A stretch of 64,000 nucleotides of DNA from Nitrospirales bacterium. Its GTDB lineage: Bacteria > Nitrospirota > Nitrospiria > Nitrospirales > UBA8639. Under the pieces are notes generated by a model. That model ran no database searches, was not told the origin of the DNA, and saw nothing but the letters and a program-made list of their open reading frames with translations. The stretch lies in the NCBI GenBank assembly GCA_021604005.1, contig BQIV01000025.1:1-64000 (forward strand), written 5' to 3'. Positions 1 to 64,000 of the stretch are shown here, one piece after another. Numbering within the stretch: position 1 is the stretch's first letter; the number at the start of each line of letters is the position of its first letter. The translations under genes and the position numbers were made by a program.

Positions 1-133
1 ACCGACTTATCCAGGTATACGCAAGCCCAGCTCAACAAAGTCGCGCGGCAGTTAAACGAACGGCCGAGAAAAACATTAAGACTACGCAACACCAGCAGAG
101 AAATTTCAGGCCTGTGTTGCAGCGACCAGTTGA
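1..133 (+). pseudogene. IS30-family transposase, C-terminal remnant (5' end outside window, frameshifted)
   Basis: The window opens in frame 1 with a sequence reading TDLSRYTQAQLNKVARQLNE followed by RPRKTL. This is the well-known C-terminal signature of IS30-family DDE transposases. The family's next conserved segment, YATPAEKFQACVAATS and stop, is present but in the next frame, starting at base 83. An apparent extra base near 82 therefore breaks the reading frame, and the intended stop is at 131-133. IS30 elements usually end just after the transposase stop, so the right end of the element is probably near 135-140, about 20 bases before the next gene. The rest of the element lies outside the window. 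The family call is strong; whether the frameshift is real or a sequencing error cannot be judged here. Confidence 0.8.
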
Positions 134-157
134 ACTCACAGGAGAAAGAAGTCGAAC

Positions 158-946
158 ATGGATAATGGCCTGCGAGTGCATCACGGAGTGGATAATGGAA
201 TTATTGAACCAACAAGCAATTACGTTCGATTTATCGCATGTCGTGAAGTTGCGCATAAGACGATGGCTTTATATTTTGAACGGCCACCTGACTTCCGATT
301 CGACGCCGGACAATGTATTGAACTGAGGGTCTTGGATCCGCCTGAAACGGATGCAGTTGGTGATACTCGCGTGTTCACGATTGCGAGTGCGCCGTCGGAA
401 AATGGCCTTATGGTGGTAACCCGGGTACGTGACACCGCCTTTAAACGAGTGTTGATGCAAATGCCGCTTCAAACGATGGTGAATATTGAAGGACCATTTG
501 GCAAGCTGACATTCCCTGAACATATCGAAAAACCTTTGGTCTTTCTGGCAGGCGGTATTGGGATTACTCCGTTTCGGAGTATGTTGATCAATGCCGTAGG
601 TAATCAACATGCTCATTCTGTCATACTCTTTTATGCAAACCGTCGTCCGGAAGATGCTTCCTTTCTCCTAGAGCTGGAAGATCTTCAGAAGACATTGCCC
701 AACTACACCTTTGTCCCGACGATGACGCAACCCAAACATTCTCACGTATCCTGGACTGGAGAAATTGGATACGTAGACCAGGCTATGTTAAAGAGGTATG
801 TGCGGAGAATTGTTAGCCCCCTCTATTATATCGTCGGCCCATCTGCCATGGTCCGTCATTATCGGTCAATGCTGGGAACAGCGGGTGTCCGTGAACATGA
901 CATTCGAACGGAGGAGTTTATTGGGTATTATAGCGAATCCAAATAA
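158..946 (+). CDS. Ferredoxin-NADP reductase-like FAD/NAD(P)-binding flavoprotein
   Basis: A 262-residue flavoprotein of the ferredoxin reductase superfamily, expected to move electrons between NAD(P)H and a redox partner through FAD. The FAD barrel occupies about residues 20-120 and has the flavin-binding motif RVFTIAS. The nucleotide-binding half carries GGIGITPF near residue 130 and ends in the typical EEFIGYYSE tail. No Fe-S domain is attached, so the partner must be a separate protein. The ATG at 158 is favoured by an AGGAGA site about ten bases upstream. A GTG at 188 is an alternative and would remove an odd duplicated DNG segment at the N-terminus. The gene starts about 20 bases after the end of an IS30-type element, so its native promoter may have been displaced. 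Physiological partner unknown. Confidence 0.82.
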   Translation: MDNGLRVHHGVDNGIIEPTSNYVRFIACREVAHKTMALYFERPPDFRFDAGQCIELRVLDPPETDAVGDTRVFTIASAPSENGLMVVTRVRDTAFKRVLMQMPLQTMVNIEGPFGKLTFPEHIEKPLVFLAGGIGITPFRSMLINAVGNQHAHSVILFYANRRPEDASFLLELEDLQKTLPNYTFVPTMTQPKHSHVSWTGEIGYVDQAMLKRYVRRIVSPLYYIVGPSAMVRHYRSMLGTAGVREHDIRTEEFIGYYSESK

Positions 947-947
947 G

Positions 948-1022
948 TTCCAAACAGACAAATACAACGAACTCTGTGCGGTACAACGTTTGAGTCAGCG
1001 AAAGTTATTCAAAACGGCTATA
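948..1022. repeat. 75-base dispersed repeat, copy A
   Basis: This stretch begins right after the flavoprotein stop codon. It aligns without gaps to 56011-56085, with 53 of 75 identical bases by hand count. The best-conserved parts are TTCCAAAC at the start, ATACAACGAACTC in the middle and GGCTATA at the end. Neither copy contains a start codon near its beginning, although both are open in one shared frame. Function unknown. Confidence 0.55.
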
Positions 1023-1141
1023 AGTGGAAATTTCGCGAAGGATTGTCACGACTGTCTTGCCTGCCTGTTGTGCTAGAGAGCCATGTACACGCTACATGTC
1101 TTCGCGCCGGGTACGGTTCGACTTCTCCGAGCCGGTGATTC

Positions 1142-1822
1142 ATGACGAATATGGGACATCTGTTGTTGTCTATTACAATGAGCATAGTACTGGTGGAATT
1201 CGCGCACTCAGAGAAGCCCGTCGATGAACAAGAACACCGGGTGATTGATGCGGTGATGCAACGAGATCTTGCGTCGGTCAAGCAATTGTTAGAGCACGGG
1301 GCGAATGTAGAAGGTCACGATGCCCATGGACGCACGGCGTTATTGATTGCGGTTGCCGACAACTCCATTGAAATTGCGTGTGCCTTGATCGACGCCGGTG
1401 CAGACGTCAATGCTCAAGACCTTCGAATGGATAGTCCGTTACTGTTGGCCGGGGCCGAAGGTAGACTTGAGATTTTACGATGTATCTTAGACGCGAATCC
1501 AGACTTCACGCGCTATAACCGTTTTGGGGGAACGCCCTTGATTCCTGCATGTGAACGAGGACATCTTGACGTTGTGAAGTTATTACTCAAGACTGATGTT
1601 GATATCGATCATGTGAACAACTTAGGATAGACGGCGCTTTTGGAAACCATCGTATTGAGTCATGGGGGATCTCGACATTAACGAATTGTCCAATTATTAG
1701 TCGATGCGGGAGCCGATATTCAAATTGCTGATAATGAGGGAATAACTCCGCTGGCCCATGCCAGACGAAATGGGTTCCGTGAAATCGTGACAATTCTTGA
1801 CTCAGTAGGGAAATCCAACTGA
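1142..1822 (+). pseudogene. Ankyrin-repeat protein interrupted by two in-frame stop codons
   Basis: Translation from 1142 gives a hydrophobic, signal-like N-terminus followed by ankyrin repeats, with motifs such as GRTALLIAV, NAQDLRMDSPLLLA, GGTPLIPACERGHLDVVKLL and a broken repeat start. The frame hits TAG at 1628-1630 and TAA at 1679-1681. It then continues in the same frame through LLVDAGADIQIADNEGITPL, a clear further repeat, to a natural TGA at 1820-1822. No indel is needed, so two nonsense changes split one gene. Both are explainable by single transitions (TGG or CAG to TAG, CAA to TAA). The 162-residue product ending at 1630 might still fold, because ankyrin arrays are modular. Secreted or periplasmic location is suggested by the N-terminus but is not certain. 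No convincing ribosome site was seen. Confidence 0.75.
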
Positions 1823-1919
1823 CGCCGCAATCGCGGAAAAGGACGGTTTTTAAAGGTGCCCTCATGGAGAGAACTGGCCAGCCATTATAATGTTGTCTTG
1901 TTGTCAGAAGGAGGATCAG

Positions 1920-2480
1920 ATGAATGGAACGAACTGCCCGCGCCTCAGTGGTATCTGCTCTTGGATTACAGTCGGACTCATCACATGCTGTACCATTGGG
2001 CTTGTCGTAGACAGAGGGGCGGCGGAGGAATTGCCGCGTCAGGGAGTGCTTCCACTGTCATTGGCGACGAAAGCCGCTCATGCCGCAGTCGACACATGTC
2101 TGGCTGACGGGTATCGAGTCAGTGCGACGGTGGTGGATCAAGGCGGAAATATCCGCGCGGTGTTGAGACAGGATGGAGCCGGGCCGCATACGTTAGAAAG
2201 TAGCCGGAAGAAGGCCTACTCTTCGGCGAGTTTGAGACAGCCTACTGAAAAGTTAGCTGCCTTGATTGCCAAAATGCCGGCACTTCAAGGCCTTCAGCAT
2301 ATGAATGAGCATATCCTTCTCCTTGCTGGAGGATTACCTATTGAGTTGCATGGTGAGGTGGTCGGCGGCATTGGGGTGGGCGGTGCACCTGGAGGACATC
2401 TGGACGTCGCGTGTGCGCAGGCCGGGTTGAATAGTATTGGTGCCGGCTCAAAGATGCCGCCCCACGAGTCAGATCGATAA
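1920..2480 (+). CDS. Exported GlcG/HbpS-like (DUF336) protein
   Basis: A 186-residue protein from the ATG at 1920, chosen because AGAAGGAGG lies at ideal distance upstream; an upstream in-frame start at 1890 has no such site. Residues 1-40 look like a signal peptide with a hydrophobic stretch around ITVGLITCCTIGLVV. The mature part is the GlcG/HbpS fold: AAHAAVDTCLADGYRVSATV, then VDQGGNIRAVLRQDGAGPHT, SRKKAYSSAS, and the glycine-rich GEVVGGIGVGGAPGGHLD near the C-terminus. Family members include extracellular haem-binding HbpS and GlcG of unknown role. The export signal fits an envelope location. Haem binding is not shown by the sequence. It is probably transcribed alone, 97 bases after the broken ankyrin gene. 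Confidence 0.82.
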   Translation: MNGTNCPRLSGICSWITVGLITCCTIGLVVDRGAAEELPRQGVLPLSLATKAAHAAVDTCLADGYRVSATVVDQGGNIRAVLRQDGAGPHTLESSRKKAYSSASLRQPTEKLAALIAKMPALQGLQHMNEHILLLAGGLPIELHGEVVGGIGVGGAPGGHLDVACAQAGLNSIGAGSKMPPHESDR

Positions 2481-2840
2481 CGTAGGTCGTAGTCCCCAAA
2501 TAAGCGATAGTGTGAATAATCGACTCTTTGACTGCCCCTGAAGCTATGTGAGGGCATGCGTCAAATCCTTATTTGATGAGGACAAAAGCCCTCTATGCCT
2601 TTGGCGTCAACAGGTTCAAGGAAATTGTGCTCCACACATTTTGTACTTGTGACAGATTCTGAATTTGACGCACGGATCTTGCTTGGTGGTATACATATTG
2701 TACCGGAGTAGATTTCATATCCTCAGCAGTCTACAATGAGCACTGTCTGTCGCCTAAGACCTGTGTGGTTGATCGGCGCAGTTCTTTCTACCCTTCAAAG
2801 GCCATTCCATTATTCACCCTGTCCTCAGAGGAACCCTATC
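2481..2840. other. Intergenic region with possible promoter
   Basis: About 360 bases between the GlcG-like gene and the start chosen for the IPT-domain protein. Apart from the weak promoter-like pair listed separately, no gene, clear terminator or repeat was recognised. Confidence 0.5.
2665..2695 (+). promoter_or_regulatory. Possible sigma-70 promoter upstream of the IPT-domain gene
   Basis: TTGACG at 2665-2670 and TATACA at 2690-2695 resemble -35 and -10 boxes. The 19-base spacer is longer than the optimum of 17, so this is only a candidate. It lies about 145 bases before the ATG at 2841. Confidence 0.25.
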
Positions 2841-3272
2841 ATGATGAATTTATCTGCACTACTCGCAGCGCTCATGCTGGTGATGAATGTTGTGTTTGTT
2901 GACGTTGTTCGTGTCATGGCTCAATCGCCGACTGGAGAGTCGGCAACACCCAAAGCCATTGAAGGCTTTGACGAAGACAAAGTCAAAGACGATCCGATTT
3001 GTGATTCAAGTCGCCGTCCCGTGATTGAAACCGTCGAACCTGATGAGGTAAAGCCGGGGGATAAAATTGTTGTTACGGGTGATTTTGGTAAGAGTAAGGA
3101 ATGTTTGCATCACGTCACCATTGGGAGCGAAGAAGGAGAGCAGCCGACGTATGTCGATGCAAAGCATGTGGAAGTGACGGTTCCCAATTCTGCAAGGCAA
3201 GGTATGACCTTTCTGAATGTCCAGACGGGAGGTGGATCGGCGCGGGCTGCGATCTTAGTGCAACGTAAATAA
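2841..3272 (+). CDS. Exported IPT/TIG-domain protein
   Basis: A 143-residue protein starting at the ATG at 2841, which has an AGAGGA site upstream; an in-frame upstream extension to 2736 lacks the look of a protein. Residues 1-28 are a signal peptide (MMNLSALLAALMLVMNVVFV) ending near VMAQS. A charged linker follows. Residues about 60-143 form one immunoglobulin-like IPT/TIG domain: PVIETVEPDEVKPGDKIVV, TGDFGKSKECLHHVTI, then a strand-rich end with VPNSARQGMTFLNVQTGG. Such domains bind carbohydrate or protein at the cell surface. Two cysteines (DPICD and KECLH) could form a disulfide in the periplasm. Specific function unknown. Confidence 0.75.
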   Translation: MMNLSALLAALMLVMNVVFVDVVRVMAQSPTGESATPKAIEGFDEDKVKDDPICDSSRRPVIETVEPDEVKPGDKIVVTGDFGKSKECLHHVTIGSEEGEQPTYVDAKHVEVTVPNSARQGMTFLNVQTGGGSARAAILVQRK

Positions 3273-3290
3273 GACGAATCTCGTCTGTCT
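3272..3290 (+). terminator. Weak hairpin after the IPT-domain gene
   Basis: AGACGA, loop ATC and TCGTCT form a six-pair hairpin directly after the stop codon, followed by the pyrimidine-rich GTCT. Shape and position suit a terminator, but the T tract is poor. Confidence 0.3.
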
Positions 3291-3468
3291 TCTGGCCGTT
3301 ATCTCATACGACGCCGATTCTCTCCCTCAACGTTTGTGAGGACGTGAGCGTTGTGTTTGTTTTCACGTTCACGGTATCTGTCCTCGTGTGTTCACTCTTC
3401 ACAATAACGAATCATCATGGTATCGTTCGGAGTTTGTTGATTATTTTTGTCTTAAAGAAAGGAAGCGT

Positions 3469-3933
3469 ATGCCTACACAAAGAAACGTCAAACGTACCGT
3501 GAAGAATGTTGCGAATACCGCTGCCAAGGCCAAACGTACAGCAAGCAAGAAGACGACATCTGCCGTCCAACAGGCTAAAAAGAAGGTCGGTAGCAAGACA
3601 AAAAAAGCTTCTCAGACGCTTTCTGATGTCAAGAAGAAAGCAACCCGTACTATAAAAACAACCAAAAAGGAAGTGGCAAAGAAAACCAAAGGTGCTTCTC
3701 GAACAGTCGCCGATGCGAAGAAGGAGGCGAGTAGGTTGAAACAGGTTGGGAAAAAGAAGGCAACCGTCGGTGTCAAAACCGTGAAAAAGAAAACACGAGC
3801 GGTGAAGGGAAAAGCTCAGCAAGTGGCAAAGAAAACTGGCGAAGCCGTTGGGAAAGTCATGGGGAAAGCCTGGGGTACTGCAGAACGGGTGGCTCAAAAA
3901 GCGGTGAAGGCGGGGAAACGGTTCGTCGATTAA
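3469..3933 (+). CDS. Lysine/alanine-rich histone H1-like protein
   Basis: A 154-residue, extremely basic protein made almost entirely of Lys, Ala, Thr, Val and Ser. KK and TKK clusters recur about every ten residues (KKKVGSKTKKASQ, VKKKATRTIKTTKKEVAKK). The composition matches bacterial histone H1-like proteins that bind and condense DNA without sequence preference, and predicts an amphipathic or disordered rod. The ATG at 3469 is preferred over the in-frame upstream start at 3388 because of the AAAGAAAGGAAG purine tract just before it. The repeated SRTVADAKKEAS and SQTLSDVKKKAT segments suggest internal duplication. A second lysine-rich protein, at 44288, differs by having an acidic tail. 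DNA binding is inferred from composition alone. Confidence 0.75.
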   Translation: MPTQRNVKRTVKNVANTAAKAKRTASKKTTSAVQQAKKKVGSKTKKASQTLSDVKKKATRTIKTTKKEVAKKTKGASRTVADAKKEASRLKQVGKKKATVGVKTVKKKTRAVKGKAQQVAKKTGEAVGKVMGKAWGTAERVAQKAVKAGKRFVD

Positions 3934-3934
3934 G

Positions 3935-3969
3935 GAGAAGAGCTTGTGCGTGACGGCTTGTGTCTTCTC
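3935..3969 (+). terminator. Possible hairpin after the histone-like gene
   Basis: GAGAAG at 3935-3940 can pair with CTTCTC at 3964-3969 around a long loop, followed by AAAATTT. It is weak and only suggestive. Confidence 0.2.
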
Positions 3970-4120
3970 AAAATTTCGGTAATATGTAGTATGAGTAAAC
4001 GACGCGTCGCGTATGATTCAGGTATCGGCAACGCATAAAAGAGGACGACGCAAATTGTGTGAGGGGTACAATGTGTGTTGCACCCATTACGTAATGAAGA
4101 ACAGTTAGGATAGATGGCTC

Positions 4121-5755
4121 ATGCCGCAAACAAACCCTTCACGTTCACCACATCAACAGGATGAATCTGTTGACTGGCCGATCGGCACTGAAGAATTTTC
4201 CGATCATGTTGAGTTCAATAGTCGAGATGACAATGCAACCATTTATGCGCAAGCGAGTCAAGGACAAACACGGCCTCCGACGCTCTTTGTGGTTTTTGGT
4301 GCACAGGGTGATTTGACAAAACGAAAACTCATTCCTGCCCTGTATAATCTTGCCGCCAGTCATCATTTGCCTCAAGAATTCGCCATCCTTGGTGTCGATG
4401 GTGTGTCCATGAACACCGAAGACTTTCGCGTCAAAATTCGCCGGGACATTCAAGAACTTTCAACCTATCCGATAGAAGCTACGATCAAAGACTGGCTGCT
4501 AGACCGTTTGTATTATCTCTCTGGCGACTTTCGTGATCCGCAGACGTACGGGCACCTGCAACGGATGCTATCCGAGTTGGATGCGCAATATGGAACGAGC
4601 GGAAATTATCTGTATTATATGGCGACCTCTCCTTCATTTTTTGGAGAAATCGTGCATAACCTCGGGGCCAAGGGGCTCGTCTCTCAAGAGAAAAACCGGG
4701 CTCGCCGCATTGTCATTGAAAAACCCTTTGGACATGATTTGTCGTCGGCACAGGCCTTAAACTCTACATTACGCAGTGTGTTGGATGAACAACAAATTTA
4801 TCGTATTGATCATTATTTAGGAAAAGAAACCGTTCAAAATATTTTGGTTTTTCGTTTTGCCAACGGTATTTTCGAACCGGTCTGGAACCGGCAATATATC
4901 GACCATGTGCAAATCACCGTTGCGGAAACCTTAGGCGTCGAGCATCGAGGAACGTACTATGACAAAGCGGGTGCGTTGCGCGACATGGTTCCCAACCATT
5001 TGCTGCAGATTCTGGCCTTTGTGGCTATGGAACCCCCGAATGCATTTGATCCCGAAGCCGTGCGCAATGAAAAGGCCAAACTGCTTCGCGCGATTCAGCC
5101 GATGAATCCGATGGAAGTCTTACAGTCAACCGTGGCTGGACAGTACGGATCGGGAACGTGTCACGGGACGCAGGTGCTTCCGTATCGATCGGAAGTCAAT
5201 GTGTCTGCAACCTCCTTGAGGGAAACCTATACGGCCATGACCTTGTCGATTGAAAGTTGGCGATGGGAAGGTGTGCCATTCTATCTACGAACAGGAAAAC
5301 GGCTGAAGCAGCGGGTGACCGAAGTCGTCATTCAGTTTAAGTCAGCTCCGTTGATGCTGTTCCGGAAAACTCCAGTTGATCGATTGACCCCGAATGTTCT
5401 TGTCATTCGTATACAACCCGACGAAGGTATCTCGTTAAGCTTCGGAGCGAAAATTCCCGGCCCTCAAGTTCAAGTTGGGAGCGTGAATATGGACTTTCAA
5501 TACGCCGATTACTTTGGAGACGCGCCAAGTACCGGCTATGAAACCTTGCTTCATGATGTGATGGCTGGGGACGCGACGCTCTTTCAACGAAGTGATAATG
5601 TCGAGTTGGGATGGAGCGTCGTCGATCCGATTCTCAAGGTGTGGGATAGCCTTGGTTCCCATGCCATTCACTCCTATCCTGCCGGAACGTGGGGGCCGCC
5701 TGATGCTGATGCCTTGCTCGCCAAAGATGGTCGAATGTGGAGAAATTATGAGTGA
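4121..5755 (+). CDS. zwf: Glucose-6-phosphate 1-dehydrogenase
   Basis: Oxidises glucose-6-phosphate to 6-phosphogluconolactone with NADP, the entry step of the oxidative pentose phosphate pathway and a main source of NADPH in the cytoplasm. The nucleotide-binding motif [11 protein letters not shown] is at residues 60-70. [11 protein letters not shown] precedes the active-site signature RIDHYLGKE at residues 228-236, with the catalytic His at 231. At 544 residues it is some 30-50 longer than common family members. The excess is a polar, low-complexity N-terminus before residue 50 with no alternative ATG close to the domain. No partner enzymes (6PGL, Gnd) are adjacent, and flanking gaps suggest its own transcript. 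Confidence 0.95.
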
Positions 5756-5822
5756 GCCCACCACACATGATCCAGTCAAACTGTCTGAGTGATAGCAAGC
5801 AATCAGAATCTACAGAATAGTG

Positions 5823-5842
5823 CATTACTCTCTAGAGTAATG
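5823..5842. terminator. Perfect hairpin between convergent genes
   Basis: CATTACTC, loop TCTA and GAGTAATG form an eight-pair perfect stem between the ends of the convergent zwf and kinase genes. It lacks a long T tract on either side, so it is either a weak bidirectional terminator or a mRNA-end stabiliser. Confidence 0.45.
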
Positions 5843-5925
5843 ATGAATTGAGGGCGTAGGAGGCATGGATGCGAGAGCGATGCCGCTATGCTCTCTGTTG
5901 GATGGTGCGGTGAGTTCAGGTGCAT

Positions 5926-7215
5926 TCAGCCTGATTGGGGTACCACTGAGAGGGGCAATGTCAGCGTGAATGTTGCCCCGCGACCTTTCCCTTCGCTCGA
6001 GGCATACAGCGACCCTCCACAGTTTTTTGCTGCGAGTGCGCTACTGTGGAGGCCGATGCCATTCCCGTGTGTTTTTGTCGTAAACCCTTGAGCAAAGATG
6101 CGAGTGAGATGTTCAGGCCGAATGCCGACTCCGGTGTCGGAAACCTGAATTTGCACAAAGCTCTTCTGGTCAATACACGGCGCAATACGTACGGTCAGTC
6201 GATGATGTGCCCGCTCATGCGCAATCATGGCATGCGTGGCATTGCGGATCAGATTAACCAGGATCTGCAACACTTGATGCTTGTCAAGCAACACCTGTGG
6301 CAATTCCGCATATTCGTGAACGACCTCAATGTGGTGATCTTCGAGTTCTCCTCCGCTGATCATGAATGCCTGTTTGACTACATCATCGAGGCGAACGGAT
6401 TCCTGTATTCCCCCCGGCTTCGCAATGGTTTGTTGGGCATCAATGATCTGTATGACGTGATGAACTTTGGAAACCAGAAAATCCACCTCCGAAATAGTCT
6501 GTTCAACGCGAGACGATAAGTTGTTGCCGAGTTCTTGAAGGTACTGTGGAATCAGTTTGCCTTTCGGGTCCATTGTCAAAAATGTATCAAGATGGTCGTG
6601 ATGGGTGTGTAACATGTTCGCAATCAGACCGACTTCTCCAATCGGTGCCTGACGTATCGTTTGGGAAATAAGCCCGGCTGAGACATTGATACTGGTCAGG
6701 ACGTTGCCAACATTATGAAGAATATTGATGGCGATGTCAGCCATTCCTAACTGGCGAGACGTTTCGAGGAGTTGTGTGTGAAGTTCTTCCCGTTCGACTT
6801 CCGCCTTTTTCCGTTCTCTGGCATGGCGTATGACCCGTTCGAGCAGCGGCGGGTCAATGTGTCCTTTCACGACATAATCTGACGCTCCGAGTTGTACGGC
6901 TTGGAAATCGATATGTCGATCGGTGGTTCCGGTCATCATGATAATAGGCGTTTTACATCCATACTGCATCGCATCATGCAATAACTCAAGCCCGGTTCGA
7001 GTGCCGAGGCAGTAGTCAAGCAGGCAGACATGATGACGATTTTGCAGGATCGAGGAATGTGCTTCTTCGTACGATGCGACCCAATCAATCGTAAACTCGA
7101 CACCTCGAATATTCGATAGAAGCGAATGTGCAATGATGGCGTCATCTTCGTCGTCTTCAATCAACAGGAGATGGACCAGTTCCGTTGAACGTTGTGAGTC
7201 GATAGCTGTTGTCAT
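5926..7215 (-). CDS. Receiver-histidine kinase hybrid (HNVGN-type)
   Basis: A 429-residue cytoplasmic signalling protein without membrane segments. Residues 15-135 are a receiver domain with the acidic pocket EDDEDD, phosphoacceptor Asp67 in LLDYCLG and KG in place of the usual KP loop. A short coiled coil leads to a dimerisation helix in which the likely phosphorylated His167 sits in NILHNVGNVLTS, a variant H-box found in some receiver-fused kinases. The ATPase domain fills about residues 285-425, with the N-box NLIRNATHAM, the G1 box DTGVGI and the G2 box GNGIGLH. Input is therefore phosphate on the receiver, not a small ligand. It is the last gene of the minus-strand group that begins behind the cyclic-di-GMP riboswitch. 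The output regulator is not obvious. Confidence 0.85.
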   Translation of the reverse strand: MTTAIDSQRSTELVHLLLIEDDEDDAIIAHSLLSNIRGVEFTIDWVASYEEAHSSILQNRHHVCLLDYCLGTRTGLELLHDAMQYGCKTPIIMMTGTTDRHIDFQAVQLGASDYVVKGHIDPPLLERVIRHARERKKAEVEREELHTQLLETSRQLGMADIAINILHNVGNVLTSINVSAGLISQTIRQAPIGEVGLIANMLHTHHDHLDTFLTMDPKGKLIPQYLQELGNNLSSRVEQTISEVDFLVSKVHHVIQIIDAQQTIAKPGGIQESVRLDDVVKQAFMISGGELEDHHIEVVHEYAELPQVLLDKHQVLQILVNLIRNATHAMIAHERAHHRLTVRIAPCIDQKSFVQIQVSDTGVGIRPEHLTRIFAQGFTTKTHGNGIGLHSSALAAKNCGGSLYASSEGKGRGATFTLTLPLSVVPQSG

Positions 7216-7257
7216 GGTATGGCTGTCTTGTTCGACACAGGCATGAGTCGCGTTGTC

Positions 7258-7653
7258 TTACCCTTGAGCCGACAGGCTCATGTTTGGATGTTCGAGTGCG
7301 GCTCGCACAGTGGCGAGCAGTTCTCCGAAATCAAATGGTTTCTCAAAAAATGCGACGGCTCCGAGGGAGAGTGCGCGTTCATGTAAACTGGCTTCTTTGC
7401 TGGCAGTCAGGAAAATAATAGGGACATGTGATGTTTTCGTCGAAGCCTTGAGGCGCTCAGCGACGGTGAGTCCATTTCCGCCTGGCATGGTAATGTCAAG
7501 AAGGATGAGATCCGGAGGTTGTTCCATGGCTTTTTGGATGGCCATGATCGCATCGTAGGCGGCAAGGACGTGATAGCCCTTGGCATTTAAACGGACGCTC
7601 AAGGCTTTCACGATACGTTCATCGTCTTCGACCACCAAAATGTTCTTTTCCAT
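7258..7653 (-). CDS. Single-domain response regulator (CheY-like)
   Basis: A 131-residue stand-alone receiver. EDDE forms the acidic pocket, Asp53 in LLDITMPGGNG is the phosphoacceptor, the switch Thr is in IIFLTASKE, and Lys is in FFEKPFDF. There is no DNA-binding or enzyme domain, so it passes phosphate or binds a partner. The start has a purine-rich GAGAAAGAGAG ahead of it. It lies between the two receiver-kinase hybrids on the same strand (24 and 42 base gaps), which makes it the natural shuttle between them. Confidence 0.9.
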   Translation of the reverse strand: MEKNILVVEDDERIVKALSVRLNAKGYHVLAAYDAIMAIQKAMEQPPDLILLDITMPGGNGLTVAERLKASTKTSHVPIIFLTASKEASLHERALSLGAVAFFEKPFDFGELLATVRAALEHPNMSLSAQG

Positions 7654-7677
7654 AATGCTCTCTCTTTCTCTCTTCTT

Positions 7678-8859
7678 CTAGGCTTTGAGTTGAGGGGATT
7701 TACGAAGACTAAAGAAAAATACACTTCCCGCTCCGGGTGAACTGTGAACGGACAATGTTCCTCCGTGAAGTTTAGCGAGTTCTTGAGAAATAAACAGGCC
7801 AAGTCCCAAGCCAGCCACGGATGGTGAGGCATCATTGCGAATTTGATAGAGACGATCAAAAATGTGTTCAAGCTGGTCTTTGGCAATTCCAGGCCCTGTA
7901 TCAGAGATGGCAATCTTCACACGGGTCTCGTCCTCGACATCATCCGTAACCTCGACTCGTATTTCTCCGTCTTTTGAGGTGTATTTCAACGCATTGCTGA
8001 GAAGATTATTTAATATCTGACGAACGCGATGTTGATCCATGATGACCGTGGAAAGATGCGAAGGCAGCGAGTAACTGAGGTGAATGCCTTTGTGCTGTGC
8101 CGTTGGCGTGAGAGATGTGACCACGTGATGAATGAGATGCTCCAGTGAATTGGGTTGTGGGTCAACACTCAGCTTTCCGGTCTCCAGTCGCGTGATATCA
8201 AAAAGATCATTAATGTTTTGTCGTAACGAGTCACAACACTCATCAACAATTTCTAAATATTCTTGTTGATCTGGCGTGAGTGGGCCTGCGAGGCCTTCGA
8301 GCATGATTTCGACGAATTCGGTCGCGGCGGTGAGAGGGGTTTTTAGTTCATGGGCCAGTACATGATAAAATCGTTGAATCTCTTCGTTTTTTCTCACAAG
8401 ATTGGCATTGGCCTGTTGTAATTGACGGTGGTGTTCGCCAAGGGTCTTTTGCAGTTTCGTTTTTTCGACGGCATGATAAATGGCACGTTCGAGGGTTTCA
8501 GATGACATGGACCCTTTGGGAATATAGTCGGATGCACCCGACCGCATGGCTTCAAGCACAACCGATTCATTTCCCTGTCCGGTCAATAAAATGACGGGTG
8601 CCTGTAAACCTCGGCCATGAATCTCATGTAGCAGATCGATGCCGGAGTGGCCTCCGAGCTGATAGTCGATCAGGCCTATGTCATGCGTATCTTCCTTCAT
8701 CATCTCCAAGCCACGTTCATATGATTCGGCCCAGTCAATTTCGAAGTGTTTTCCGGGAACATCGTGAAGAAGTGTTTGGGTAATCATCGCATCATCTTCA
8801 TCATCATCTATGAGCAACACCTTGAGTGAGTGTGTCTCACGATGTGTCGTTGACCTCAT
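7678..8859 (-). CDS. Receiver-histidine kinase hybrid, first structural gene behind the riboswitch
   Basis: A 393-residue protein from the ATG at 8859. The receiver (about residues 12-130) has IDDDEDD and phosphoacceptor Asp65 in LIDYQLGG. A coiled coil follows, then a HisKA domain with His170 in VLAHELKTPL and an ATPase domain with NLLSNALKYT, DTGPGI and GLGLGL. No membrane segment is present. The frame stays open up to a GTG at 8958, but 8859 is preferred: its ATG overlaps the TGA of a nine-codon leader ORF that has an excellent ribosome site, a typical arrangement for coupled translation. A class I cyclic-di-GMP aptamer lies about 160 bases upstream in the same transcript, so expression should respond to that second messenger. 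Downstream are a CheY-like protein and another hybrid kinase. Confidence 0.85.
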   Translation of the reverse strand: MRSTTHRETHSLKVLLIDDDEDDAMITQTLLHDVPGKHFEIDWAESYERGLEMMKEDTHDIGLIDYQLGGHSGIDLLHEIHGRGLQAPVILLTGQGNESVVLEAMRSGASDYIPKGSMSSETLERAIYHAVEKTKLQKTLGEHHRQLQQANANLVRKNEEIQRFYHVLAHELKTPLTAATEFVEIMLEGLAGPLTPDQQEYLEIVDECCDSLRQNINDLFDITRLETGKLSVDPQPNSLEHLIHHVVTSLTPTAQHKGIHLSYSLPSHLSTVIMDQHRVRQILNNLLSNALKYTSKDGEIRVEVTDDVEDETRVKIAISDTGPGIAKDQLEHIFDRLYQIRNDASPSVAGLGLGLFISQELAKLHGGTLSVHSSPGAGSVFFFSLRKSPQLKA

Positions 8860-8885
8860 CGACGTATCATTCTTTCTAGGCGCAT
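8856..8885 (-). CDS. Putative nine-residue leader peptide coupled to the kinase gene
   Basis: ATG at 8885 reads MRLERMIRR and stops with TGA at 8858-8856. The stop shares the ATGA overlap with the kinase start at 8859. AGGAGA lies eight bases upstream of its ATG, and it is the only strong ribosome site between the riboswitch and the kinase. The peptide has five charged residues (four Arg, one Glu) and two Met. It may act purely as a ribosome-loading or coupling device downstream of the aptamer. Existence is inferred from spacing and overlap only. Confidence 0.5.
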   Translation of the reverse strand: MRLERMIRR

Positions 8886-9019
8886 TCGTCTCTTCTCCTG
8901 TGAGTGATTGTGATCCCCGATCATGACGATGACTGCCATGAAGAACCAGCAAGAGCACGGAGTGAGCATGAAATGCCTATTTCGATAGGAGAGGCGCAAG
9001 AGCGGAGGGGAGGTTGTGC

Positions 9020-9108
9020 GTAAGCGGCAACCAGGCGTACCTCTGAGTGAAATTGACTTCACTAGGTCCCTTGGCTTTGCGTCCCATCCTTACGAATGGT
9101 TTGCGTTT
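9020..9108 (-). ncRNA. Cyclic-di-GMP class I (GEMM-I) riboswitch
   Basis: On the minus strand the RNA reads ACGCAAACC from 9106. Next comes a six-pair P2 helix (CCATTC with GGATGG) capped by the GNRA loop GTAA, then the hallmark GGGACGCAAAGCC at about 9085-9073. A P3 helix follows, with an extended hairpin (AGTGAA pairing with TTCACT), then AGAGGTACGCCTGGTTGCC at about 9043-9025, matching the conserved 3' side of P1. Order, loop type and conserved bases match the class I aptamer that binds cyclic-di-GMP. It sits in the leader of the receiver-kinase operon running from 8859 down to 5926. The short hairpin CCTAT-CGAA-ATAGG after it lacks a T tract, so control through translation or an unusual platform is more likely than simple termination. 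Confidence 0.9.
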
Positions 9109-9206
9109 TTCACTATACCTAACTGTTATCGGTCTAGCTGGAGGAAGCTTTAGGTGACGTATGGCCCTCTCAATGCCAAGTGCTGAATTGTGGAAATAGT
9201 TTATAA

Positions 9207-9223
9207 GTTCTTCAGAGAAGAAC
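9207..9223. repeat. Perfect 17-base inverted repeat upstream of the riboswitch
   Basis: GTTCTTC-AGA-GAAGAAC is a perfect palindrome with a three-base centre, between the riboswitch and the divergent kinase gene. It could be an operator for a dimeric regulator or a short hairpin. It lies about 100 bases upstream of the aptamer, where the promoter of the minus-strand transcript is expected. Confidence 0.45.
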
Positions 9224-9380
9224 CCTTCTGGTCCTATCGTGTTCATGCGCAATGTGTGGAGTTGTTACCGTGCAAATCGATTGGCTTCCACAATGAGTCA
9301 ACTCACCGGAATTGTTTTCTTAAGACAGATTGTCGAGAGGCCGAACAAGGAAGTAAGTCATAAAGGGAGAAGATGCAAAA

Positions 9381-11804
9381 ATGATCTCGGCTCAATTGCT
9401 TGACAATGAATCTCAGCGCCTCGCTGCTCTCGATCAGTATCACGTGCTCGATACGATGCCAGAGGAATCGTTTGATGACCTGACAAGACTTGCGGCTTCT
9501 ATTTGTCACACGCCCATTGCTCTTATCAGTTTGATCGATGAACATCGCCAATGGTTTAAATCAAAAGTTGGACTTTCGGCCACTCAGACTCCTCGAAATA
9601 TCGCCTTTTGTGCACACGCCATTCGCGAACCTGGAATTTTTGAAGTCCCCGATGCCTTGCACGATGTCCGGTTTGCCGATAATCCGCTAGTGACGATGGA
9701 TCCGAACATCCGGTTTTATGCGGGATCGACCTTGCAGACGTCCGATGGGTTGGCGATTGGCACGCTCTGCGTTATTGATCAGACTCCACGTACACTGACA
9801 CACGCACAACGAGAGGCATTAACCGTCCTCTCCCGGCAAGTGATGACGCAACTCGAATTACGAGTACGACTGGCACAGGAACGCCAGTATAAAGACTATT
9901 TTGAACATCTGTTGGATCTTGTGCCTAACGGAATGATCATGATCGATAGAGACGGCGCAATCCTCTTTGCCAATACTCACATTATCGAGCAATTCGGCTA
10001 TGCGCAAGGAGAATTGATTGGACAGCAGGTCGAAATCCTTATCCCTGAACGTTTTCGTCACAGTCATCCGCAGTCTCGAATGGCATTCTTTGCGTCGCCG
10101 ACCGCACGTACGATGGACAGAGGAAGGAATCTCTATGGGCTTCGAAAGGACGGCTCAGAGTTTCTTGTCGATATCGGGTTAACCCCTCTCACCACGTCGG
10201 GAGAGACTCGTGTGTTAGCTTCCGTTATCGATATGACAGCACGGCAGAAGGCAGAGGACGCTTTAAGTCAAAGTGAGTCACTGAACGCGCTCATTCTGCA
10301 ATCTGCAGGAGAAGGTATTTACGGACTCGATGCGCAGGGGAATACGACTTTTGTGAATCCGGCAGGGGCTGCCATGTTGGGATACACGCCGGAGGAATTA
10401 CTCGGTGTTCCCATGCATCCTACGATGCATCACACCAAAATGGATGGATCACCGTATTCTCGTGAAGAATGTCCCATGTATGCCGCCTTTAATGATGGGG
10501 CTATTCATCGTGTTGAGCATGACATTCTGTGGCGGAAAGATGGGAGTAGTTTTCCTGTCGAATATACGAGTACGCCCATTCGTGACGATCGTGGACAGCT
10601 CATTGGGGCCGTGGTGACCTTTCAAGATATTACGGAGCGTCAACGCATTCAAGAGCAACTTCGTCTTGTTATCGAAGCGATCCCAAGTGGGCTGATCATG
10701 ATTAATGAAGATGGAGTTATTGTTTTGGCCAATCAGGTCCTTGAAGAGTTGTTTGGATATGAACACGGTGAGTTGTTGGGGCAGACCATTGAGGTGTTGG
10801 TTCCGGAACGATTTTGTGGTGCGCACCCAGAGCATCGTGCCAGAGTCTTTGCCCATCCTGAGTCTCGAGTTCTTGGAGGGACTCGTGATCTCTTTGGGCG
10901 ACGAAAAGATGGGTCGGAATTTCTTGTGGAAATCGGCTTGTGTCCTGTCCCGACGAAGATGGGTATCTTGATGCTTGCTTCGGTTGTCAACGTGACGGCT
11001 CGTAAAAAGGAAGAGGCCACCTTGTATCAATATATGGATGATTTACATCGCTCTAATCAGGAATTGGATGACTTTGCCTATATTACATCCCATGATCTTA
11101 AGGAGCCGTTACGTGGAATCTTCAATTACTCTACGATTCTTCTGGAAGACTATGGGCATCAACTAGATGAAGAAGCCCGGTCTCGCTGTGAAACTCTTCT
11201 TCGTTTATCGAAACGGATGGAAGACCTCATTAATTCGTTGCTTTATTATTCTCGAGTCGGCCGTACGGAGCTGGCGGTGGGTCCGAGCGATCTGCAGAAG
11301 ATGCTCGGTGAGATTATCGAGTCCTTGGATATCCGGTTGAGGGAATGTGGCGTTGATATTCGTATTCCAAGATCTTTGCCAACGGTTACCTGTGATTATG
11401 TACGAATCGGCGAAGTCTACCGTAATCTCATCACCAATGCCATGAAATACAATGATAAAGATGAGAAATGGATAGAAATCGGCTATATCCCGGTCGAGGA
11501 CTTGCCAGACGAGCGGCGAGCGACGAGCAACGAGATGCCAATCTTCTACGTTCGCGATAATGGAATCGGGATCAAGGAGAAGCATCTGTCGAGTATCTTT
11601 CGTATTTTTAAACGCCTACATGGCCGTGAGCAGTTTGGTGGCGGGACCGGAGCCGGATTAACCATCACGAAGAAACTAGTCGAGCGTCATGGAGGAAGCA
11701 TTTGGGTGGAGTCAACGTATGGGGAAGGGACCACCTTTTTCTTTACCTTGCAGAGGAGTGTGATCGATGGGAGCCTCGCCACAACAGCCAATTCTTATCG
11801 TTGA
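9381..11804 (+). CDS. GAF-PAS-PAS-PAS histidine kinase
   Basis: An 807-residue soluble sensor kinase. A GAF domain (about 10-165) opens with RLAALDQYHVLDTMPEESFD, followed by three PAS domains at about 170-290, 300-420 and 425-550. PAS1 and PAS3 share a GRxLxGxRKDGSEF-type core and are sister copies; PAS2 resembles the second PAS of the 986-residue kinase. The HisKA helix has His571 in ITSHDLKEPLRG, the phytochrome-like type, and the ATPase domain has NAMKYN, DNGIGI and GGGTGAGLTI. No membrane span, so ligands are sensed inside the cell. The ATG is nine bases after GGGAG. The gene overlaps the next regulator by 38 bases, implying a tight transcriptional and translational unit. Confidence 0.92.
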   Translation: MISAQLLDNESQRLAALDQYHVLDTMPEESFDDLTRLAASICHTPIALISLIDEHRQWFKSKVGLSATQTPRNIAFCAHAIREPGIFEVPDALHDVRFADNPLVTMDPNIRFYAGSTLQTSDGLAIGTLCVIDQTPRTLTHAQREALTVLSRQVMTQLELRVRLAQERQYKDYFEHLLDLVPNGMIMIDRDGAILFANTHIIEQFGYAQGELIGQQVEILIPERFRHSHPQSRMAFFASPTARTMDRGRNLYGLRKDGSEFLVDIGLTPLTTSGETRVLASVIDMTARQKAEDALSQSESLNALILQSAGEGIYGLDAQGNTTFVNPAGAAMLGYTPEELLGVPMHPTMHHTKMDGSPYSREECPMYAAFNDGAIHRVEHDILWRKDGSSFPVEYTSTPIRDDRGQLIGAVVTFQDITERQRIQEQLRLVIEAIPSGLIMINEDGVIVLANQVLEELFGYEHGELLGQTIEVLVPERFCGAHPEHRARVFAHPESRVLGGTRDLFGRRKDGSEFLVEIGLCPVPTKMGILMLASVVNVTARKKEEATLYQYMDDLHRSNQELDDFAYITSHDLKEPLRGIFNYSTILLEDYGHQLDEEARSRCETLLRLSKRMEDLINSLLYYSRVGRTELAVGPSDLQKMLGEIIESLDIRLRECGVDIRIPRSLPTVTCDYVRIGEVYRNLITNAMKYNDKDEKWIEIGYIPVEDLPDERRATSNEMPIFYVRDNGIGIKEKHLSSIFRIFKRLHGREQFGGGTGAGLTITKKLVERHGGSIWVESTYGEGTTFFFTLQRSVIDGSLATTANSYR

Positions 11805-12219
11805 AGATAGTCCGGAAGATTATGAAATGACCGTGCGAAGCCTGCGTTCGGCTGGATTGGTGAATCCTATCACCCACTATACCGATGGAGATGATGCGGT
11901 GGAGTATCTCCATCAGTGCACACACGAGAACAAGGACGTTTCCGTCCCGATTCCCGGCATGATTTTTTTGGATCTCAATTTGCCGGGAACCGATGGACGT
12001 GAGGTGTTAGCCGATATCAAACAGGATGAGAGGATAAAGGTGATTCCGGTCATTGTGCTCACCACGTCGACCGATGATTGGGATGTGCAAGCCTGTTATG
12101 CGTTAGGGGCCAACAGTTATATTACGAAACCCCTTGATTTCGAAGGATTTATGAAGGCGATTGCACGGTTGAAGGATTATTGGTTTGAAGTCGTGGTGAT
12201 GCCGAATCTGGAGAGATGA
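11767..12219 (+). CDS. Rcp1-type single-domain response regulator
   Basis: A 150-residue stand-alone receiver, slightly longer than CheY, as usual for partners of phytochrome-like kinases. EDSPED forms the acidic pocket, phosphoacceptor Asp is in IFLDLNLPGTDG, Thr in VLTTSTDD, and Lys in YITKPLDF. The C-terminal helix ends FEVVVMPNLER. GAGGAG precedes the ATG inside the end of the upstream kinase gene. The 38-base overlap strongly suggests that this regulator receives phosphate from that kinase. The next gene starts at or just after its stop. Confidence 0.93.
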   Translation: MGASPQQPILIVEDSPEDYEMTVRSLRSAGLVNPITHYTDGDDAVEYLHQCTHENKDVSVPIPGMIFLDLNLPGTDGREVLADIKQDERIKVIPVIVLTTSTDDWDVQACYALGANSYITKPLDFEGFMKAIARLKDYWFEVVVMPNLER

Positions 12220-12221
12220 GA

Positions 12222-13391
12222 ATGAAGACATCTGAAACATGTGTGTTGATTATTGATGATTCTCAAGAAGATAGAGACATTCTTCGTCGATATTTGAGCA
12301 AGAGCATACAGCAGCGTTTTCGTATCATCGAGACCGATTCGAGCGCAGAAGGCTGGGAACTCTGTCAGAGCGAACACCCGGATTGTATCTTGTTGGATTA
12401 TCAAATTCCCGATGCCGATGGACTCGAGTTTATTGGTTTACTCAATCAGCAGGAGGAATATCACAATATTCCGGTATTGATGCTGACTGGGCAGGGCGAT
12501 GAAACCGTGGCTTCCGAGGCCTTGAAAAATGGGGCGGCAGATTATCTCGTGAAGGGGAAACTGACAGTAGAAGGGATTGTCCGGGCTGTGACGCGAGCCA
12601 TTGAGAAAGCTGAACTTATTCGTAAAACAGAGCTGCAGCATCTTGAAATTGAGCGATCACAGTATGAGCTTGAGCAATTTACCCATCGAGCATCACATGA
12701 CTTACAAGCTCCGGTGAGAAGGATTATTACGTTTTTGGAGATGCTTCAAAAAGATTCGGAGGACCGTTTGAGTGAACGGTCTCAAGACTACATTTCCCGT
12801 TCCCTAAAAAGTGCCTACCATATGCGTCGATTAATTAAAGCATTGCTTGACTATTCGTTATTAGGCGGTGCAGCGAAACCCTTTGTACAGGCAAATCTTA
12901 ATCAGATTGTGCAAGAAGCGTTGACGCAACTTGAACACCCAATACACGAGTCACAAGCCAAGATTACTGTTAAGCCCTTACCAACCATGATGGGGAATGA
13001 ACTCTTTCTTCAGCAATTGTTTCAAAATCTTATTGGCAATGCTTTGAAGTTTCGGAGCGAACACCCCCCGACTGTAGACATTTCGGTTCGTGATCGTGGA
13101 ACGGAATGGGAGCTGACCGTCCGTGATAATGGTGTGGGAATTCCTGAGGATGCTTCACGGAAGATCTTTGACGTGTTTCAACGGCTAGATAATGGTCTGA
13201 AAACTGACGGCATGGGAATTGGCCTGGCCTTGTGTAAAAAAGTCGTTGAGATGCATGGCGGTACTATTTGGGTTGTTTCGGGAGAGCAGGAGGGGAGTCA
13301 GTTCATGTTTACATTTCCGAAAGATGCCTCGCTTCAATCGGATGTTCAAGCATGTTCGTCCAGTGTAAGCCTTTCTGTGGCTGCACAGTAA
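12222..13391 (+). CDS. Receiver-histidine kinase hybrid
   Basis: A 389-residue cytoplasmic protein. The start at 12222 is favoured because GGAGAG lies six bases before it, while the overlapping ATG at 12216 leaves no spacing; both are in frame. The receiver (about 5-125) has IDDSQED, a phosphoacceptor Asp in CILLDYQIPDADG and KG at the usual KP site. HisKA follows with His159 in RASHDLQAPVRR, then an ATPase domain with LIGNALKFRS, DNGVGI and GMGIGLAL. It is probably the third member of the plus-strand phosphorelay group, taking phosphate from the upstream kinase through the Rcp1-like protein. A hairpin lies between it and the convergent next gene. Confidence 0.9.
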   Translation: MKTSETCVLIIDDSQEDRDILRRYLSKSIQQRFRIIETDSSAEGWELCQSEHPDCILLDYQIPDADGLEFIGLLNQQEEYHNIPVLMLTGQGDETVASEALKNGAADYLVKGKLTVEGIVRAVTRAIEKAELIRKTELQHLEIERSQYELEQFTHRASHDLQAPVRRIITFLEMLQKDSEDRLSERSQDYISRSLKSAYHMRRLIKALLDYSLLGGAAKPFVQANLNQIVQEALTQLEHPIHESQAKITVKPLPTMMGNELFLQQLFQNLIGNALKFRSEHPPTVDISVRDRGTEWELTVRDNGVGIPEDASRKIFDVFQRLDNGLKTDGMGIGLALCKKVVEMHGGTIWVVSGEQEGSQFMFTFPKDASLQSDVQACSSSVSLSVAAQ

Positions 13392-13421
13392 TTGTGGGCT
13401 TGAGATGTGCCTCTCCTTTTG

Positions 13422-13448
13422 GCGGATGCACGTTTCGCGTATGTCCGC
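13422..13448. terminator. Hairpin between convergent kinase genes
   Basis: GCGGATGCACG, loop TTTCG and CGTATGTCCGC pair over ten of eleven positions, counting two G-U pairs in the RNA. It lies exactly in the 56-base gap between converging genes. Lack of a T tract means efficiency is uncertain. Confidence 0.45.
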
Positions 13449-14956
13449 TACGAATCAGTCTCAATGATTTTTCGAACTTTGGCAATTAAATCATCGATTT
13501 GATAGGGTTTTTGGAGGAAGTCGTATCTGCCGGTTCCTTGAAATCGTTGTGCGGCTTCTTCCTCGTTATACCCACTGGAGAGAATACACGGCACATCATG
13601 ACTGAGTGCTCGAATTTCTTTGAAGAGCTGCGCCCCATTCATTCGAGGCATTGTAAGGTCCAGAAGGACAAGGGTGATTTCGTGACGGTATCGTGAGTAG
13701 ACTTCGAGTCCAGCCTCGCCGTCACCGGCGGTCAAGACGGTCACGCCCATCTCCTCAAGTATAAGCTGAGACGCAATCCGGACATCTTCTTCGTCATCGA
13801 CGACAAGTGCCGTACCTTTGCCTTTCCAGCATAGGTCCGGGGTATTCCCTTTCGTTTGGCTTGATTGTGTCGAGTCGATCGAAGGAAACAGCAGCCGGAA
13901 ATGAGTCCCTTCTCCCGTACGGCTGGTGACGGCGACGGCTCCGTTTAAGGCTCGGACAATACCGAGTAAGGCGGCTAACCCGAGACCTCTTCCGGTAAAC
14001 TTCGTTGAAAAAAACGGATCGAAAATTTTTGGGATCGTCTCGGAGTCCATGCCCGAGCCGGTATCGCGGACATCAATATAAATACCCTGAGATGCAGGTA
14101 ATGCTCCGGTAACGTACCAACCCTTGCTTTGACTGGTTTTCGTGTCCGCAGTTCCAGTAGAGATCGTGATGACTCCATTATGGTCTCCAAGAGCTTCCGA
14201 GGCATTGGTCAGGACGCTGATGATGAGTTGCCGTAACTGCGAAGGATCAGCCTCTATCAGTGGTATGTCTGCCAGAAGATTATACTCCAGTGTCGCCTGT
14301 TTTGAGACGGAGAGTCGGAGTAATTGCGTCATGTCTTGAATGAGGTGTGTCACATTGATGCGTTGAATGACCGGTTTGCCTTTGCCGGCATAGGTGAGCA
14401 TTTGATTGGCAAGCTCTCCCCCACGAAGCCCGGATGTTTTTATGTGTTCCAGGTGTGTGCTGGCGGGGGAGTCGGGGCCGACGATACGAAGGGCCAGACC
14501 GGTCCTTGCCACGATTGCCATCAATAAATTATTAAATTCGTGCGCAATGCCCCCCGCGAGGACCCCAAGGCTTTCCAGTTTTTGCGCATACTGCATTTGT
14601 ATCGAAAGGCGTTCCCGTTCTTCTTCGGTTTTGCGGTGTTCAGTGAGATCGCGGAGACACGCTAGGTAGCTGGTGTGGCCTTCCCAATTCACACTCACGA
14701 TACGGACTTCGACCGGGGTGCGTGACCCCTGAGGACTGATGAGGTCAATTTCCGTCGTGTGTCCGGCAACAATGGGAAATGTGATTGGCGTTCCAATAAG
14801 TGCTTCAGCCGGACGTTGAAATAACCGGCAGGCGGCCGTATTGATGTACCGAATGGTTCCGTCGTGCGTCACGATGACCAGACCGTCAATGTTGTGTTCG
14901 ACAAGAGCGCGAAATTCTTGTTCACTCGCCTGTTGCTGTGCTGAAGAGTCAGTCAT
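13448..14956 (-). CDS. PAS-histidine kinase-receiver hybrid
   Basis: A 502-residue protein with one PAS domain (about 12-110), a short coiled coil, a HisKA domain with His139 in AGGIAHEFNNLLMAI, an ATPase domain (about 245-365, with DTGSGM and GRGLGLAALLGI) and a C-terminal receiver (about 378-500, LLDLTMPRMNG, with Lys in LQKPYQ). This GGIAHxFNN kinase subtype commonly carries its own receiver. No membrane segment. It is the last gene of a minus-strand run in which three single receivers lie directly upstream. No good ribosome site precedes the ATG, so the start is somewhat uncertain. Confidence 0.9.
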   Translation of the reverse strand: MTDSSAQQQASEQEFRALVEHNIDGLVIVTHDGTIRYINTAACRLFQRPAEALIGTPITFPIVAGHTTEIDLISPQGSRTPVEVRIVSVNWEGHTSYLACLRDLTEHRKTEEERERLSIQMQYAQKLESLGVLAGGIAHEFNNLLMAIVARTGLALRIVGPDSPASTHLEHIKTSGLRGGELANQMLTYAGKGKPVIQRINVTHLIQDMTQLLRLSVSKQATLEYNLLADIPLIEADPSQLRQLIISVLTNASEALGDHNGVITISTGTADTKTSQSKGWYVTGALPASQGIYIDVRDTGSGMDSETIPKIFDPFFSTKFTGRGLGLAALLGIVRALNGAVAVTSRTGEGTHFRLLFPSIDSTQSSQTKGNTPDLCWKGKGTALVVDDEEDVRIASQLILEEMGVTVLTAGDGEAGLEVYSRYRHEITLVLLDLTMPRMNGAQLFKEIRALSHDVPCILSSGYNEEEAAQRFQGTGRYDFLQKPYQIDDLIAKVRKIIETDS

Positions 14957-15110
14957 GCGTTGAGAATTTTGATTGCAGGAGTGAACAATCGAAGGGCATG
15001 AGCGTGTGCAAGAATGTCTTGGTCTTCATCGGTATTCATTTCAATGGGTTTCTGTGAGGTGTTGAGGGTGTTCGTCGCATGTGTTGAAGTGGGATAATCG
15101 GTTGGCTTTA

Positions 15111-15548
15111 TCACAATCGTGGAAATTTCACGATGGTAAACCAAAAATCTTGAATAGCTTGCACCACTCGACGAAACTCCTCGATGCCAATTGGTTTTGT
15201 GACATAACTATTGGCTCCCAAATCGTATGAGCGCTGAATATCCGGGTCTTCACTTGAGGTCGTGAGCATTGTGACTGGAAGTGACTTAAGTTGGGCATGG
15301 GTTTTAATGGCCTCCAACACTTCCCATCCATTTTTACGTGGCAGGTTGATATCCAGAAGTACTAAATCTGGTCGTGTCGTATGGGCATAGTGGGCCTCCC
15401 GTCGAAGATAGAGTAAGGCCTGTTCGCCATTGGACACGACATCAAGTTCCACTGACAACTTTGAGCGGTGAAGCGCTTCTTTCGTCAAGAGAACATCTTC
15501 CTCGTCATCTTCAACTAGTAGGACTTTAATGGGTTTTCCTCTTATCAT
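15111..15548 (-). CDS. Rcp1-type single-domain response regulator (copy 3 of cluster)
   Basis: 145 residues: EDDEED pocket, phosphoacceptor in VLLDINLPRKNG, MLTTSSED, SYVTKPIG and a C-terminal helix FWFTIVKFPRL. It is closely similar along its length to the regulator at 16021 (shared LTKEAL/LTKESL, ALLYLR, DLGAN/ELGAN, FWF), so the two are tandem paralogues. CTGGAGAT provides the ribosome site. It has no output domain. Confidence 0.92.
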   Translation of the reverse strand: MIRGKPIKVLLVEDDEEDVLLTKEALHRSKLSVELDVVSNGEQALLYLRREAHYAHTTRPDLVLLDINLPRKNGWEVLEAIKTHAQLKSLPVTMLTTSSEDPDIQRSYDLGANSYVTKPIGIEEFRRVVQAIQDFWFTIVKFPRL

Positions 15549-15569
15549 GGTATCGATCTCCAGTGTCGA

Positions 15570-16016
15570 TTACCGTTGAACGTAGCTATTGGGAAGTTGG
15601 ATGGTGGTAAACCAAAATTCATGTATCGCATGGGCCAGCGTCATGGCTTCATCGATGTTTGATGGTTTCTTGAGGCAGCAATTTACCCCAGCGGCATAAC
15701 AGGCGTGAAGGCGTTCTTGGTCATCGGATCCGCTATAGACGATGATGGGAGTGATGCGGAGTATAACATGTCGCCGTATCGCGTGAATAAGTTCAACTCC
15801 CTCAATGTCTGGAAGGTGAAGATCCAGAATAATAAGATCTGGTTTGCCTTCTATTTTTCCGTGAGAGAATTCATGCAGATAGGGGATGGCTTCACTTCCT
15901 GTATGGAGAGCCGTGACCTGGAAGTGCAGGCTTGTGCGTGATAGACACTCTTCTAGGATGAGAATGTCGTCAGCGTCATCGTCAATGATCAGAATTTGAC
16001 GAGTGCGAAAAGTCAT
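15570..16016 (-). CDS. Rcp1-type single-domain response regulator (copy 2, diverged)
   Basis: 148 residues: DDDADD pocket, phosphoacceptor in IILDLHLPDIEG, YSGSDD switch and LKKPSNID lysine loop, then EFWFTTIQLPNS. It shares the FWF C-terminal helix with its neighbours but is much more diverged and uses Ser in place of the usual Thr at the switch. It starts four bases after the stop of the upstream regulator, so translation is probably coupled. Confidence 0.9.
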   Translation of the reverse strand: MTFRTRQILIIDDDADDILILEECLSRTSLHFQVTALHTGSEAIPYLHEFSHGKIEGKPDLIILDLHLPDIEGVELIHAIRRHVILRITPIIVYSGSDDQERLHACYAAGVNCCLKKPSNIDEAMTLAHAIHEFWFTTIQLPNSYVQR

Positions 16017-16020
16017 GTGG

Positions 16021-16464
16021 TTATTTTCGAGACGGCAACTTCACAATTGAAAACCAAAAGTTATCGATGGCGTTGACGACTTTCATAAATTGATCTAGCC
16101 CAACTGGTTTGGTGATGTAGCAATTCGCTCCGAGTTCATAGGTTTTCAGGACGTCTTCCTCCTGATCGGAGGTAGTGAGGACGATCACCGGGATTGAACG
16201 TAAGTGGATGTCTTGTTGCATCTCCGACAAGACTTCACGCCCATTTTTTTTGGGGAGGTTGAGGTCAAGGAGGATGACATCTGGTCTCGGCACTGAGGCG
16301 TACGGCGGAGTCTTTCGTAAATAGAGCAACGCCTCTTCACCATCTTCAACAACATGTAGATCTAATGTGACTTTGGAGTTGGTGAGTGATTCCTTCGTCA
16401 GCACAACGTCTTCCGCATCGTCTTCAACCATGAGCACGTGGATCGGACTGGTTTGCGTTGTCAT
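16021..16464 (-). CDS. Rcp1-type single-domain response regulator (copy 1)
   Basis: 147 residues: EDDAED pocket, phosphoacceptor in ILLDLNLPKKNG, VLTTSDQEED, CYITKPVG and FWFSIVKLPSRK. A GAGAGG ribosome site lies six bases before the ATG. It is first of three adjacent receivers, 150 bases downstream of the large membrane kinase. The likely donor is that kinase, whose HisKA is of the SHDLQEPLR type usually paired with Rcp1-like proteins. Confidence 0.93.
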   Translation of the reverse strand: MTTQTSPIHVLMVEDDAEDVVLTKESLTNSKVTLDLHVVEDGEEALLYLRKTPPYASVPRPDVILLDLNLPKKNGREVLSEMQQDIHLRSIPVIVLTTSDQEEDVLKTYELGANCYITKPVGLDQFMKVVNAIDNFWFSIVKLPSRK

Positions 16465-16614
16465 ATGTGTCCTCTCTATGACATGAGCAAAATCATGAGC
16501 GGTCGCAGAAAGCGATAAGGACAGTAGAATTGGGTGCGGCTAGATATAATATTGTATGCTACCACACCTCTCAATTTGATGATAGTTTGCACCGTATGAC
16601 CGGGGCTTCTGCCG

Positions 16615-19575
16615 TTATGATATGTGTTCACTGACCAATACCTCTCGATGGTCCTTTTCAGTCTGTGAACTTGGAAGTGTGAAGAAGAATGTTGAACCTT
16701 CGTCGGGTGTGGACTCTACCCAGATTTGACCTTCGTGGCGTTCAACGATTTTTTTACAAATTGCGAGTCCTATTCCTGTGCCGTCATATTTTTGTTTCGT
16801 ATGCAGTCGTTGGAAGATTACAAAGATGCGGTCAGCATATTGTGGATCGATTCCAATGCCATTATCGCTGACGGCAAACTGCCAATAGGTGTCGTGTTGG
16901 GTTGCCGTGATCGTGATTCGAGGGGCACGATCGCCATGATACTTCAGGCTGTTCGCGATTAAATTTTGAAAGAGTTGCTCGATCTGAGTGGCATTGGCCT
17001 CGATGGTTGGGAGGGGGGCTATGATAAGGGTTGCCTGGGTTTCGGCAATGGCCGATTCCAAAGAGTTTTTCACCTGTTCCACGAGGACCTGCAGGTCGAC
17101 GGGTGCGACGTCCGGCCCTTCACGTGCGATGCGAGAGTAGGTCAGTAAATCTTGGACAAGGGCTTGCATTCGTGTGGCACTACTGACAATCGGGGTGAGA
17201 AATTTTTCGAGTTCTGGAGATAGGTGGCCCTCGGCTTTCGCACTCAATAACTCGGAAAAATTTCGAATTTTTCGTAATGGTTCTTGCAAATCATGAGAGG
17301 CAACATAGGCGAATTGCTCTAACTCCGAATTCGATCGTCGTAGATTTTCAATGTATTGTGTGAGGACTTCCTCGTTAATTTTTTCGTTCGTGATGTCCCA
17401 ATTGACCCCGGTCATTCGTATCGCCTCTCCAGATTTGTTGCGGTTGACGACAGCATAGGTTTGTATGTGGTGAACGGTGTAGTCTGGCCAAATGATTCGA
17501 AAGTTGGTGTTAAAATGGGTGTGATGGTGAAGCGCGTCTTGGAGTTCCTCGTGGGTTCGCGCCGAATCACGGGGATGCACGGCGGCAAGCCAGGTTTCGT
17601 AGGTCAGGGGACGAGAGCTGAGGGATGATCCATACAGCGCGTGCATACGATCGTCCCAAGTCAAACGATTATGTTGGACATCCCAATCCCACACACCAAT
17701 TTGGGCAGCCTGTGTGGCGATCTGTAGACGTTCGGTGAGTATGTTGATTTCGTCCTGTTGCTTTTTCTGTTCAGTGACGTCTTGAAACGTTACGACTGCC
17801 CCTTCAATTTCACCGTGTTCATTTTTTATTGGGGCGATAGTGTATTCGACAGGAAAGCATGTTCCATCCTTTCTCCAGAACACTTCATCCCTCACCTGTT
17901 GGATCCTACCGTCTTGAATTGCGGTATGTTTTGGACAGACGTCATGAGGATATGGACTTCCATCAGGTTTGGTATGATGAATAGTCGAATGCATCGGTAG
18001 GCCAATTAAGTCTTTTGGCGAATAGCCCAACATCGTGGCCCCGGCTACATTGATGAAGATGACATGACCTGTGACATCAAGACCATAGATACCCTCTCCC
18101 GCCGACTTCAAAATCAGTTCCTTGGTTCGATTCAGTTCCTGTAACTGTTTTTCGGCATGCTTGCGTTCAGTGATGTCAATGACTGATGCGACAACATAGT
18201 GTCCGTCATCGGTGAGCAATGGGTTCAGCCCGATTTCGATCGGAAACTCAGAGCCGTCCTGGCGTCGTCCAAAAAGTTCACGCCCGGCCCCCATATATCT
18301 GGTCTCCGTCGCCGAGAAGAACTTCGTACGATGTATGGTATGTTGAGGGCGGAAGCGTTCGGGGACCAGCGTGTCGATCGAATGGTTGATCAGATCATCG
18401 TTGGTATAATGGAATTGTTCACTGATCAAGGCATTGGCCAGTACAATCGTCCCAGCCCGGTCGATCATGATCATACCGCTGGGTGCCGCTTCAATAATCC
18501 CGCGAAGCCGCTTTTCGGCGCGTCGTGTCGATCTATTGGCCGCGCGTTCGAGTACTTGCGAGCGTTGCAAGCGATGTGTCGTCCATGCAAGCAGTCCAAT
18601 GAAGCATAATAAGCATATGACGGCTGCTGCGAATGTCCAGAGGAGCTTGCGGGATTCGGATAAGACCTCTTCCAGGTCACGACGAACCAAGATGCCCCAA
18701 TGAAAGGTTGAAGCCAAGCCACTGCCCTTCATTTGGCTATATCCAGTCAGGACATCGATGTCTCGTCGGTGATGCCGTTCCTCTACATAGCCATCCTCTC
18801 CCCTGGAGACGGCTTGTGTCGAGGGGTAGTTCAGTGTAAGGAGATTTGCGGTTCCGTTTTCGTTGTTGCTGGAATCAAACAGCACGAGACCGTCATGCCG
18901 GAGCAATTGCCATTCGATCATCGACATCACGGCATACTGTTGCTGCAAGACGGCTGTTTGTCGTATGAATTCTAACGCCAATTGGTCAAGGGGAATGTAG
19001 GCGAATAGGCCTTTTTTGAATGTGGCTTTCTGCGACGTCTTCGTGTTTGGTTGGATCGCGATGGCAATCATGAGCGCGAATTGATCTTCTAAGATATCTC
19101 GTGGTTCCGCATCTTCAATGTAAATGTCGGTCGTCCGTTGAATCGCGTTGAATGCGGGGTCCTGATTCATGATGATTCCAACGGTCGATGGGATTGTGGC
19201 CGCAATCACCTGTCCCTTCTCATCGGTAAGACCTATCCAGCTGTAGGCTTTGTAGGTGTTTTGAATGAGTTGTAAGTGTTGTGTGATCGAGTCGCGGTCG
19301 TTCGTTAATAGCAAGGGGGTGTGCGCCAAGACCGAAATATCGGCTTGCCGTTCGAATAAAATGCGATCAAGCCGTTTCCCCAGAGCCGAGGCAATTGTGG
19401 CCAATGTCTTACCCTGTTCGTCTATCGTGTTGCGTTGAACGATGTAGTAAGTGATAGTGCTGATAATGAGAATAATCGCAATGATGCTGCCGAACAAAAT
19501 CGGAAGCCACAATCGTATGGAGCGTGTTGAAATTGTTGGATTGGTTTTAGTGGACGATTGGATCTTTGTCGTCAT
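16615..19575 (-). CDS. Membrane histidine kinase with periplasmic sensor and three PAS domains
   Basis: A 986-residue kinase. Membrane segments at about 24-47 and 310-332 enclose a periplasmic region of about 260 residues that looks like a Cache-type ligand sensor. A short coiled coil follows, then PAS1 (about 350-465), PAS2 (470-595) and PAS3 (605-725), and a HisKA domain with His761 in VASHDLQEPLRK. The ATPase domain carries NLIANSLKYH, DNGIGI and GTGIGLAI. PAS1 and PAS2 are recognisably homologous to domains of the 807-residue kinase nearby, including the odd HHTKPDGSPY stretch. It heads the minus-strand group with three stand-alone receivers. An unusual foldable sequence lies 125-225 bases upstream of the start. 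The ligand is unknown. Confidence 0.92.
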   Translation of the reverse strand: MTTKIQSSTKTNPTISTRSIRLWLPILFGSIIAIILIISTITYYIVQRNTIDEQGKTLATIASALGKRLDRILFERQADISVLAHTPLLLTNDRDSITQHLQLIQNTYKAYSWIGLTDEKGQVIAATIPSTVGIIMNQDPAFNAIQRTTDIYIEDAEPRDILEDQFALMIAIAIQPNTKTSQKATFKKGLFAYIPLDQLALEFIRQTAVLQQQYAVMSMIEWQLLRHDGLVLFDSSNNENGTANLLTLNYPSTQAVSRGEDGYVEERHHRRDIDVLTGYSQMKGSGLASTFHWGILVRRDLEEVLSESRKLLWTFAAAVICLLCFIGLLAWTTHRLQRSQVLERAANRSTRRAEKRLRGIIEAAPSGMIMIDRAGTIVLANALISEQFHYTNDDLINHSIDTLVPERFRPQHTIHRTKFFSATETRYMGAGRELFGRRQDGSEFPIEIGLNPLLTDDGHYVVASVIDITERKHAEKQLQELNRTKELILKSAGEGIYGLDVTGHVIFINVAGATMLGYSPKDLIGLPMHSTIHHTKPDGSPYPHDVCPKHTAIQDGRIQQVRDEVFWRKDGTCFPVEYTIAPIKNEHGEIEGAVVTFQDVTEQKKQQDEINILTERLQIATQAAQIGVWDWDVQHNRLTWDDRMHALYGSSLSSRPLTYETWLAAVHPRDSARTHEELQDALHHHTHFNTNFRIIWPDYTVHHIQTYAVVNRNKSGEAIRMTGVNWDITNEKINEEVLTQYIENLRRSNSELEQFAYVASHDLQEPLRKIRNFSELLSAKAEGHLSPELEKFLTPIVSSATRMQALVQDLLTYSRIAREGPDVAPVDLQVLVEQVKNSLESAIAETQATLIIAPLPTIEANATQIEQLFQNLIANSLKYHGDRAPRITITATQHDTYWQFAVSDNGIGIDPQYADRIFVIFQRLHTKQKYDGTGIGLAICKKIVERHEGQIWVESTPDEGSTFFFTLPSSQTEKDHREVLVSEHIS

Positions 19576-20179
19576 AGGTATTCGTGATTTCGGCGCATAT
19601 ATAAATGTAGGGCTTGCACGATGATGGGCATGGCCTTACATCGTAAAAATCCTTGGATCTGAGCGCATGAGTGCGCCTGCTGTGTTCAGCGTTGAAACAT
19701 GGAAACGCCAGCCTGAGCACACGTAGCTGGACGCAACGTTTCCCGTTCCAGCGTACGGCGCATCACTCCAGCCCTAAGCCGATGACCCAGAGGTGCTCAA
19801 ATATAAAGACGGGTGAGAATGAAAGGTTATGAACGTCTGATGAGAAAACAAGGCAGTTGCGTATGAATGATAAAGGGAGACATGACTCCTATACACATAT
19901 CCGAAGGTATGAATACGTATGATCATAGTAACTTTTTTTCATTTTATCAATGAATATTTTTGCCATGATCATTTTTATACTTAGAGGGTGTGTGTTGAAC
20001 AAGATCCGGTATTCCAACATTGTCGCCGCTGTCCGTTATGATGCATTGGGCCGTCATGATGTAGAAAACATCTGACAATCCGTATAGCAGGGGCATCCTT
20101 TCTCCTTGCGACCTCTTTTTCTCTAGTGGTAACATACATCATACATATCGGTTAAGATTGAGGAGGACTCATAGTCTTT
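19576..20179. other. Long intergenic region between divergent genes
   Basis: About 600 bases separating the large kinase (minus) from the thioredoxin-fold gene (plus). It contains the foldable element at 19701-19799 and AT-rich sequence around 19920-19990. No further gene could be supported; a 49-codon minus-strand frame from 20096 has a decent AAGGAG but no recognisable protein character. Confidence 0.5.
19701..19799 (-). ncRNA. Candidate structured leader RNA with two exclusive folds
   Basis: TGAGCAC at 19714-19720 pairs with GTGCTCA at 19793-19799 and encloses a second helix (CGTAGCTGGA at 19722-19731 with TCCAGC and TACG at 19747-19757, one bulged base). Alternatively, GGAAACG at 19701-19707 plus CCAGC at 19708-19712 pair with GCTGG at 19726-19730 and CGTTTCC at 19737-19743. 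The two folds compete for the same GCTGG. Mutually exclusive helices in the leader of a sensor gene are the logic of a riboswitch or attenuator, but it matches no class I know. Strand and function are inferred from position. Confidence 0.35.
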
Positions 20180-20446
20180 ATGGCCAATGTCACATTACTT
20201 GTCTCAAAGTCATGCAATGCCTGCCCAGCCGCAAAAACGCTGTGGAAGGGTATGAAAGTCAAGTATAGTTTTTCCTATCGAGAGATCGAAATCGATACGG
20301 AAAACGGAAGAGAGTTAGCCGAGCGGCATTCCATTCGTGCCACACCAGCAACGATCTTGAATGGCAAGCTTACCTTTATCGGTGTCCCAACCCGTCAGGC
20401 TGCAGAAAAAGCTCTTGCAGCGAAAATGAAACCAAAAGACACGTAA
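20180..20446 (+). CDS. Small thioredoxin/glutaredoxin-fold protein with CxxC
   Basis: An 88-residue protein with a complete small thioredoxin fold. The redox motif CNAC is at residues 12-15, just after the first strand (VTLLVSKS), and a cis-proline segment RATPATILNG near residue 57 precedes the last strands. Size and order resemble thioredoxin-like proteins of the glutaredoxin-3 or disulfide-carrier type. It has no signal peptide and so acts in the cytoplasm. GAGGAGG lies about 14 bases before the ATG, farther than usual. A zinc-ribbon gene follows after five bases, suggesting one transcript. Substrate unknown. Confidence 0.8.
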   Translation: MANVTLLVSKSCNACPAAKTLWKGMKVKYSFSYREIEIDTENGRELAERHSIRATPATILNGKLTFIGVPTRQAAEKALAAKMKPKDT

Positions 20447-20451
20447 AGATC

Positions 20452-20652
20452 ATGACCGACTCACATACAGAAGGTAGCAGGCCATTTGGTATGGATGAGG
20501 ACGATGAGGATTTTGAAATCCCCATCATTCCAGTCGTTGAGGCCGGTCCTCCCCCGGACTGTCCTTTTTGTGGTGATCCGATGAAATTTAATGATGGTGA
20601 TTGGGTGTGCAGTGATTGTAATGGTGAGTTGGTTGGACCTGAAACCGGATGA
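20452..20652 (+). CDS. Small acidic zinc-ribbon protein
   Basis: A 66-residue protein. Residues 1-30 are very acidic (MDEDDEDFEIP) and residues 36-66 form a zinc ribbon with two CxxC knuckles, CPFC and CSDC, spaced 15 residues apart. Such ribbons bind one zinc and often mediate nucleic-acid or protein contact. It starts five bases after the thioredoxin-fold gene. No further assignment is possible. Confidence 0.7.
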   Translation: MTDSHTEGSRPFGMDEDDEDFEIPIIPVVEAGPPPDCPFCGDPMKFNDGDWVCSDCNGELVGPETG

Positions 20653-20816
20653 CCCGTAACATCGTCTCTCTGCGTCTGCTGTATCGTGATTGTGTGGACG
20701 TGTGAATGACGAGTCTTTGCAATGTCCGTTCGCATTCCCAATTTTCCTATCGGCGTTTCTCCCATCTCAGTTTCCGTCTCTGTGTCTGATCTTCGGCATG
20801 CCCTTAGTGATTGCTC

Positions 20817-23800
20817 ATGTTTCACCTTGTCTCCGGGCCGTTCCAGCCTGTTTTAGAAACTGCTCTTGTCAAAGAGATTCAACAATATAAATCGTCTGAT
20901 CCTTTCACTCCCCTGGCGATTATTGTCCCGTCGGAAGTTCTTCGTCGCCGTCTTCAATGGCTGCTGTGTGTTGAACATGGGTGTGCGTTATATGATGTCC
21001 ACTTTCTGACATTTCATCAGGTTGCGCTTCGGCTCCATGATGAGCTGCGTGAACCGTTTCCCAGTCCCGACGAGCCAGCGTTTCGACTCATCACGGAGTT
21101 CACGTTTCGACAGTTCCTGGGGTTCGTCCTCGGACAGCAGGGGGCTGAGTTGCCATCTGCGGATCCGTTGCTGCATCGATCGCCCGGTTTGTGTGCGGCG
21201 CTGTGGGCAACCATACGGGATCTCAAGGATGCGATGATTCCGCCGCACGTGATGAGGCTAGCTATCAATGAAGGTCTCTTTGATCCTGGAACACAGGATA
21301 CCCTTCATACATTGTGTACGTTGTATGAAACGGTACAAGAGACGACTCAGCGATTACAGATTGGTGGTCCCGACGATTTGACGGCAGTCGTGATTCCTCA
21401 TGTGCCGCATTCATCGTTTCTGGCTCGATTGACGCGTGTCTGCTACTACGGGTTTTACGATCTTACGCAAGTTCAATTGACGTTTTTTGAATCCGTCACC
21501 CGCAGTGTAGACGTGACCGTCTATTTCCCCTGTATCGATATTCCGGCCTTTGCCTTTGCCCGACGATTTTATGACCGTCATTTGTTGGCCGGTGCCGTCC
21601 AGGAAACATCGGTATCATCTCCCCCTTCCCCCTTTCAGGCCTCGTCTCTCTCTGAGGAACAACGAACGGTGAATGTGGTGAGTGCGGTTGGAGTGGAAGA
21701 TGAATTGACGCTGGCATGTAAAGAAATCATGAATTTGATCGAACTGCATGGCTATCGGTTTGAGGATATCGGTCTTGTGGCGCGCACCTTAGAACCCTAT
21801 CAGCCGTTGCTGAGTCGCCTGTTTGCACAACATCGAATTCCGTTTACCTCATCAGGTGTACGGCCCATCATGCACGAGCCGGCCATCAAACTACTCCTGC
21901 ATCTTGCCTGTTTATCAGTCAATCAATTTTCTGCGAGCGATATGATGGATGTGCTGAAGTCTCCTTACTATCGTGCCGGCAATGAAACGGGTGCGATATC
22001 ATGTTTGTACTCAGCACACTGGGAGGATGTCATTCGCGTGTTGGGCATTACCCGTGGCGAAGAGCAATGGGCAAAACTATCGGTCTGTCTCGCAACTGAT
22101 CCACGTACGATTGGTGAGAGGGTACAGGGAAAAAGCTGGAGGATGTCACCGGAAGTCTTTCTGGCAACGGCACAGGAATTACACCGATTGGTCAAGGAAT
22201 TAATTGATGATTGCCACGTTTTACCGTCGCAGGGAGATACAAAATCACTGACGAAGGCATGCAAACAGTTGCTTGAGATGCACCTGGTTTTACAAGACCA
22301 CAATGACGTGGAGCAACCGGGCTGTGGGATGCTTCATGGTTCATCTCTTGTTGAGGTGGTTCGACATATCTTTGAACAACTTGAACAGCTCGACCGGTTT
22401 CAAGAGACGATGACGTGGAAGGACTGGACCACCGTTTTGCTTCTCGTATTGCAGGAGTCGTCATTGCCCCTTGCCCCGGGGCCGTATCGAGGTGTTCGTG
22501 TGCTCGATGCGATGGCGGCCCGCGGGTTGCCATTTCGTGCCGTGATCATTCTTGGCCTGAACGAAAAAGTCTTTCCGCGCTATATCCGGGAAGACGCATT
22601 TTTACGGGATGGGCATCGAAAGGTGTTGTCAGAAACCTTAGGATATAAAATCGATGAAAAATATGCCGGGTACGATGAGGAACGGCTTTTATTTGCACTG
22701 GTGCAACGAGCGGCACACGATCGGTTGTATCTTTCCTATCAACGTGCGGATGAAGAGGGGCGCGTTTTAGCTCCATCGCCTTTTCTTCGGGAATTGGTTC
22801 ACACGGAACATCCTGACACACGTGTGTCTGAGTGGGCACTTCCGCGGCGGTTTTCAGATCGTCTCGATGAGGACCTCTTTCGAGACAGCCTTCTGACACT
22901 GGAAGAACTTGGGCTCAAACTCGTACACCACGGACAGGACTTTTCTGCCCTGCTCGAGCATGCCGGGCGTGAACCGCTCCTCTTGCAGCAGGGCATGCTC
23001 GCGCACTCGGATATGGAACGCTCACTGGCCAAGCCCGGACCGTTTGACGGGATGATCGGGCCGGATGATGAGTCTTGGCGGCATGTCGTGACTCGTGGTT
23101 TTTCGCCAACGTCACTTGAAACGTATGCCCAATGTCCTTTTCGGTATTTTGCCTCACAATTACTTCGAATAGATGGAACGAGGGATTCTCGGACTGAGGA
23201 ATTGCCGGTCTCGGTTATGGGTCTTCTGTATCATGACGTATTGCGGAATGTGTATGCACAGTTGATTCAGGAGGGATGGCCGGATCAACAGATAGCCTTG
23301 CCACTCATTCGTCAACGTATTGTCCTGGTGGTTGAGGAGGTGTTTGCTGCACATGCTGTAATCGGCGTGACTGGGTATTGGCTCATGTGGCAGTTGCTCA
23401 AGGATGCGGTCACGGAACTCGTGGAAGCCGAAGTCACTGCCAGTCTGAACGAGTATCTGGCAAGTGGGTATCGTCCATTTGCCGTAGAAATACAGGCAGA
23501 AGGATCTGTCGATGTAGAAGTTCCCCAAGTTGGTACTCTCAAGATCCATGGCCGTTTGGACAGGATCGATCGTCACGCTATGACGGAAACATATCGTGTC
23601 GTCGATTATAAGTTGAAAACCGGGTCACACCAACAGTCCCAAGACCGGGATTTGCTGGCTTCAGGAGTTCGCGGCCGCTATCTGCAACCTGCGCTCTATT
23701 CGTTGATGTCGGTTGTACATGTTCATACCAACATGGGCACAGCGATGCAGCCGTGTCGTCCTGAATCGGTGGAGTTTGTATATCTGGCTCCTCATCGCGA

Positions 23801-24059
23801 GCCTCCGGTTGATCGTGCGGTATTTGAACGGTCGTCCTGGAAATCCCGTGCCGGGTCGCAACTTCACCACACCCTATCAACGCTTGTACAGGGAATTTCT
23901 CAAGGAGAATACTTCATTCTCCCTGGCGAGTATTGTCAGCATTGCCCGGTGTCCTTGGCATGCCGGCGGTTTCACGAACCCACGTGGGTTCGTGCCTATC
24001 GTTCGAGTCAAGCCAAGCAGATTCGGCACATACGGAAACAAGAGATTTTTCGTGATTGA
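20817..24059 (+). CDS. addB: ATP-dependent nuclease subunit B (AddB-like)
   Basis: About 1080 residues. This is the B subunit of the AddAB helicase-nuclease that processes double-strand breaks for RecA loading, equivalent to RecBCD. The N-terminal part is a degenerate UvrD-like helicase fold, recognisable in PFTPLAIIVPSE and in ARGLPFRAVIILGLNEKVFP near residue 570. The C-terminal part is a PD-(D/E)XK nuclease: GRLDRID and VVDYKLKTG carry the metal-binding Asp and Lys. A lone Cys in YAQCPFRYFA plus CQHCPVSLAC near the end would hold the 4Fe-4S staple of AddB proteins. The ATG at 20817 is preferred to a TTG two codons earlier. The next gene, addA, overlaps its end by eight bases. Confidence 0.9.
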   Translation: MFHLVSGPFQPVLETALVKEIQQYKSSDPFTPLAIIVPSEVLRRRLQWLLCVEHGCALYDVHFLTFHQVALRLHDELREPFPSPDEPAFRLITEFTFRQFLGFVLGQQGAELPSADPLLHRSPGLCAALWATIRDLKDAMIPPHVMRLAINEGLFDPGTQDTLHTLCTLYETVQETTQRLQIGGPDDLTAVVIPHVPHSSFLARLTRVCYYGFYDLTQVQLTFFESVTRSVDVTVYFPCIDIPAFAFARRFYDRHLLAGAVQETSVSSPPSPFQASSLSEEQRTVNVVSAVGVEDELTLACKEIMNLIELHGYRFEDIGLVARTLEPYQPLLSRLFAQHRIPFTSSGVRPIMHEPAIKLLLHLACLSVNQFSASDMMDVLKSPYYRAGNETGAISCLYSAHWEDVIRVLGITRGEEQWAKLSVCLATDPRTIGERVQGKSWRMSPEVFLATAQELHRLVKELIDDCHVLPSQGDTKSLTKACKQLLEMHLVLQDHNDVEQPGCGMLHGSSLVEVVRHIFEQLEQLDRFQETMTWKDWTTVLLLVLQESSLPLAPGPYRGVRVLDAMAARGLPFRAVIILGLNEKVFPRYIREDAFLRDGHRKVLSETLGYKIDEKYAGYDEERLLFALVQRAAHDRLYLSYQRADEEGRVLAPSPFLRELVHTEHPDTRVSEWALPRRFSDRLDEDLFRDSLLTLEELGLKLVHHGQDFSALLEHAGREPLLLQQGMLAHSDMERSLAKPGPFDGMIGPDDESWRHVVTRGFSPTSLETYAQCPFRYFASQLLRIDGTRDSRTEELPVSVMGLLYHDVLRNVYAQLIQEGWPDQQIALPLIRQRIVLVVEEVFAAHAVIGVTGYWLMWQLLKDAVTELVEAEVTASLNEYLASGYRPFAVEIQAEGSVDVEVPQVGTLKIHGRLDRIDRHAMTETYRVVDYKLKTGSHQQSQDRDLLASGVRGRYLQPALYSLMSVVHVHTNMGTAMQPCRPESVEFVYLAPHREPPVDRAVFERSSWKSRAGSQLHHTLSTLVQGISQGEYFILPGEYCQHCPVSLACRRFHEPTWVRAYRSSQAKQIRHIRKQEIFRD

Positions 24060-27000
24060 CCCTTCACCGATTCCGGATTATGGCATTCGCCGAGATGCTG
24101 AAACCATCTGTGATCGAAACGTGGTCGTGGTGGCCGGTGCGGGAACCGGAAAAACCACCTTGTTGGTGAATCGATTGTTGTCGGTGCTGCTGCGAGAACC
24201 TGATCCCATTCCAATTACAAACATTGTCGCCCTCACGTTTACCAATAAAGCGGCGACTGAAATGAAGATGCGTCTTCGAGACCAGTTACGGGGTCTCGTG
24301 AATTGGGATAGGCACGCAGACGAATCGGCCGCGCATCATCATATGGCGAGGTTTCAAGAAGCGTTTCGGCTATCGAGTACCGACATTATGGCAAGAGCCC
24401 AAGCGGCATTGGATGATGTGGAACAAGCGCAAATTGGGACCTTGCATAGTTTTGCTGCGCATCTGCTTCGACTGTACCCATTGGAAAGTGGGGTGCCGCC
24501 GAATTTCCGTGAAGATGATGGTTCACGATTCCATGAATACTTTGCGCGGGAATGGGATGCGTGGATTGATGATGAATTAGGGCCACGGGGAACACAACAC
24601 GAACGCTGGAAATCCTTGCTTGCGCATTTCCGGTTTGAGGCTCTTCGTGGACTAGCCTTTGATCTGTCGCTCGATATGTCGATGAGCGAACGGTTGCTTG
24701 CACAAACGGAAACGACAGACATCTCTCGGCCACTTCGTGAGTGGTTCCGTTCCAAACGCGATCGGATGGAAGTGCTGTTGTCATCATATAGGGGAGCCAA
24801 ACCGCGGAAAATCGAACAGGCGCTTGGCGTCGCGTCGCAGGTGTTGACCGTCATGCTTGAGCAGGGCCTTGATGGCCTACGCCCATTCCCGGAGACGGAG
24901 AGAAACCTCTTATGTGCCAATCTCGGAAAATCGCCGCGAGGATGGACAGAGGAGGATTTTTCCGATGCGCGTGCGTTGATTCGTCTGGCATATACGATTT
25001 TTTCTGTCGATCATCCGCGTATGCATGCTCTGCTTCAGATGTTGGTCCCGTTTGCGAGGCATGTTCAACGGACGTTCATTCGTGATGGGTGGATGACATT
25101 CCAGGATTTGCTGACTCGCGCTCGAGCGCTTTTGCGGGATTATGCTGTTGTGCGTGAACGTCTCAAGCAGGAATTTCAGGCTATCTTAGTTGACGAATTT
25201 CAGGATACCGATCCCATTCAATACGAAATCGTGTTGTATTTATGCGAAACGCGAGGCACCTGTGCATCGGATTGGCGCACGGTACAGTTGACTCCGGGAA
25301 AGCTCTTTATTGTGGGCGATCCCAAGCAGTCCATTTATACGTTTCGCGGTGCTGATCTTGAGGCCTTCGATCATGTGATCTCGAAAATTCGGGATGACGG
25401 CGGCATGCTGTATGAACTGACGACCAATTTTCGTAGTCATCATCACGTGTTGAATGTTGTCAATGATGTATTTGATCGTCTGTTGCAGCCGCAGAAGCAT
25501 ATTCAACCCGGAAATATCCGGCTCACGGTTTCCCCAAACCGCCACGAGCGCTTTCACGCTCCAGGAGTGGCAGTTCGTGTTGTGCAGCTGCCGGAAACAC
25601 ACGAGGATACCGGCGCGACGTCTGTGACGCGACTGGAGGCGGAGCAACTTGCCCTGTGGATCAAGGACCATGTGCTTAAAAAAGAGATGTGGCTTGAGGA
25701 GTCGGGTACTCGCGCACCATTGCGGCCAGGGCATATCGGACTCTTGTTTCGAAAGCTGACTCAAGCACACGTGTATCTTGAAGCCTTGCAGCGACATGGG
25801 ATTCCGTATGTGACGGATGGGGAGAAACATTTCTATCGACGAACGGAGGTCATTGATCTCATGAATGTGCTCCGTGTGCTTGTTCAACCGGGAGATGCCG
25901 TCGGGATGCTCGGCCTGCTTCGTTCTCCCCTGGGCGGGTTGAATGATCGAGAGATTTACGAACTGCAACAACTGTATGCGTGTGACTATCGTCAGGTCAC
26001 GCAACTTGACCGGTGGACAGGTCCTCGAAAAGTCGTTGTCCAAAAGCTATATGCCGCACTCCGTGAGTTGCATGAACAGGCGTTCCGGTATCCGCTGGGA
26101 GAAATGATCGAGAAAATATTTTCTCGTCTGCCGATTCTTGAATTGGCGATGGCGTCTCGGCATGGTGAACAGGCGGTTGCCAATCTCAAAAAAGTTCAAT
26201 CGATGGCCACGGAAATGGAAGACCGGCCTTTGTTGACCGTAACCGGATTCGTGAATCTTCTGGTCACCCGGCTTCATGAGCAACCGAGTGAGGCCGAACG
26301 GTCGCTTGCCGAAGAGTCCCTTGATGCGGTCCGCGTGTTGACGATTCACAAGGCTAAAGGGTTGGAGTTCCCCATCGTGATTGTGCCGGGATTGCACCAT
26401 GGCGCACAGACAGGCGCTAATGGCCCAACGATCTCCTCCGATTGGGCAACAGAGGTCGTTGGCCTGTCGATGGGAGCATCGTGTACCTTAGGGAGCGTAT
26501 TGACCAGAGAAAAAGCACGTGTGAAGGAAGAGGCGGAACAGCGGCGTCTCTTGTATGTGGCTATGACCCGGGCGCAGGAACGTGTGGTGTTGTCGTGTGG
26601 GATCCCCAAGCGGCAGGCAGCGGGAACCTTTCTTCGTCTCCTGCAAGAGGTGACGGCCGATACGGTTGGGAGTCCCGAATGCGAAATGCTCACACTCCAA
26701 TCCACATCCATTCCTCAGACAATCATTCCACCGTCCGATCCTTTCTTGGGAAACGCTGAGGAGCGCGCGCACATGTTGCCGTGTCCACTGTTTGTGGACT
26801 CCTGGCTTCAGCGCTGGGCTGAACGCGATCGTGCGTGGAAGGAACGCCTTCACACAGCCTCCTATCTCACGCCAACGTTAAGAAAGCCCCGTGGGTCACG
26901 GGTAGAGGCACTCGGCAATGAAGGAGCCCTGCTACGTGGGCGTGGGACGTTCATTGGCAGTCTGATTCATCGTGTGCTTGAGCAATGGGATTTTTCTGCC

Positions 27001-27459
27001 GACCGGCATAGCCTTGAACGCCATATTGCCGCAGTCTGTGCGCATCTCGTGCTTCACGAAGGAACAGAAGAGCGACAGGCAATTCTCCGGGACGTCTGCA
27101 ACGTGTTGGACGCGTTTCTTGATTCTCCCGCCTATGCCATGTTGCAAGGCGCAACGATTCGGGGGCGTGAAGTTCCATTTACCATTCCGTGGGATTGCGT
27201 GCCGAACGGTGAAATGGCTATAACTGACGGTGCCGGTGTGATGGAAGGGGTGATTGATCTTGTGTATGAACGCGACGGCCGTGTTGGTCTTGTCGATTAT
27301 AAAACGGACCGCATAGCAGAAACCGATATTCCGGAACGGATGCGTGTCTATCAAGAACAAGCGGATATTTATAAACAGGCGGCGCAACGGTGTCTTGCGT
27401 TGCATGAGGTTCAGTGTCAATTTATTTTTTTACGTCTTGGGCACATGATTGTTGTCTAA
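24052..27459 (+). CDS. addA: ATP-dependent helicase/nuclease subunit A (AddA-like)
   Basis: About 1135 residues from a GTG at 24052 that overlaps the addB stop (GTGATTGA). Longer upstream reading in this frame runs antiparallel to sense inside addB and is rejected. All UvrD/Rep superfamily 1 motifs are present in order: VVAGAGTGKTTLLVNRLL, ALTFTNKAATEMKMRL, ILVDEFQDTDP, FIVGDPKQSIYTFRGAD, TNFRSH, LTIHKAKGLEFPIVIVPG and LLYVAMTRAQERVVLS. The C-terminal nuclease has GVIDLVYERDGRVGLVDYKT, with the catalytic Asp and Lys. Together with AddB it unwinds and resects broken DNA ends until a Chi-like site is met. No recC or recD was seen, so this is the AddAB version. Confidence 0.93.
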   Translation: MIDPSPIPDYGIRRDAETICDRNVVVVAGAGTGKTTLLVNRLLSVLLREPDPIPITNIVALTFTNKAATEMKMRLRDQLRGLVNWDRHADESAAHHHMARFQEAFRLSSTDIMARAQAALDDVEQAQIGTLHSFAAHLLRLYPLESGVPPNFREDDGSRFHEYFAREWDAWIDDELGPRGTQHERWKSLLAHFRFEALRGLAFDLSLDMSMSERLLAQTETTDISRPLREWFRSKRDRMEVLLSSYRGAKPRKIEQALGVASQVLTVMLEQGLDGLRPFPETERNLLCANLGKSPRGWTEEDFSDARALIRLAYTIFSVDHPRMHALLQMLVPFARHVQRTFIRDGWMTFQDLLTRARALLRDYAVVRERLKQEFQAILVDEFQDTDPIQYEIVLYLCETRGTCASDWRTVQLTPGKLFIVGDPKQSIYTFRGADLEAFDHVISKIRDDGGMLYELTTNFRSHHHVLNVVNDVFDRLLQPQKHIQPGNIRLTVSPNRHERFHAPGVAVRVVQLPETHEDTGATSVTRLEAEQLALWIKDHVLKKEMWLEESGTRAPLRPGHIGLLFRKLTQAHVYLEALQRHGIPYVTDGEKHFYRRTEVIDLMNVLRVLVQPGDAVGMLGLLRSPLGGLNDREIYELQQLYACDYRQVTQLDRWTGPRKVVVQKLYAALRELHEQAFRYPLGEMIEKIFSRLPILELAMASRHGEQAVANLKKVQSMATEMEDRPLLTVTGFVNLLVTRLHEQPSEAERSLAEESLDAVRVLTIHKAKGLEFPIVIVPGLHHGAQTGANGPTISSDWATEVVGLSMGASCTLGSVLTREKARVKEEAEQRRLLYVAMTRAQERVVLSCGIPKRQAAGTFLRLLQEVTADTVGSPECEMLTLQSTSIPQTIIPPSDPFLGNAEERAHMLPCPLFVDSWLQRWAERDRAWKERLHTASYLTPTLRKPRGSRVEALGNEGALLRGRGTFIGSLIHRVLEQWDFSADRHSLERHIAAVCAHLVLHEGTEERQAILRDVCNVLDAFLDSPAYAMLQGATIRGREVPFTIPWDCVPNGEMAITDGAGVMEGVIDLVYERDGRVGLVDYKTDRIAETDIPERMRVYQEQADIYKQAAQRCLALHEVQCQFIFLRLGHMIVV

Positions 27460-27484
27460 GCGAATCAAGCTAAAGGGGTGACAT

Positions 27485-27958
27485 ATGCATGTGGCATCTA
27501 TCGGATTGCTCTTGGTGATCGCCGGAAGCCTTGCGAGTGGGTATGGTTGTTCCAGCCGGCCCGATCCCATGCCGCAACGAGTCCTGGAGGCTCCACGCGG
27601 GACAGACCCAACGGCCTTGCAGTCATTAAATACAGGGAATCAACGGTTTTCCGAGGGGCAGTGGGAGGCGGCTATTGTAGAGTTTGAGCAAGCTGTACGG
27701 GCACAGCCGGAATTGGCGGAGGCGCACTATAATCTGGCCTTGGCGTTGGAACGGCTCGGCGACCCTGAACGGGCGCGACAACATTATATTCAAGCGGCGA
27801 ATCTTGCCCCAGGGAATAAAGTCATTTGGGATTCTCCTCCGTTACGTCGTTATGGCAATGTTCCAGATAAACCCAGAGAGAATACGACTGCCCCGGTATT
27901 GCCGGGAATCGGTGGAGGTGGAGGAGGACTCGGTGGGTATGGCGGCGTCGGCAGTTGA
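27485..27958 (+). CDS. Exported TPR protein, possible lipoprotein
   Basis: A 157-residue protein. Residues 1-22 form a hydrophobic export signal ending in GYGC; the Cys could be lipid-modified, but the preceding residues fit the lipobox only partly. Two tetratricopeptide repeats follow (about 48-115): ALQSLNTGNQRFSEGQWEAA, then EAHYNLALALERLGDPERA. The tail is a glycine-rich run (GIGGGGGGLGGYGGVGS). TPRs mediate protein contacts, here probably in the envelope. AAGGGGTGA precedes the start at good distance, 25 bases after addA. The neighbour on the other strand is Lgt, the enzyme that would lipidate it. Confidence 0.75.
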   Translation: MHVASIGLLLVIAGSLASGYGCSSRPDPMPQRVLEAPRGTDPTALQSLNTGNQRFSEGQWEAAIVEFEQAVRAQPELAEAHYNLALALERLGDPERARQHYIQAANLAPGNKVIWDSPPLRRYGNVPDKPRENTTAPVLPGIGGGGGGLGGYGGVGS

Positions 27959-27966
27959 TCTCGGTA

Positions 27967-28770
27967 TTACACCCGTTTAGGGATCCAGTAGCCTCTGAAT
28001 AACATGGCAGTGCCGATAAGAATCATGGGAAGGCACAGCAGTTGCCCCATCGTTAACGTGTTAAAAAGAAAGCCGATGTGGCTATCAGGCTGACGAAACT
28101 GCTCGATAAAAAATCTCGCGAATCCATAGCCGATAAGAAAACTCCAGCAAATCGTCCCAGGCGGTGTGTGCCGTTTATTGATCACCGTGAGTATCACAAA
28201 AAGTACGAGGCCTTCGAGCAGAGCTTCGTACAGTTGCGAGGGATGCCGGCAATCAGGTCCACCTTGAGGAAAAACCATACACCATGACACATCGGTCGCC
28301 CGTCCATACAGTTCCCCATTAATAAAGTTTCCCAGTCTTCCAAAGCCCAACCCAATTGGTACAGCCCCAGCGGCAAGGTCTGCAATGCTGAGCAACGGGA
28401 GTCCGAGGCGGCGACTAAAGATCCAAAGCGCAACACATGTGCCGACTAAGCCGCCGTGAAAGGACATGCCGCCTTCCCAGACAGCAAAAATCTTTAAAGG
28501 GTTTTCTAGATAAAATGCTGGATTATAAAACAGAATATAGCCGAGTCGACCGCCAAGAAAGACTCCAAACGCGGCATAGACGATCAGGTCGGACAGTTGT
28601 TCGGGTGAGAGAGCCAGGTTCTTGCTTGCGGCTCGTGATTTGATAAGGAAATAGGCCGCTCCGAGTCCAAGGAGATACATGAGGCCGTACCATCGAAACG
28701 CTAAGGGACCCAGTCGAAAAAAAACAGGATCTATTTCCGGATAGGGGATTGCAAAAAAATAATCCATCAC
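27967..28770 (-). CDS. lgt: Prolipoprotein diacylglyceryl transferase
   Basis: A 267-residue inner-membrane enzyme that moves diacylglycerol from phosphatidylglycerol to the lipobox cysteine of prolipoproteins, the first step of lipoprotein maturation. The family signature GRLGNFINGELYGR is near residue 145, and several hydrophobic helices span the protein (for example LMYLLGLGAAYFLI). HGGLVG, another conserved Lgt motif, is near residue 105. Length is normal. It converges with the TPR gene, with an eight-base gap. Confidence 0.96.
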   Translation of the reverse strand: MMDYFFAIPYPEIDPVFFRLGPLAFRWYGLMYLLGLGAAYFLIKSRAASKNLALSPEQLSDLIVYAAFGVFLGGRLGYILFYNPAFYLENPLKIFAVWEGGMSFHGGLVGTCVALWIFSRRLGLPLLSIADLAAGAVPIGLGFGRLGNFINGELYGRATDVSWCMVFPQGGPDCRHPSQLYEALLEGLVLFVILTVINKRHTPPGTICWSFLIGYGFARFFIEQFRQPDSHIGFLFNTLTMGQLLCLPMILIGTAMLFRGYWIPKRV

Positions 28771-29155
28771 AAACGAATTCCTTTGGCTGTCATACTAGGT
28801 GTGCGGGTCTTTGGATTGCAAGCATATGCCACGATCATACAGGCATCGTGAAAAACCGTCTTGTTCCGCGAATGCGGCGTCAGCCGCATGTTCACATCCT
28901 CATATATTCATGCAGGCGTGAAGCAAAAATCAGCGTCTTCGAGGTGCATGAAGAACGATTTGTATTAATCGATTTATATCAATCATGGTAACGAATAGCG
29001 TGAGCGACATATATAATGTTCTTTGAAATCAATGTCTTACCAGAAGTAGTGCTAAGGCATTTCAATTGCTTTATAATTGTAGACACAATGAGGCTGAATC
29101 TAATTATGCTGTTGTGTGTGTGTCGACGATTGTCGAACGAGATCAGGAGCATAAA
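28771..29155. other. Intergenic region upstream of lgt and the zinc-ribbon gene
   Basis: About 385 bases. One clear hairpin is present: ATGCGGC-GTCA-GCCGCAT at 28872-28889, a seven-pair perfect stem without a T tract. The right half is AT-rich and may hold promoters. No supported gene. Confidence 0.45.
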
Positions 29156-29359
29156 ATGGAATGTCCACGGTGTAAAGGGATCATGGTGAGCGATAGCTTT
29201 GAAGATGTTGCAGATGATACGGGTGCGCTAAAATTTTCAGGGTGGCGATGTATCTTGTGTGGAGAAATTTTGGATCCTGTGATTGCTGCGAATCGACAAT
29301 CCCATCACGAACCGCTTCTTGGCCGGTCCCGTAAAAAGTTTGCCACGCAACTTGGTTGA
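29156..29359 (+). CDS. Small zinc-ribbon protein
   Basis: A 67-residue protein from the ATG at 29156, chosen because CAGGAG lies just upstream and the zinc knuckle starts at once (MECPRCKG). A second knuckle CILCGEILDP follows about 30 residues later, giving one zinc site. The tail is basic (RSRKKF). It has the look of small bacterial ribbon proteins that touch RNA or proteins. An in-frame upstream start at 29066 is not supported. Confidence 0.68.
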   Translation: MECPRCKGIMVSDSFEDVADDTGALKFSGWRCILCGEILDPVIAANRQSHHEPLLGRSRKKFATQLG

Positions 29360-29535
29360 TGGCAAGACGTTTCCAGCCAACCTTGTCTCTCAATTCATGT
29401 ATGGGCCAGTCCAGTATCAATGGTGGAGGCATGGGTGTTCTGGGGCCCAGGTGCGAAGAACATGGCCATCCACGCATCTTGCCCAATGAATGATGTCATT
29501 CTATCAACGGTATTTTTATAAAGGGAGTAGAACGC

Positions 29536-30432
29536 ATGTCTGAAGAAAACCCAACGTCTCGTGAGGCGGCAGCTGAATCTACGGCGCCAAAAGATAATCC
29601 TATTCCGGGCGTGAAACATATCATTGCCGTGAGCAGTGGAAAAGGAGGAGTCGGAAAGTCTACGGTGACGGCTAATATAGCTGTGGCGTTGAGCCTAGCT
29701 GGCCAGAGAGTCGGGCTGATGGATGCCGACATTTACGGTCCGAATATTCCGACAATGATGGGTGTGACCCAGCCGCCAGGAAAGGACGACAAAAAAATAC
29801 TTCCCGCAGAAGGCCATGGAGTCAAAGTGATTTCTATGGGATTTTTTGTTCCCGAGGAGACGCCGGTGGTGTGGCGCGGACCGATGGTTCATTCTGCCAT
29901 TCAGCAGTTTTTTCGTGATGTCGTGTGGGGAGAGCTGGACTATTTACTCATTGATCTTCCTCCGGGGACTGGAGACGTGCAGTTGACGTTAGCGCAACTG
30001 GTTCCGATGACCGGGGCCATTACGGTCACGACGCCTCAAGAGATTGCGCTACAGGATGTGCGGAAGGGGATTGTGATGTTTCAAAAGGTGAATGTGCCCA
30101 TATTGGGAGTCATCGAAAATATGAGCTATTATGTGTGCGGACATTGCGGCGAGCGAACGGAAATTTTCTCGCATGGCGGTGGGGCACAGGCGGCTCAAAA
30201 GTTTGGGGTTCCGTTCTTGGGGAGTATTCCGCTTGATCCCGATATCCGCCGTGGTGGGGATGAAGGTAATCCGATCGTCGTTGCCAATCCGTCCTCGCCA
30301 CAATCGGAAGCGTTGAAAGCCATCGCGGCCACATTGCTGGAACAGACCAAAGGTTCGGCGTCAGGGGATCATGGCTCACCTTCGATCTCGAGTTTATTAC
30401 AAAAAATTAAAAAACCAATGGAGGGGAAATAA
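29536..30432 (+). CDS. Mrp/NBP35-type iron-sulfur cluster carrier ATPase
   Basis: A 298-residue P-loop ATPase of the Mrp (ApbC/NBP35) family, which binds a 4Fe-4S cluster and delivers it to target proteins in the cytoplasm. The deviant Walker A is AVSSGKGGVGKST at about residue 32. DADIYGPNIPTMMG and LIDLPPGTGDVQLTL are further family motifs. CGHC near residue 203 is the cluster-binding CxxC. The usual N-terminal MIP18 domain of longer Mrp proteins is absent and replaced by a short polar leader. A Rieske ferredoxin follows 38 bases later, fitting a shared transcript with an Fe-S theme. Confidence 0.93.
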   Translation: MSEENPTSREAAAESTAPKDNPIPGVKHIIAVSSGKGGVGKSTVTANIAVALSLAGQRVGLMDADIYGPNIPTMMGVTQPPGKDDKKILPAEGHGVKVISMGFFVPEETPVVWRGPMVHSAIQQFFRDVVWGELDYLLIDLPPGTGDVQLTLAQLVPMTGAITVTTPQEIALQDVRKGIVMFQKVNVPILGVIENMSYYVCGHCGERTEIFSHGGGAQAAQKFGVPFLGSIPLDPDIRRGGDEGNPIVVANPSSPQSEALKAIAATLLEQTKGSASGDHGSPSISSLLQKIKKPMEGK

Positions 30433-30470
30433 ATTTCCCCAACTCATGACCTGTGTCGGGAGGAACAACG

Positions 30471-30776
30471 ATGGGTGACCGTATCACTATAGTCAAAACG
30501 GATCAGGTCGCTCCGGGAAGCGGGATTGTTGCAGAAGTCGAAGGCAAGAGTTTTGCTGTCTTTCATGTCGATGGAGCCTACTGCGTGATTGATAATACCT
30601 GTGTTCATCGAGGTGGACCGCTAGGCGAAGGCGATCTAGAGGGAGATACGGTGACCTGCCCCTGGCATGGATGGGAGTATAATGTGAAAACCGGGGCTTG
30701 TACGAATAACCCTGCCGCATGCGTCAAGACCTATCACGTGACCGTTGAAGGCTCAGATATCAAAGTCGACATATAA
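30471..30776 (+). CDS. Rieske-type 2Fe-2S ferredoxin
   Basis: A 101-residue soluble Rieske protein of the dioxygenase-ferredoxin/NirD type. The cluster ligands are clear: CVHRGG (Cys, His) near residue 44 and CPWHGWEYN (Cys, His) near residue 64. No membrane anchor or signal peptide, so it is an electron carrier in the cytoplasm. The ATG at 30471 is chosen because GGGAGGA precedes it at ideal spacing; an in-frame GTG six codons upstream would place that site inside the gene. It is probably cotranscribed with the Fe-S carrier upstream. The redox partner is not in the neighbourhood. Confidence 0.93.
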   Translation: MGDRITIVKTDQVAPGSGIVAEVEGKSFAVFHVDGAYCVIDNTCVHRGGPLGEGDLEGDTVTCPWHGWEYNVKTGACTNNPAACVKTYHVTVEGSDIKVDI

Positions 30777-30865
30777 GAAGACAGCGGTAATCTTCTTGGA
30801 GTGTTGTTTTGAACGACATGTTCGGATAGCTGATCACGTCTCCGTTGCGGTGAATTCCCTGTTTC

Positions 30866-32803
30866 CTATTCAATAGTCACCCGATGGAGAACTTCGCTGA
30901 GTTCGCCTAGTTGAAAGGGTTTGGCGACCATTCCAAGAAATCCAAAGGCCGAATACCGTGAGAGTAGAGGATCATTACAGTACCCACTGGCAACAATCGC
31001 TTTGACGTTGGGGTCGATCTGCCGCAGTTTTTCTAATGTATCTTTGCCTCCCAAACCTCCCGGAACCGTTAAGTCCAGAATGACGGCGGAATACCCTTGT
31101 TGCTTTGCCTTGGCCTGTTGATAGCGAGTAATCGCGTCATCGCCATCAGGAACGCTTTCAACTTCATACCCCAGATGAATCAGCATTTCCTCCAACAGTA
31201 ATCGTACGGAATCGTCATCGTCCATCACAAGAATTTTACCTTCTCCCGTGATCGACATGGGTGGGGTGTTTTCGTCGGACGAGACGTGGCTTGGCGAAGC
31301 CGGCAGATACACCCGTAATTGCGTACCTTTCCCCAGTTCAGATGCGACCGTCATTGTCCCGCCGTGATTTTTTATAACCGAATAGGCGGTGGACAGTCCC
31401 AGGCCGCTTCCCGATTGTTTCGTCGTAAAATACGGGTCAAAAATTTGCGTCAGGTAATCGGCCGGAATGCCAATGCCCTGATCTTCTATGATAATTTCCA
31501 CATAGTGGCCGTTGTGTAGGGCGATTTTGCGTTCGCGAGTATGAGGATGGACGACGCTATTTTCGGCACGGATTGTGACCGTACCGCCTCTCGGCATGGC
31601 TTGATGAGCGTTGAGTACTAAGTTATGAATGACATGGCTGAGTTGGCCTCTGTCCGCCTCAACGTTCCACAGATCCACCGGGAGGTCAAAGTGGCATCGG
31701 CTTTTTGTCCCTCGCAACGCAAAGGTTGCGGCTTCGGTAATCATCGGTTCCAACGCAATGGGTTGTTTCACGGGAGCCCCCCCCTGTGCAAAGGTGAGCA
31801 GTTGTTGCGTGAGGCTTTTGGCCCGAAGCGAGGCTTTTTCGGCTTCAGCCATGTATTCGTACGATTCGGTCTGCGGGTTGAGTGATACTTTTGAGAGGGA
31901 AATATTTCCGAGAATGCTTGTGAGTAAATTGTTGAAGTCGTGAGCAATCCCGCCGGCCAAAATTCCGAGGGATTCAAGTTTGCTGGCTTTTAATAATTCC
32001 TGTTCGACTCGCAGGCGATCCGTCATGTCCCGCAGCACTAGCACGACTCCGAGAATGGATTTGTCGTGTCGTCGGATCGGTGCGGTGCTTGTTGCCACGG
32101 CACGCTCGGCCCCGTCCCGGGCATACAGCAGTCGATGTTGCGCTGGGTGCAGCGTCTTGCCGGAATCAATGACTTCCTGAACGGGGTTTTCTCGAAACGT
32201 CATATTATTGGGCTGGACTAAATGAATGACCTCTTCCACGGGACGACCGACTGCGTCGAGTTGCGACCAGCCGGTCTGTGTTTCGGCGACGCGGTTCATT
32301 GACGTGATCCGCCCGTGTGTATCGGTCGTGATGACTCCCTCGGCAATGGACGCTAACGTAATAGCCAGACGTTCGCGTTCCGTATTCAATTCTTCTTCAG
32401 CCGCGAAGAGACGCCGTTCCTGTCGAAGTTGTTCGTATGTGTGCAGGACGACCGATGGGAGCAGTTCAAGGAACATGACATCTTTGATGACATAATCGCG
32501 CGCGCCACATTTCATCATGGTTACGGCAAGCCGTTCATCGCCATGCCCGGTCACGACAATAAAGGGCGGAAGTTGTTTCTGCTGCTCGAGAGATTGAATG
32601 AGATCGGCCCCATTGCTATCCGAGAGTTGAAGGTCGAGGAGCATGAGGTCTGCATGGTGATGGGATAGCCATTCGAGCGTGTCTGCACGGCTATGTGTCG
32701 CGACGGTGGTGAATCCTTCCCGTTGCAGATATTTTTGAATGAGGTGGCTGAGGCCGTGGTTGTCGTCAACGACGAGAATGGTGAATGCCTGTCGATCATC
32801 CAT
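30866..32803 (-). CDS. Receiver-PAS-histidine kinase-receiver hybrid
   Basis: A 645-residue cytoplasmic hybrid from the ATG at 32803, which has GGAGGA eight bases upstream (the frame is open 25 codons further). The N-terminal receiver (about 5-125) has VVDDNHG, LMLLDLQLSDSNG and a KDV loop. One PAS domain (about 145-260) leads to a HisKA helix with His288 in GGIAHDFNNLLTSI, an ATPase domain with NLVLNAHQAM, DQGIGI and SGLGLSTAYSV, and a second receiver (about 520-640) with VILDLTVPGGLGG and KPFQ. Two receivers flanking one kinase allow an internal phosphorelay. It lies outside the main island and has no adjacent output regulator. Confidence 0.9.
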   Translation of the reverse strand: MDDRQAFTILVVDDNHGLSHLIQKYLQREGFTTVATHSRADTLEWLSHHHADLMLLDLQLSDSNGADLIQSLEQQKQLPPFIVVTGHGDERLAVTMMKCGARDYVIKDVMFLELLPSVVLHTYEQLRQERRLFAAEEELNTERERLAITLASIAEGVITTDTHGRITSMNRVAETQTGWSQLDAVGRPVEEVIHLVQPNNMTFRENPVQEVIDSGKTLHPAQHRLLYARDGAERAVATSTAPIRRHDKSILGVVLVLRDMTDRLRVEQELLKASKLESLGILAGGIAHDFNNLLTSILGNISLSKVSLNPQTESYEYMAEAEKASLRAKSLTQQLLTFAQGGAPVKQPIALEPMITEAATFALRGTKSRCHFDLPVDLWNVEADRGQLSHVIHNLVLNAHQAMPRGGTVTIRAENSVVHPHTRERKIALHNGHYVEIIIEDQGIGIPADYLTQIFDPYFTTKQSGSGLGLSTAYSVIKNHGGTMTVASELGKGTQLRVYLPASPSHVSSDENTPPMSITGEGKILVMDDDDSVRLLLEEMLIHLGYEVESVPDGDDAITRYQQAKAKQQGYSAVILDLTVPGGLGGKDTLEKLRQIDPNVKAIVASGYCNDPLLSRYSAFGFLGMVAKPFQLGELSEVLHRVTIE

Positions 32804-33465
32804 GCAATCGTTCCTCCGGGTCAAGGTATGTAGCTGCGTGTGCTGAACGTGAATCAGCCACTGTAAACGTTGATACAAACGACAAGAATAATGCGATTAG
32901 AAAAACTGCGGAAGAAGATATGGATATTGGAATGGAAGATATCAGAAGACGGTCATTGTACGTGACGATGTGCGACAGGGCCCTCCTGAATGGTTGCGCA
33001 CGATGTTCTTTTGAATGTGCAAAAATTTTGAGTAAAGACGGATCTTAGCTGATAGCGTAGTCTGATTCAAGGAAAAAAGCTCTTATCATATTGTTGAGGG
33101 TGTCTGCATAAGGAAGGGAAAGTGCTGTCTCGTGTGGTGAGAAGCGGGATCAACCAACCTCCTAGAGATATGTTCATCTATAGATTGGATAATGTCGAAA
33201 ACTATGCCACAATGGGTAGAGTTGTAGAGGGATGGTGGAACACATGATACGAAAGGCTGTCTTGGAATCACCTGTGTTCTGCTCCATGTGTGAAGTGGAT
33301 GGCTTGTCGCTATGAGCAGAGAGTATGGGGTTGTGGTGAGGTGAGATGGAAGTGCGGTCTTTTCTGTTGAATATCGGTTGTATCAGTGGCGTCATTTCTA
33401 CAGTTCCTGCTATTATTTAGGGAATTCCCCCCTTCATTTCCGTTTGTGGTTTCGTATCAATCTGT
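32804..33465. other. Intergenic region upstream of the peptide-importer operon
   Basis: About 660 bases between the divergent hybrid kinase and dppA-like genes. It must hold promoters for both, but no box pair stands out. No repeat, RNA or coding signal was recognised. Confidence 0.45.
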
Positions 33466-35598
33466 ATGACGATTAAACGATTACTGCTCGTCATTCCACT
33501 CGTTCTGACCGTTTTCCTCCTGCAATCGTACTTTTGGGTTCCCACATACGAAAATCAAGCCGCCGGGAATCCGAATCGTCTCGTCACCTACATTGAAGCA
33601 TCTGCCGCTGATGCAAAAATTTTGAATCCTATCTTAAATGCAGACCTTCCAAGTGCCATTATCACCAATTTTATCTTTGAAGGGCTGCTAGATCTCGATG
33701 AAGAATTGAAGTTGCGCGGCCGTCTTGCCACAGAATGGTTCATTACGGAAAAAGCCTATTTGCTGGTTCGCGATCCCTATCGTTTTCCTGACGGAACGGC
33801 GATGACCGGCCTGGAGTTGCTACGCCGTGTGAAGCATCGTATGCAACATCCCACTCTTGCCGATGCCCACTCACATGTCGCATCCATACGCCTTCTACCT
33901 CCGGAAGACCGAGGTCAAGAGGTGGAATTACTTGTCAAAGACGAAAGCGGCAACCCTTCGATTGAAACCGTGCAGGTTTCCATCCATGTTCCCGAACGAA
34001 TTGAGTTCGTGTTGGATCATGTCGATCAGGACCTCTTTGGCTATGTGACGCCTGTTGTAGGTGAAGAGTATTGGGACAACATGCCCTATGAGCGTTATGT
34101 ATCGGTCGAGTCCGAGCTTGCTCCGGAACTGCAAGAAGCGCTCGCAACGCAGTATCAGGAATTGTTGCCCGTCAGTGAACATAATCCGGAAATTCTCTTT
34201 CATCTTCGAAAGGGGGTGACGTTTCATGATGGCCACGAATTTGATGCCGGAGATGTCAAGTTTACGTACGAGGCCATTATGGATTCAAGGAATTTATCCC
34301 CGCGAACATCAAGTTTTGAGCCGATTAAGTCGGTGCATGTGGTCGATGAATATACGGTCAACGTGGTCTATAAACGGCTCTATTCCCCGGCGATTGAGGC
34401 ATGGACCATGGGCATTTTGCCCGAGCATCTGCTCAACCACGAGGCGATGCAAGCGGAAATGGATGAACGGGACTTATCGGAAGAAGCCAGAAAGACCTTT
34501 GGCATGCGCGATAGCGTCTTTAATCGCCAGCCTATCGGGAGCGGCCGCTTTCAGTTTGCCGAATGGCAAGGGGATGAATTTATTCATCTTCGACGATTCG
34601 GGTCCTATTGGGAAGGTCCCGCCGAATACCATGATTATTATATGCGGGTGATTCCTGATTTATTGACGCAGGAAATGGAGTTTTTGGCTGGCGCCATAGA
34701 TTATTATGTTGCACAACCACATCAAGTGGCTCGGTATAAAGATGCGCCGTCATACCAGTCATTTTCCAGTATGGGATTTGCCTATACCTACATTGGTTAT
34801 AATAACCGCAATCCCTTATTTGCTAACCCCAACGTTCGGCAAGCTTTGGGGATGGCGGTGAATGTGAAAGATTTTTTGAAGTATATCTTATATGGAGAAG
34901 GTGAACGCACCACTGGGCCGTATTCTAAAAATACCGAGTGGTATGACAGTACTGTTGAGCCACTGCCGTATGATCCGCAACGTGCGTTAGCAATGTTTGA
35001 AGAAATGGGGTGGCGGAGGAACGAGAAGGGTTGGCTGGAGAAAGATGGGAAAATCTTTGAATTTAATCTGATTACCAACAGCGGCAATCCCATTCGTAAG
35101 AATGTCATGACCATCGTTCAAAATGCGTGGAAGAAAATCGGCGTCAAATGCCGGACGCAATACTTTGAATGGACCGTGTTCTTAAAGGATTTTGTGAATA
35201 CCGGACAGTTTGATGCCGTGGTCTTAGGGTGGAGTATGGATACCAGTCCGGACTTGTATCAGATCTGGCATTCCAGTCAGGCCGGCCCGCAACAGCTCAA
35301 TTTTGTGGGGTATCAGAATCCCCGCGCCGATGAGCTGATTGTGCGGATACGGCAAGAATACAATCGAGACCGTCAGCGGGAATTGGCTCATCAACTCCAC
35401 CAGATAATCCATGAGGATCAACCGTACACGTTTTTGTACGCGCCGCTTAGCACACGAGTTCTAGACAAAAAAATTGTGTTAGTGGAAACCGATGACGATG
35501 GCCATGAGACCTATCAGAAAATCTATCCAACCAAAACCGGCGATGTCTCAGTCTATTTTCATAAATGGCGAAAACTGGCGTTCACACCTGATTTTTAA
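33466..35598 (+). CDS. Peptide ABC transporter substrate-binding protein (family 5) with enlarged lobe
   Basis: A 710-residue periplasmic or membrane-anchored binding protein of the DppA/OppA family. Residues 5-24 are an uncleaved-looking hydrophobic anchor (LLLVIPLVLTVFLLQ) without a lipobox. Family motifs are LNPILNADLPSAIITNFIFE, then FHLRKGVTFHDGHEF at about 245-259, and a long C-terminal lobe ending near 690. It is about 150 residues longer than usual. The excess lies at about 95-240, where RFPDGTAMTG (106-115) looks like a second copy of the FHDG segment. It heads a five-gene operon with both permeases and both ATPases, so peptide or similar oligomer uptake is likely. Ligand unknown. 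Confidence 0.88.
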   Translation: MTIKRLLLVIPLVLTVFLLQSYFWVPTYENQAAGNPNRLVTYIEASAADAKILNPILNADLPSAIITNFIFEGLLDLDEELKLRGRLATEWFITEKAYLLVRDPYRFPDGTAMTGLELLRRVKHRMQHPTLADAHSHVASIRLLPPEDRGQEVELLVKDESGNPSIETVQVSIHVPERIEFVLDHVDQDLFGYVTPVVGEEYWDNMPYERYVSVESELAPELQEALATQYQELLPVSEHNPEILFHLRKGVTFHDGHEFDAGDVKFTYEAIMDSRNLSPRTSSFEPIKSVHVVDEYTVNVVYKRLYSPAIEAWTMGILPEHLLNHEAMQAEMDERDLSEEARKTFGMRDSVFNRQPIGSGRFQFAEWQGDEFIHLRRFGSYWEGPAEYHDYYMRVIPDLLTQEMEFLAGAIDYYVAQPHQVARYKDAPSYQSFSSMGFAYTYIGYNNRNPLFANPNVRQALGMAVNVKDFLKYILYGEGERTTGPYSKNTEWYDSTVEPLPYDPQRALAMFEEMGWRRNEKGWLEKDGKIFEFNLITNSGNPIRKNVMTIVQNAWKKIGVKCRTQYFEWTVFLKDFVNTGQFDAVVLGWSMDTSPDLYQIWHSSQAGPQQLNFVGYQNPRADELIVRIRQEYNRDRQRELAHQLHQIIHEDQPYTFLYAPLSTRVLDKKIVLVETDDDGHETYQKIYPTKTGDVSVYFHKWRKLAFTPDF

Positions 35599-35677
35599 TG
35601 TAGGGATGTCGTGCTGCGATTCTCGATCATGTTGTGTGTATATCGGGCACCTCATCTGATTGATTGGCTATACTAGT

Positions 35678-36640
35678 ATGTGGGCATTCATCATACGAAA
35701 TGTGCTTCAACGCTTGGTCTTGCTCGTGATTGTCTCAATCGTGGCGCACTCGGTGATTCATCTTGCGCCGGGCGAGCCCAGCGAAGTCGACCCCGCCAAT
35801 CCACGCATGAAGCCTGAGGACATTGCGCGAATTCGCGCCGCGTTTCACTTAGACGATCCGTTGTATCTTCAGTATGCGTACTGGGTTCAAGATCTCGCCA
35901 GTGGTGAACTCAAGTCCTTCAAAGATAGTCAACCAGTCTTGCCCAAGATCTGGCATCGGTTTCTCAATTCACTTCCGCTCTTTATCTGCGCCACCATGTT
36001 GATTTGGACGTTTGCCTTTCCCACCGGCATTTATGCCGCCATGAGGCGTGGCGCGGTCTACGACCGCTCGAGCACATTTGTGGCCTACGCACTCATTTCC
36101 GTTCCAGGATTTTTCTTGTCGTATATTATGATTCTCTGGATTGTCGAGGTGTTCGGCGTTCCCGTTATTGGCATGAAAACCTTTGGAATGGAGGATGCGC
36201 ACCCGGCGTTTCGTCTGATGGATCGCGTGTGGCATTTGGTGATCCCGTCAATCATGTCGGCGGTCTTAGGGGTGGCTGTCCTCTCGCGTTATGTCCGGTC
36301 TCAAATGTTAGAAGTGATCAGTCAAGATTATGTCCGGACCGCTCGTGCAAAGGGGTTGGAGGAAGATGCGGTGGTCTACGGGCATGCCTTGCGCAATGCC
36401 TTGCTGCCGTTTGTCACGATGTTTGGGTTACTGCTTCCCGGCCTGATCGGCGGATCGGTGATTTTTGAGCAAATTTTTGCGTGGCCCGGCCTGGGGCGTC
36501 TTGGATATGAAGCCATTCTTGCACGAGACTTTCCCGTGATCTTAACCATCAATTTCATTGCAGCGGTGCTTACGCTTGCCGGTACGCTGTTGTCGGATAT
36601 TTTATATGCCGTTGTGGATCCAAGGATTCGGTTACAGTAA
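35678..36640 (+). CDS. Peptide ABC transporter permease (DppB/OppB type)
   Basis: A 320-residue inner-membrane permease with about six hydrophobic helices. FIIRNVLQRLVLLVIVS is the typical first helix. LAPGEPSEVDPANPRM is a polar periplasmic loop. The cytoplasmic coupling motif is RTARAKGLEEDAVVYGHALR near residue 220, which docks on the ATPases. The ATG at 35678 is preferred to a TTG six codons upstream. It follows the binding protein by about 80 bases. Confidence 0.92.
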   Translation: MWAFIIRNVLQRLVLLVIVSIVAHSVIHLAPGEPSEVDPANPRMKPEDIARIRAAFHLDDPLYLQYAYWVQDLASGELKSFKDSQPVLPKIWHRFLNSLPLFICATMLIWTFAFPTGIYAAMRRGAVYDRSSTFVAYALISVPGFFLSYIMILWIVEVFGVPVIGMKTFGMEDAHPAFRLMDRVWHLVIPSIMSAVLGVAVLSRYVRSQMLEVISQDYVRTARAKGLEEDAVVYGHALRNALLPFVTMFGLLLPGLIGGSVIFEQIFAWPGLGRLGYEAILARDFPVILTINFIAAVLTLAGTLLSDILYAVVDPRIRLQ

Positions 36641-36652
36641 GTACCACACCGT

Positions 36653-37633
36653 ATGAATGACTCTACATTCAATGCTGGGACGCTGGTAGAAGACGAACCG
36701 CTTCTTCCACATGAAACACCATGGGAAGAATTTGTTCGAATCTTTACCAAAGATCGTCTCGCCGTCGCAGGCGGTGTCATTTTGGCACTGCTCCTTATTG
36801 CCGCAGTGGCTGGAAAAGTTCTGACAGAATGGGTGGTGGTATTCGATGCTGAAGTCGTCCGATTACCTGATAAGTTTCTGCCACCGTTTTCATCTCCGTC
36901 TGCCGAAGTGGTGGCGTTACAAGAAGAGCCGATATTTGGCCTGTATGTGTTCGGGACCGATGAATTAGGCCGCGACGTTTTCTCGCGTATGCTGCAAGGG
37001 TCGTTTGTGTCCTTATCGATTGGCTTTATTGCGGTGGGGATTTCGGTGAGTATCGGTATTCTGTTGGGGGGACTAGCTGGATACTATGGAAGCGTGAAGT
37101 TATGGTGTATGTCTGTGGATACTCTGATCATGCGTTTTACCGATGTCATGCTGTGTTTTCCGACATTCTTTTTGATTTTAACTGTAGTAGCCTTACTGCC
37201 GCCGAGCATCTATAACATTATGATTGTCATTGGCTTGACCAGTTGGATGGGAACCTGCCGGTTTGTCCGCGCTGAATTTTTGTCCTTACGGGAACAGGAT
37301 TTTGTGACTGCCGCCCACGCTCTTGGATTGCCGGAGAAGCGCATCATTTTTCGGCATATGGTGCCCAATGCCATTGCCCCGGTCCTGGTGTCGGCGACGA
37401 TTGGTGTCGCGACAGCCATTTTGACTGAATCGGCGCTCAGTTTTCTGGGCTTTGGCGTGCAGCCGCCCTATGCGACCTGGGGAAATATTTTGTCTGGCGG
37501 AAAGGGATTCATCTTTGATGCGCCGTGGCTGTTCTTTATTCCAGGGATTGCCATTTTTATTGTCGTGCTTGCCTTTAATTTAGTTGGTGAAGGCCTTCGT
37601 GAAGCGATGAACCCGAAACTCCGGAGCCGGTAG
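36653..37633 (+). CDS. Peptide ABC transporter permease (DppC/OppC type)
   Basis: A 326-residue inner-membrane permease. It starts with the family's cytoplasmic segment (WEEFVRIFTKDRLAVAGGVI) and first helix, and has VFGTDELGRDVFSRMLQG, a hallmark of DppC/OppC. The coupling motif is TAAHALGLPEKRIIFRHMVP near residue 220, and the C-terminus has GEGLREAMNPKLRSR. It begins 12 bases after the first permease and ends eight bases before the first ATPase. Confidence 0.94.
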   Translation: MNDSTFNAGTLVEDEPLLPHETPWEEFVRIFTKDRLAVAGGVILALLLIAAVAGKVLTEWVVVFDAEVVRLPDKFLPPFSSPSAEVVALQEEPIFGLYVFGTDELGRDVFSRMLQGSFVSLSIGFIAVGISVSIGILLGGLAGYYGSVKLWCMSVDTLIMRFTDVMLCFPTFFLILTVVALLPPSIYNIMIVIGLTSWMGTCRFVRAEFLSLREQDFVTAAHALGLPEKRIIFRHMVPNAIAPVLVSATIGVATAILTESALSFLGFGVQPPYATWGNILSGGKGFIFDAPWLFFIPGIAIFIVVLAFNLVGEGLREAMNPKLRSR

Positions 37634-37641
37634 TTTTTCGT

Positions 37642-38607
37642 ATGTCTCAACCTCTATTAGAATTGGCGAATCTCTCGACCTCGTTCTTTAGCGATAAAGG
37701 CGAGATTCGAGCGGTTGAAGACGTGAGTTTTGCGATTCAACCCGGTGAAACGCTAGCCCTGGTCGGGGAGTCGGGATGTGGAAAGTCGGTGACGGCCTTT
37801 TCCATCATGCGGCTAGTCGATCAGCCGGGACGTATTGTTGGCGGTAACATTTTTTTTAAAGGGCAAGACCTTCTTGCATTGCCGGAACCTGCCATGCGCA
37901 AGATTCGAGGGAAATCCATCGGTATGATTTTCCAGGAACCCATGACGTCATTGAATCCGGTCTTTACGATTGGGAAGCAGATCGGGGAAACATTACACAT
38001 TCATACGGACTTGTCAGCAAGTGATATTCGACACGAAGTGTTGAAGTTACTCGAAAAAGTCCGGATTCCTTCCCCTGAGAAACGTATCGATCAATATCCC
38101 CATGAACTGTCGGGAGGCATGAAGCAGCGTGTCATGATTGCGATGGCATTGGCATGCAAGCCGGATTTGTTAATAGCCGACGAGCCCACTACGGCGCTCG
38201 ATGTCACGATACAGGCGCAGATTTTAGATCTGCTGAAAAGTCTTCAAGAAGAAATGGGGATGGCCATTCTCCTGATTACCCATAATTTGGGCGTGGTGGC
38301 ACAGTTTTCTCAAAATGTAATCGTGATGTATGCGAGTAAAATTGCCGAACGGGCCAGCGTAACGCAACTGTTCAAGAATCCTTCGCATCCGTACACCAAA
38401 GCGCTCCTCAACTCTCTCCCTCGACCGGGGGAGCGGGGGAAGCGTTTGGAATCGATTAAGGGCACGGTTCCATCGCCGTTACAGTACCCTAAGGGATGTC
38501 ATTTTTCGACACGTTGTTTGGAGGTTCTGGAGCAGTGTGCCGAACAGCCTCCGCCGTTAGTGCAAATCGAGCATGGCCATGAGACGTCTTGTTGGCTACA
38601 TGGGTGA
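37642..38607 (+). CDS. Peptide ABC transporter ATPase (DppD/OppD type)
   Basis: A 321-residue cytoplasmic ATPase. Walker A is GESGCGKSV (about 38), the Q-loop [11 protein letters not shown], the signature [16 protein letters not shown] (about 158) and Walker [13 protein letters not shown]. The C-terminal extension has [14 protein letters not shown], the cysteine-rich tail typical of peptide-importer ATPases, which may bind an Fe-S cluster. It pairs with the second ATPase downstream. A repeated AAATGCAAAGTGCAAA sequence lies in the gap after it. Confidence 0.95.
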
Positions 38608-38620
38608 GGCATAGGGGACG

Positions 38621-38662
38621 AAATGCAAAGTGCAAAGTTAAAAATGCAAAGTGCAAAAGTTA
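38621..38662. repeat. Tandem 20-base repeat between the two ATPase genes
   Basis: AAATGCAAAGTGCAAAGTTA at 38621-38640 recurs at 38642-38662 with one added A. Each unit itself contains two TGCAAA cores. It fills half of the only sizeable gap (94 bases) in the ATPase pair. Origin unknown. Confidence 0.7.
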
Positions 38663-38701
38663 ATGTGAAAAACTCTGATTGGATTCCAGGGAAAGGCTAG
38701 G

Positions 38702-39724
38702 ATGACGGCAACTCCCGATAGTGCGCAAAATGGCAAACCGCTGTTGCAGGTGAACGGGTTGAAAAAATATTTCCCCGTTCGGAGCGGCGTATTTTCCAAA
38801 ACGTCGGCCTGGGTGAAAGCCGTGGATGATGTGAGTCTCCAGATTCAGGCCAGCGAAACACTTGGATTAGTGGGGGAGTCGGGATGTGGTAAGACCACCG
38901 TGGGACGAACGATTCTTCGGTTGATGGAACCGACGGCAGGCGAAGCTCTTTTTGAAGGCAACAATATTTTTCATCTGAATGCGGCGGAGATGCGCCGTGC
39001 CCGGCGTCAGATGCAAATTATTTTTCAAGATCCCTATAGCTCATTAAATCCACGAATGACGGTCGGGTCAATTGTTGGGGAACCTCTGAAAATCCATGGA
39101 TTGGCGAAAGGGCAAGATTTGCACGATCAGGTTGATCACTTGTTGACGCGTGTCGGCCTGCGGCCGGAGCACCATTCCCGATATCCTCACGAATTCTCTG
39201 GCGGTCAGCGGCAGCGGGTGGGGATTGCCCGTGCACTTGCGCTCCGGCCGAAGTTTATCGTGTGTGACGAAGCCGTATCGGCTTTGGATGTCTCGATTCA
39301 AGCGCAGATCATTAACTTACTCAAAGACCTGCAGCAAGAATTTCAACTCGCGTATTTATTTATTACCCATGATCTGAATGTCGTCGAATATCTGGCGCAC
39401 CGGATTTCCGTGATGTATCTCGGGAAAATCGCTGAAGTCGCGCCGACGGACACATTATTTCACGATCCCAAACATCCCTATACGCAAGCGCTGTTATCAG
39501 CGAATCCCATTCCGGATCCGTCCCGCCAAGCTGAACGTATTGTTTTGGAAGGCGATGTTCCCTCTCCGCTCAATCCTCCATCAGGCTGCCGGTTTCATAC
39601 ACGTTGTCCGCAAGTCATGGATGTATGCAAGAGTACCGAGCCCCCGCTCATTCAAATCGGTCCGGCAGAATATGGCCATCAGGTTTGGTGTCATTTGTAT
39701 GAAGACGTGAAGCGTGAAGTGTGA
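38702..39724 (+). CDS. Peptide ABC transporter ATPase (DppF/OppF type)
   Basis: A 340-residue cytoplasmic ATPase. Walker A is [15 protein letters not shown] (about 60), the Q-loop [16 protein letters not shown], the signature [17 protein letters not shown] and Walker [15 protein letters not shown]. The C-terminal cysteine-rich tail is [14 protein letters not shown]. It completes the importer. The last residues (EDVKREV) and the stop codon are encoded by three tandem GTGAAG-based heptamers that belong to an inverted-repeat element, so the natural C-terminus may have been altered by that element. Confidence 0.95.
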
Positions 39725-39821
39725 AGAGAGTTACCGGGAATTTTGCCAAATTCTTCCAAATATTTTCTCTTCCTACCTCCTGCCCTTTACTTCTCACCCC
39801 CTCACGCCTAATACTTCACAC
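39706..39821. repeat. Palindromic element with tandem heptamers at the importer operon end
   Basis: Three tandem heptamers (CGTGAAG, CGTGAAG, TGTGAAG) at 39706-39726 end in GTGTGAAG, which is mirrored by CTTCACAC at 39814-39821 about 90 bases later. CCTCACGCC lies nearby as a partial extra copy. It resembles short dispersed palindromic repeats placed between genes. It overlaps the last codons of the second ATPase gene. Confidence 0.55.
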
Positions 39822-39942
39822 CTATATTTCACAATTCGTGGTTGCCGCCCCATTGGTATGCCTCGTATAATCTTTCCCTGAGTATTGTCTTTTTCCCATT
39901 TGATACTTACGCGGCGAATCAGAGAAGGAGCCTTGATCGAAC

Positions 39943-41193
39943 ATGACGAGTGTAACGAAAGACCCCAAAAACTATCCCTTCCTACGCAATTTACAATATT
40001 CTCCACTCAAGCAGGGAGAGGAGCAATATATCTTGTTATGGGATCCTTCTCGACTTTCGGAAGAAAAGTTAGTCATTCCGTTAAACTTCTTTTATTTGTT
40101 TCAATTTTTTGACGGTGAACATTCCCTGGAAGAAGTCGGGGCCGAGTATTTGAAGCAGTATGGTGAGTTTCTAATGCCGGACAAGTTAAGCCGGTTGGTG
40201 GCAGATTTGGAAGATAAGCTCTTTCTTGAAGGGGAGCGATGTGAGGAAGCAAAGGTACAAGCGATTGCGGCCTATCGGCAAGCTCCGGTGAGAAAGTCAG
40301 TCTTTGCTGGAAAGAGTTATGAGGCCGATGCGGATGCACTGTGTCAACAACTGGATAGCTTTTTTGATTCGAAAGAGGGCCCGGAAAAAAAGCCGTCCGA
40401 GCATCAAGGAGAGAAGATCAAGGCGATCATTGCGCCAAATTATGAACCGAAAGAAGCCGGAGCGATCTATGCCTGGGCCTATAAAGAGTTGCGCGAGGCC
40501 GTGACGCCCGATGTTTTTATTGTTCTTGGAACCTGCCATACCGATTTAGAGCATGGTATTGCCGTGACAGATAAAGATTTTGAAACGCCATTCGGCGTGT
40601 TGCCGGTGAACAAACCGATTCTTGAACATTTTCGTGCCAATGGCGGGGCGCAGTTTTTCGAAGAAGATATCCGGCATGCACAGGAGCATAGTATCGAATT
40701 TCAATTGCCGTTCTTGCAACACACCATTGGGAGTCAGCGACCAATTACTATCGTCCCCGTGCTCTGCTCGTTTCCGCCGACTACGTTAGCCGATGCTGAG
40801 TTGAAGCCGCTCTTTGAGAAGATTGACGCCTTTTTGGTGGCGTTAAAAGCTTCCATTGCTGCAAGTGGTCAAGAGGTCTGCGTCATTGGCAGCGCCAGTC
40901 TCGCACATATCGGGTTGCGCTATGGCGATAATAAACCGCCGACAGACTTTTCCTTCCATCGCTGCATGCAGACGGACTTGGAAATGCTGAAAAAAGTTGA
41001 AGAGATGAACCCCGAAGCTTTTGCGCAATTTATCTTAGAGGAAGGGGATGCCCGGCATATCCTGGGCTTTTCAACGGTTTTTCTGGTCATGAAATTCATC
41101 AATGCCGAAAAAGGAGAAGTGCTGCGGTATGATCGAGGTATCACGGATCAATTCAACTCAACCGTGACCTACGCCAGCATCACTTTCTTTTGA
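39943..41193 (+). CDS. amrB: MEMO-family protein (AmmeMemoRadiSam system protein B)
   Basis: A 416-residue protein with a MEMO1-type dioxygenase-like fold at about 155-416. IIAPNYEPKEAGAIYAWAY, VFIVLGTCHTDLEHGIAV, HAQEHSIEFQLPFLQH and IGSASLAHIG supply the conserved His, Asp and Glu positions. Residues 1-135 form a separate alpha/beta domain (RNLQYSPLKQGEEQYILLWD) that many bacterial family members carry. The usual partners, an AMMECR1-domain protein and a radical SAM enzyme, are not next to it here, so the gene is orphaned from its system. AAGGAG lies 13 bases upstream of the ATG. Function of the family in bacteria is poorly known. Confidence 0.85.
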   Translation: MTSVTKDPKNYPFLRNLQYSPLKQGEEQYILLWDPSRLSEEKLVIPLNFFYLFQFFDGEHSLEEVGAEYLKQYGEFLMPDKLSRLVADLEDKLFLEGERCEEAKVQAIAAYRQAPVRKSVFAGKSYEADADALCQQLDSFFDSKEGPEKKPSEHQGEKIKAIIAPNYEPKEAGAIYAWAYKELREAVTPDVFIVLGTCHTDLEHGIAVTDKDFETPFGVLPVNKPILEHFRANGGAQFFEEDIRHAQEHSIEFQLPFLQHTIGSQRPITIVPVLCSFPPTTLADAELKPLFEKIDAFLVALKASIAASGQEVCVIGSASLAHIGLRYGDNKPPTDFSFHRCMQTDLEMLKKVEEMNPEAFAQFILEEGDARHILGFSTVFLVMKFINAEKGEVLRYDRGITDQFNSTVTYASITFF

Positions 41194-41629
41194 ACATCTG
41201 CCCCTTGTGATACGCATTTGGTCGTGGGCAACCTATGGGGTCAAGTAACTTGTATTAAAATATAAATTCTCTTCAATTCAAGTGGGCCATGTGTTTGTTG
41301 ATGTATCCGTTATGGTCGTTTTAATGATAACAAAAGCAAAAACGTTTCTTTGCCGAATGTCCATCATGTCCACAGCGCAATACACTGCGTCGTACAAACA
41401 GACATCTATCCGAATGGCTATAACTTCGGTCCCCCTAAGCATTAGATACCGTCTAGAAAGTTCTTATGGTACAACGGGATCGCTATATTCGTTGGGAGAA
41501 GAAGATGGCAGGTATTTTGAAAGCGGGCTTCTGAAGAAACGATGACAGCGGTCGCCTTCTTTTTGTTGGGGTGCGTTCGTGATGCGTCGACTTGAGCTGA
41601 ACGCCCAATGATGAAACAAGAGGGATGAG
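41194..41629. other. Intergenic region after the MEMO gene
   Basis: About 435 bases. An AT-rich patch at about 41245-41280 could be a promoter region. An 87-codon plus-strand frame (41282-41545) has no ribosome site and odd composition, so it is not called. Confidence 0.4.
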
Positions 41630-42163
41630 TTATTCTTCCACCGTCATGGTTATTTCAACGGGATCGAGCGGATTATCTCGATCATCCGTCGCGCCAGCGA
41701 CGATTTGATCGACGACGGCCATGCCCCGAATGACTTTTCCAAAAACCGTGTACATCCGGTCTAAACTGCCGGAGTCTTCGACGCAAATAAAAAATTGTGA
41801 GCCATTGTCGTTAATGTCACGAGTCCGATCTTCATTGCGAGGCATCTTGGCCATGGCGAGCGCGCCGCGCTTGTGCGGGTAGTCGCTTGTTTCCGGAGGA
41901 ATACTGTACCCAGGTCCACCGGTGCCATGAAGGGTCCGATCGGGTTTTTTGCTGAACGGATCCCCCCCCTGTATCAGGAATCCTGGGACGACTCGATGAA
42001 AGGTGGTGCCATCGTAAAATTTTATCTTGATCAGATTAATGAAATTCTCGATGTGCCGTGGGGCGGCATCTGGGAAAAAACGAAGCTCAATGTTTCCCAG
42101 TTTGGTATAGATTGTGGCTTTTGGATTTTTTTTCTGAAATTGAAGGTTTGATGACTCCGGCAT
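41630..42163 (-). CDS. Peptidyl-prolyl cis-trans isomerase (cyclophilin type)
   Basis: A 177-residue cyclophilin that speeds proline isomerisation in protein folding. Core motifs are FYDGTTFHRVVPGFLIQGGD (catalytic Arg in FHRV), GALAMAKM, NGSQFFIC and YTVFGKVIRGM. There is no signal peptide, so it is cytoplasmic. An insertion (PRNEDRTRDIND) sits between the GALAMA and GSQFF motifs, longer than in the smallest bacterial forms. Confidence 0.94.
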   Translation of the reverse strand: MPESSNLQFQKKNPKATIYTKLGNIELRFFPDAAPRHIENFINLIKIKFYDGTTFHRVVPGFLIQGGDPFSKKPDRTLHGTGGPGYSIPPETSDYPHKRGALAMAKMPRNEDRTRDINDNGSQFFICVEDSGSLDRMYTVFGKVIRGMAVVDQIVAGATDDRDNPLDPVEITMTVEE

Positions 42164-42322
42164 AATGGACTGAACTGTATCAAGTAATACTAGTTGGCAT
42201 CAAGGTAAAAGCTGATCATTTGGAGATGCTGCATGACGGTCTGGCGTACGGTTTTCAGGTGCGTGTCGGTTGACGGATTATCCTAGACATTATGTATTGA
42301 CCTGTTTCTCAAGGAGGTGCCC

Positions 42323-43705
42323 TTATGTGTGTTGCCGTATCTCATCCTGTTCTCTCGTCTGGTGACGTAACCCGTCTGCGGGGCGAATAAGAAACCACAG
42401 TATACCACCGACAAGAGCAAGAAGGGCAGCCGTTCCAAGAGCCACAGTCCAGCCAAACTGCTCGGCAAGCCAGGGGGTGAGCGTTGGAGAAATTGTTCCG
42501 CCCAGATTTGCCCCGGTATTCATCATCCCGGAGAGCGTACCGGCGTGTGTCTTTGACAGGTCGGTGGCGGCGGCCCAAAAGGCACCCACGGTAAAGTAAA
42601 GCCAGCCGGCTCCGAGTGAGAGCATCGCAATCGCAAGAAAGGGGGAAGCGATATTCGCGCCAATCACAATGGAAAGTGAGGCGAGAATCATTCCCGTTGC
42701 TCCAACCCGTGTTCGTCCAATATTCAATCCGCGAGCCTGTGATACTGTATCGGTGACCCAGCCCCCCAACGGACAGAAAACGGCCATGGCCAAAAATGGG
42801 GCTGACGCAAAGAACGCGCCCCGTAACACGTCAAAGCCACGGACATTCACAAGGTACAGATAGAACCATGACATATAGACATAGGCCACATACCCAAGGC
42901 AAGTATAGCTGAAGATGAGCCACCAGACTGTCGGGGTTCGGAGTATGGAACTCCACGGGACGCGAAGCGTCTTTCCGGTGTCTGGCTGTGTTGATGGAGG
43001 CGAGGAACGTATGAGAGGGGAAGAGTGGTCTTGTGAGTCGATGGCACCTTCTATGAGCATGGCTTCCGCTTCATTCACATGTCGATGGTGCCGCGGGTAG
43101 TCTGTTGCATACCAATACCAGAGGAGCGCAATAGCTATTCCCAAGGCTCCGGCGGCATAAAATGCGGTCTGCCAGCCATAGTTGACCATAATCCAGGCTG
43201 TGACTGGTGGCGTGAGTGCCGAACCGATGCCGATTCCTCCAATGGTAATGCCGATGCCTCGACCTCGTTCATGTGGCGGATGCCAGTTCGCCACAGCCCT
43301 GTTAAAATTGGGAAGGGCTGCGGCTTCCCCGACTCCAATGAGAAACCGGACGAGCATGAGAGACCCCATAATGCCAATGAGGTTCGCGATTGAAAGTGCC
43401 GGAGCCACGGCCGTTAAGGCCGTAAAGATCGACCACCAGAGAACGGCACATGTCAGTACTCGACGTGCGCCCCACCGGTCGCCAAGCCACCCGCCTGGAA
43501 TTTGAAAGATGGCATATCCGAAGACGAATGCTGAAAATATCTGCCCCATTTGCAAGTCTGTGAGTCCGAGCGCAGGCATCATGTGTCGAGCTGTGACGGA
43601 GATGTTGACCCGATCGATGTAGGTGACGATGCTAATGAGGAGGAGGAGGCCGAGAATGTTCCAGCGAGTTCGGGTTGGTGCTTCAGTCAAAGGGGGGGCA
43701 TTCAT
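42323..43705 (-). CDS. MFS transporter (anion:cation symporter-like)
   Basis: About 460 residues with 12 hydrophobic helices in two halves. The first loop motif GGWLGDRWGARRVL and the segment LIGVGEAAALPNFNRAVANW are typical of the anion:cation symporter branch, which carries sugar acids, phthalate and other organic anions. The central loop (about 205-240) is polar. The frame is open 14 codons further, to an ATG at 43747. Neither start has a convincing ribosome site; 43705 (MNAPPLTEAP) is nearer the usual length. No catabolic genes adjoin, so the substrate cannot be named. Confidence 0.88.
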   Translation of the reverse strand: MNAPPLTEAPTRTRWNILGLLLLISIVTYIDRVNISVTARHMMPALGLTDLQMGQIFSAFVFGYAIFQIPGGWLGDRWGARRVLTCAVLWWSIFTALTAVAPALSIANLIGIMGSLMLVRFLIGVGEAAALPNFNRAVANWHPPHERGRGIGITIGGIGIGSALTPPVTAWIMVNYGWQTAFYAAGALGIAIALLWYWYATDYPRHHRHVNEAEAMLIEGAIDSQDHSSPLIRSSPPSTQPDTGKTLRVPWSSILRTPTVWWLIFSYTCLGYVAYVYMSWFYLYLVNVRGFDVLRGAFFASAPFLAMAVFCPLGGWVTDTVSQARGLNIGRTRVGATGMILASLSIVIGANIASPFLAIAMLSLGAGWLYFTVGAFWAAATDLSKTHAGTLSGMMNTGANLGGTISPTLTPWLAEQFGWTVALGTAALLALVGGILWFLIRPADGLRHQTREQDEIRQHT

Positions 43706-43747
43706 CGTTGATTCGGTCGTCAGCTTCGGGTATTGGTCATAACGCAT

Positions 43748-44287
43748 TGACGTTATGATGAAATTTCGCTAAGTAAAGAGATACGCGAATGATCTCTGGA
43801 AGACGTCGTCCGGGTGATGACGGTCGAGGGGGTCGTGTATTGAAGTCAATTCGTTTGTAACTGTGTGGCGGTGGCTGTCCATCGTTCGAGAGTCGTGTCT
43901 CTAGCCGTTCTCTTCTTTCGTTCTTCGGTACCTGAGGCGACCATAGTTGGTCATTGTCATTGGCTGGCATTGTAGCAACAGGTTTTCAATCTTGATAGCG
44001 CCCTCAAACGTTTTTTGAGTTTTGAAATTCTTTTCTTGAAACGTGTATGCGGTCCATGGTAGATGGGAGCCACCTACGAAGGTGAACAGCTTCATGAGCC
44101 GGTATGCAAAGGAAGCATGTTGGGTGTGGAGGAGCTAATCATGACCTCTGCGACTCGCGGGTTTTCCTGATGCGGATACTTCTATCGGCGTCTCACCATA
44201 GTATGACGTAGAGACAGCGCGCGATACGTCTCTGTTTCTTAGGGGATGTCACGAACTTGTGAAACACAACACTAGGAGGGTTCGCTA
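43748..44287. other. Intergenic region upstream of the histone-like gene
   Basis: About 540 bases. Two minus-strand frames of 64-77 codons lack ribosome sites and family likeness, so they are not called. The last 60 bases carry the AGGAGG site of the next gene. No repeat or RNA fold stood out. Confidence 0.4.
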
Positions 44288-45229
44288 ATGGCAACGAAGG
44301 CCAAGCCCAAGTCGAAAGCTAAACCGAAGCTCACGTCTCAGTCATCAAAGCGTCAGTCGAAAGTCACAACAAAATCTCGACGTCAAACGACAACAACGAA
44401 AAAGACGGCGTCCAAGCCTGCACGGCGTTCCGTTACAACGGCCAAGACGACAAAAGCCAAACCAGCAAAAGCGAAGCCGACAAAAGCCAAACCGGCCAAA
44501 AGCACGTTAACAAAAGCCAAGCCAGCGAAGAGTGCAAAGCCACGCAAAAAGCCTCAGCAAGTCAAGAAAGCCAAGCCCACGACTGCGAAAAAACCGGTCG
44601 GCAAAGCCTCAGCGAAAAAGGCGATAACAAAGAAGCCGGTGACCAAAGCTGCGAACAAAAAAGCTGGGTTAAAGGCGATTAAGCCTAAGAAAGCCGTGAA
44701 GGCGACCTCCAAGCCAACAGTCAAAAAGTCGACGGTGAAATCTAAACGGGTATCGACTGCGAAGAAAACGACGGGGAAAGTCCCCGCCAAGTCACCCCGG
44801 GGCATTGCAGCAGTCAAGAAACCGGATACCTCAAAAACAGGTCGCCGCACAACCGTGGCCAAAGAGCCGGAGGCGGCAATTCTTACTGAAGAGGAAGTTG
44901 CCAAGTCTCCATTGGTTGCCGTTCTCAGTGCTGAAAGCGGGGCATTAAGTTCTTTGAAATCTCCAGGAGCGGACCTCGACGAAGATGCGGATGTGGAAGT
45001 CGATGAACTGACGATTGAAGGGGGAGAGGATTCCGATGATGACCTGGATGAATTAACCGATGACCTTGCAGACGAGTTTGTTGATGATGCGTTCCCCAGA
45101 GGACTTGACGATGAGAATGATGATGATCTCACTGATGATCTTTCTGACGAATTGGGGACAGAAAAGTTTTTCCGTGATAATGATTCGGGACTCGAAGACG
45201 ATGAAGAAGATATTTCACGTTCCTGGTAG
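44288..45229 (+). CDS. Histone H1-like protein with basic repeats and acidic tail
   Basis: A 313-residue, two-faced protein. Residues 1-200 are Lys, Ala, Pro and Thr repeats (KAKPAKAKPTKAKPAK, KPVGKASAKKAITKKP), as in histone H1-like and AlgP-type DNA-binding proteins. Residues about 235-313 are strongly acidic (DEDADVEVDELTIEGG, then runs of Asp and Glu). The basic part should coat DNA. The acidic tail could moderate that binding or contact RNA polymerase, as acidic tails do in eukaryotic chromatin proteins. AGGAGG is nine bases before the ATG. Repeat units at about 44449-44530 are nearly identical and prone to slippage. Role inferred from composition. Confidence 0.8.
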   Translation: MATKAKPKSKAKPKLTSQSSKRQSKVTTKSRRQTTTTKKTASKPARRSVTTAKTTKAKPAKAKPTKAKPAKSTLTKAKPAKSAKPRKKPQQVKKAKPTTAKKPVGKASAKKAITKKPVTKAANKKAGLKAIKPKKAVKATSKPTVKKSTVKSKRVSTAKKTTGKVPAKSPRGIAAVKKPDTSKTGRRTTVAKEPEAAILTEEEVAKSPLVAVLSAESGALSSLKSPGADLDEDADVEVDELTIEGGEDSDDDLDELTDDLADEFVDDAFPRGLDDENDDDLTDDLSDELGTEKFFRDNDSGLEDDEEDISRSW

Positions 45230-45324
45230 CACGGTGCGTTCGTATGAGAATGCACGTCATCACTGCCTGTAAGCGTGTTGTGACAGTTACTGGACTCGAG
45301 GATTGAGAAGGGAAAGGAGCGTAC

Positions 45325-46011
45325 ATGTCAGAAGGGACTGGGTTGCTTCGGATTGGTGATCGTGCCCCGGATTTTGAGGCCGCGACCACGCATATTCCGG
45401 ATTTTAATTTTAGCGTATGGCAGGAACAGGATTGGGTCGTGTTGTTTTCACACCCGGCTGACTTTACGCCGGTCTGCACGACGGAAATTATGGAATTTGC
45501 ACGTCGAAATGAGGAGTTTTCCTCCAGGCGGACGAAACTCATCGGCTTGAGCGTGGATAGTGTGCATTCGCATCTGGCATGGCTGCAAAATATAAAACAG
45601 AAACTGGATGTGGATATTCCATTTCCCATGATTGCCGATGTGGATATGACAGTGTCCCATCGTTACGGCATGATTCATCCGGATGCCAGCTCCACGGCGA
45701 CAGTGCGTACGGTGTTTGTGATTGACCCGAAACGCGTGATTCGCGCTCTCATTTATTACCCCATGAATGTCGGACGAAATGTCGATGAAGTGTTGCGGCT
45801 TGTTACGGCGTTACAGTCGACCGAACGGCATGCCTGTGCCACGCCTGTGAATTGGAAGGAGGGTGAAAAAGTTGTCGTGCCTCCGCCAAAGACCGTGAGT
45901 GAAGTTGACGCACGATTACAGCAAGCCGATCTTGACCACCAGGATTTTTACCTCTCGCTGAAAGATGTCAATCCGAAAACGTCTCCGGAATCCGAAGGCC
46001 ACGCTTCCTAG
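45325..46011 (+). CDS. Peroxiredoxin (Prx6/AhpC2-like)
   Basis: A 228-residue thiol peroxidase that reduces hydrogen peroxide and alkyl hydroperoxides in the cytoplasm. The catalytic Cys51 lies in HPADFTPVCTTE, with the supporting Thr and later Arg (VRTVFVIDPKR). The long C-terminal domain (about 165-228) is the Prx6 type. A second Cys in ERHACATPVNW (about 172) could be the resolving residue, as in archaeal relatives, making this a two-Cys enzyme in a one-Cys fold. AAAGGAG precedes the ATG. Likely a single-gene transcript. Confidence 0.94.
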   Translation: MSEGTGLLRIGDRAPDFEAATTHIPDFNFSVWQEQDWVVLFSHPADFTPVCTTEIMEFARRNEEFSSRRTKLIGLSVDSVHSHLAWLQNIKQKLDVDIPFPMIADVDMTVSHRYGMIHPDASSTATVRTVFVIDPKRVIRALIYYPMNVGRNVDEVLRLVTALQSTERHACATPVNWKEGEKVVVPPPKTVSEVDARLQQADLDHQDFYLSLKDVNPKTSPESEGHAS

Positions 46012-46074
46012 CGCATGCCAAAGATGATCTCTATTTGTACACGTCAACATCCGGTGCGGTAAGAAGCGGGCGGC

Positions 46075-47277
46075 ATGACGTGTGTGTCTGTGTGCCCTGT
46101 TGCGATGTCGCTATCTATACTTCTTTATCCAAAGCCGGTTCGGCATTGCGCACAGCCATCTTTCTTAAGGCTGTGGCGTCGCATTGGCTGGATATTCCAG
46201 AGGATCGTCATCACTGCCGTCATGCTTGTCGGAGTGGACAGTATGACGGACGTGGCGTTGGCCTGTGAACTCAGTCAGTCGCCTGCGACTGACCATGAAG
46301 TCTTCCGCCGGCATCTTCTTGGGCCGTGTACGGCAGGGGAACGTGAAGGGCATGCGATCTCAGCCGATTCTCTGTTTCTGGCCCTGCAGGATGGAAAGCG
46401 TATTGATCTCCAGGGTGTCGTGATTGTCGGCGATCTCCTGTTGGATCAGTTACCGCTTCACCCGATCGGGTCTGCCTCTTTGTCGTCTGATGTGGTGCAA
46501 AGAGTTGCGGCTGCTCGACAGATTCAACATGCTCGAGTTATTCGGCGTTCAGTGTCGATTCATGATGCGATCATTCAAGGCACTTGGGCTACGAATTTAC
46601 GGCAAGGCCTGCTAGTAGTTCTCGGAGGATTTTCTCTCACCCAGAGTCGATTTGAGCGGTCAGTGGATTTTTCCCATACGGTCTTTCTTGACGGCCTGAA
46701 TGTGGCACACTCGACGATCCTCTATGAGGGGTTTTTTGTTCGTGCGCATGTTGCGGGGCCTGCCTCATTTCATAAGGTCATCTTCGGGACGCATTCTCGG
46801 TTTCATAAAGCTGAGTTCATGCAAGAAGCGGATTTTAGCGAAAGCCGGTTTACCGGGCTTGCTGAATTTTTGGAAGTGCTCTTTGAACAGGGAGCAAACT
46901 TTACACGCACACAATTTCAGATGGGAACAGGTTTTTCGGGAACACGATTTAGGGGGCCTGGAATTTTTATCGAGTCGGAGTTTCATCGCGAAGCATTTTT
47001 CAGGTTTTCGGTTTTTGAACATGATGCCAATTTTCAAGATGGGGTATTTCAAGGAGTGAGCGATTTTACCGACTCCTCATTTGCTGGGCGGCCGAATTTT
47101 GAGGCTGTAGAATTTCTTAATGCACCGGAATTTTCAGGAACGCCTCTCGAAGGTCAGTGGCACCGTCGTGGTACGCAGAAACATGTAAGTGATAATATTG
47201 CTATCATTTTGGTTTTCCTTGGGTTTCTCTGTGTGTTCGCCTGGGGTGTAAAAAAGTGGAAATATTTGTCTTCCTAA
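46075..47277 (+). CDS. Pentapeptide-repeat-like membrane protein
   Basis: A 400-residue protein. Residues about 35-65 are hydrophobic and end near DVALACELS, like a signal peptide after an uncertain start. The body (about 195-365) is built of Phe-centred pentapeptide-like repeats (RFERSVDFSHTVFLDGL, EFMQEADFSESRFTG, NFTRTQF, NFQDGVFQGVSDFTDSSF), which form a right-handed square helix. A single membrane helix (IAIILVFLGFLCVFAWGVKK) closes the protein, with a basic stop. The repeat region is therefore probably outside, tethered by its C-terminus. Ribosome site is poor, so the first 40 residues are doubtful. Function unknown. Confidence 0.75.
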   Translation: MTCVSVCPVAMSLSILLYPKPVRHCAQPSFLRLWRRIGWIFQRIVITAVMLVGVDSMTDVALACELSQSPATDHEVFRRHLLGPCTAGEREGHAISADSLFLALQDGKRIDLQGVVIVGDLLLDQLPLHPIGSASLSSDVVQRVAAARQIQHARVIRRSVSIHDAIIQGTWATNLRQGLLVVLGGFSLTQSRFERSVDFSHTVFLDGLNVAHSTILYEGFFVRAHVAGPASFHKVIFGTHSRFHKAEFMQEADFSESRFTGLAEFLEVLFEQGANFTRTQFQMGTGFSGTRFRGPGIFIESEFHREAFFRFSVFEHDANFQDGVFQGVSDFTDSSFAGRPNFEAVEFLNAPEFSGTPLEGQWHRRGTQKHVSDNIAIILVFLGFLCVFAWGVKKWKYLSS

Positions 47278-47386
47278 TTACTTAGTCTGTTCCACAATAT
47301 ATAGGGAAGGGATTGCTGGAGGCCACAAAAGATGGTATATCTTAAAGATCGAACGGCCACGAAAATAGTCTAGAGAATCTAAGTCT

Positions 47387-48184
47387 ATGGAAAGTCTGCA
47401 CATTGATGACACAGTAGATGATGTCTATAAGGTTCAACTTGATTCATTTAATGGTCCCCTCGATCTCCTTCTCCATCTGATCAGAAAACAAGAAATCAAT
47501 ATTTACGACATTCCTATCGCTCTTATTACGCAACAATACTTAGATTACCTGAATTTGATGAAAAACTTGAATCTCTCGTTTGCTGGAGAGTTTCTGGTTA
47601 TGGCTGCGACGTTGTTACAGATTAAGTCACGGCTTCTCCTTCCGAAGGATGAGGCGCCGGTTGAAGATGAAGGGGACGGAGAAGACCCTCGCGCAGAGTT
47701 GGTGCGTCAGTTAGTGGAGTATGAACAATTTAAAGACGCGGCATTTCGACTTTCAACCCAAGGGAAAGTATGGGGCGAAGCCTTCATCCGTGAACCGGTT
47801 CCCCCGGCGCAAGGGCAGGCCCTTCCGTCAATTGGCGATGACATGCTCTCCGATGATTTGAGTTTGTTTGATCTTGTCGGTGCCCTGCAGCGGGTATTGG
47901 ATCGAGCGACGCCCGATCATCAGATGTTCATCGATGTGACCAAAGAGTCCTTGTCCATTCAGGATCGAATTCATAGTATTCTCGAACGCCTTGAGATTGA
48001 CTCGTCTGCGGCGTTTGACGAATTATTTGAGCATCTTCAGTCACGTCCTCAGATTATCGTTACGTTTCTGGCCCTCCTCGAACTCGTGCGCATGAATCTT
48101 GTTCGTCTGTTTCAGAGTCATGTCTTTGGCCCGATACGCGTGACTCGGAATTTTGCTCCAGGTGACGGCAGCACGGAACCATAA
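47387..48184 (+). CDS. scpA: Segregation and condensation protein A
   Basis: A 265-residue kleisin that with ScpB and SMC forms the condensin that organises and separates chromosomes. The N-terminal SMC-neck binding part has FNGPLDLLLHLIRKQEINIY and DIPIALITQQYLDYL, the standard ScpA opening. FLVMAATLLQIKSRLLLP follows. The C-terminal winged helix is at about 185-265 (LLELVRMNLVRLFQ). scpB begins about 100 bases downstream. No smc gene is in the window. Confidence 0.95.
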   Translation: MESLHIDDTVDDVYKVQLDSFNGPLDLLLHLIRKQEINIYDIPIALITQQYLDYLNLMKNLNLSFAGEFLVMAATLLQIKSRLLLPKDEAPVEDEGDGEDPRAELVRQLVEYEQFKDAAFRLSTQGKVWGEAFIREPVPPAQGQALPSIGDDMLSDDLSLFDLVGALQRVLDRATPDHQMFIDVTKESLSIQDRIHSILERLEIDSSAAFDELFEHLQSRPQIIVTFLALLELVRMNLVRLFQSHVFGPIRVTRNFAPGDGSTEP

Positions 48185-48282
48185 TGCAAGACCCGAGAGA
48201 CGCGATGGAAGGTGTGGATAGACAAGAATAGAGAGAGTGCTTCCTTGTTGATGTTGATGATAATGTGAGACGGAGGCCCAGG

Positions 48283-49050
48283 ATGACAGTGAAAGCCTTA
48301 CATCAAGAAGATAATATAGAGTCGGAAGTTACCGGACCCGAGTCTGACGGTCCTCGGCTTTCGATGGCCGATGGTCCATCGATTGACGTACTAAAGCAAG
48401 AGGACCAAAACGGACATTTTCAGGAGTCAGTCGACGTTGACGACTCGGAAATTAAAAAGGTCCTTGAAGCTGTCTTATTCGTGTCGCATGATCCGGTCAC
48501 CGTTGAGAAGTTTGCAGCCGTGCTCGAAGGGGTCCCAAAGTCTAAGATTAGAGAAATGCTTCAGGTTTTGCAGGCTGATTACGAGGGGGAAGGGCGAGGT
48601 CTGTGTCTTTCCGAGGTCGCGGGCGGTTTTCTCCTCGCGACGCGGCCCGATTGCGGGATCTATATTCGCCGGCTCTCAAAAACGAAGTCTTCTTCGAAGC
48701 TGTCTCCATCGGCCCTTGAAGCATTGGCAATCATCAGCTACAAGCAACCGATTACTCGAGTGGATATTGAAAAAATCCGAGGAGTCGAAACCTCCGGAGT
48801 GCTTCGTACGCTCCTTGACCAAAAGCTCGTGAGAATCGTGGGACGGCAAGATGTGCCGGGACGGCCAATCCTCTATGGGACAAGTAAGCAATTTCTCCAG
48901 CGATTTGGTCTGCGTGACTTGAGAGATCTTCCTCCTTTAAAAGAAATACAGGAACTGGGAAACCCCGTTACGTTAGCTCTTCCGTTTCATGACGGAGATG
49001 CGCCCTCAGAGACCGCATCTGCAGAAAGCAATGGAGACCTTCCCGCCTAG
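48283..49050 (+). CDS. scpB: Segregation and condensation protein B
   Basis: A 255-residue protein with two winged helices that dimerises and binds ScpA. EIKKVLEAVLFVSHDPVTVE opens the core after an acidic, polar N-terminus of about 50 residues. GGFLLATRPD and LSPSALEALAIISYKQPITR, then VDIEKIRGVETSGVLRTL and GRPILYGTSKQFLQRFGL are hallmark motifs. The ATG at 48283 has GGAGG six bases upstream; an in-frame GTG at 48265 would place that site inside the gene. Paired with scpA. Confidence 0.95.
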   Translation: MTVKALHQEDNIESEVTGPESDGPRLSMADGPSIDVLKQEDQNGHFQESVDVDDSEIKKVLEAVLFVSHDPVTVEKFAAVLEGVPKSKIREMLQVLQADYEGEGRGLCLSEVAGGFLLATRPDCGIYIRRLSKTKSSSKLSPSALEALAIISYKQPITRVDIEKIRGVETSGVLRTLLDQKLVRIVGRQDVPGRPILYGTSKQFLQRFGLRDLRDLPPLKEIQELGNPVTLALPFHDGDAPSETASAESNGDLPA

Positions 49051-49143
49051 CCTCCCAACCGTGTACACTACAGTATGTGCCAGTGACTCACAGTGTATGT
49101 GTTTCCTCGTGCGTGTGTTGTCAAGGATCTGTCGTATCGTGCT

Positions 49144-51945
49144 ATGCCGTTAATTCTTCCAGACAAGAAATCCCCAGTTGTTCACGATCTGCACCGGCTT
49201 CTTGGTGATCGGAAAGTGAAGAGTGATGTGTCGACGCTCAAGGCCTATGCCGTCGATGCGAGCATTTACCGATTATCCCCGACAGTTATTGTCCTTCCTG
49301 AATCCGAAGCCGACATTGACCTGATTGTCGAGTATGCAGTCCGCCACGGTATTCCACTTACCGCACGAGCCGCTGGAACCAATCTCACGGGGTCGGCGAT
49401 TGGGACGGGGATCATTCTCGATGTCTCCAGGATGAATAAGATTCTGGAAGTGAATCATGCTGAAAAATGGGCACGCGTTCAGCCGGGTATCGTGTTGGCT
49501 GAATTGAATAAGCAACTTATGCCGTCGAATCTGATGTTTGGTCCCGATCCATCAAGTGGAGACATGTGCAAGCTTGGCGGTATGTTGGCGAATAATTCTT
49601 CCGGACCGCATACGCTGCGGTACGGATCCGTCAAAGACAATGTGCTGGCTCTTCGTGTGCGGTTGCCGCAAAGTGGTTGGCTTCAGGCGCATGCCTATGA
49701 GCTGGATGATCCGGCACTTGCTCGCCTGTTTCACGATCATCCCGCCCTTCGATCGCTTTTTGATTTCGTGAAGGAACATGAAGCCGTGATTCAGGCAAAA
49801 CGTCCTCATGTGAGTAAGAATAGTTCCGGGTATAACCTATTTGATTTGCTGGATGGAGTTGGACGTGGGGTGTGTGATGTCCCAAAACTCTTTATCGGGA
49901 GTGAAGGCACGTTAGGGGTTTTTAGCGAGGCGACGATTCGGCTTGTCGATCGACCGCAGTCCACGGCGTCTGCGTTGATTCACTTTCGTGATTTAGAGGA
50001 AATGGGAGAGGCGGTTCCGGATCTACTGACGTTGATGCCAAGTGCGCTTGAAGTGATGGATGCCAATACGCTCAATTTGATTGGCCGAGACACCTATGGC
50101 ATTCCATCTGATTCGGCAGCCACATTGCTTATCGAATTTGATCAAGGCGACGATCCTGGTCGAAGTGACCGGCTACTCTCCCTCTGTCGTGGGTATCGCT
50201 TATCCGCCGATCCGGTGGTGGCATTTGACGGAGAACAGCAACAGGAGCTGTGGAAAGCCCGAAAAGCGCTGTATCCCACGTTGTACCGGTATGATCAACG
50301 CAAAAAACCGATTAATTTTGTGGACGATGTTGTGGTGACGGCTGAACGCACCGCAGAGTTGATTCGTTACCTGGAAGGGTTTTTTGGCGAGCAAGATATT
50401 GCGGTAGCCGTCTTTGGGCATATCGGCGACGGCAACGCGCATATTCTTCCTTTATTAGACCTGAACGATTCAAAAGATTTTCAGGGTATGGTGAATGCAC
50501 ACCGTGCGGTCCATCACGTTGTGCTTGAGAGGTTTGGCGGGTCGATATGTGGCGAGCACGGCGATGGGCGCATTCGCGCGGAAATGGTCCGTCCGATGTT
50601 TGGGGAAGACGTGTACCAAGCCTTTGTGAAAGTCAAGCAGTTGCTGGATCCGACTGGAGTGATGAATCCTGGGGTGAAGATCAGCCAGACCTCGTTTACC
50701 GAACATATAGACTATGAGCGTCTTGCCAAGCCTTGTGCCACATGCGCAAAGTGTAATGCGGTCTGTCCGGTGTATGATGTTTTTCAGTCCGAAGATATGA
50801 GTTCGCGTGGCTGGTTCGAAATCGTGACGGACAAGGACTATCGGTATTTGGATTCAAAGCGCGTGGTGGATGCGTGTCTCAACTGCAAGTCTTGCCGGAC
50901 TGTCTGTCCGGCTGATGTCGATGTGTCGGGCTTGATCTTGCAACGTCGCGCGGAACATCCCAATCGACTCATGGGGTGGGTGTTTGCTCTGCATGCTCGT
51001 CCCGGGATTTTTGAGCGGTTGCTCAAGCTTGTAGCCCACACCCAATCAGTCTGGGACCGTCCTTCCGTCCGGCGAGGAATTGAAACTCTTACACGGCCCA
51101 TACTTCGTCAGCTTGCTCCGAATGCGTCAATTCCGCAGGATCTCATTCTTCCCCGGTTGGCGAAACGCACATTGCGCGAGCGGTACCCCGATCTTTGTAC
51201 ACAGGCAGGAAATCAGCATGCGAAGGTGGCGTATTTTCATGGATGTGCCGCCAATTATTTTGATGATGGAGTAGGAGATGCGGTGATCGGCGTCTTGCGT
51301 AAGCAGGGTCTAGAGCCAGCGCTACCCGTTCAACGTTGTTCAGGCACACCCATTGAAACCTACGGTCATCGTGCGTTAGTCAAGGAAGGCGCTCGAGAAA
51401 ACTTGGCCAACTTGGCCTCGTATGAGACGGTCGTGACCGGCTGTGCCTCGTGTACCCTAAGTTTGAAAGACTATGCCCGGTTGTTCAGAGGAGAGCCTGA
51501 AGAAGTCCTGGCCACGCAACTGGCTGCACGTGTGAAACATATTTCCGAACTGCCAGGGAACCGGATAGCAGAGGCGAACCATCAAGCGACAGCATCGTCC
51601 CCGACTCAGCGGAATGAAAAAGTGACGTATCATTCTTCGTGTCATTTACGTGCAGCGGGAGTGACCAAAGCTCCGCGAACGGCTTTATCGAATGTGCCCG
51701 GTCTGCAATTTGTTGAAATGCAAGATGCCGATCGATGCGCTGGCGGGGCGGGCACATACATCGTGAAAGACTATGAGACGTCGCAACAAATCTTCGAACG
51801 GAAACGGAAGGCCATTCTTGCTACTGGAGCGCAAACTGTGGCGACGAGTTGTCCGGCCTGTATGATTCAATTACAAAACGGACTGCGTGGCACTGTGGCT
51901 GTGAAGCATATTGCTGAATTACTGAATGAGACACGCGGGGAGTAA
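49144..51945 (+). CDS. Fused FAD-linked oxidase and Fe-S reductase (GlcD-GlcF/D-lactate dehydrogenase type)
   Basis: About 933 residues combining two enzymes. The N-terminal part (about 20-460) is an FAD-binding oxidase: LTARAAGTNLTGSAIG and GMLANNSSGPHTLRYG bind FAD, and GHIGDGNAH plus GEHGDGR mark the active site. Next is a 4Fe-4S ferredoxin section (CATCAKCNAVCP, CLNCKSCRTVCP at about 530-600), then two CCG cysteine domains (HGCAANYF, CSGTP, CASC; HSSCHLR, CAGGAG, CPAC). Such fusions oxidise D-lactate, glycolate or 2-hydroxyglutarate and pass electrons to the quinone pool. The ATG at 49144 is preferred over an earlier in-frame start at 49093. Substrate uncertain. Confidence 0.9.
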   Translation: MPLILPDKKSPVVHDLHRLLGDRKVKSDVSTLKAYAVDASIYRLSPTVIVLPESEADIDLIVEYAVRHGIPLTARAAGTNLTGSAIGTGIILDVSRMNKILEVNHAEKWARVQPGIVLAELNKQLMPSNLMFGPDPSSGDMCKLGGMLANNSSGPHTLRYGSVKDNVLALRVRLPQSGWLQAHAYELDDPALARLFHDHPALRSLFDFVKEHEAVIQAKRPHVSKNSSGYNLFDLLDGVGRGVCDVPKLFIGSEGTLGVFSEATIRLVDRPQSTASALIHFRDLEEMGEAVPDLLTLMPSALEVMDANTLNLIGRDTYGIPSDSAATLLIEFDQGDDPGRSDRLLSLCRGYRLSADPVVAFDGEQQQELWKARKALYPTLYRYDQRKKPINFVDDVVVTAERTAELIRYLEGFFGEQDIAVAVFGHIGDGNAHILPLLDLNDSKDFQGMVNAHRAVHHVVLERFGGSICGEHGDGRIRAEMVRPMFGEDVYQAFVKVKQLLDPTGVMNPGVKISQTSFTEHIDYERLAKPCATCAKCNAVCPVYDVFQSEDMSSRGWFEIVTDKDYRYLDSKRVVDACLNCKSCRTVCPADVDVSGLILQRRAEHPNRLMGWVFALHARPGIFERLLKLVAHTQSVWDRPSVRRGIETLTRPILRQLAPNASIPQDLILPRLAKRTLRERYPDLCTQAGNQHAKVAYFHGCAANYFDDGVGDAVIGVLRKQGLEPALPVQRCSGTPIETYGHRALVKEGARENLANLASYETVVTGCASCTLSLKDYARLFRGEPEEVLATQLAARVKHISELPGNRIAEANHQATASSPTQRNEKVTYHSSCHLRAAGVTKAPRTALSNVPGLQFVEMQDADRCAGGAGTYIVKDYETSQQIFERKRKAILATGAQTVATSCPACMIQLQNGLRGTVAVKHIAELLNETRGE

Positions 51946-52011
51946 TTGTGTCTGCACGGGGATTCGTGCTTAAATGAATCCCGTGTCATACTTACTAGGT
52001 GAGAGGACCCT

Positions 52012-52290
52012 ATGATTAAAGTGCTGGTGTTTGGACAAACCCTTCAGGATGCAATCGAAGAGCCTGAGTTTGAATGCGACGTGTCTGAACCGATGACGGT
52101 TCGAGAGCTGTTTGCAACCCATGCGGAAAAGTTTGAACCCTTCCAATCGTTTCTTCAGTCCAATCAAGTCATGGTGACGATTAATTTGAAGATTTCAACC
52201 TTAGAGTCGAAGATTAAGGATGGTGATACGCTGAAACTCACCCATCAGTTTAATCCAGAGCTTGAAGGGGCCCGTTGGCATAATCCGTAA
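52012..52290 (+). CDS. MoaD/ThiS-like beta-grasp protein without terminal GlyGly
   Basis: A 92-residue protein with the ubiquitin-like order of MoaD and ThiS: first strand IKVLVFGQ, helix TVRELFATHAEKFEPFQSF, then VMVTINLKIS and a turn KDGDTLKLTHQ. The family's functional end is a GlyGly carboxyl terminus that is activated and loaded with sulfur. Here the protein continues to FNPELEGARWHNP, with no GlyGly. It is either a non-sulfur-carrying relative, a form that must be trimmed, or a protein with another role. A GAGAGGA site precedes the ATG. No molybdopterin or thiamine genes are adjacent. Confidence 0.6.
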   Translation: MIKVLVFGQTLQDAIEEPEFECDVSEPMTVRELFATHAEKFEPFQSFLQSNQVMVTINLKISTLESKIKDGDTLKLTHQFNPELEGARWHNP

Positions 52291-52495
52291 CGACCTCCCT
52301 TCTGGTTTTCCCTGCAGCCCTCCTGTGATATCGCATTGCCAGTCTTCATCGTGTAGCTGGAAATGATGTGAATGCGCGAAAGAATTTTCGTGGGAACGTG
52401 TATGGATTCGCGTCCTATGTGAGTCCTGTCGTCACGGGCCGTGAGCTTTGCGCCACATCGAATGTCCTGGGGATCTGGATGGAGACCGAGTGCGT

Positions 52496-53446
52496 CTAAA
52501 ACGAAGAATACACGGGGTGCTGCTGATCTGCCGTCGAGGCCTGAGTGTTCCGGTCTGCATCTTTGGCTACGGAGGTCATATTGCCTTCACCATCGGTATT
52601 GATCAGAATCCAGGAATCCGGATTGGCATTGATGGCTGTTACTAATTCGGCGTGGAGCTGATGTCCGGCGCGATCGGCAACAAAGTGACCAATGACCGGC
52701 AATCCGAGCAAGGCAAGGTCGCCGATAAGGTCGAGAATTTTGTGTCGAACGCACTCATCCGTAAAGCGCAGGCCGGTTTCATTCATGAGTGCAGTGTCGG
52801 AAAACACAAGGGTGTTGTCCAATGACCCTCCCATCCCAAACCCTCGCGACCAGAGCCCTTCGACCTCTTCTTTGAAGGCAAATGTTCTGGCAGGAGCGAT
52901 GTTTCGTTGAAACTCAGGCAGTGACGCGTGGTGGACATACGTTTGAGATTTGATGAGAGGGTGGTCATACATAATGGAATAAGAAATTTTCTGCAATGGT
53001 GCCGGGTAGACGGAAAGGGATTTGTTGCCGCGTTCAACAGTAATTGGGCGGACAATTTTTAAATAGGTTCGTAGCGTGGTTTGTTCGACAATCCCCGCAC
53101 CCAGGAGCAAGCTCACAAATGGCGCCGAGCTGCCATCAAGAGCCGGAATTTCATTCCCTGTGAGTTCAAGGCGGACATTGTCGATTTCTAGACCGGCAAG
53201 CGCGGAAAGAAGATGTTCGACCGTCTGTATTTGAAACGTATTAAAGCTCAGCGCAGTGCATAAATCCGTTGGATGGAGGCATTGGATGGTGGCTGGGCAG
53301 GCTTCAGGAACGCCTGACGTCACCTTATGAAAGACGATGCCGGTGCCGGAAGGCGCGGGGTGAACTGTTAGTTCAGCTGCTTCTCCGGAATGGAGTCCTA
53401 CGCCTGAAACGGAGATTGCCTTGCCAATCGTTTGTTGAAATCTCAT
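52496..53446 (-). CDS. lpxC: UDP-3-O-acyl-N-acetylglucosamine deacetylase
   Basis: A 316-residue zinc enzyme performing the committed step of lipid A synthesis in the cytoplasm. Zinc ligands are visible: His78 in TVEHLLSAL, and His235 and Asp239 in VRHKILDLIGD. His262 in AGHQLHAEL is the catalytic acid. GVGLHSGEAAELTVHPAP is the usual N-terminus. Its presence shows a lipopolysaccharide-containing outer membrane. About 450 bases separate it from the upstream gene, so it has its own promoter. Confidence 0.97.
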   Translation of the reverse strand: MRFQQTIGKAISVSGVGLHSGEAAELTVHPAPSGTGIVFHKVTSGVPEACPATIQCLHPTDLCTALSFNTFQIQTVEHLLSALAGLEIDNVRLELTGNEIPALDGSSAPFVSLLLGAGIVEQTTLRTYLKIVRPITVERGNKSLSVYPAPLQKISYSIMYDHPLIKSQTYVHHASLPEFQRNIAPARTFAFKEEVEGLWSRGFGMGGSLDNTLVFSDTALMNETGLRFTDECVRHKILDLIGDLALLGLPVIGHFVADRAGHQLHAELVTAINANPDSWILINTDGEGNMTSVAKDADRNTQASTADQQHPVYSSF

Positions 53447-53894
53447 TCATGCCTCTCATTAGGGGTGAACCACAGGCTGAAAGCGGAAAAATCTTCTCGA
53501 AACAAGAGCAAGTAAGATGCCGAATAAAGATTATGCACAAACGATAACGAACAGTATGAAATGTATAATGATCGTAACGCGTTTATGACGAAAGGTCCAG
53601 TACAAATGTTGTGTGAATGTTGCACCTGTATCGTTTTTGCCTACCAAGGTTTCGTTCGTCGTCCACTGCTGACACTATCTATGCTATGGAGATCATGACG
53701 GAGTGGGTTCTGGTCGTATGAGTTCTGAATGCACTGCCCATTGATTCATGTGGAAACATGGCTATTCGACGGGCATCGTTGTGTTATTGACGACGTGGTT
53801 GTTTTATGTGCACGACCCTACAAGGGTTTGTCAACGAAAACCAGGCACGTACGGGAAGTTTACAGAGAATTTACGTGGAGCGTGGAAGGGATGC
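53447..53894. other. Intergenic region upstream of lpxC
   Basis: About 450 bases, AT-rich near 53540-53590, where the lpxC promoter is expected. No supported gene or repeat. Confidence 0.4.
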
Positions 53895-54236
53895 TTAGGG
53901 ATTCACACGAAACGGTTGTGTGAATACCGTGTACTCTTTGGGAAGATGATCGCATTTGTGTGCTTGAATGAGTCCACGAATAATCCCATGATGCTTTTTC
54001 GGCAATCCTGATTCAATAAACGCTTGTTCAAAGAGCGGCCACCGTAGATGATGGTGGGTCGCGAGTTGTTCCCGTTCTTCTTGCGATTGTTGTTGTAAGG
54101 TGGTCGAGAGATAGCGAATGGCTTTTTCGACGCTGTTATAAGGTGGAGCGAGGTGGAGAAACGCATAAAACTGTTCAAGGTGATAGCGGAAGTCCTCACG
54201 CAGCGAGAGCGCGAGGTTATCAGGTTGTAGGCTCAT
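53895..54236 (-). CDS. Hypothetical small cytoplasmic protein
   Basis: A 113-residue protein with no recognised family. It is rich in Gln, His and Leu and predicted helical: LREDFRYHLEQFYAFLHLAP, then YLSTTLQQQSQEEREQLATH, HHLRWPLFEQAFIESG and LPKKHHGIIRGLIQAHKC. No signal peptide or membrane helix. The ATG at 54236 is used; a TTG four codons upstream is possible. It lies downstream of the sigma-factor gene but behind that gene's terminator, so it needs its own promoter in 54237-54282. Coding is likely from the regular amphipathic pattern, not from homology. Confidence 0.55.
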   Translation of the reverse strand: MSLQPDNLALSLREDFRYHLEQFYAFLHLAPPYNSVEKAIRYLSTTLQQQSQEEREQLATHHHLRWPLFEQAFIESGLPKKHHGIIRGLIQAHKCDHLPKEYTVFTQPFRVNP

Positions 54237-54282
54237 TCGTGTGTCCAATCAGAATAATGAAATTTTTCACAGACGCCTATCA

Positions 54283-54320
54283 TAAAAAAAAATGGAGGCC
54301 AACCTCAAGGTCTGGCCTCC
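54283..54320 (-). terminator. Rho-independent terminator of the sigma-factor gene
   Basis: Read on the minus strand: GGAGGCCA (54320-54313), a loop, and TGGCCTCC (54301-54294) form an eight-pair GC-rich stem, followed by A and a run of nine T (54292-54284). It lies about 55 bases after the stop of the sigma-factor gene. This is the clearest terminator in the window. Confidence 0.9.
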
Positions 54321-54374
54321 GGTGGATAGATTGTGCTGTAAAAAGTAAAACCTTCGGAAGTGGATGGACACACG

Positions 54375-55538
54375 TTATTTGATGGCAGCCAATAACTGTT
54401 TCATGTTGGGTTCTTTGAGCTTTTGAAGCGCCTTGGCTTCAATTTGTCGGACACGCTCACGTGTAACGGACATGGTCTGTCCCACTTCCTCCAATGTCCA
54501 AGGTTCATCTTGTCCGAATCCAAAACGCAGGCGAATCACCATTTGCTCTCGTTCGGTCAATGTACTCAGCACGCGTTGGACTTGTTGATTCGTCTCTTTC
54601 TTGGCAATGGGACCTTCCGGAGAAGCAGATTTCATGTCAGCCACGAAGTCCGTTAAGAGCGTCTCGCCGTCACCGACAGGTGTTTCCAGCGAAAGGGGAT
54701 CTTGAAAGACTTGCACGGTTTCTTGAACTTTATCCGGACTCATCTTTAAAAAGGCTCCAATGTCGTCTACGTGTGCTGGCGCGGCATATTGTTGAGTCAA
54801 GCGTTTCGTCACGCGGGCGATCTTATTCGAAATTTCATTCATGTGGACTGGAATACGAATGGTGCGCGATTGATCGGCGAGTGCTCTGGTGATGCCTTGG
54901 CGTATCCACCAAGTTGCGTAGGTGCTGAATTTAAACCCTTTGCTATGCTGAAACCGTTCTGCAGCCTTCATCAGTCCAATATTGCCTTCTTGGACAAGAT
55001 CGAGGAAGGCTAGACCATGTCCGGCATATCGTTTGGCAATATCGACGACCAATCGTAAGTTCCGCTGTACCAGTTCGGTCTTTGCGTGTTCCAACTGATT
55101 GCCGGCGGCTTGAAGCTGTTGCCGGAGTGAGGCGATGTGTTTTGCGCGTCGTCCGTCTTGTTGCTCCAACGTCATCAACGCGACTCTGGCTTCTTCGATA
55201 GCCGGGACAGATAGTCCACTGAGTTCATGAATTTCTTTGAGTTTTTCAATGATCTGTTGTTGTGACGTTGATTTTGCCCTTGCTTTGGCCTCCTGAAGGC
55301 CTTGTTTGACGATGGTACGTATCGACCGGCTAGCTTGGTCAATGCGTTTTCCAAGTTCGGCTTCAGAATGGCGGTCGAGCAAGGGTTTCGGTCCGAATGA
55401 GCGAAAATAGAGGGACTCGAGTGCCGGGGCTTGACTCCCCGCAGGAGGGGCATAGGTTCGACCGGCCCCTGACGGCATGTCATCAACATGGTCATTGGAA
55501 AGAGTGGGGTGTGAGTGTTTCATAATCTTGGTTTCCAT
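54375..55538 (-). CDS. RNA polymerase sigma-70 family factor (RpoD/RpoS-like)
   Basis: A 387-residue sigma factor. Region 1.2 is LYFRSFGPKPLLDRHSEAEL; region 2 has RNLRLVVDIAKRYAGHGLAF, LDLVQEGNIGLMKAAERF and FSTYATWWIRQGITRALAD; region 3 is at about 220-300; region 4 has LTEREQMVIRLRFG and TLEEVGQTMSVTRERVRQIE. It lacks the long acidic insertion and region 1.1 of a typical primary RpoD, so it is probably a group 2 alternative factor (RpoS-like), not the housekeeping one. No ribosome site supports 55538 over an internal ATG five codons later. A strong terminator follows. Confidence 0.9.
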   Translation of the reverse strand: METKIMKHSHPTLSNDHVDDMPSGAGRTYAPPAGSQAPALESLYFRSFGPKPLLDRHSEAELGKRIDQASRSIRTIVKQGLQEAKARAKSTSQQQIIEKLKEIHELSGLSVPAIEEARVALMTLEQQDGRRAKHIASLRQQLQAAGNQLEHAKTELVQRNLRLVVDIAKRYAGHGLAFLDLVQEGNIGLMKAAERFQHSKGFKFSTYATWWIRQGITRALADQSRTIRIPVHMNEISNKIARVTKRLTQQYAAPAHVDDIGAFLKMSPDKVQETVQVFQDPLSLETPVGDGETLLTDFVADMKSASPEGPIAKKETNQQVQRVLSTLTEREQMVIRLRFGFGQDEPWTLEEVGQTMSVTRERVRQIEAKALQKLKEPNMKQLLAAIK

Positions 55539-56248
55539 GGGTAAAGTGTTTCGGTTTTTTCTGTCGAATACCGCTCATCCGCTTGCTTTTCAATAATCAT
55601 GGAAAAAGCAAAAAACAAGCCACGGATGAATAGGAAGCCGACATATTCGTCTGTTTGCCCTCGGCCTTTCTTAATCCATGTTCTTGTGAACACGGGAAGG
55701 CTTTGTGAAGGGATCGTGTCGTGTTTTGGAATTCGATGCACTTAACATGTTGAAAATGAAAGATATTTTCCCTCATGATCGTGTGATTGCAGAAGGGGAA
55801 TTCAAAAAAATGCGAAACGGAATTTTTCTGACGTCCCCTCTACATGTTCTTCATCGGATAGGGCAGGATATTCCTGGAGTCAATAGGCCGAAAAGGTAGG
55901 AAAATTGACTCTGTGCAGTATGAATTGACAGTGTTTTGACGTAAAGACTGTGAATGTCTACGAAGTGCTCGCGTGATAGGTAATGCCTTGCGGCTATAGC
56001 GCCACATACGTTCCAAACGGGAACATACAACGAACTCCGCACGGTACCATGTTTCAACGAGCAGAAATTCCTAGAATTGGCTATAGCTCAGTGCAATACA
56101 ACGTGAACATAAAGAAGGTTATGCCCGCTTGGATGACCTGCAGGCGATTGACGGTTCAATAACGAGGGTTAATCGGTATTCAGTGCGGCGGTCTGTAGAT
56201 TCGGCATAACTGAAACGGTTATGGGTCATGGGAGGCCGGGGCATGTGC
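55539..56248. other. Long intergenic region containing repeat copy B
   Basis: About 710 bases between the sigma factor and the ACT-GlnE gene, both on the minus strand. It holds the second copy of the 75-base repeat, flanked by GGCTATAGC on both sides. A 64-codon plus-strand frame at 55705 lacks a ribosome site and is not called. Confidence 0.5.
56011..56085. repeat. 75-base dispersed repeat, copy B, flanked by 9-base direct repeats
   Basis: Matches 948-1022 without gaps (53 of 75 bases by hand count). GGCTATAGC occurs at 55992-56000 just before it and again at 56079-56087 spanning its end. Such flanking direct repeats can mark a target duplication, but the right one is partly inside the repeat, so this is only suggestive. 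Confidence 0.55.
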
Positions 56249-58525
56249 TTAGGACTGAGGGGGAGGAAAGTGTTGTCGGAAAATGTGATGCACGCGTTTC
56301 ATGCGATCTTGAATTTCTCTTTCCAGCGCCACGGCGCCATCATTCCAGTTTTGAGTGACAAACCCCAAGCGTCGAGCAAGAAAGATGAAGCTATCTGAAT
56401 GGGATTCCGGTAACAGCAGGTCTTGTGCATGCCCCCGGACAATACGAAGCGCATCGATCAATTGACGAAAGAATAGGTAATCGTCATGGAGTATGTGTTC
56501 TTCATCGGTTAGAAGGAGTTGACGCTGTTGAAGTATGTGTAACGCCTCAAGTGTATTAGATGTACGAAGCGCTGGGAGGCGGTGGCCATGTATCAGCTGG
56601 AGGTATTGGGTGAGGTATTCAATGTCGATAATACCGCCAGGACTATATTTGACATGAATGGACTGGCCTGGCACAAGTTCTTTCATTTGTCTGGCGCGGA
56701 GCCCCAAGGCAATGTCGAGTGGCCAGGGGTGAGCGCTATAGACAAATCGGTCTCGATGCGATTCAACTTTTTGTCCCAATGTTTGATCGCCGGCGACGTA
56801 CCGAAGTTTGATCATTGCTTGACGTTCAAATGGAGCGGCTGAACCCTGGTGATCATAATATTTGCAAATTTCTTCGAACGAATTCGCCAAGAGGCCTTTA
56901 TCACCGTATGGTCGCAGACGCGTGTCGACATGAAAGATGCCTTTATTTTTAGCTTCAATCCAACGAAGCATTTCTTGCACGAGTTGTTCAAAATAGTCGG
57001 TTGAAAGCCTGTGGCGTGTGCGTTGTGCGGTTTTGTTCATTTCATAGACACAGAGCACTTCGATGTCAGATGCATATCCGAGTTCTTTTCCTCCCAATTT
57101 CCCTAACCCGAATATAGCGAATACATATGGTGGGGTACCCTGCTTAGGGAGTTTAAACTGTTTGGCAAGTACATCCTGGGCTTCGCGCATCGCGTAGTTA
57201 AGCACAACGTCGGCAAGGTTCGTTAACGCGAGTGAAAAGTCCGGCACCCATACGGTATCCAGCATATGCTTCATGTCGATTCGAAACAGTTCTTGATCTT
57301 TGAATGTGTTCAGACGGGCTCTCCGCTCATCGGTAGATTTGCAACCTTTGAGTTGAGCGGTGAGGGCGCGCTCAAGATCGGCCTTTTCACGAATAATGGG
57401 GCCGTTCAGGAAGTCCGCCATCGCCGGCAGCAGATTGGCATGTTGCCGGCGAAGCAGGTCTTCCCAGAGAAAATCGCTACTGCCAAACAGTTTCGCGAGG
57501 TGTCCGAGCAGGGATTGCTGGCGTAAGAGAGAAAATGTTTGAGACTGCTGTTGATCGCCTTGTAAATCATCTAATAATTGGTCGAAGTGCTCAAGCGCTT
57601 TCCCGGGATCGGGGGCCCATGTCAGAAAATGTGAAAATTCTTTGATGAGCGCAGCGGTGGACATGAGTTCTTGTTGTTCATCGACATCGTCGATTTTTCC
57701 ACCTGCTCGTCCCTGCACGAATAAGGCGTTATGCGCGGTATTGCCCTTGACTTCTATGGTAGCTTTGGAAATGTAGACGCCCCGCATGGTGAGGGCATTG
57801 GCAAATGTATATAAAAACGCCGGCGTATCGGTGGCACGAATGTCCATGACCGTGGCATCTGGTGCTCGGTTGTTATGAAATTGGACTTCAACCGGGTGGA
57901 CGATATCCGAAACATGGGCTGTGAGTTGTTCGAGTGTTTCAAGGAGTGCACGATTGACGTGACTTCGAACTTTTCGAAATTGCCGGGTCTCGAGTAATCG
58001 AATCATATCGAACACCGATGCTTTGAATTTCGTTTGTTGCGCACGGTGAAACACGCATCCCGGCAGCAGTTTGACCGTGAATACGTCGACCACTTTTTTT
58101 CGAGAAAGCCCGCGAATCGTATTGCGTGCGTGTGCAGACCCCGGTTTCGCATAGCGTGGCCGGTTCGAGCTGGAGGATATGGATTGTTCTGCCGTCACCC
58201 GTTCCGTCAGGGTGTAAATCAAGGCATGTCGAATGTCGAGTCCGACGGAGGAGAGTAGTCCACAGAGCATGGCAAATTCGGAATAATAATCATAGGCGAT
58301 AATCGTTATTTCATAGAGATGCTTCGGGTATTTTTGAATGGTGATGGCGCAGGGGTGTTCGGGGCTCAGCGTGCCGACTAACGAGAGATGTTCCGTGATC
58401 ACGTCACGGGAAAACTGTTCGAAATACTCCGCATCCATTCGATGCACAAAATCCTTAACAATGAGAGGAGAAAGGTGCGGACAGCTGCGTTGTAATTCTT
58501 GAATTCGATTGTGTTGATCCATCAC
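56249..58525 (-). CDS. ACT-domain protein fused to a GlnE-type nucleotidyltransferase
   Basis: A 758-residue protein. The N-terminal third holds two ACT-like domains (about 50-120, ITIQKYPKHLYEITIIAYDY; about 215-285, VMDIRATDTPAFLYTFANAL), the second close to the sensor pair at the end of GlnD. From about 300 it is GlnE-like: SSDFLWEDLLRRQ, then FGLGKLGGKELGYASDIEV with Asp487 and Glu489 in the metal-binding motif, HVDTRLRPYGDKG and KYSPGGIIDIEYL. GlnE adds and removes AMP on glutamine synthetase. Normal GlnE is about 950 residues with two such halves; here one half carries amino-acid sensors. The second Asp is replaced by Glu. It is divergent from another GlnE-type gene, 104 bases away. Confidence 0.82.
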   Translation of the reverse strand: MMDQHNRIQELQRSCPHLSPLIVKDFVHRMDAEYFEQFSRDVITEHLSLVGTLSPEHPCAITIQKYPKHLYEITIIAYDYYSEFAMLCGLLSSVGLDIRHALIYTLTERVTAEQSISSSSNRPRYAKPGSAHARNTIRGLSRKKVVDVFTVKLLPGCVFHRAQQTKFKASVFDMIRLLETRQFRKVRSHVNRALLETLEQLTAHVSDIVHPVEVQFHNNRAPDATVMDIRATDTPAFLYTFANALTMRGVYISKATIEVKGNTAHNALFVQGRAGGKIDDVDEQQELMSTAALIKEFSHFLTWAPDPGKALEHFDQLLDDLQGDQQQSQTFSLLRQQSLLGHLAKLFGSSDFLWEDLLRRQHANLLPAMADFLNGPIIREKADLERALTAQLKGCKSTDERRARLNTFKDQELFRIDMKHMLDTVWVPDFSLALTNLADVVLNYAMREAQDVLAKQFKLPKQGTPPYVFAIFGLGKLGGKELGYASDIEVLCVYEMNKTAQRTRHRLSTDYFEQLVQEMLRWIEAKNKGIFHVDTRLRPYGDKGLLANSFEEICKYYDHQGSAAPFERQAMIKLRYVAGDQTLGQKVESHRDRFVYSAHPWPLDIALGLRARQMKELVPGQSIHVKYSPGGIIDIEYLTQYLQLIHGHRLPALRTSNTLEALHILQQRQLLLTDEEHILHDDYLFFRQLIDALRIVRGHAQDLLLPESHSDSFIFLARRLGFVTQNWNDGAVALEREIQDRMKRVHHIFRQHFPPPQS

Positions 58526-58553
58526 GATAAGAGTACACTGAAATGGAGCTATA

Positions 58554-58584
58554 TTGTAAGGTCTCTAGTCGAATCGTATATAAT
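58554..58584 (+). promoter_or_regulatory. Promoter between the divergent GlnE-type genes
   Basis: A perfect TATAAT at 58579-58584 with TTGTAA at 58554-58559 (19-base spacer), about 45 bases before the plus-strand start codon. The 104-base gap must drive both genes. Exact -35 is uncertain. Confidence 0.45.
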
Positions 58585-58629
58585 AGCAATTCTGTACCAT
58601 AGCTCTCTTGAACGTGAGTCGCACGTCTT

Positions 58630-60222
58630 ATGGGTGATAGGCTTCTTCCCGATCCGACCCCGGTATTGCTTTCATCGACCTTAGAGAGTCAGGACGTGGT
58701 TCGTCTGCTTGCCCCGTATGGTTTTGCGCGTCCGGCGCAAGCTGACGCCAATTTACAGGCGATGGCCGGTCATCCGGAAGATCGTCGGGCCTTGTCTTCC
58801 ATTCTCGCGGAATTGCTGTGCGCGGTGGGAGAGACGGCTGATCCCGATCAGGCCTTAAATGCGTGGGAGCACTATCTTGCCACGGGGATTCAACGACGAC
58901 CGCTCTTTCAATTCTTAGGTCAGGCTCCACGAATGTTGCATTGGTTGTGTCTGATATTTGGAAATAGTCCCGCCATGGCCGAGACGCTCATTCGTGATCC
59001 GATGCTGGTGTATTGGCTTGTTGAAGAGCGGGTGGAAACGCATTCTCCGACTCGCCGGCAATTGCAGAACAGTCTCCATACATCACTGGCCATGTTTCAG
59101 AGTTATGAACTCAAAGGAGATGCGCTTCGGCGTTTTAAACGGAAGGAGATGCTTCGCATTGGTATTCGAGACCTGTTGCGCGTGGCGGATGTCTCCGAAA
59201 CGGTGTGCTCACTGTCAAATTTGGCCATAGTACTCATTCAAGCTGCATATGAGCTTGTTGATGAACATCTGCGTGCACAACATGGGCCTCCGAGTCATCG
59301 TGATCGTCGTGGACGATTGATACAGACCGGTTTTGTAGTTCTGGGGATGGGGAAGCTGGGTGGGGGAGAGCTCAATTATAGCTCCGATGTGGATCTGGTG
59401 TATGTCTATGAAACAGCAGAGGGGGAAACGCAATCGACGAATGGGCAAATTACGGTATCCAATGATCAATATTTTGAGACGCTGGCCAGGGAGTTGACAC
59501 ACGTGCTTGATGCGACGACAGATGAAGGTGCGATTTTTCGTGTCGATTTACGGTTGCGTCCTGAGGGAGATGTTGGAGCGGTCGCGAAGTCACTGGAGGA
59601 TTCCGTGCATTACTACCGAACTCGTGGACGAGACTGGGAGCGAATGGCGTTTATTAAAGCCTACCCGATTGCCGGTGCGAAAGACGTCGGGCGGTCTTTT
59701 TTGCGAAAGATTCGACCGTTTATTCTGGGCCAGACGCAGGACCCATCTCATCACGTGATTCAGACCGTCCGATCTCTTAAAGTCAAAATTCATGCAAAAC
59801 TGCTTCAACGCGGTGAAGAAACACGGCATGTAAAGTTGGGCATAGGAGGCATTCGCGAAATCGAATTCTTGGTGCAAGCTATTCAATTGATGCATGGACG
59901 CCACTCGCCACATGTGATGGAGCGCAATACCTTAAAAGCATTGGATCTCATCCGTGATATGCAGATTTTACCGGCGGAGTCCGTTCAACAACTTGAAGTG
60001 GCGTACCGGTTTCTTCGTGATCTTGAACATAAGCTGCAGATGGTGAATGATTTGCAAACGCACGTCTTGCCGCGTGATATCGAAGAAGTTGCGAAATGCG
60101 CTGTGCGGATGGGGTACGACAAAGGTGATGTCCCCACCGAAACCGCTCAAGCTTTTTTAGATGATTATGACCACCATACGTCAATTGTGCATCGCCTGTA
60201 TCAAGAAACCATTGGGGTGTAG
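58630..60222 (+). CDS. Single-half GlnE-type nucleotidyltransferase
   Basis: A 530-residue protein equivalent to one half of glutamine synthetase adenylyltransferase. The catalytic motif is GMGKLGGGELNYSSDVDLVY with Asp253 and Asp255, followed by FRVDLRLRPEGDVG, RDWERMAFIKAYPIAG and GIGGIREIEFLVQAIQLMHG. A helical domain at about 420-530 (RFLRDLEHKLQMVNDLQTH) ends the protein, where a full GlnE would continue into its second half. The GKLGGxELNYSSDxD pattern is that of the N-terminal, deadenylylating half of classical GlnE. It is divergent from the ACT-bearing relative, and the pair probably works together. No glnA or glnB in the window. Confidence 0.85.
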   Translation: MGDRLLPDPTPVLLSSTLESQDVVRLLAPYGFARPAQADANLQAMAGHPEDRRALSSILAELLCAVGETADPDQALNAWEHYLATGIQRRPLFQFLGQAPRMLHWLCLIFGNSPAMAETLIRDPMLVYWLVEERVETHSPTRRQLQNSLHTSLAMFQSYELKGDALRRFKRKEMLRIGIRDLLRVADVSETVCSLSNLAIVLIQAAYELVDEHLRAQHGPPSHRDRRGRLIQTGFVVLGMGKLGGGELNYSSDVDLVYVYETAEGETQSTNGQITVSNDQYFETLARELTHVLDATTDEGAIFRVDLRLRPEGDVGAVAKSLEDSVHYYRTRGRDWERMAFIKAYPIAGAKDVGRSFLRKIRPFILGQTQDPSHHVIQTVRSLKVKIHAKLLQRGEETRHVKLGIGGIREIEFLVQAIQLMHGRHSPHVMERNTLKALDLIRDMQILPAESVQQLEVAYRFLRDLEHKLQMVNDLQTHVLPRDIEEVAKCAVRMGYDKGDVPTETAQAFLDDYDHHTSIVHRLYQETIGV

Positions 60223-60316
60223 CCGGTCAGACTTGAAATTCCTATTTTTGTGGTTATCTGTTTGGGAGAGCAATTTTCAGGACTAGGAATATTCAAGGAA
60301 TACAAGAGGTCATACA

Positions 60317-62923
60317 ATGGATATGAACACCATGACTGTGAAACTGCAGGAAGCGCTTCAGGCCGCTTCCGGTATCGCCACACGGCGTAACCATCAAGGG
60401 GTAGATGTTGAGCATCTGTTGCTCGCGCTGCTTGAGCAAGATGGCGGATTAACCAAACCCATCCTTGAGCAATCTGGTGTGTCGCCCGTCGCTGTGCAGC
60501 AAGCGGCCGAACAGGCGATCAATAAGATTCCGCAAGTCCAGGGGAGTGGAGGCGGGCCTGGCCATATTCATTTAACCCCGCGAATTACCTCGGTCCTGAC
60601 GCGTGCCGAGGAGGAAATGAAGGGGCTGCAGGATGAATATCTCAGTGTCGAGCATGTGCTGCTGGCGATGGTGGAAGAAGGTGGAGTGTTTCGTCCCATC
60701 GGCCTCAAACGCGATAAGTTGCTGTTAGGCCTTCAGCAGGTACGTGGGAATCAACGCGTGACCAATCAGGATCCCGAAGGAACCTATCAATCGCTGGAAA
60801 AGTACGGCCGGGACCTCACGAAGCTTGCTGAGCAGGGCAAATTAGACCCGGTGATTGGTCGCGATGAAGAGATTCGCCGTGTTGTCCAAATACTATCCAG
60901 ACGGACAAAGAATAACCCTGTGCTCATTGGGGAGCCGGGTGTTGGAAAAACGGCAATCGTCGAAGGGTTGGCGCAACGTATTGTGAAGGGAGATGTCCCT
61001 GAGGGGTTGAAGCAAAAGCGTGTCGTTGTTCTGGATATGGGAGCCTTGGTCGCGGGTGCAAAATTTCGGGGTGAGTTTGAGGAACGTCTCAAGGCCGTGT
61101 TGAAGGAAATTCAAGCGTCCCACGGGCAAATCCTGTTGTTTATAGATGAGTTGCATACTGTGGTTGGAGCGGGAGCGGCGGAAGGGGCCATGGATGCCGC
61201 CAATCTGTTAAAGCCCATGTTGGCGAGGGGAGAGCTGCATTTAATCGGTGCCACGACGTTGAATGAATATCGAAAGCATATCGAGAAAGATGCCGCTCTT
61301 GAGCGACGGTTTCAAACGGTGCTGGTCGACCAACCGTCCGTCGAAGATACGATTTCGATTCTCCGTGGGCTAAATGAACGCTATGAAGTGCATCATGGAG
61401 TACGGATAAAAGATGCGGCACTGGTGGCAGCTGCCAAGCTGTCGCATCGGTACATTGGGGATAGATTTCTTCCCGACAAAGCGATTGATTTAGTTGACGA
61501 AGCTGCTGCACATTTACGGACCGAAATCGATAGCATGCCGGCTGAAATGGATGAGCTGTCCCGAAAAGTGATGCAGCTTGAAATTGAACGTGAGGCGTTG
61601 AATAAAGAAACCGATCCAGGGAGCCAGGCCCGGCTGGAAACCCTCAATCAGGAACTTGCAGAAAAACACGCAGCACTTGAACAGCTGCAAGTGCAATGGG
61701 AGACCGAAAAGGCGTCGGTTGGGAGACTCCAAGACCTTCGGCAACAAATGGAGGATGTGAAACGGGAGATTGAGCTGGCTGAACGCAATTACGATCTGAA
61801 TCGAGTTGCCGAATTGCGGTACGGCACCCTTCCACGCATTGAACAGGAACTCCATGCTGAAGGCGAACATCTCGGAGAAAAACAGGGTGAACATCGTTTA
61901 TTACAAGAGGAAGTGAATGAGGAAGATATTGCCGAAGTGGTAAGCCGGTGGACAGGCATTCCGGTCAGCCGCTTGCTACAAGGTGAGGTTGAAAAATTAC
62001 TTCGCCTGGGCGATTTGCTTCATGAGCGAGTGATTGGACAAGAAGAAGGCGTGCGAGCCGTTGCGGATGCCGTGTTGCGAGCACGATCCGGCTTAAAAGA
62101 TCCCAATCGGCCGATCGGTTCATTTTTATTTCTTGGGCCGACGGGAGTTGGAAAAACGGAATTGGCCAGAGCCTTAGCCGGTATTCTCTTTGATGACGAA
62201 GGCAATATGATTCGCATCGATATGTCCGAATATATGGAGAAGCATACGACGGCAAGACTCATCGGTGCGCCGCCGGGTTATGTCGGCTACGAAGAGGGGG
62301 GGCAGTTGACCGAGGCCGTGCGCCGACGTCCATTCTCCGTGATCCTGTTTGATGAAATCGAGAAAGCGCACCACGATGTGTTCAATGTTTTACTTCAGGT
62401 GTTAGATGACGGGAGGCTCACCGATTCTCAAGGACGCACGGTGGATTTTAAAAACACCGTGTTGATTATGACCTCCAATTTAGGGAGTCAAGACATTTTA
62501 GGCGCACAAGAGCAGGGACTGTCGTACGAACAATTACATGCGTTAGTGATGCGAGAAGCGAAACAGCATTTTCGTCCAGAATTTCTGAATCGAGTTGATG
62601 AAACGGTGGTGTTTCACCCGCTCACGACCACGCACTTGGCTCAAATCGTGGATATTCAGCTCCATCGGCTTCGTCAACGATTACTCGAGAGACGGATGAC
62701 GATGCATGTGACCGAAGCGGCGATCGCAGAGCTTGCCGCGCGTGGCTATGACCCGGTGTACGGGGCTCGTCCGTTGAAGCGACTCATCCAGCACGATATT
62801 GAAACCCCCCTGTCGCGTTTAATCGTCAAGGGAGAGTTGAAGGATGGCGAATGCGTGAGGGTTGATGTGCAAGACGGTGACATGGTGTTTTCCACGCAGC
62901 CCGCGCCAGCGCAACAGACATGA
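60317..62923 (+). CDS. clpB: ATP-dependent disaggregase ClpB
   Basis: An 868-residue AAA+ chaperone that extracts proteins from aggregates together with DnaK. The double N-domain (about 1-145) begins [23 protein letters not shown]1 has [15 protein letters not shown] (about 205) and [20 protein letters not shown]. The coiled-coil middle domain (about 410-530) distinguishes it from ClpA and ClpC. NBD2 has [15 protein letters not shown] (about 615), [11 protein letters not shown] and the sensor-2 [11 protein letters not shown]. Length and order are normal. No CIRCE-type hairpin was seen before it. A terminator-like hairpin follows directly after the stop. Confidence 0.97.
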
Positions 62924-62928
62924 TGGTT

Positions 62929-62962
62929 CTGCCCATGCGGTTCGGCATGGCAGGCTATTTTA
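62929..62962 (+). terminator. Terminator of clpB
   Basis: CTGCC (bulged C) ATGC pairs with GCAT-GGCAG around the loop GGTTCG, followed by GCTATTTTAT. It begins six bases after the clpB stop and overlaps the end of the convergent protease gene. Confidence 0.65.
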
Positions 62963-64000
62963 TGGCTTGAAGCGTGACGGTGAGATTTCGTATTTGTCCT
63001 TTCCGGCGTATTTGCAGGTGTATTCGATCGCCAACTTTATGACGATCAAGAATGACCGCAAGGTCGTCTAAGACTCGAACCGGTTGCCCCTCTACCGTTG
63101 TAATGACATCCCCTAATCGAATGCGTCCGCCACGTATTTCTTTGGCACTTTGAAGTCCCGCTTGACTGGCTGGTCCTCCGGGTTCGACGCGGGCAATCAC
63201 AAGACCTTGAATGCCCCAGCGTGCAACAATGGAATCGGGTATCAAGGAAATACCAAGCCCGGGGCGAATGACTTTCCCATAGGCAATGAGTTGCGGGACA
63301 ATACGGTCAATGGTATTGACTGGAACGGCAAATCCAATTCCTGCAAACGCGCCGCTTGGACTGATTATTTGTGTGTTGACCCCGATTAAACGTCCACGGC
63401 TATCCAGTAATGGCCCACCTGAATTCCCAGGATTGATGGCCGCGTCGGTTTGGATGACGCCTTCAATGGTCCGTTCATTCAACGACTTGATCGTACGTCC
63501 CAATGCACTCACCACTCCTGTGGTTAAGGTATGATCCAGCCCGAATGGATTGCCGATTGCGAGCACCCGTTGTCCGACCCGTAAATCTTGTGAATTGCCA
63601 ACGTCAATGGGGATAAATGTTTTCTTCTGGTTGCGAATGTGTAAGACGGCAAGATCGTGGTCCGGATCGACTCCAATCACGCGGGCTGTATGGGTGGACT
63701 GATCATCAAGCACGACCTGTATCGAATCGGCCTGATATATAACATGGAAGTTGGTGACGATATGGCCGCGATCATCCCAGATGAATCCCGATCCTGATCC
63801 TTGCGGCACTTCAAAGGTATTGAGTGACCAGAAGTCACGCCGAAGAGCTGTGTTCGTAATGTACACCACTGAACGGCGTGCACGTTCAAAGACCTCAATG
63901 GTTTCTAATTCTTCACGACTTAGTGTTGACGTTGTTGATGAAGCGGTGAAGAACCTTTGTGAGTCGTGAGCCGTGGATGCCGTATCATACGGCGCTGGCT
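62955..64000 (-). CDS. HtrA/DegP-type serine protease with PDZ domain (5' end outside window)
   Basis: At least 348 residues; the frame stays open to the right edge, so the start and probable signal peptide or anchor lie outside. A GTG at 63869 is internal, because upstream residues (SREELETIEVFERARRSV) match the usual opening of HtrA proteases. Catalytic triad: His in HIVTNFHVI, Asp in DHDLAVLHI, Ser in NPGNSGGPLL. Oxyanion and substrate loops IGNPFGLDHTLTTGVVSALG are normal. One PDZ domain closes the protein (VARVEPGGPASQAGLQSA, GDVITTVEGQPV). It should degrade or refold misfolded proteins in the periplasm. Convergent with clpB. Confidence 0.93.
   Translation of the reverse strand, partial: PAPYDTASTAHDSQRFFTASSTTSTLSREELETIEVFERARRSVVYITNTALRRDFWSLNTFEVPQGSGSGFIWDDRGHIVTNFHVIYQADSIQVVLDDQSTHTARVIGVDPDHDLAVLHIRNQKKTFIPIDVGNSQDLRVGQRVLAIGNPFGLDHTLTTGVVSALGRTIKSLNERTIEGVIQTDAAINPGNSGGPLLDSRGRLIGVNTQIISPSGAFAGIGFAVPVNTIDRIVPQLIAYGKVIRPGLGISLIPDSIVARWGIQGLVIARVEPGGPASQAGLQSAKEIRGGRIRLGDVITTVEGQPVRVLDDLAVILDRHKVGDRIHLQIRRKGQIRNLTVTLQAIK

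Follow-up and report, generated by a model that had tools for sequence, protein, structure and literature searches.

A divergently encoded pair of GlnE halves, one with GlnD-like tandem ACT domains, in a Nitrospirales bacterium

In the window analysed here, a stretch of 64,000 nucleotides from a Nitrospirales bacterium, GlnE is encoded as two separate genes on opposite strands, and one of them, placed by phylogeny with the adenylylating (AT) halves, carries an N-terminal tandem of ACT domains related to those of GlnD. In the textbook bicyclic cascade of reversible glutamine synthetase adenylylation, GlnD senses glutamine, PII relays the signal, and GlnE acts. We consider it fairly probable that the pair forms a two-chain GlnA adenylylation switch, in which amino acids would directly control the ACT-bearing AT protein (ACT-AT) and PII would provide a further input.

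The ACT-AT gene (758 aa) occupies positions 56249..58525 on the minus strand and combines a GlnD-like tandem ACT region with the adenylylating half of GlnE, as judged from Pfam, NCBIfam, a tree, HHalign, and an AF2 model. The deadenylylating (AR) half is a separate gene of 530 aa on the plus strand (58630..60222; Pfam, NCBIfam, and tree). From the ORF coordinates, 104 bp separate the two start codons (58526..58629), and this gap must contain both promoters unless they are within the genes. A pattern search for sigma-54 sites near the divergent starts gave one match in 32 divergent loci and none in the window. The 758-aa protein contains one Pfam GlnE domain (E 1.1e-42) and one GlnD_UR_UTase domain (E 4.5e-14), and the 530-aa protein likewise contains one of each (E 1.2e-65 and 7.8e-28, respectively); each protein therefore corresponds to one half of a classical GlnE, and neither attains the NCBIfam cut-offs for the full-length GlnE equivalog. 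A PF03710 profile search of this genome, a draft of 92 contigs, returned only the two proteins of the pair and thus no full-length glnE. The sequence-only reading of this DNA had taken the GlnE halves to be separate divergent genes and had named a complete glnE elsewhere in the genome as evidence against its proposal; the two ORFs are indeed arranged in this way, and the search found no such gene. Altogether, these results confirm that the split architecture is real and that this genome has a pair of separate GlnE halves.

To identify each half, we placed 78 GlnE halves in a maximum-likelihood tree: 26 split AR proteins, 26 split ACT-AT proteins, and both halves of 13 fused GlnEs (E. coli GlnE among them). 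A single branch (SH-aLRT 99.8) separates the split AR proteins and the fused N-terminal halves from the split ACT-AT proteins and the fused C-terminal halves. The half-specific motifs agree with the tree, with GGIREIEF in AR and GG(I/L)xDIE(Y/F) in AT. With the deadenylylating N-terminal and adenylylating C-terminal ends of GlnE as given in PMC12409994, this half phylogeny, a check that the sequence-only reading had itself proposed, identifies the single-half partner of 530 aa as the AR half and the ACT-bearing protein as the AT half. The AT stem in this tree is long (1.17 vs 0.32 for AR), which calls for caution about the exact place of the ACT-AT group, not about the AR assignment.

We then compared the active sites and folds of the two halves with those of classical GlnE. 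The AR catalytic motif, Asp253-Val-Asp255 (59386..59394, plus strand; motif comparison), has both aspartates invariant in 16 sequences, and D-x-D is present in all fused AR halves and in all split AR halves shown. The AT half of ACT-AT (residues 301-758; 56252..57625, minus strand; Pfam, structure match, and tree) consists of a nucleotidyltransferase domain and a helical C-terminal domain, and in the AF2 model it matches the E. coli GlnE halves with Z 38.1 (1v4a) and Z 36.1 (3k7d). Its catalytic motif is Asp487-Ile-Glu489 (57059..57067, minus strand), i.e., D-x-E and not D-x-D: compared with fused AT halves, which have D-x-D in 13/13 cases, the ACT-AT proteins have D-x-E in 34/34. Consequently, the G-X11-D-X-D catalytic motif cited for this kind of enzyme (PMC12409994) is found in the AR half (D-V-D) and not in the AT half (D-I-E). 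The third catalytic carboxylate, Asp534, within I-F-x-x-D-x-R-L-R-P (56924..56926, minus strand), is present in all 34 ACT-AT proteins, and the AT-specific region is invariant as well. Weaker matches of the nucleotidyltransferase fold include kanamycin nucleotidyltransferase (1kny, Z 6.9) and AadA (Z 7.7). Aminoglycoside adenylyltransferases, kanamycin nucleotidyltransferase among them, transfer AMP using D-x-E. By analogy with these enzymes, which share both the fold and the motif, catalysis by the D-x-E AT half is plausible, although they differ from it in having small-molecule substrates, no second half, and no ACT domains.

The N-terminal part of ACT-AT is homologous to the C-terminal part of GlnD. 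Residues 23-289 match the ACT part of the NCBIfam GlnD model (TIGR01693, residues 620-843; E 7.3e-16), and in HHalign, with the ACT region represented by 34 sequences, residues 21-283 align with residues 661-883 of the GlnD of the same genome (probability 98.6%, E 4.8e-16). This alignment spans both ACT domains and the segment preceding them, so that the earlier proposal of two GlnD-like ACT domains on one half holds over the full length of the GlnD tail. The pre-ACT segment (residues 21-58; 58352..58465, minus strand), with the motif D-x-x-Y-F...I-x-x-H, contains His46, which is invariant in 32 sequences. It is followed by ACT domain 1 (residues 59-179; 57989..58351, minus strand) and ACT domain 2 (residues 213-298; 57632..57889, minus strand), both supported by the AF2 model and loop counts and, for ACT domain 2, by Pfam, which finds ACT_ACR9_3rd there in 20/32 relatives. 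The AF2 model (32 sequences, mean pLDDT 82) predicts two ACT-type alpha/beta units followed by the GlnE half. Its N-terminal part matches aspartate kinase (Z 11.6) and the regulatory domain of threonine deaminase (Z 9.0), both of which are tandem-ACT proteins that bind amino acids. Given the match to the GlnD tail and the match to the GlnE fold, ACT-AT has the look of a chimera in which a GlnD-type tail has been joined to the AT half of a GlnE. The ACT domains of GlnD are considered to be glutamine sensors (PMC3173338), and direct amino-acid sensing by ACT-AT would be plausible.

The putative ligand site nevertheless differs from that of GlnD. The ligand loop of ACT domain 1 is D-Y-F-S-E-F, compared with a P-G-type loop in the GlnD counterpart, and its glycine is gone in practically all 34 proteins (one has Gly at position 82). 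In the loop of ACT domain 2, D-T-P-A-F-L, the corresponding residue is Ala in 31/34 proteins and Gly in 3, while the GlnD sequences have Gly at the two aligned positions in 25/27 and 27/27. ACT-AT therefore lacks the canonical glycine in the loop between the first strand and first helix of the ACT ligand site. Such a loss means that the sensor may bind another ligand or none. The altered loops are themselves conserved, with D79, Y80, and F237-L238 in 34/34 proteins and P235 in 33/34, which suggests a ligand site that has changed rather than decayed.

The pair is widespread in the class surveyed, which we take to be Nitrospiria. Counting matches at E up to 1e-50, we found ACT-AT in 165 of the 186 class genomes that are at least 90% complete, representing 36/45 genera; named relatives include Nitrospirales bacterium NPIRA01 (80% identity) and Nitrospira sp. 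(about 47%). Gene order was read in 34 distinct loci (35 minus one duplicate), and the halves are adjacent on opposite strands in every one of them: 31 loci are divergent, 3 (in families f5, f8, and f9) are convergent, and none is co-directional. Recurrence of the same pair in relatives across the class puts the pattern far beyond chance. Both halves are jointly missing in at least 8 genomes, some of which are incomplete drafts, and this joint absence fits halves that work as a single unit. In other classes of the phylum, GlnE is of the ordinary fused kind, mostly in frames of 930-1100 codons. A Pfam scan of 4 of these found no ACT domain, and no match to the ACT part was present in 12 fused GlnEs of the phylum or in E. 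coli GlnE; the possibility that the ACT part is an ancestral trait of fused GlnE was therefore rejected. In a tree of the sensor part, the ACT-AT sensors form one clade (100/100) whose stem is long, at 1.59 changes per column, and which is nested in none of the sampled GlnD groups that might have donated it. Most simply, the arrangement would have arisen once, long ago, in an ancestor shared by the whole class.

The other components of the cascade were sought in this genome and its relatives. GlnD is encoded at 5298-8003 on contig L008 of this genome (901 aa), with HD and ACT domains, whereas glnA and a classical glnB were not found in the 92-contig draft. The sequence-only reading had proposed a search for glnD and glnB; glnD is present here, and glnB in the congeners: both glnA and a classical glnB are present in 4/4 of them, so we read their absence here as a gap in the assembly. 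The test of the GlnA target site consequently rests on relatives. The target tyrosine (NLYDL type) is kept in each of the split-bearing genomes sampled that yielded a GlnA; it is also kept in genomes without GlnE, so this test is not discriminating, and loss of the tyrosine in GlnE-less genomes, considered as a natural test, was uninformative. PII in relatives keeps the T-loop tyrosine in most sequences read. With GlnD in this genome and such PII proteins in its relatives, the idea that the PII/GlnD cascade has been replaced is not sustained. In L065, genes of nitrate-transport-like type, glnA, glnD, glnB, and amtB are found near the pair, and glnA is at most about 7 kb from the pair in genomes G007, G008, G012, G014, and G020.

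We infer the activity of the pair, GlnA as its substrate, the ligand and the direction of its effect, and the PII input as follows. ACT-AT would move AMP from ATP onto the regulatory tyrosine of GlnA, switching it off, and the AR protein would strip the AMP by phosphorolysis, switching it on again. Since the sensor on the AT protein is of the GlnD-tail type, binding of an amino acid to the tandem ACT region would raise the AMP-adding activity directly; the ligand would most likely be glutamine or an amino acid reporting the same nitrogen-sufficient state. GlnD and PII persist, presumably still tuning one or both halves. The sequence-only reading had classical GlnE take its nitrogen signal from PII; the classical enzyme does not depend on PII alone, since glutamine also stimulates its adenylylation (PMC6490700), and the contrast was overstated.

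Control of the split pair could instead be conventional, through PII and PII-UMP as in E. coli, with the ACT tandem degenerate or structural (e.g., serving dimerisation or docking). The presence of GlnD, the PII T-loop tyrosine in relatives, the lost or changed loop glycines, and the long stem of the sensor clade are all consistent with this explanation, to which we assign a modest chance; against it, the altered loop residues are strongly conserved, and both ACT units are kept throughout the class together with the pre-ACT segment, unlike what decay would produce. A change at the active site rather than at the sensor is the starting point of a different explanation, in which the D-x-E half modifies another protein, such as PII, or has little catalytic activity and serves to regulate the AR half. 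The class-wide D-to-E replacement affects the second metal-binding carboxylate, the AT stem is several times as long as that of AR, and PII-adenylylating GlnD homologues are known, actinobacterial GlnD adenylylating GlnK (PMC4285133). However, neither the AT-specific region nor the third carboxylate varies, and AMP transfer with D-x-E has its precedent in the aminoglycoside enzymes. In addition, the AR half would be jobless without an adenylylating partner, there being no other GlnE in the genome, and an ordinary GlnD is already available for PII. We therefore regard a changed substrate or role as quite improbable.

Finally, a fused glnE could appear split because an inversion or frameshift broke it, whether as an assembly or sequencing artefact or as a pseudogene. 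The draft state of the genome would allow for this, but the pair recurs in 34 distinct loci, single-contig genomes included, with long open frames and invariant catalytic residues, and an inversion cannot supply the added ACT part. Recurrence across the class refutes this explanation, and we give it practically no weight. The two-chain switch with direct amino-acid control remains the reading that we favour.

The pair shares with E. coli GlnE (b3053; 1v4a, 3k7d) both homologous halves, each with a nucleotidyltransferase and a helical domain, and resembles it in the D-x-D of the AR half and in the phylogenetic placement of each gene with its matching half. It differs in that GlnE is one polypeptide of about 950 residues, whereas here two genes lie on opposite strands and the AT half has an N-terminal tandem ACT region and a D-x-E motif. 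With GlnD, ACT-AT shares the homologous pre-ACT segment and both ACT domains, which are C-terminal in GlnD and N-terminal in ACT-AT; unlike GlnD, it lacks a GlnD-type UTase domain and, by Pfam, an HD domain, its loop glycines are changed, and a separate ordinary GlnD with HD is encoded in the same genome. In Nitrospira moscoviensis, two adjacent genes, NITMOv2_1289 and NITMOv2_1290, bear the GlnE name as GlnEB (PMC6131200), so the split has already been annotated, and related Nitrospira contigs bear the same split pair. In the passages of PMC6131200 consulted, these genes serve as abundance markers only, without mention of ACT domains, D-x-E, or regulation. A search of the open-access literature found no paper combining GlnE, an ACT domain, and adenylyltransferase, and nothing relevant on, or any discussion of, separately encoded GlnE halves. 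Four features are new here: the AT half bears a sensor of GlnD type, the two halves are encoded apart, D-x-E is found throughout the class, and the arrangement is deeply conserved.

In this pair, a sensor of the type found in the enzyme that opens the cascade is fused to the acting half of the enzyme that closes it, and the opposing activities are on separate chains. How the GlnE halves avoid a futile cycle is a long-standing question, and with separate chains it becomes testable by mixing the proteins. For the class as a whole, we hold it about evenly balanced whether the control of GlnA has been rewired, with the adding and removing genes uncoupled so that each can be controlled separately, the adding enzyme carrying its own altered-loop sensor of GlnD type, and GlnA receiving a direct amino-acid input, possibly not glutamine, beside PII. 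The wiring of nitrogen control in Nitrospira-type nitrifiers and related bacteria probably differs from that in E. coli, which bears on nitrogen assimilation in Nitrospira, where nitrite or ammonia is oxidised for energy and nitrogen must still be assimilated.

Neither glnA nor classical glnB was found when the whole source draft assembly (G000) was searched. Since this draft is scored 100% complete and both genes are present in all four genomes of the same genus, the gap went undetected by completeness scoring. At a contig end in the same assembly (G000:C84), we observed a truncated PII-like gene (positions 3-197 of stretch L007, minus strand), which adjoins a large gene (230-3481, minus strand) on the latter's downstream side. 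The large gene looks like a DabA inorganic-carbon transporter subunit, and the truncated gene beside it is probably not glnB but one for a carbon-linked PII-like protein.

In the window, a c-di-GMP-I riboswitch aptamer (9023-9115, minus strand; 63.1 bits, E = 5.4e-10) lies immediately upstream of a response-regulator/histidine-kinase gene (7678-8958, minus strand), which is followed by more response-regulator genes.

Both GlnE halves are missing from six members of the class (G154, G025, G033, G034, G039, and G167), several of them with small genomes, yet the adenylylation tyrosine is retained in the GlnA of all six. In three relatives' loci, the ACT-AT gene and the separate AR half are convergent rather than divergent, with 3' ends overlapping by 4 bp (L105 and L106) or 97 bp (L108). 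In another locus (L065), the ACT-AT gene is separated from glnA by nitrate/nitrite ABC transporter-like genes (8004-11013, minus strand), an arrangement that links the locus to nitrogen assimilation.
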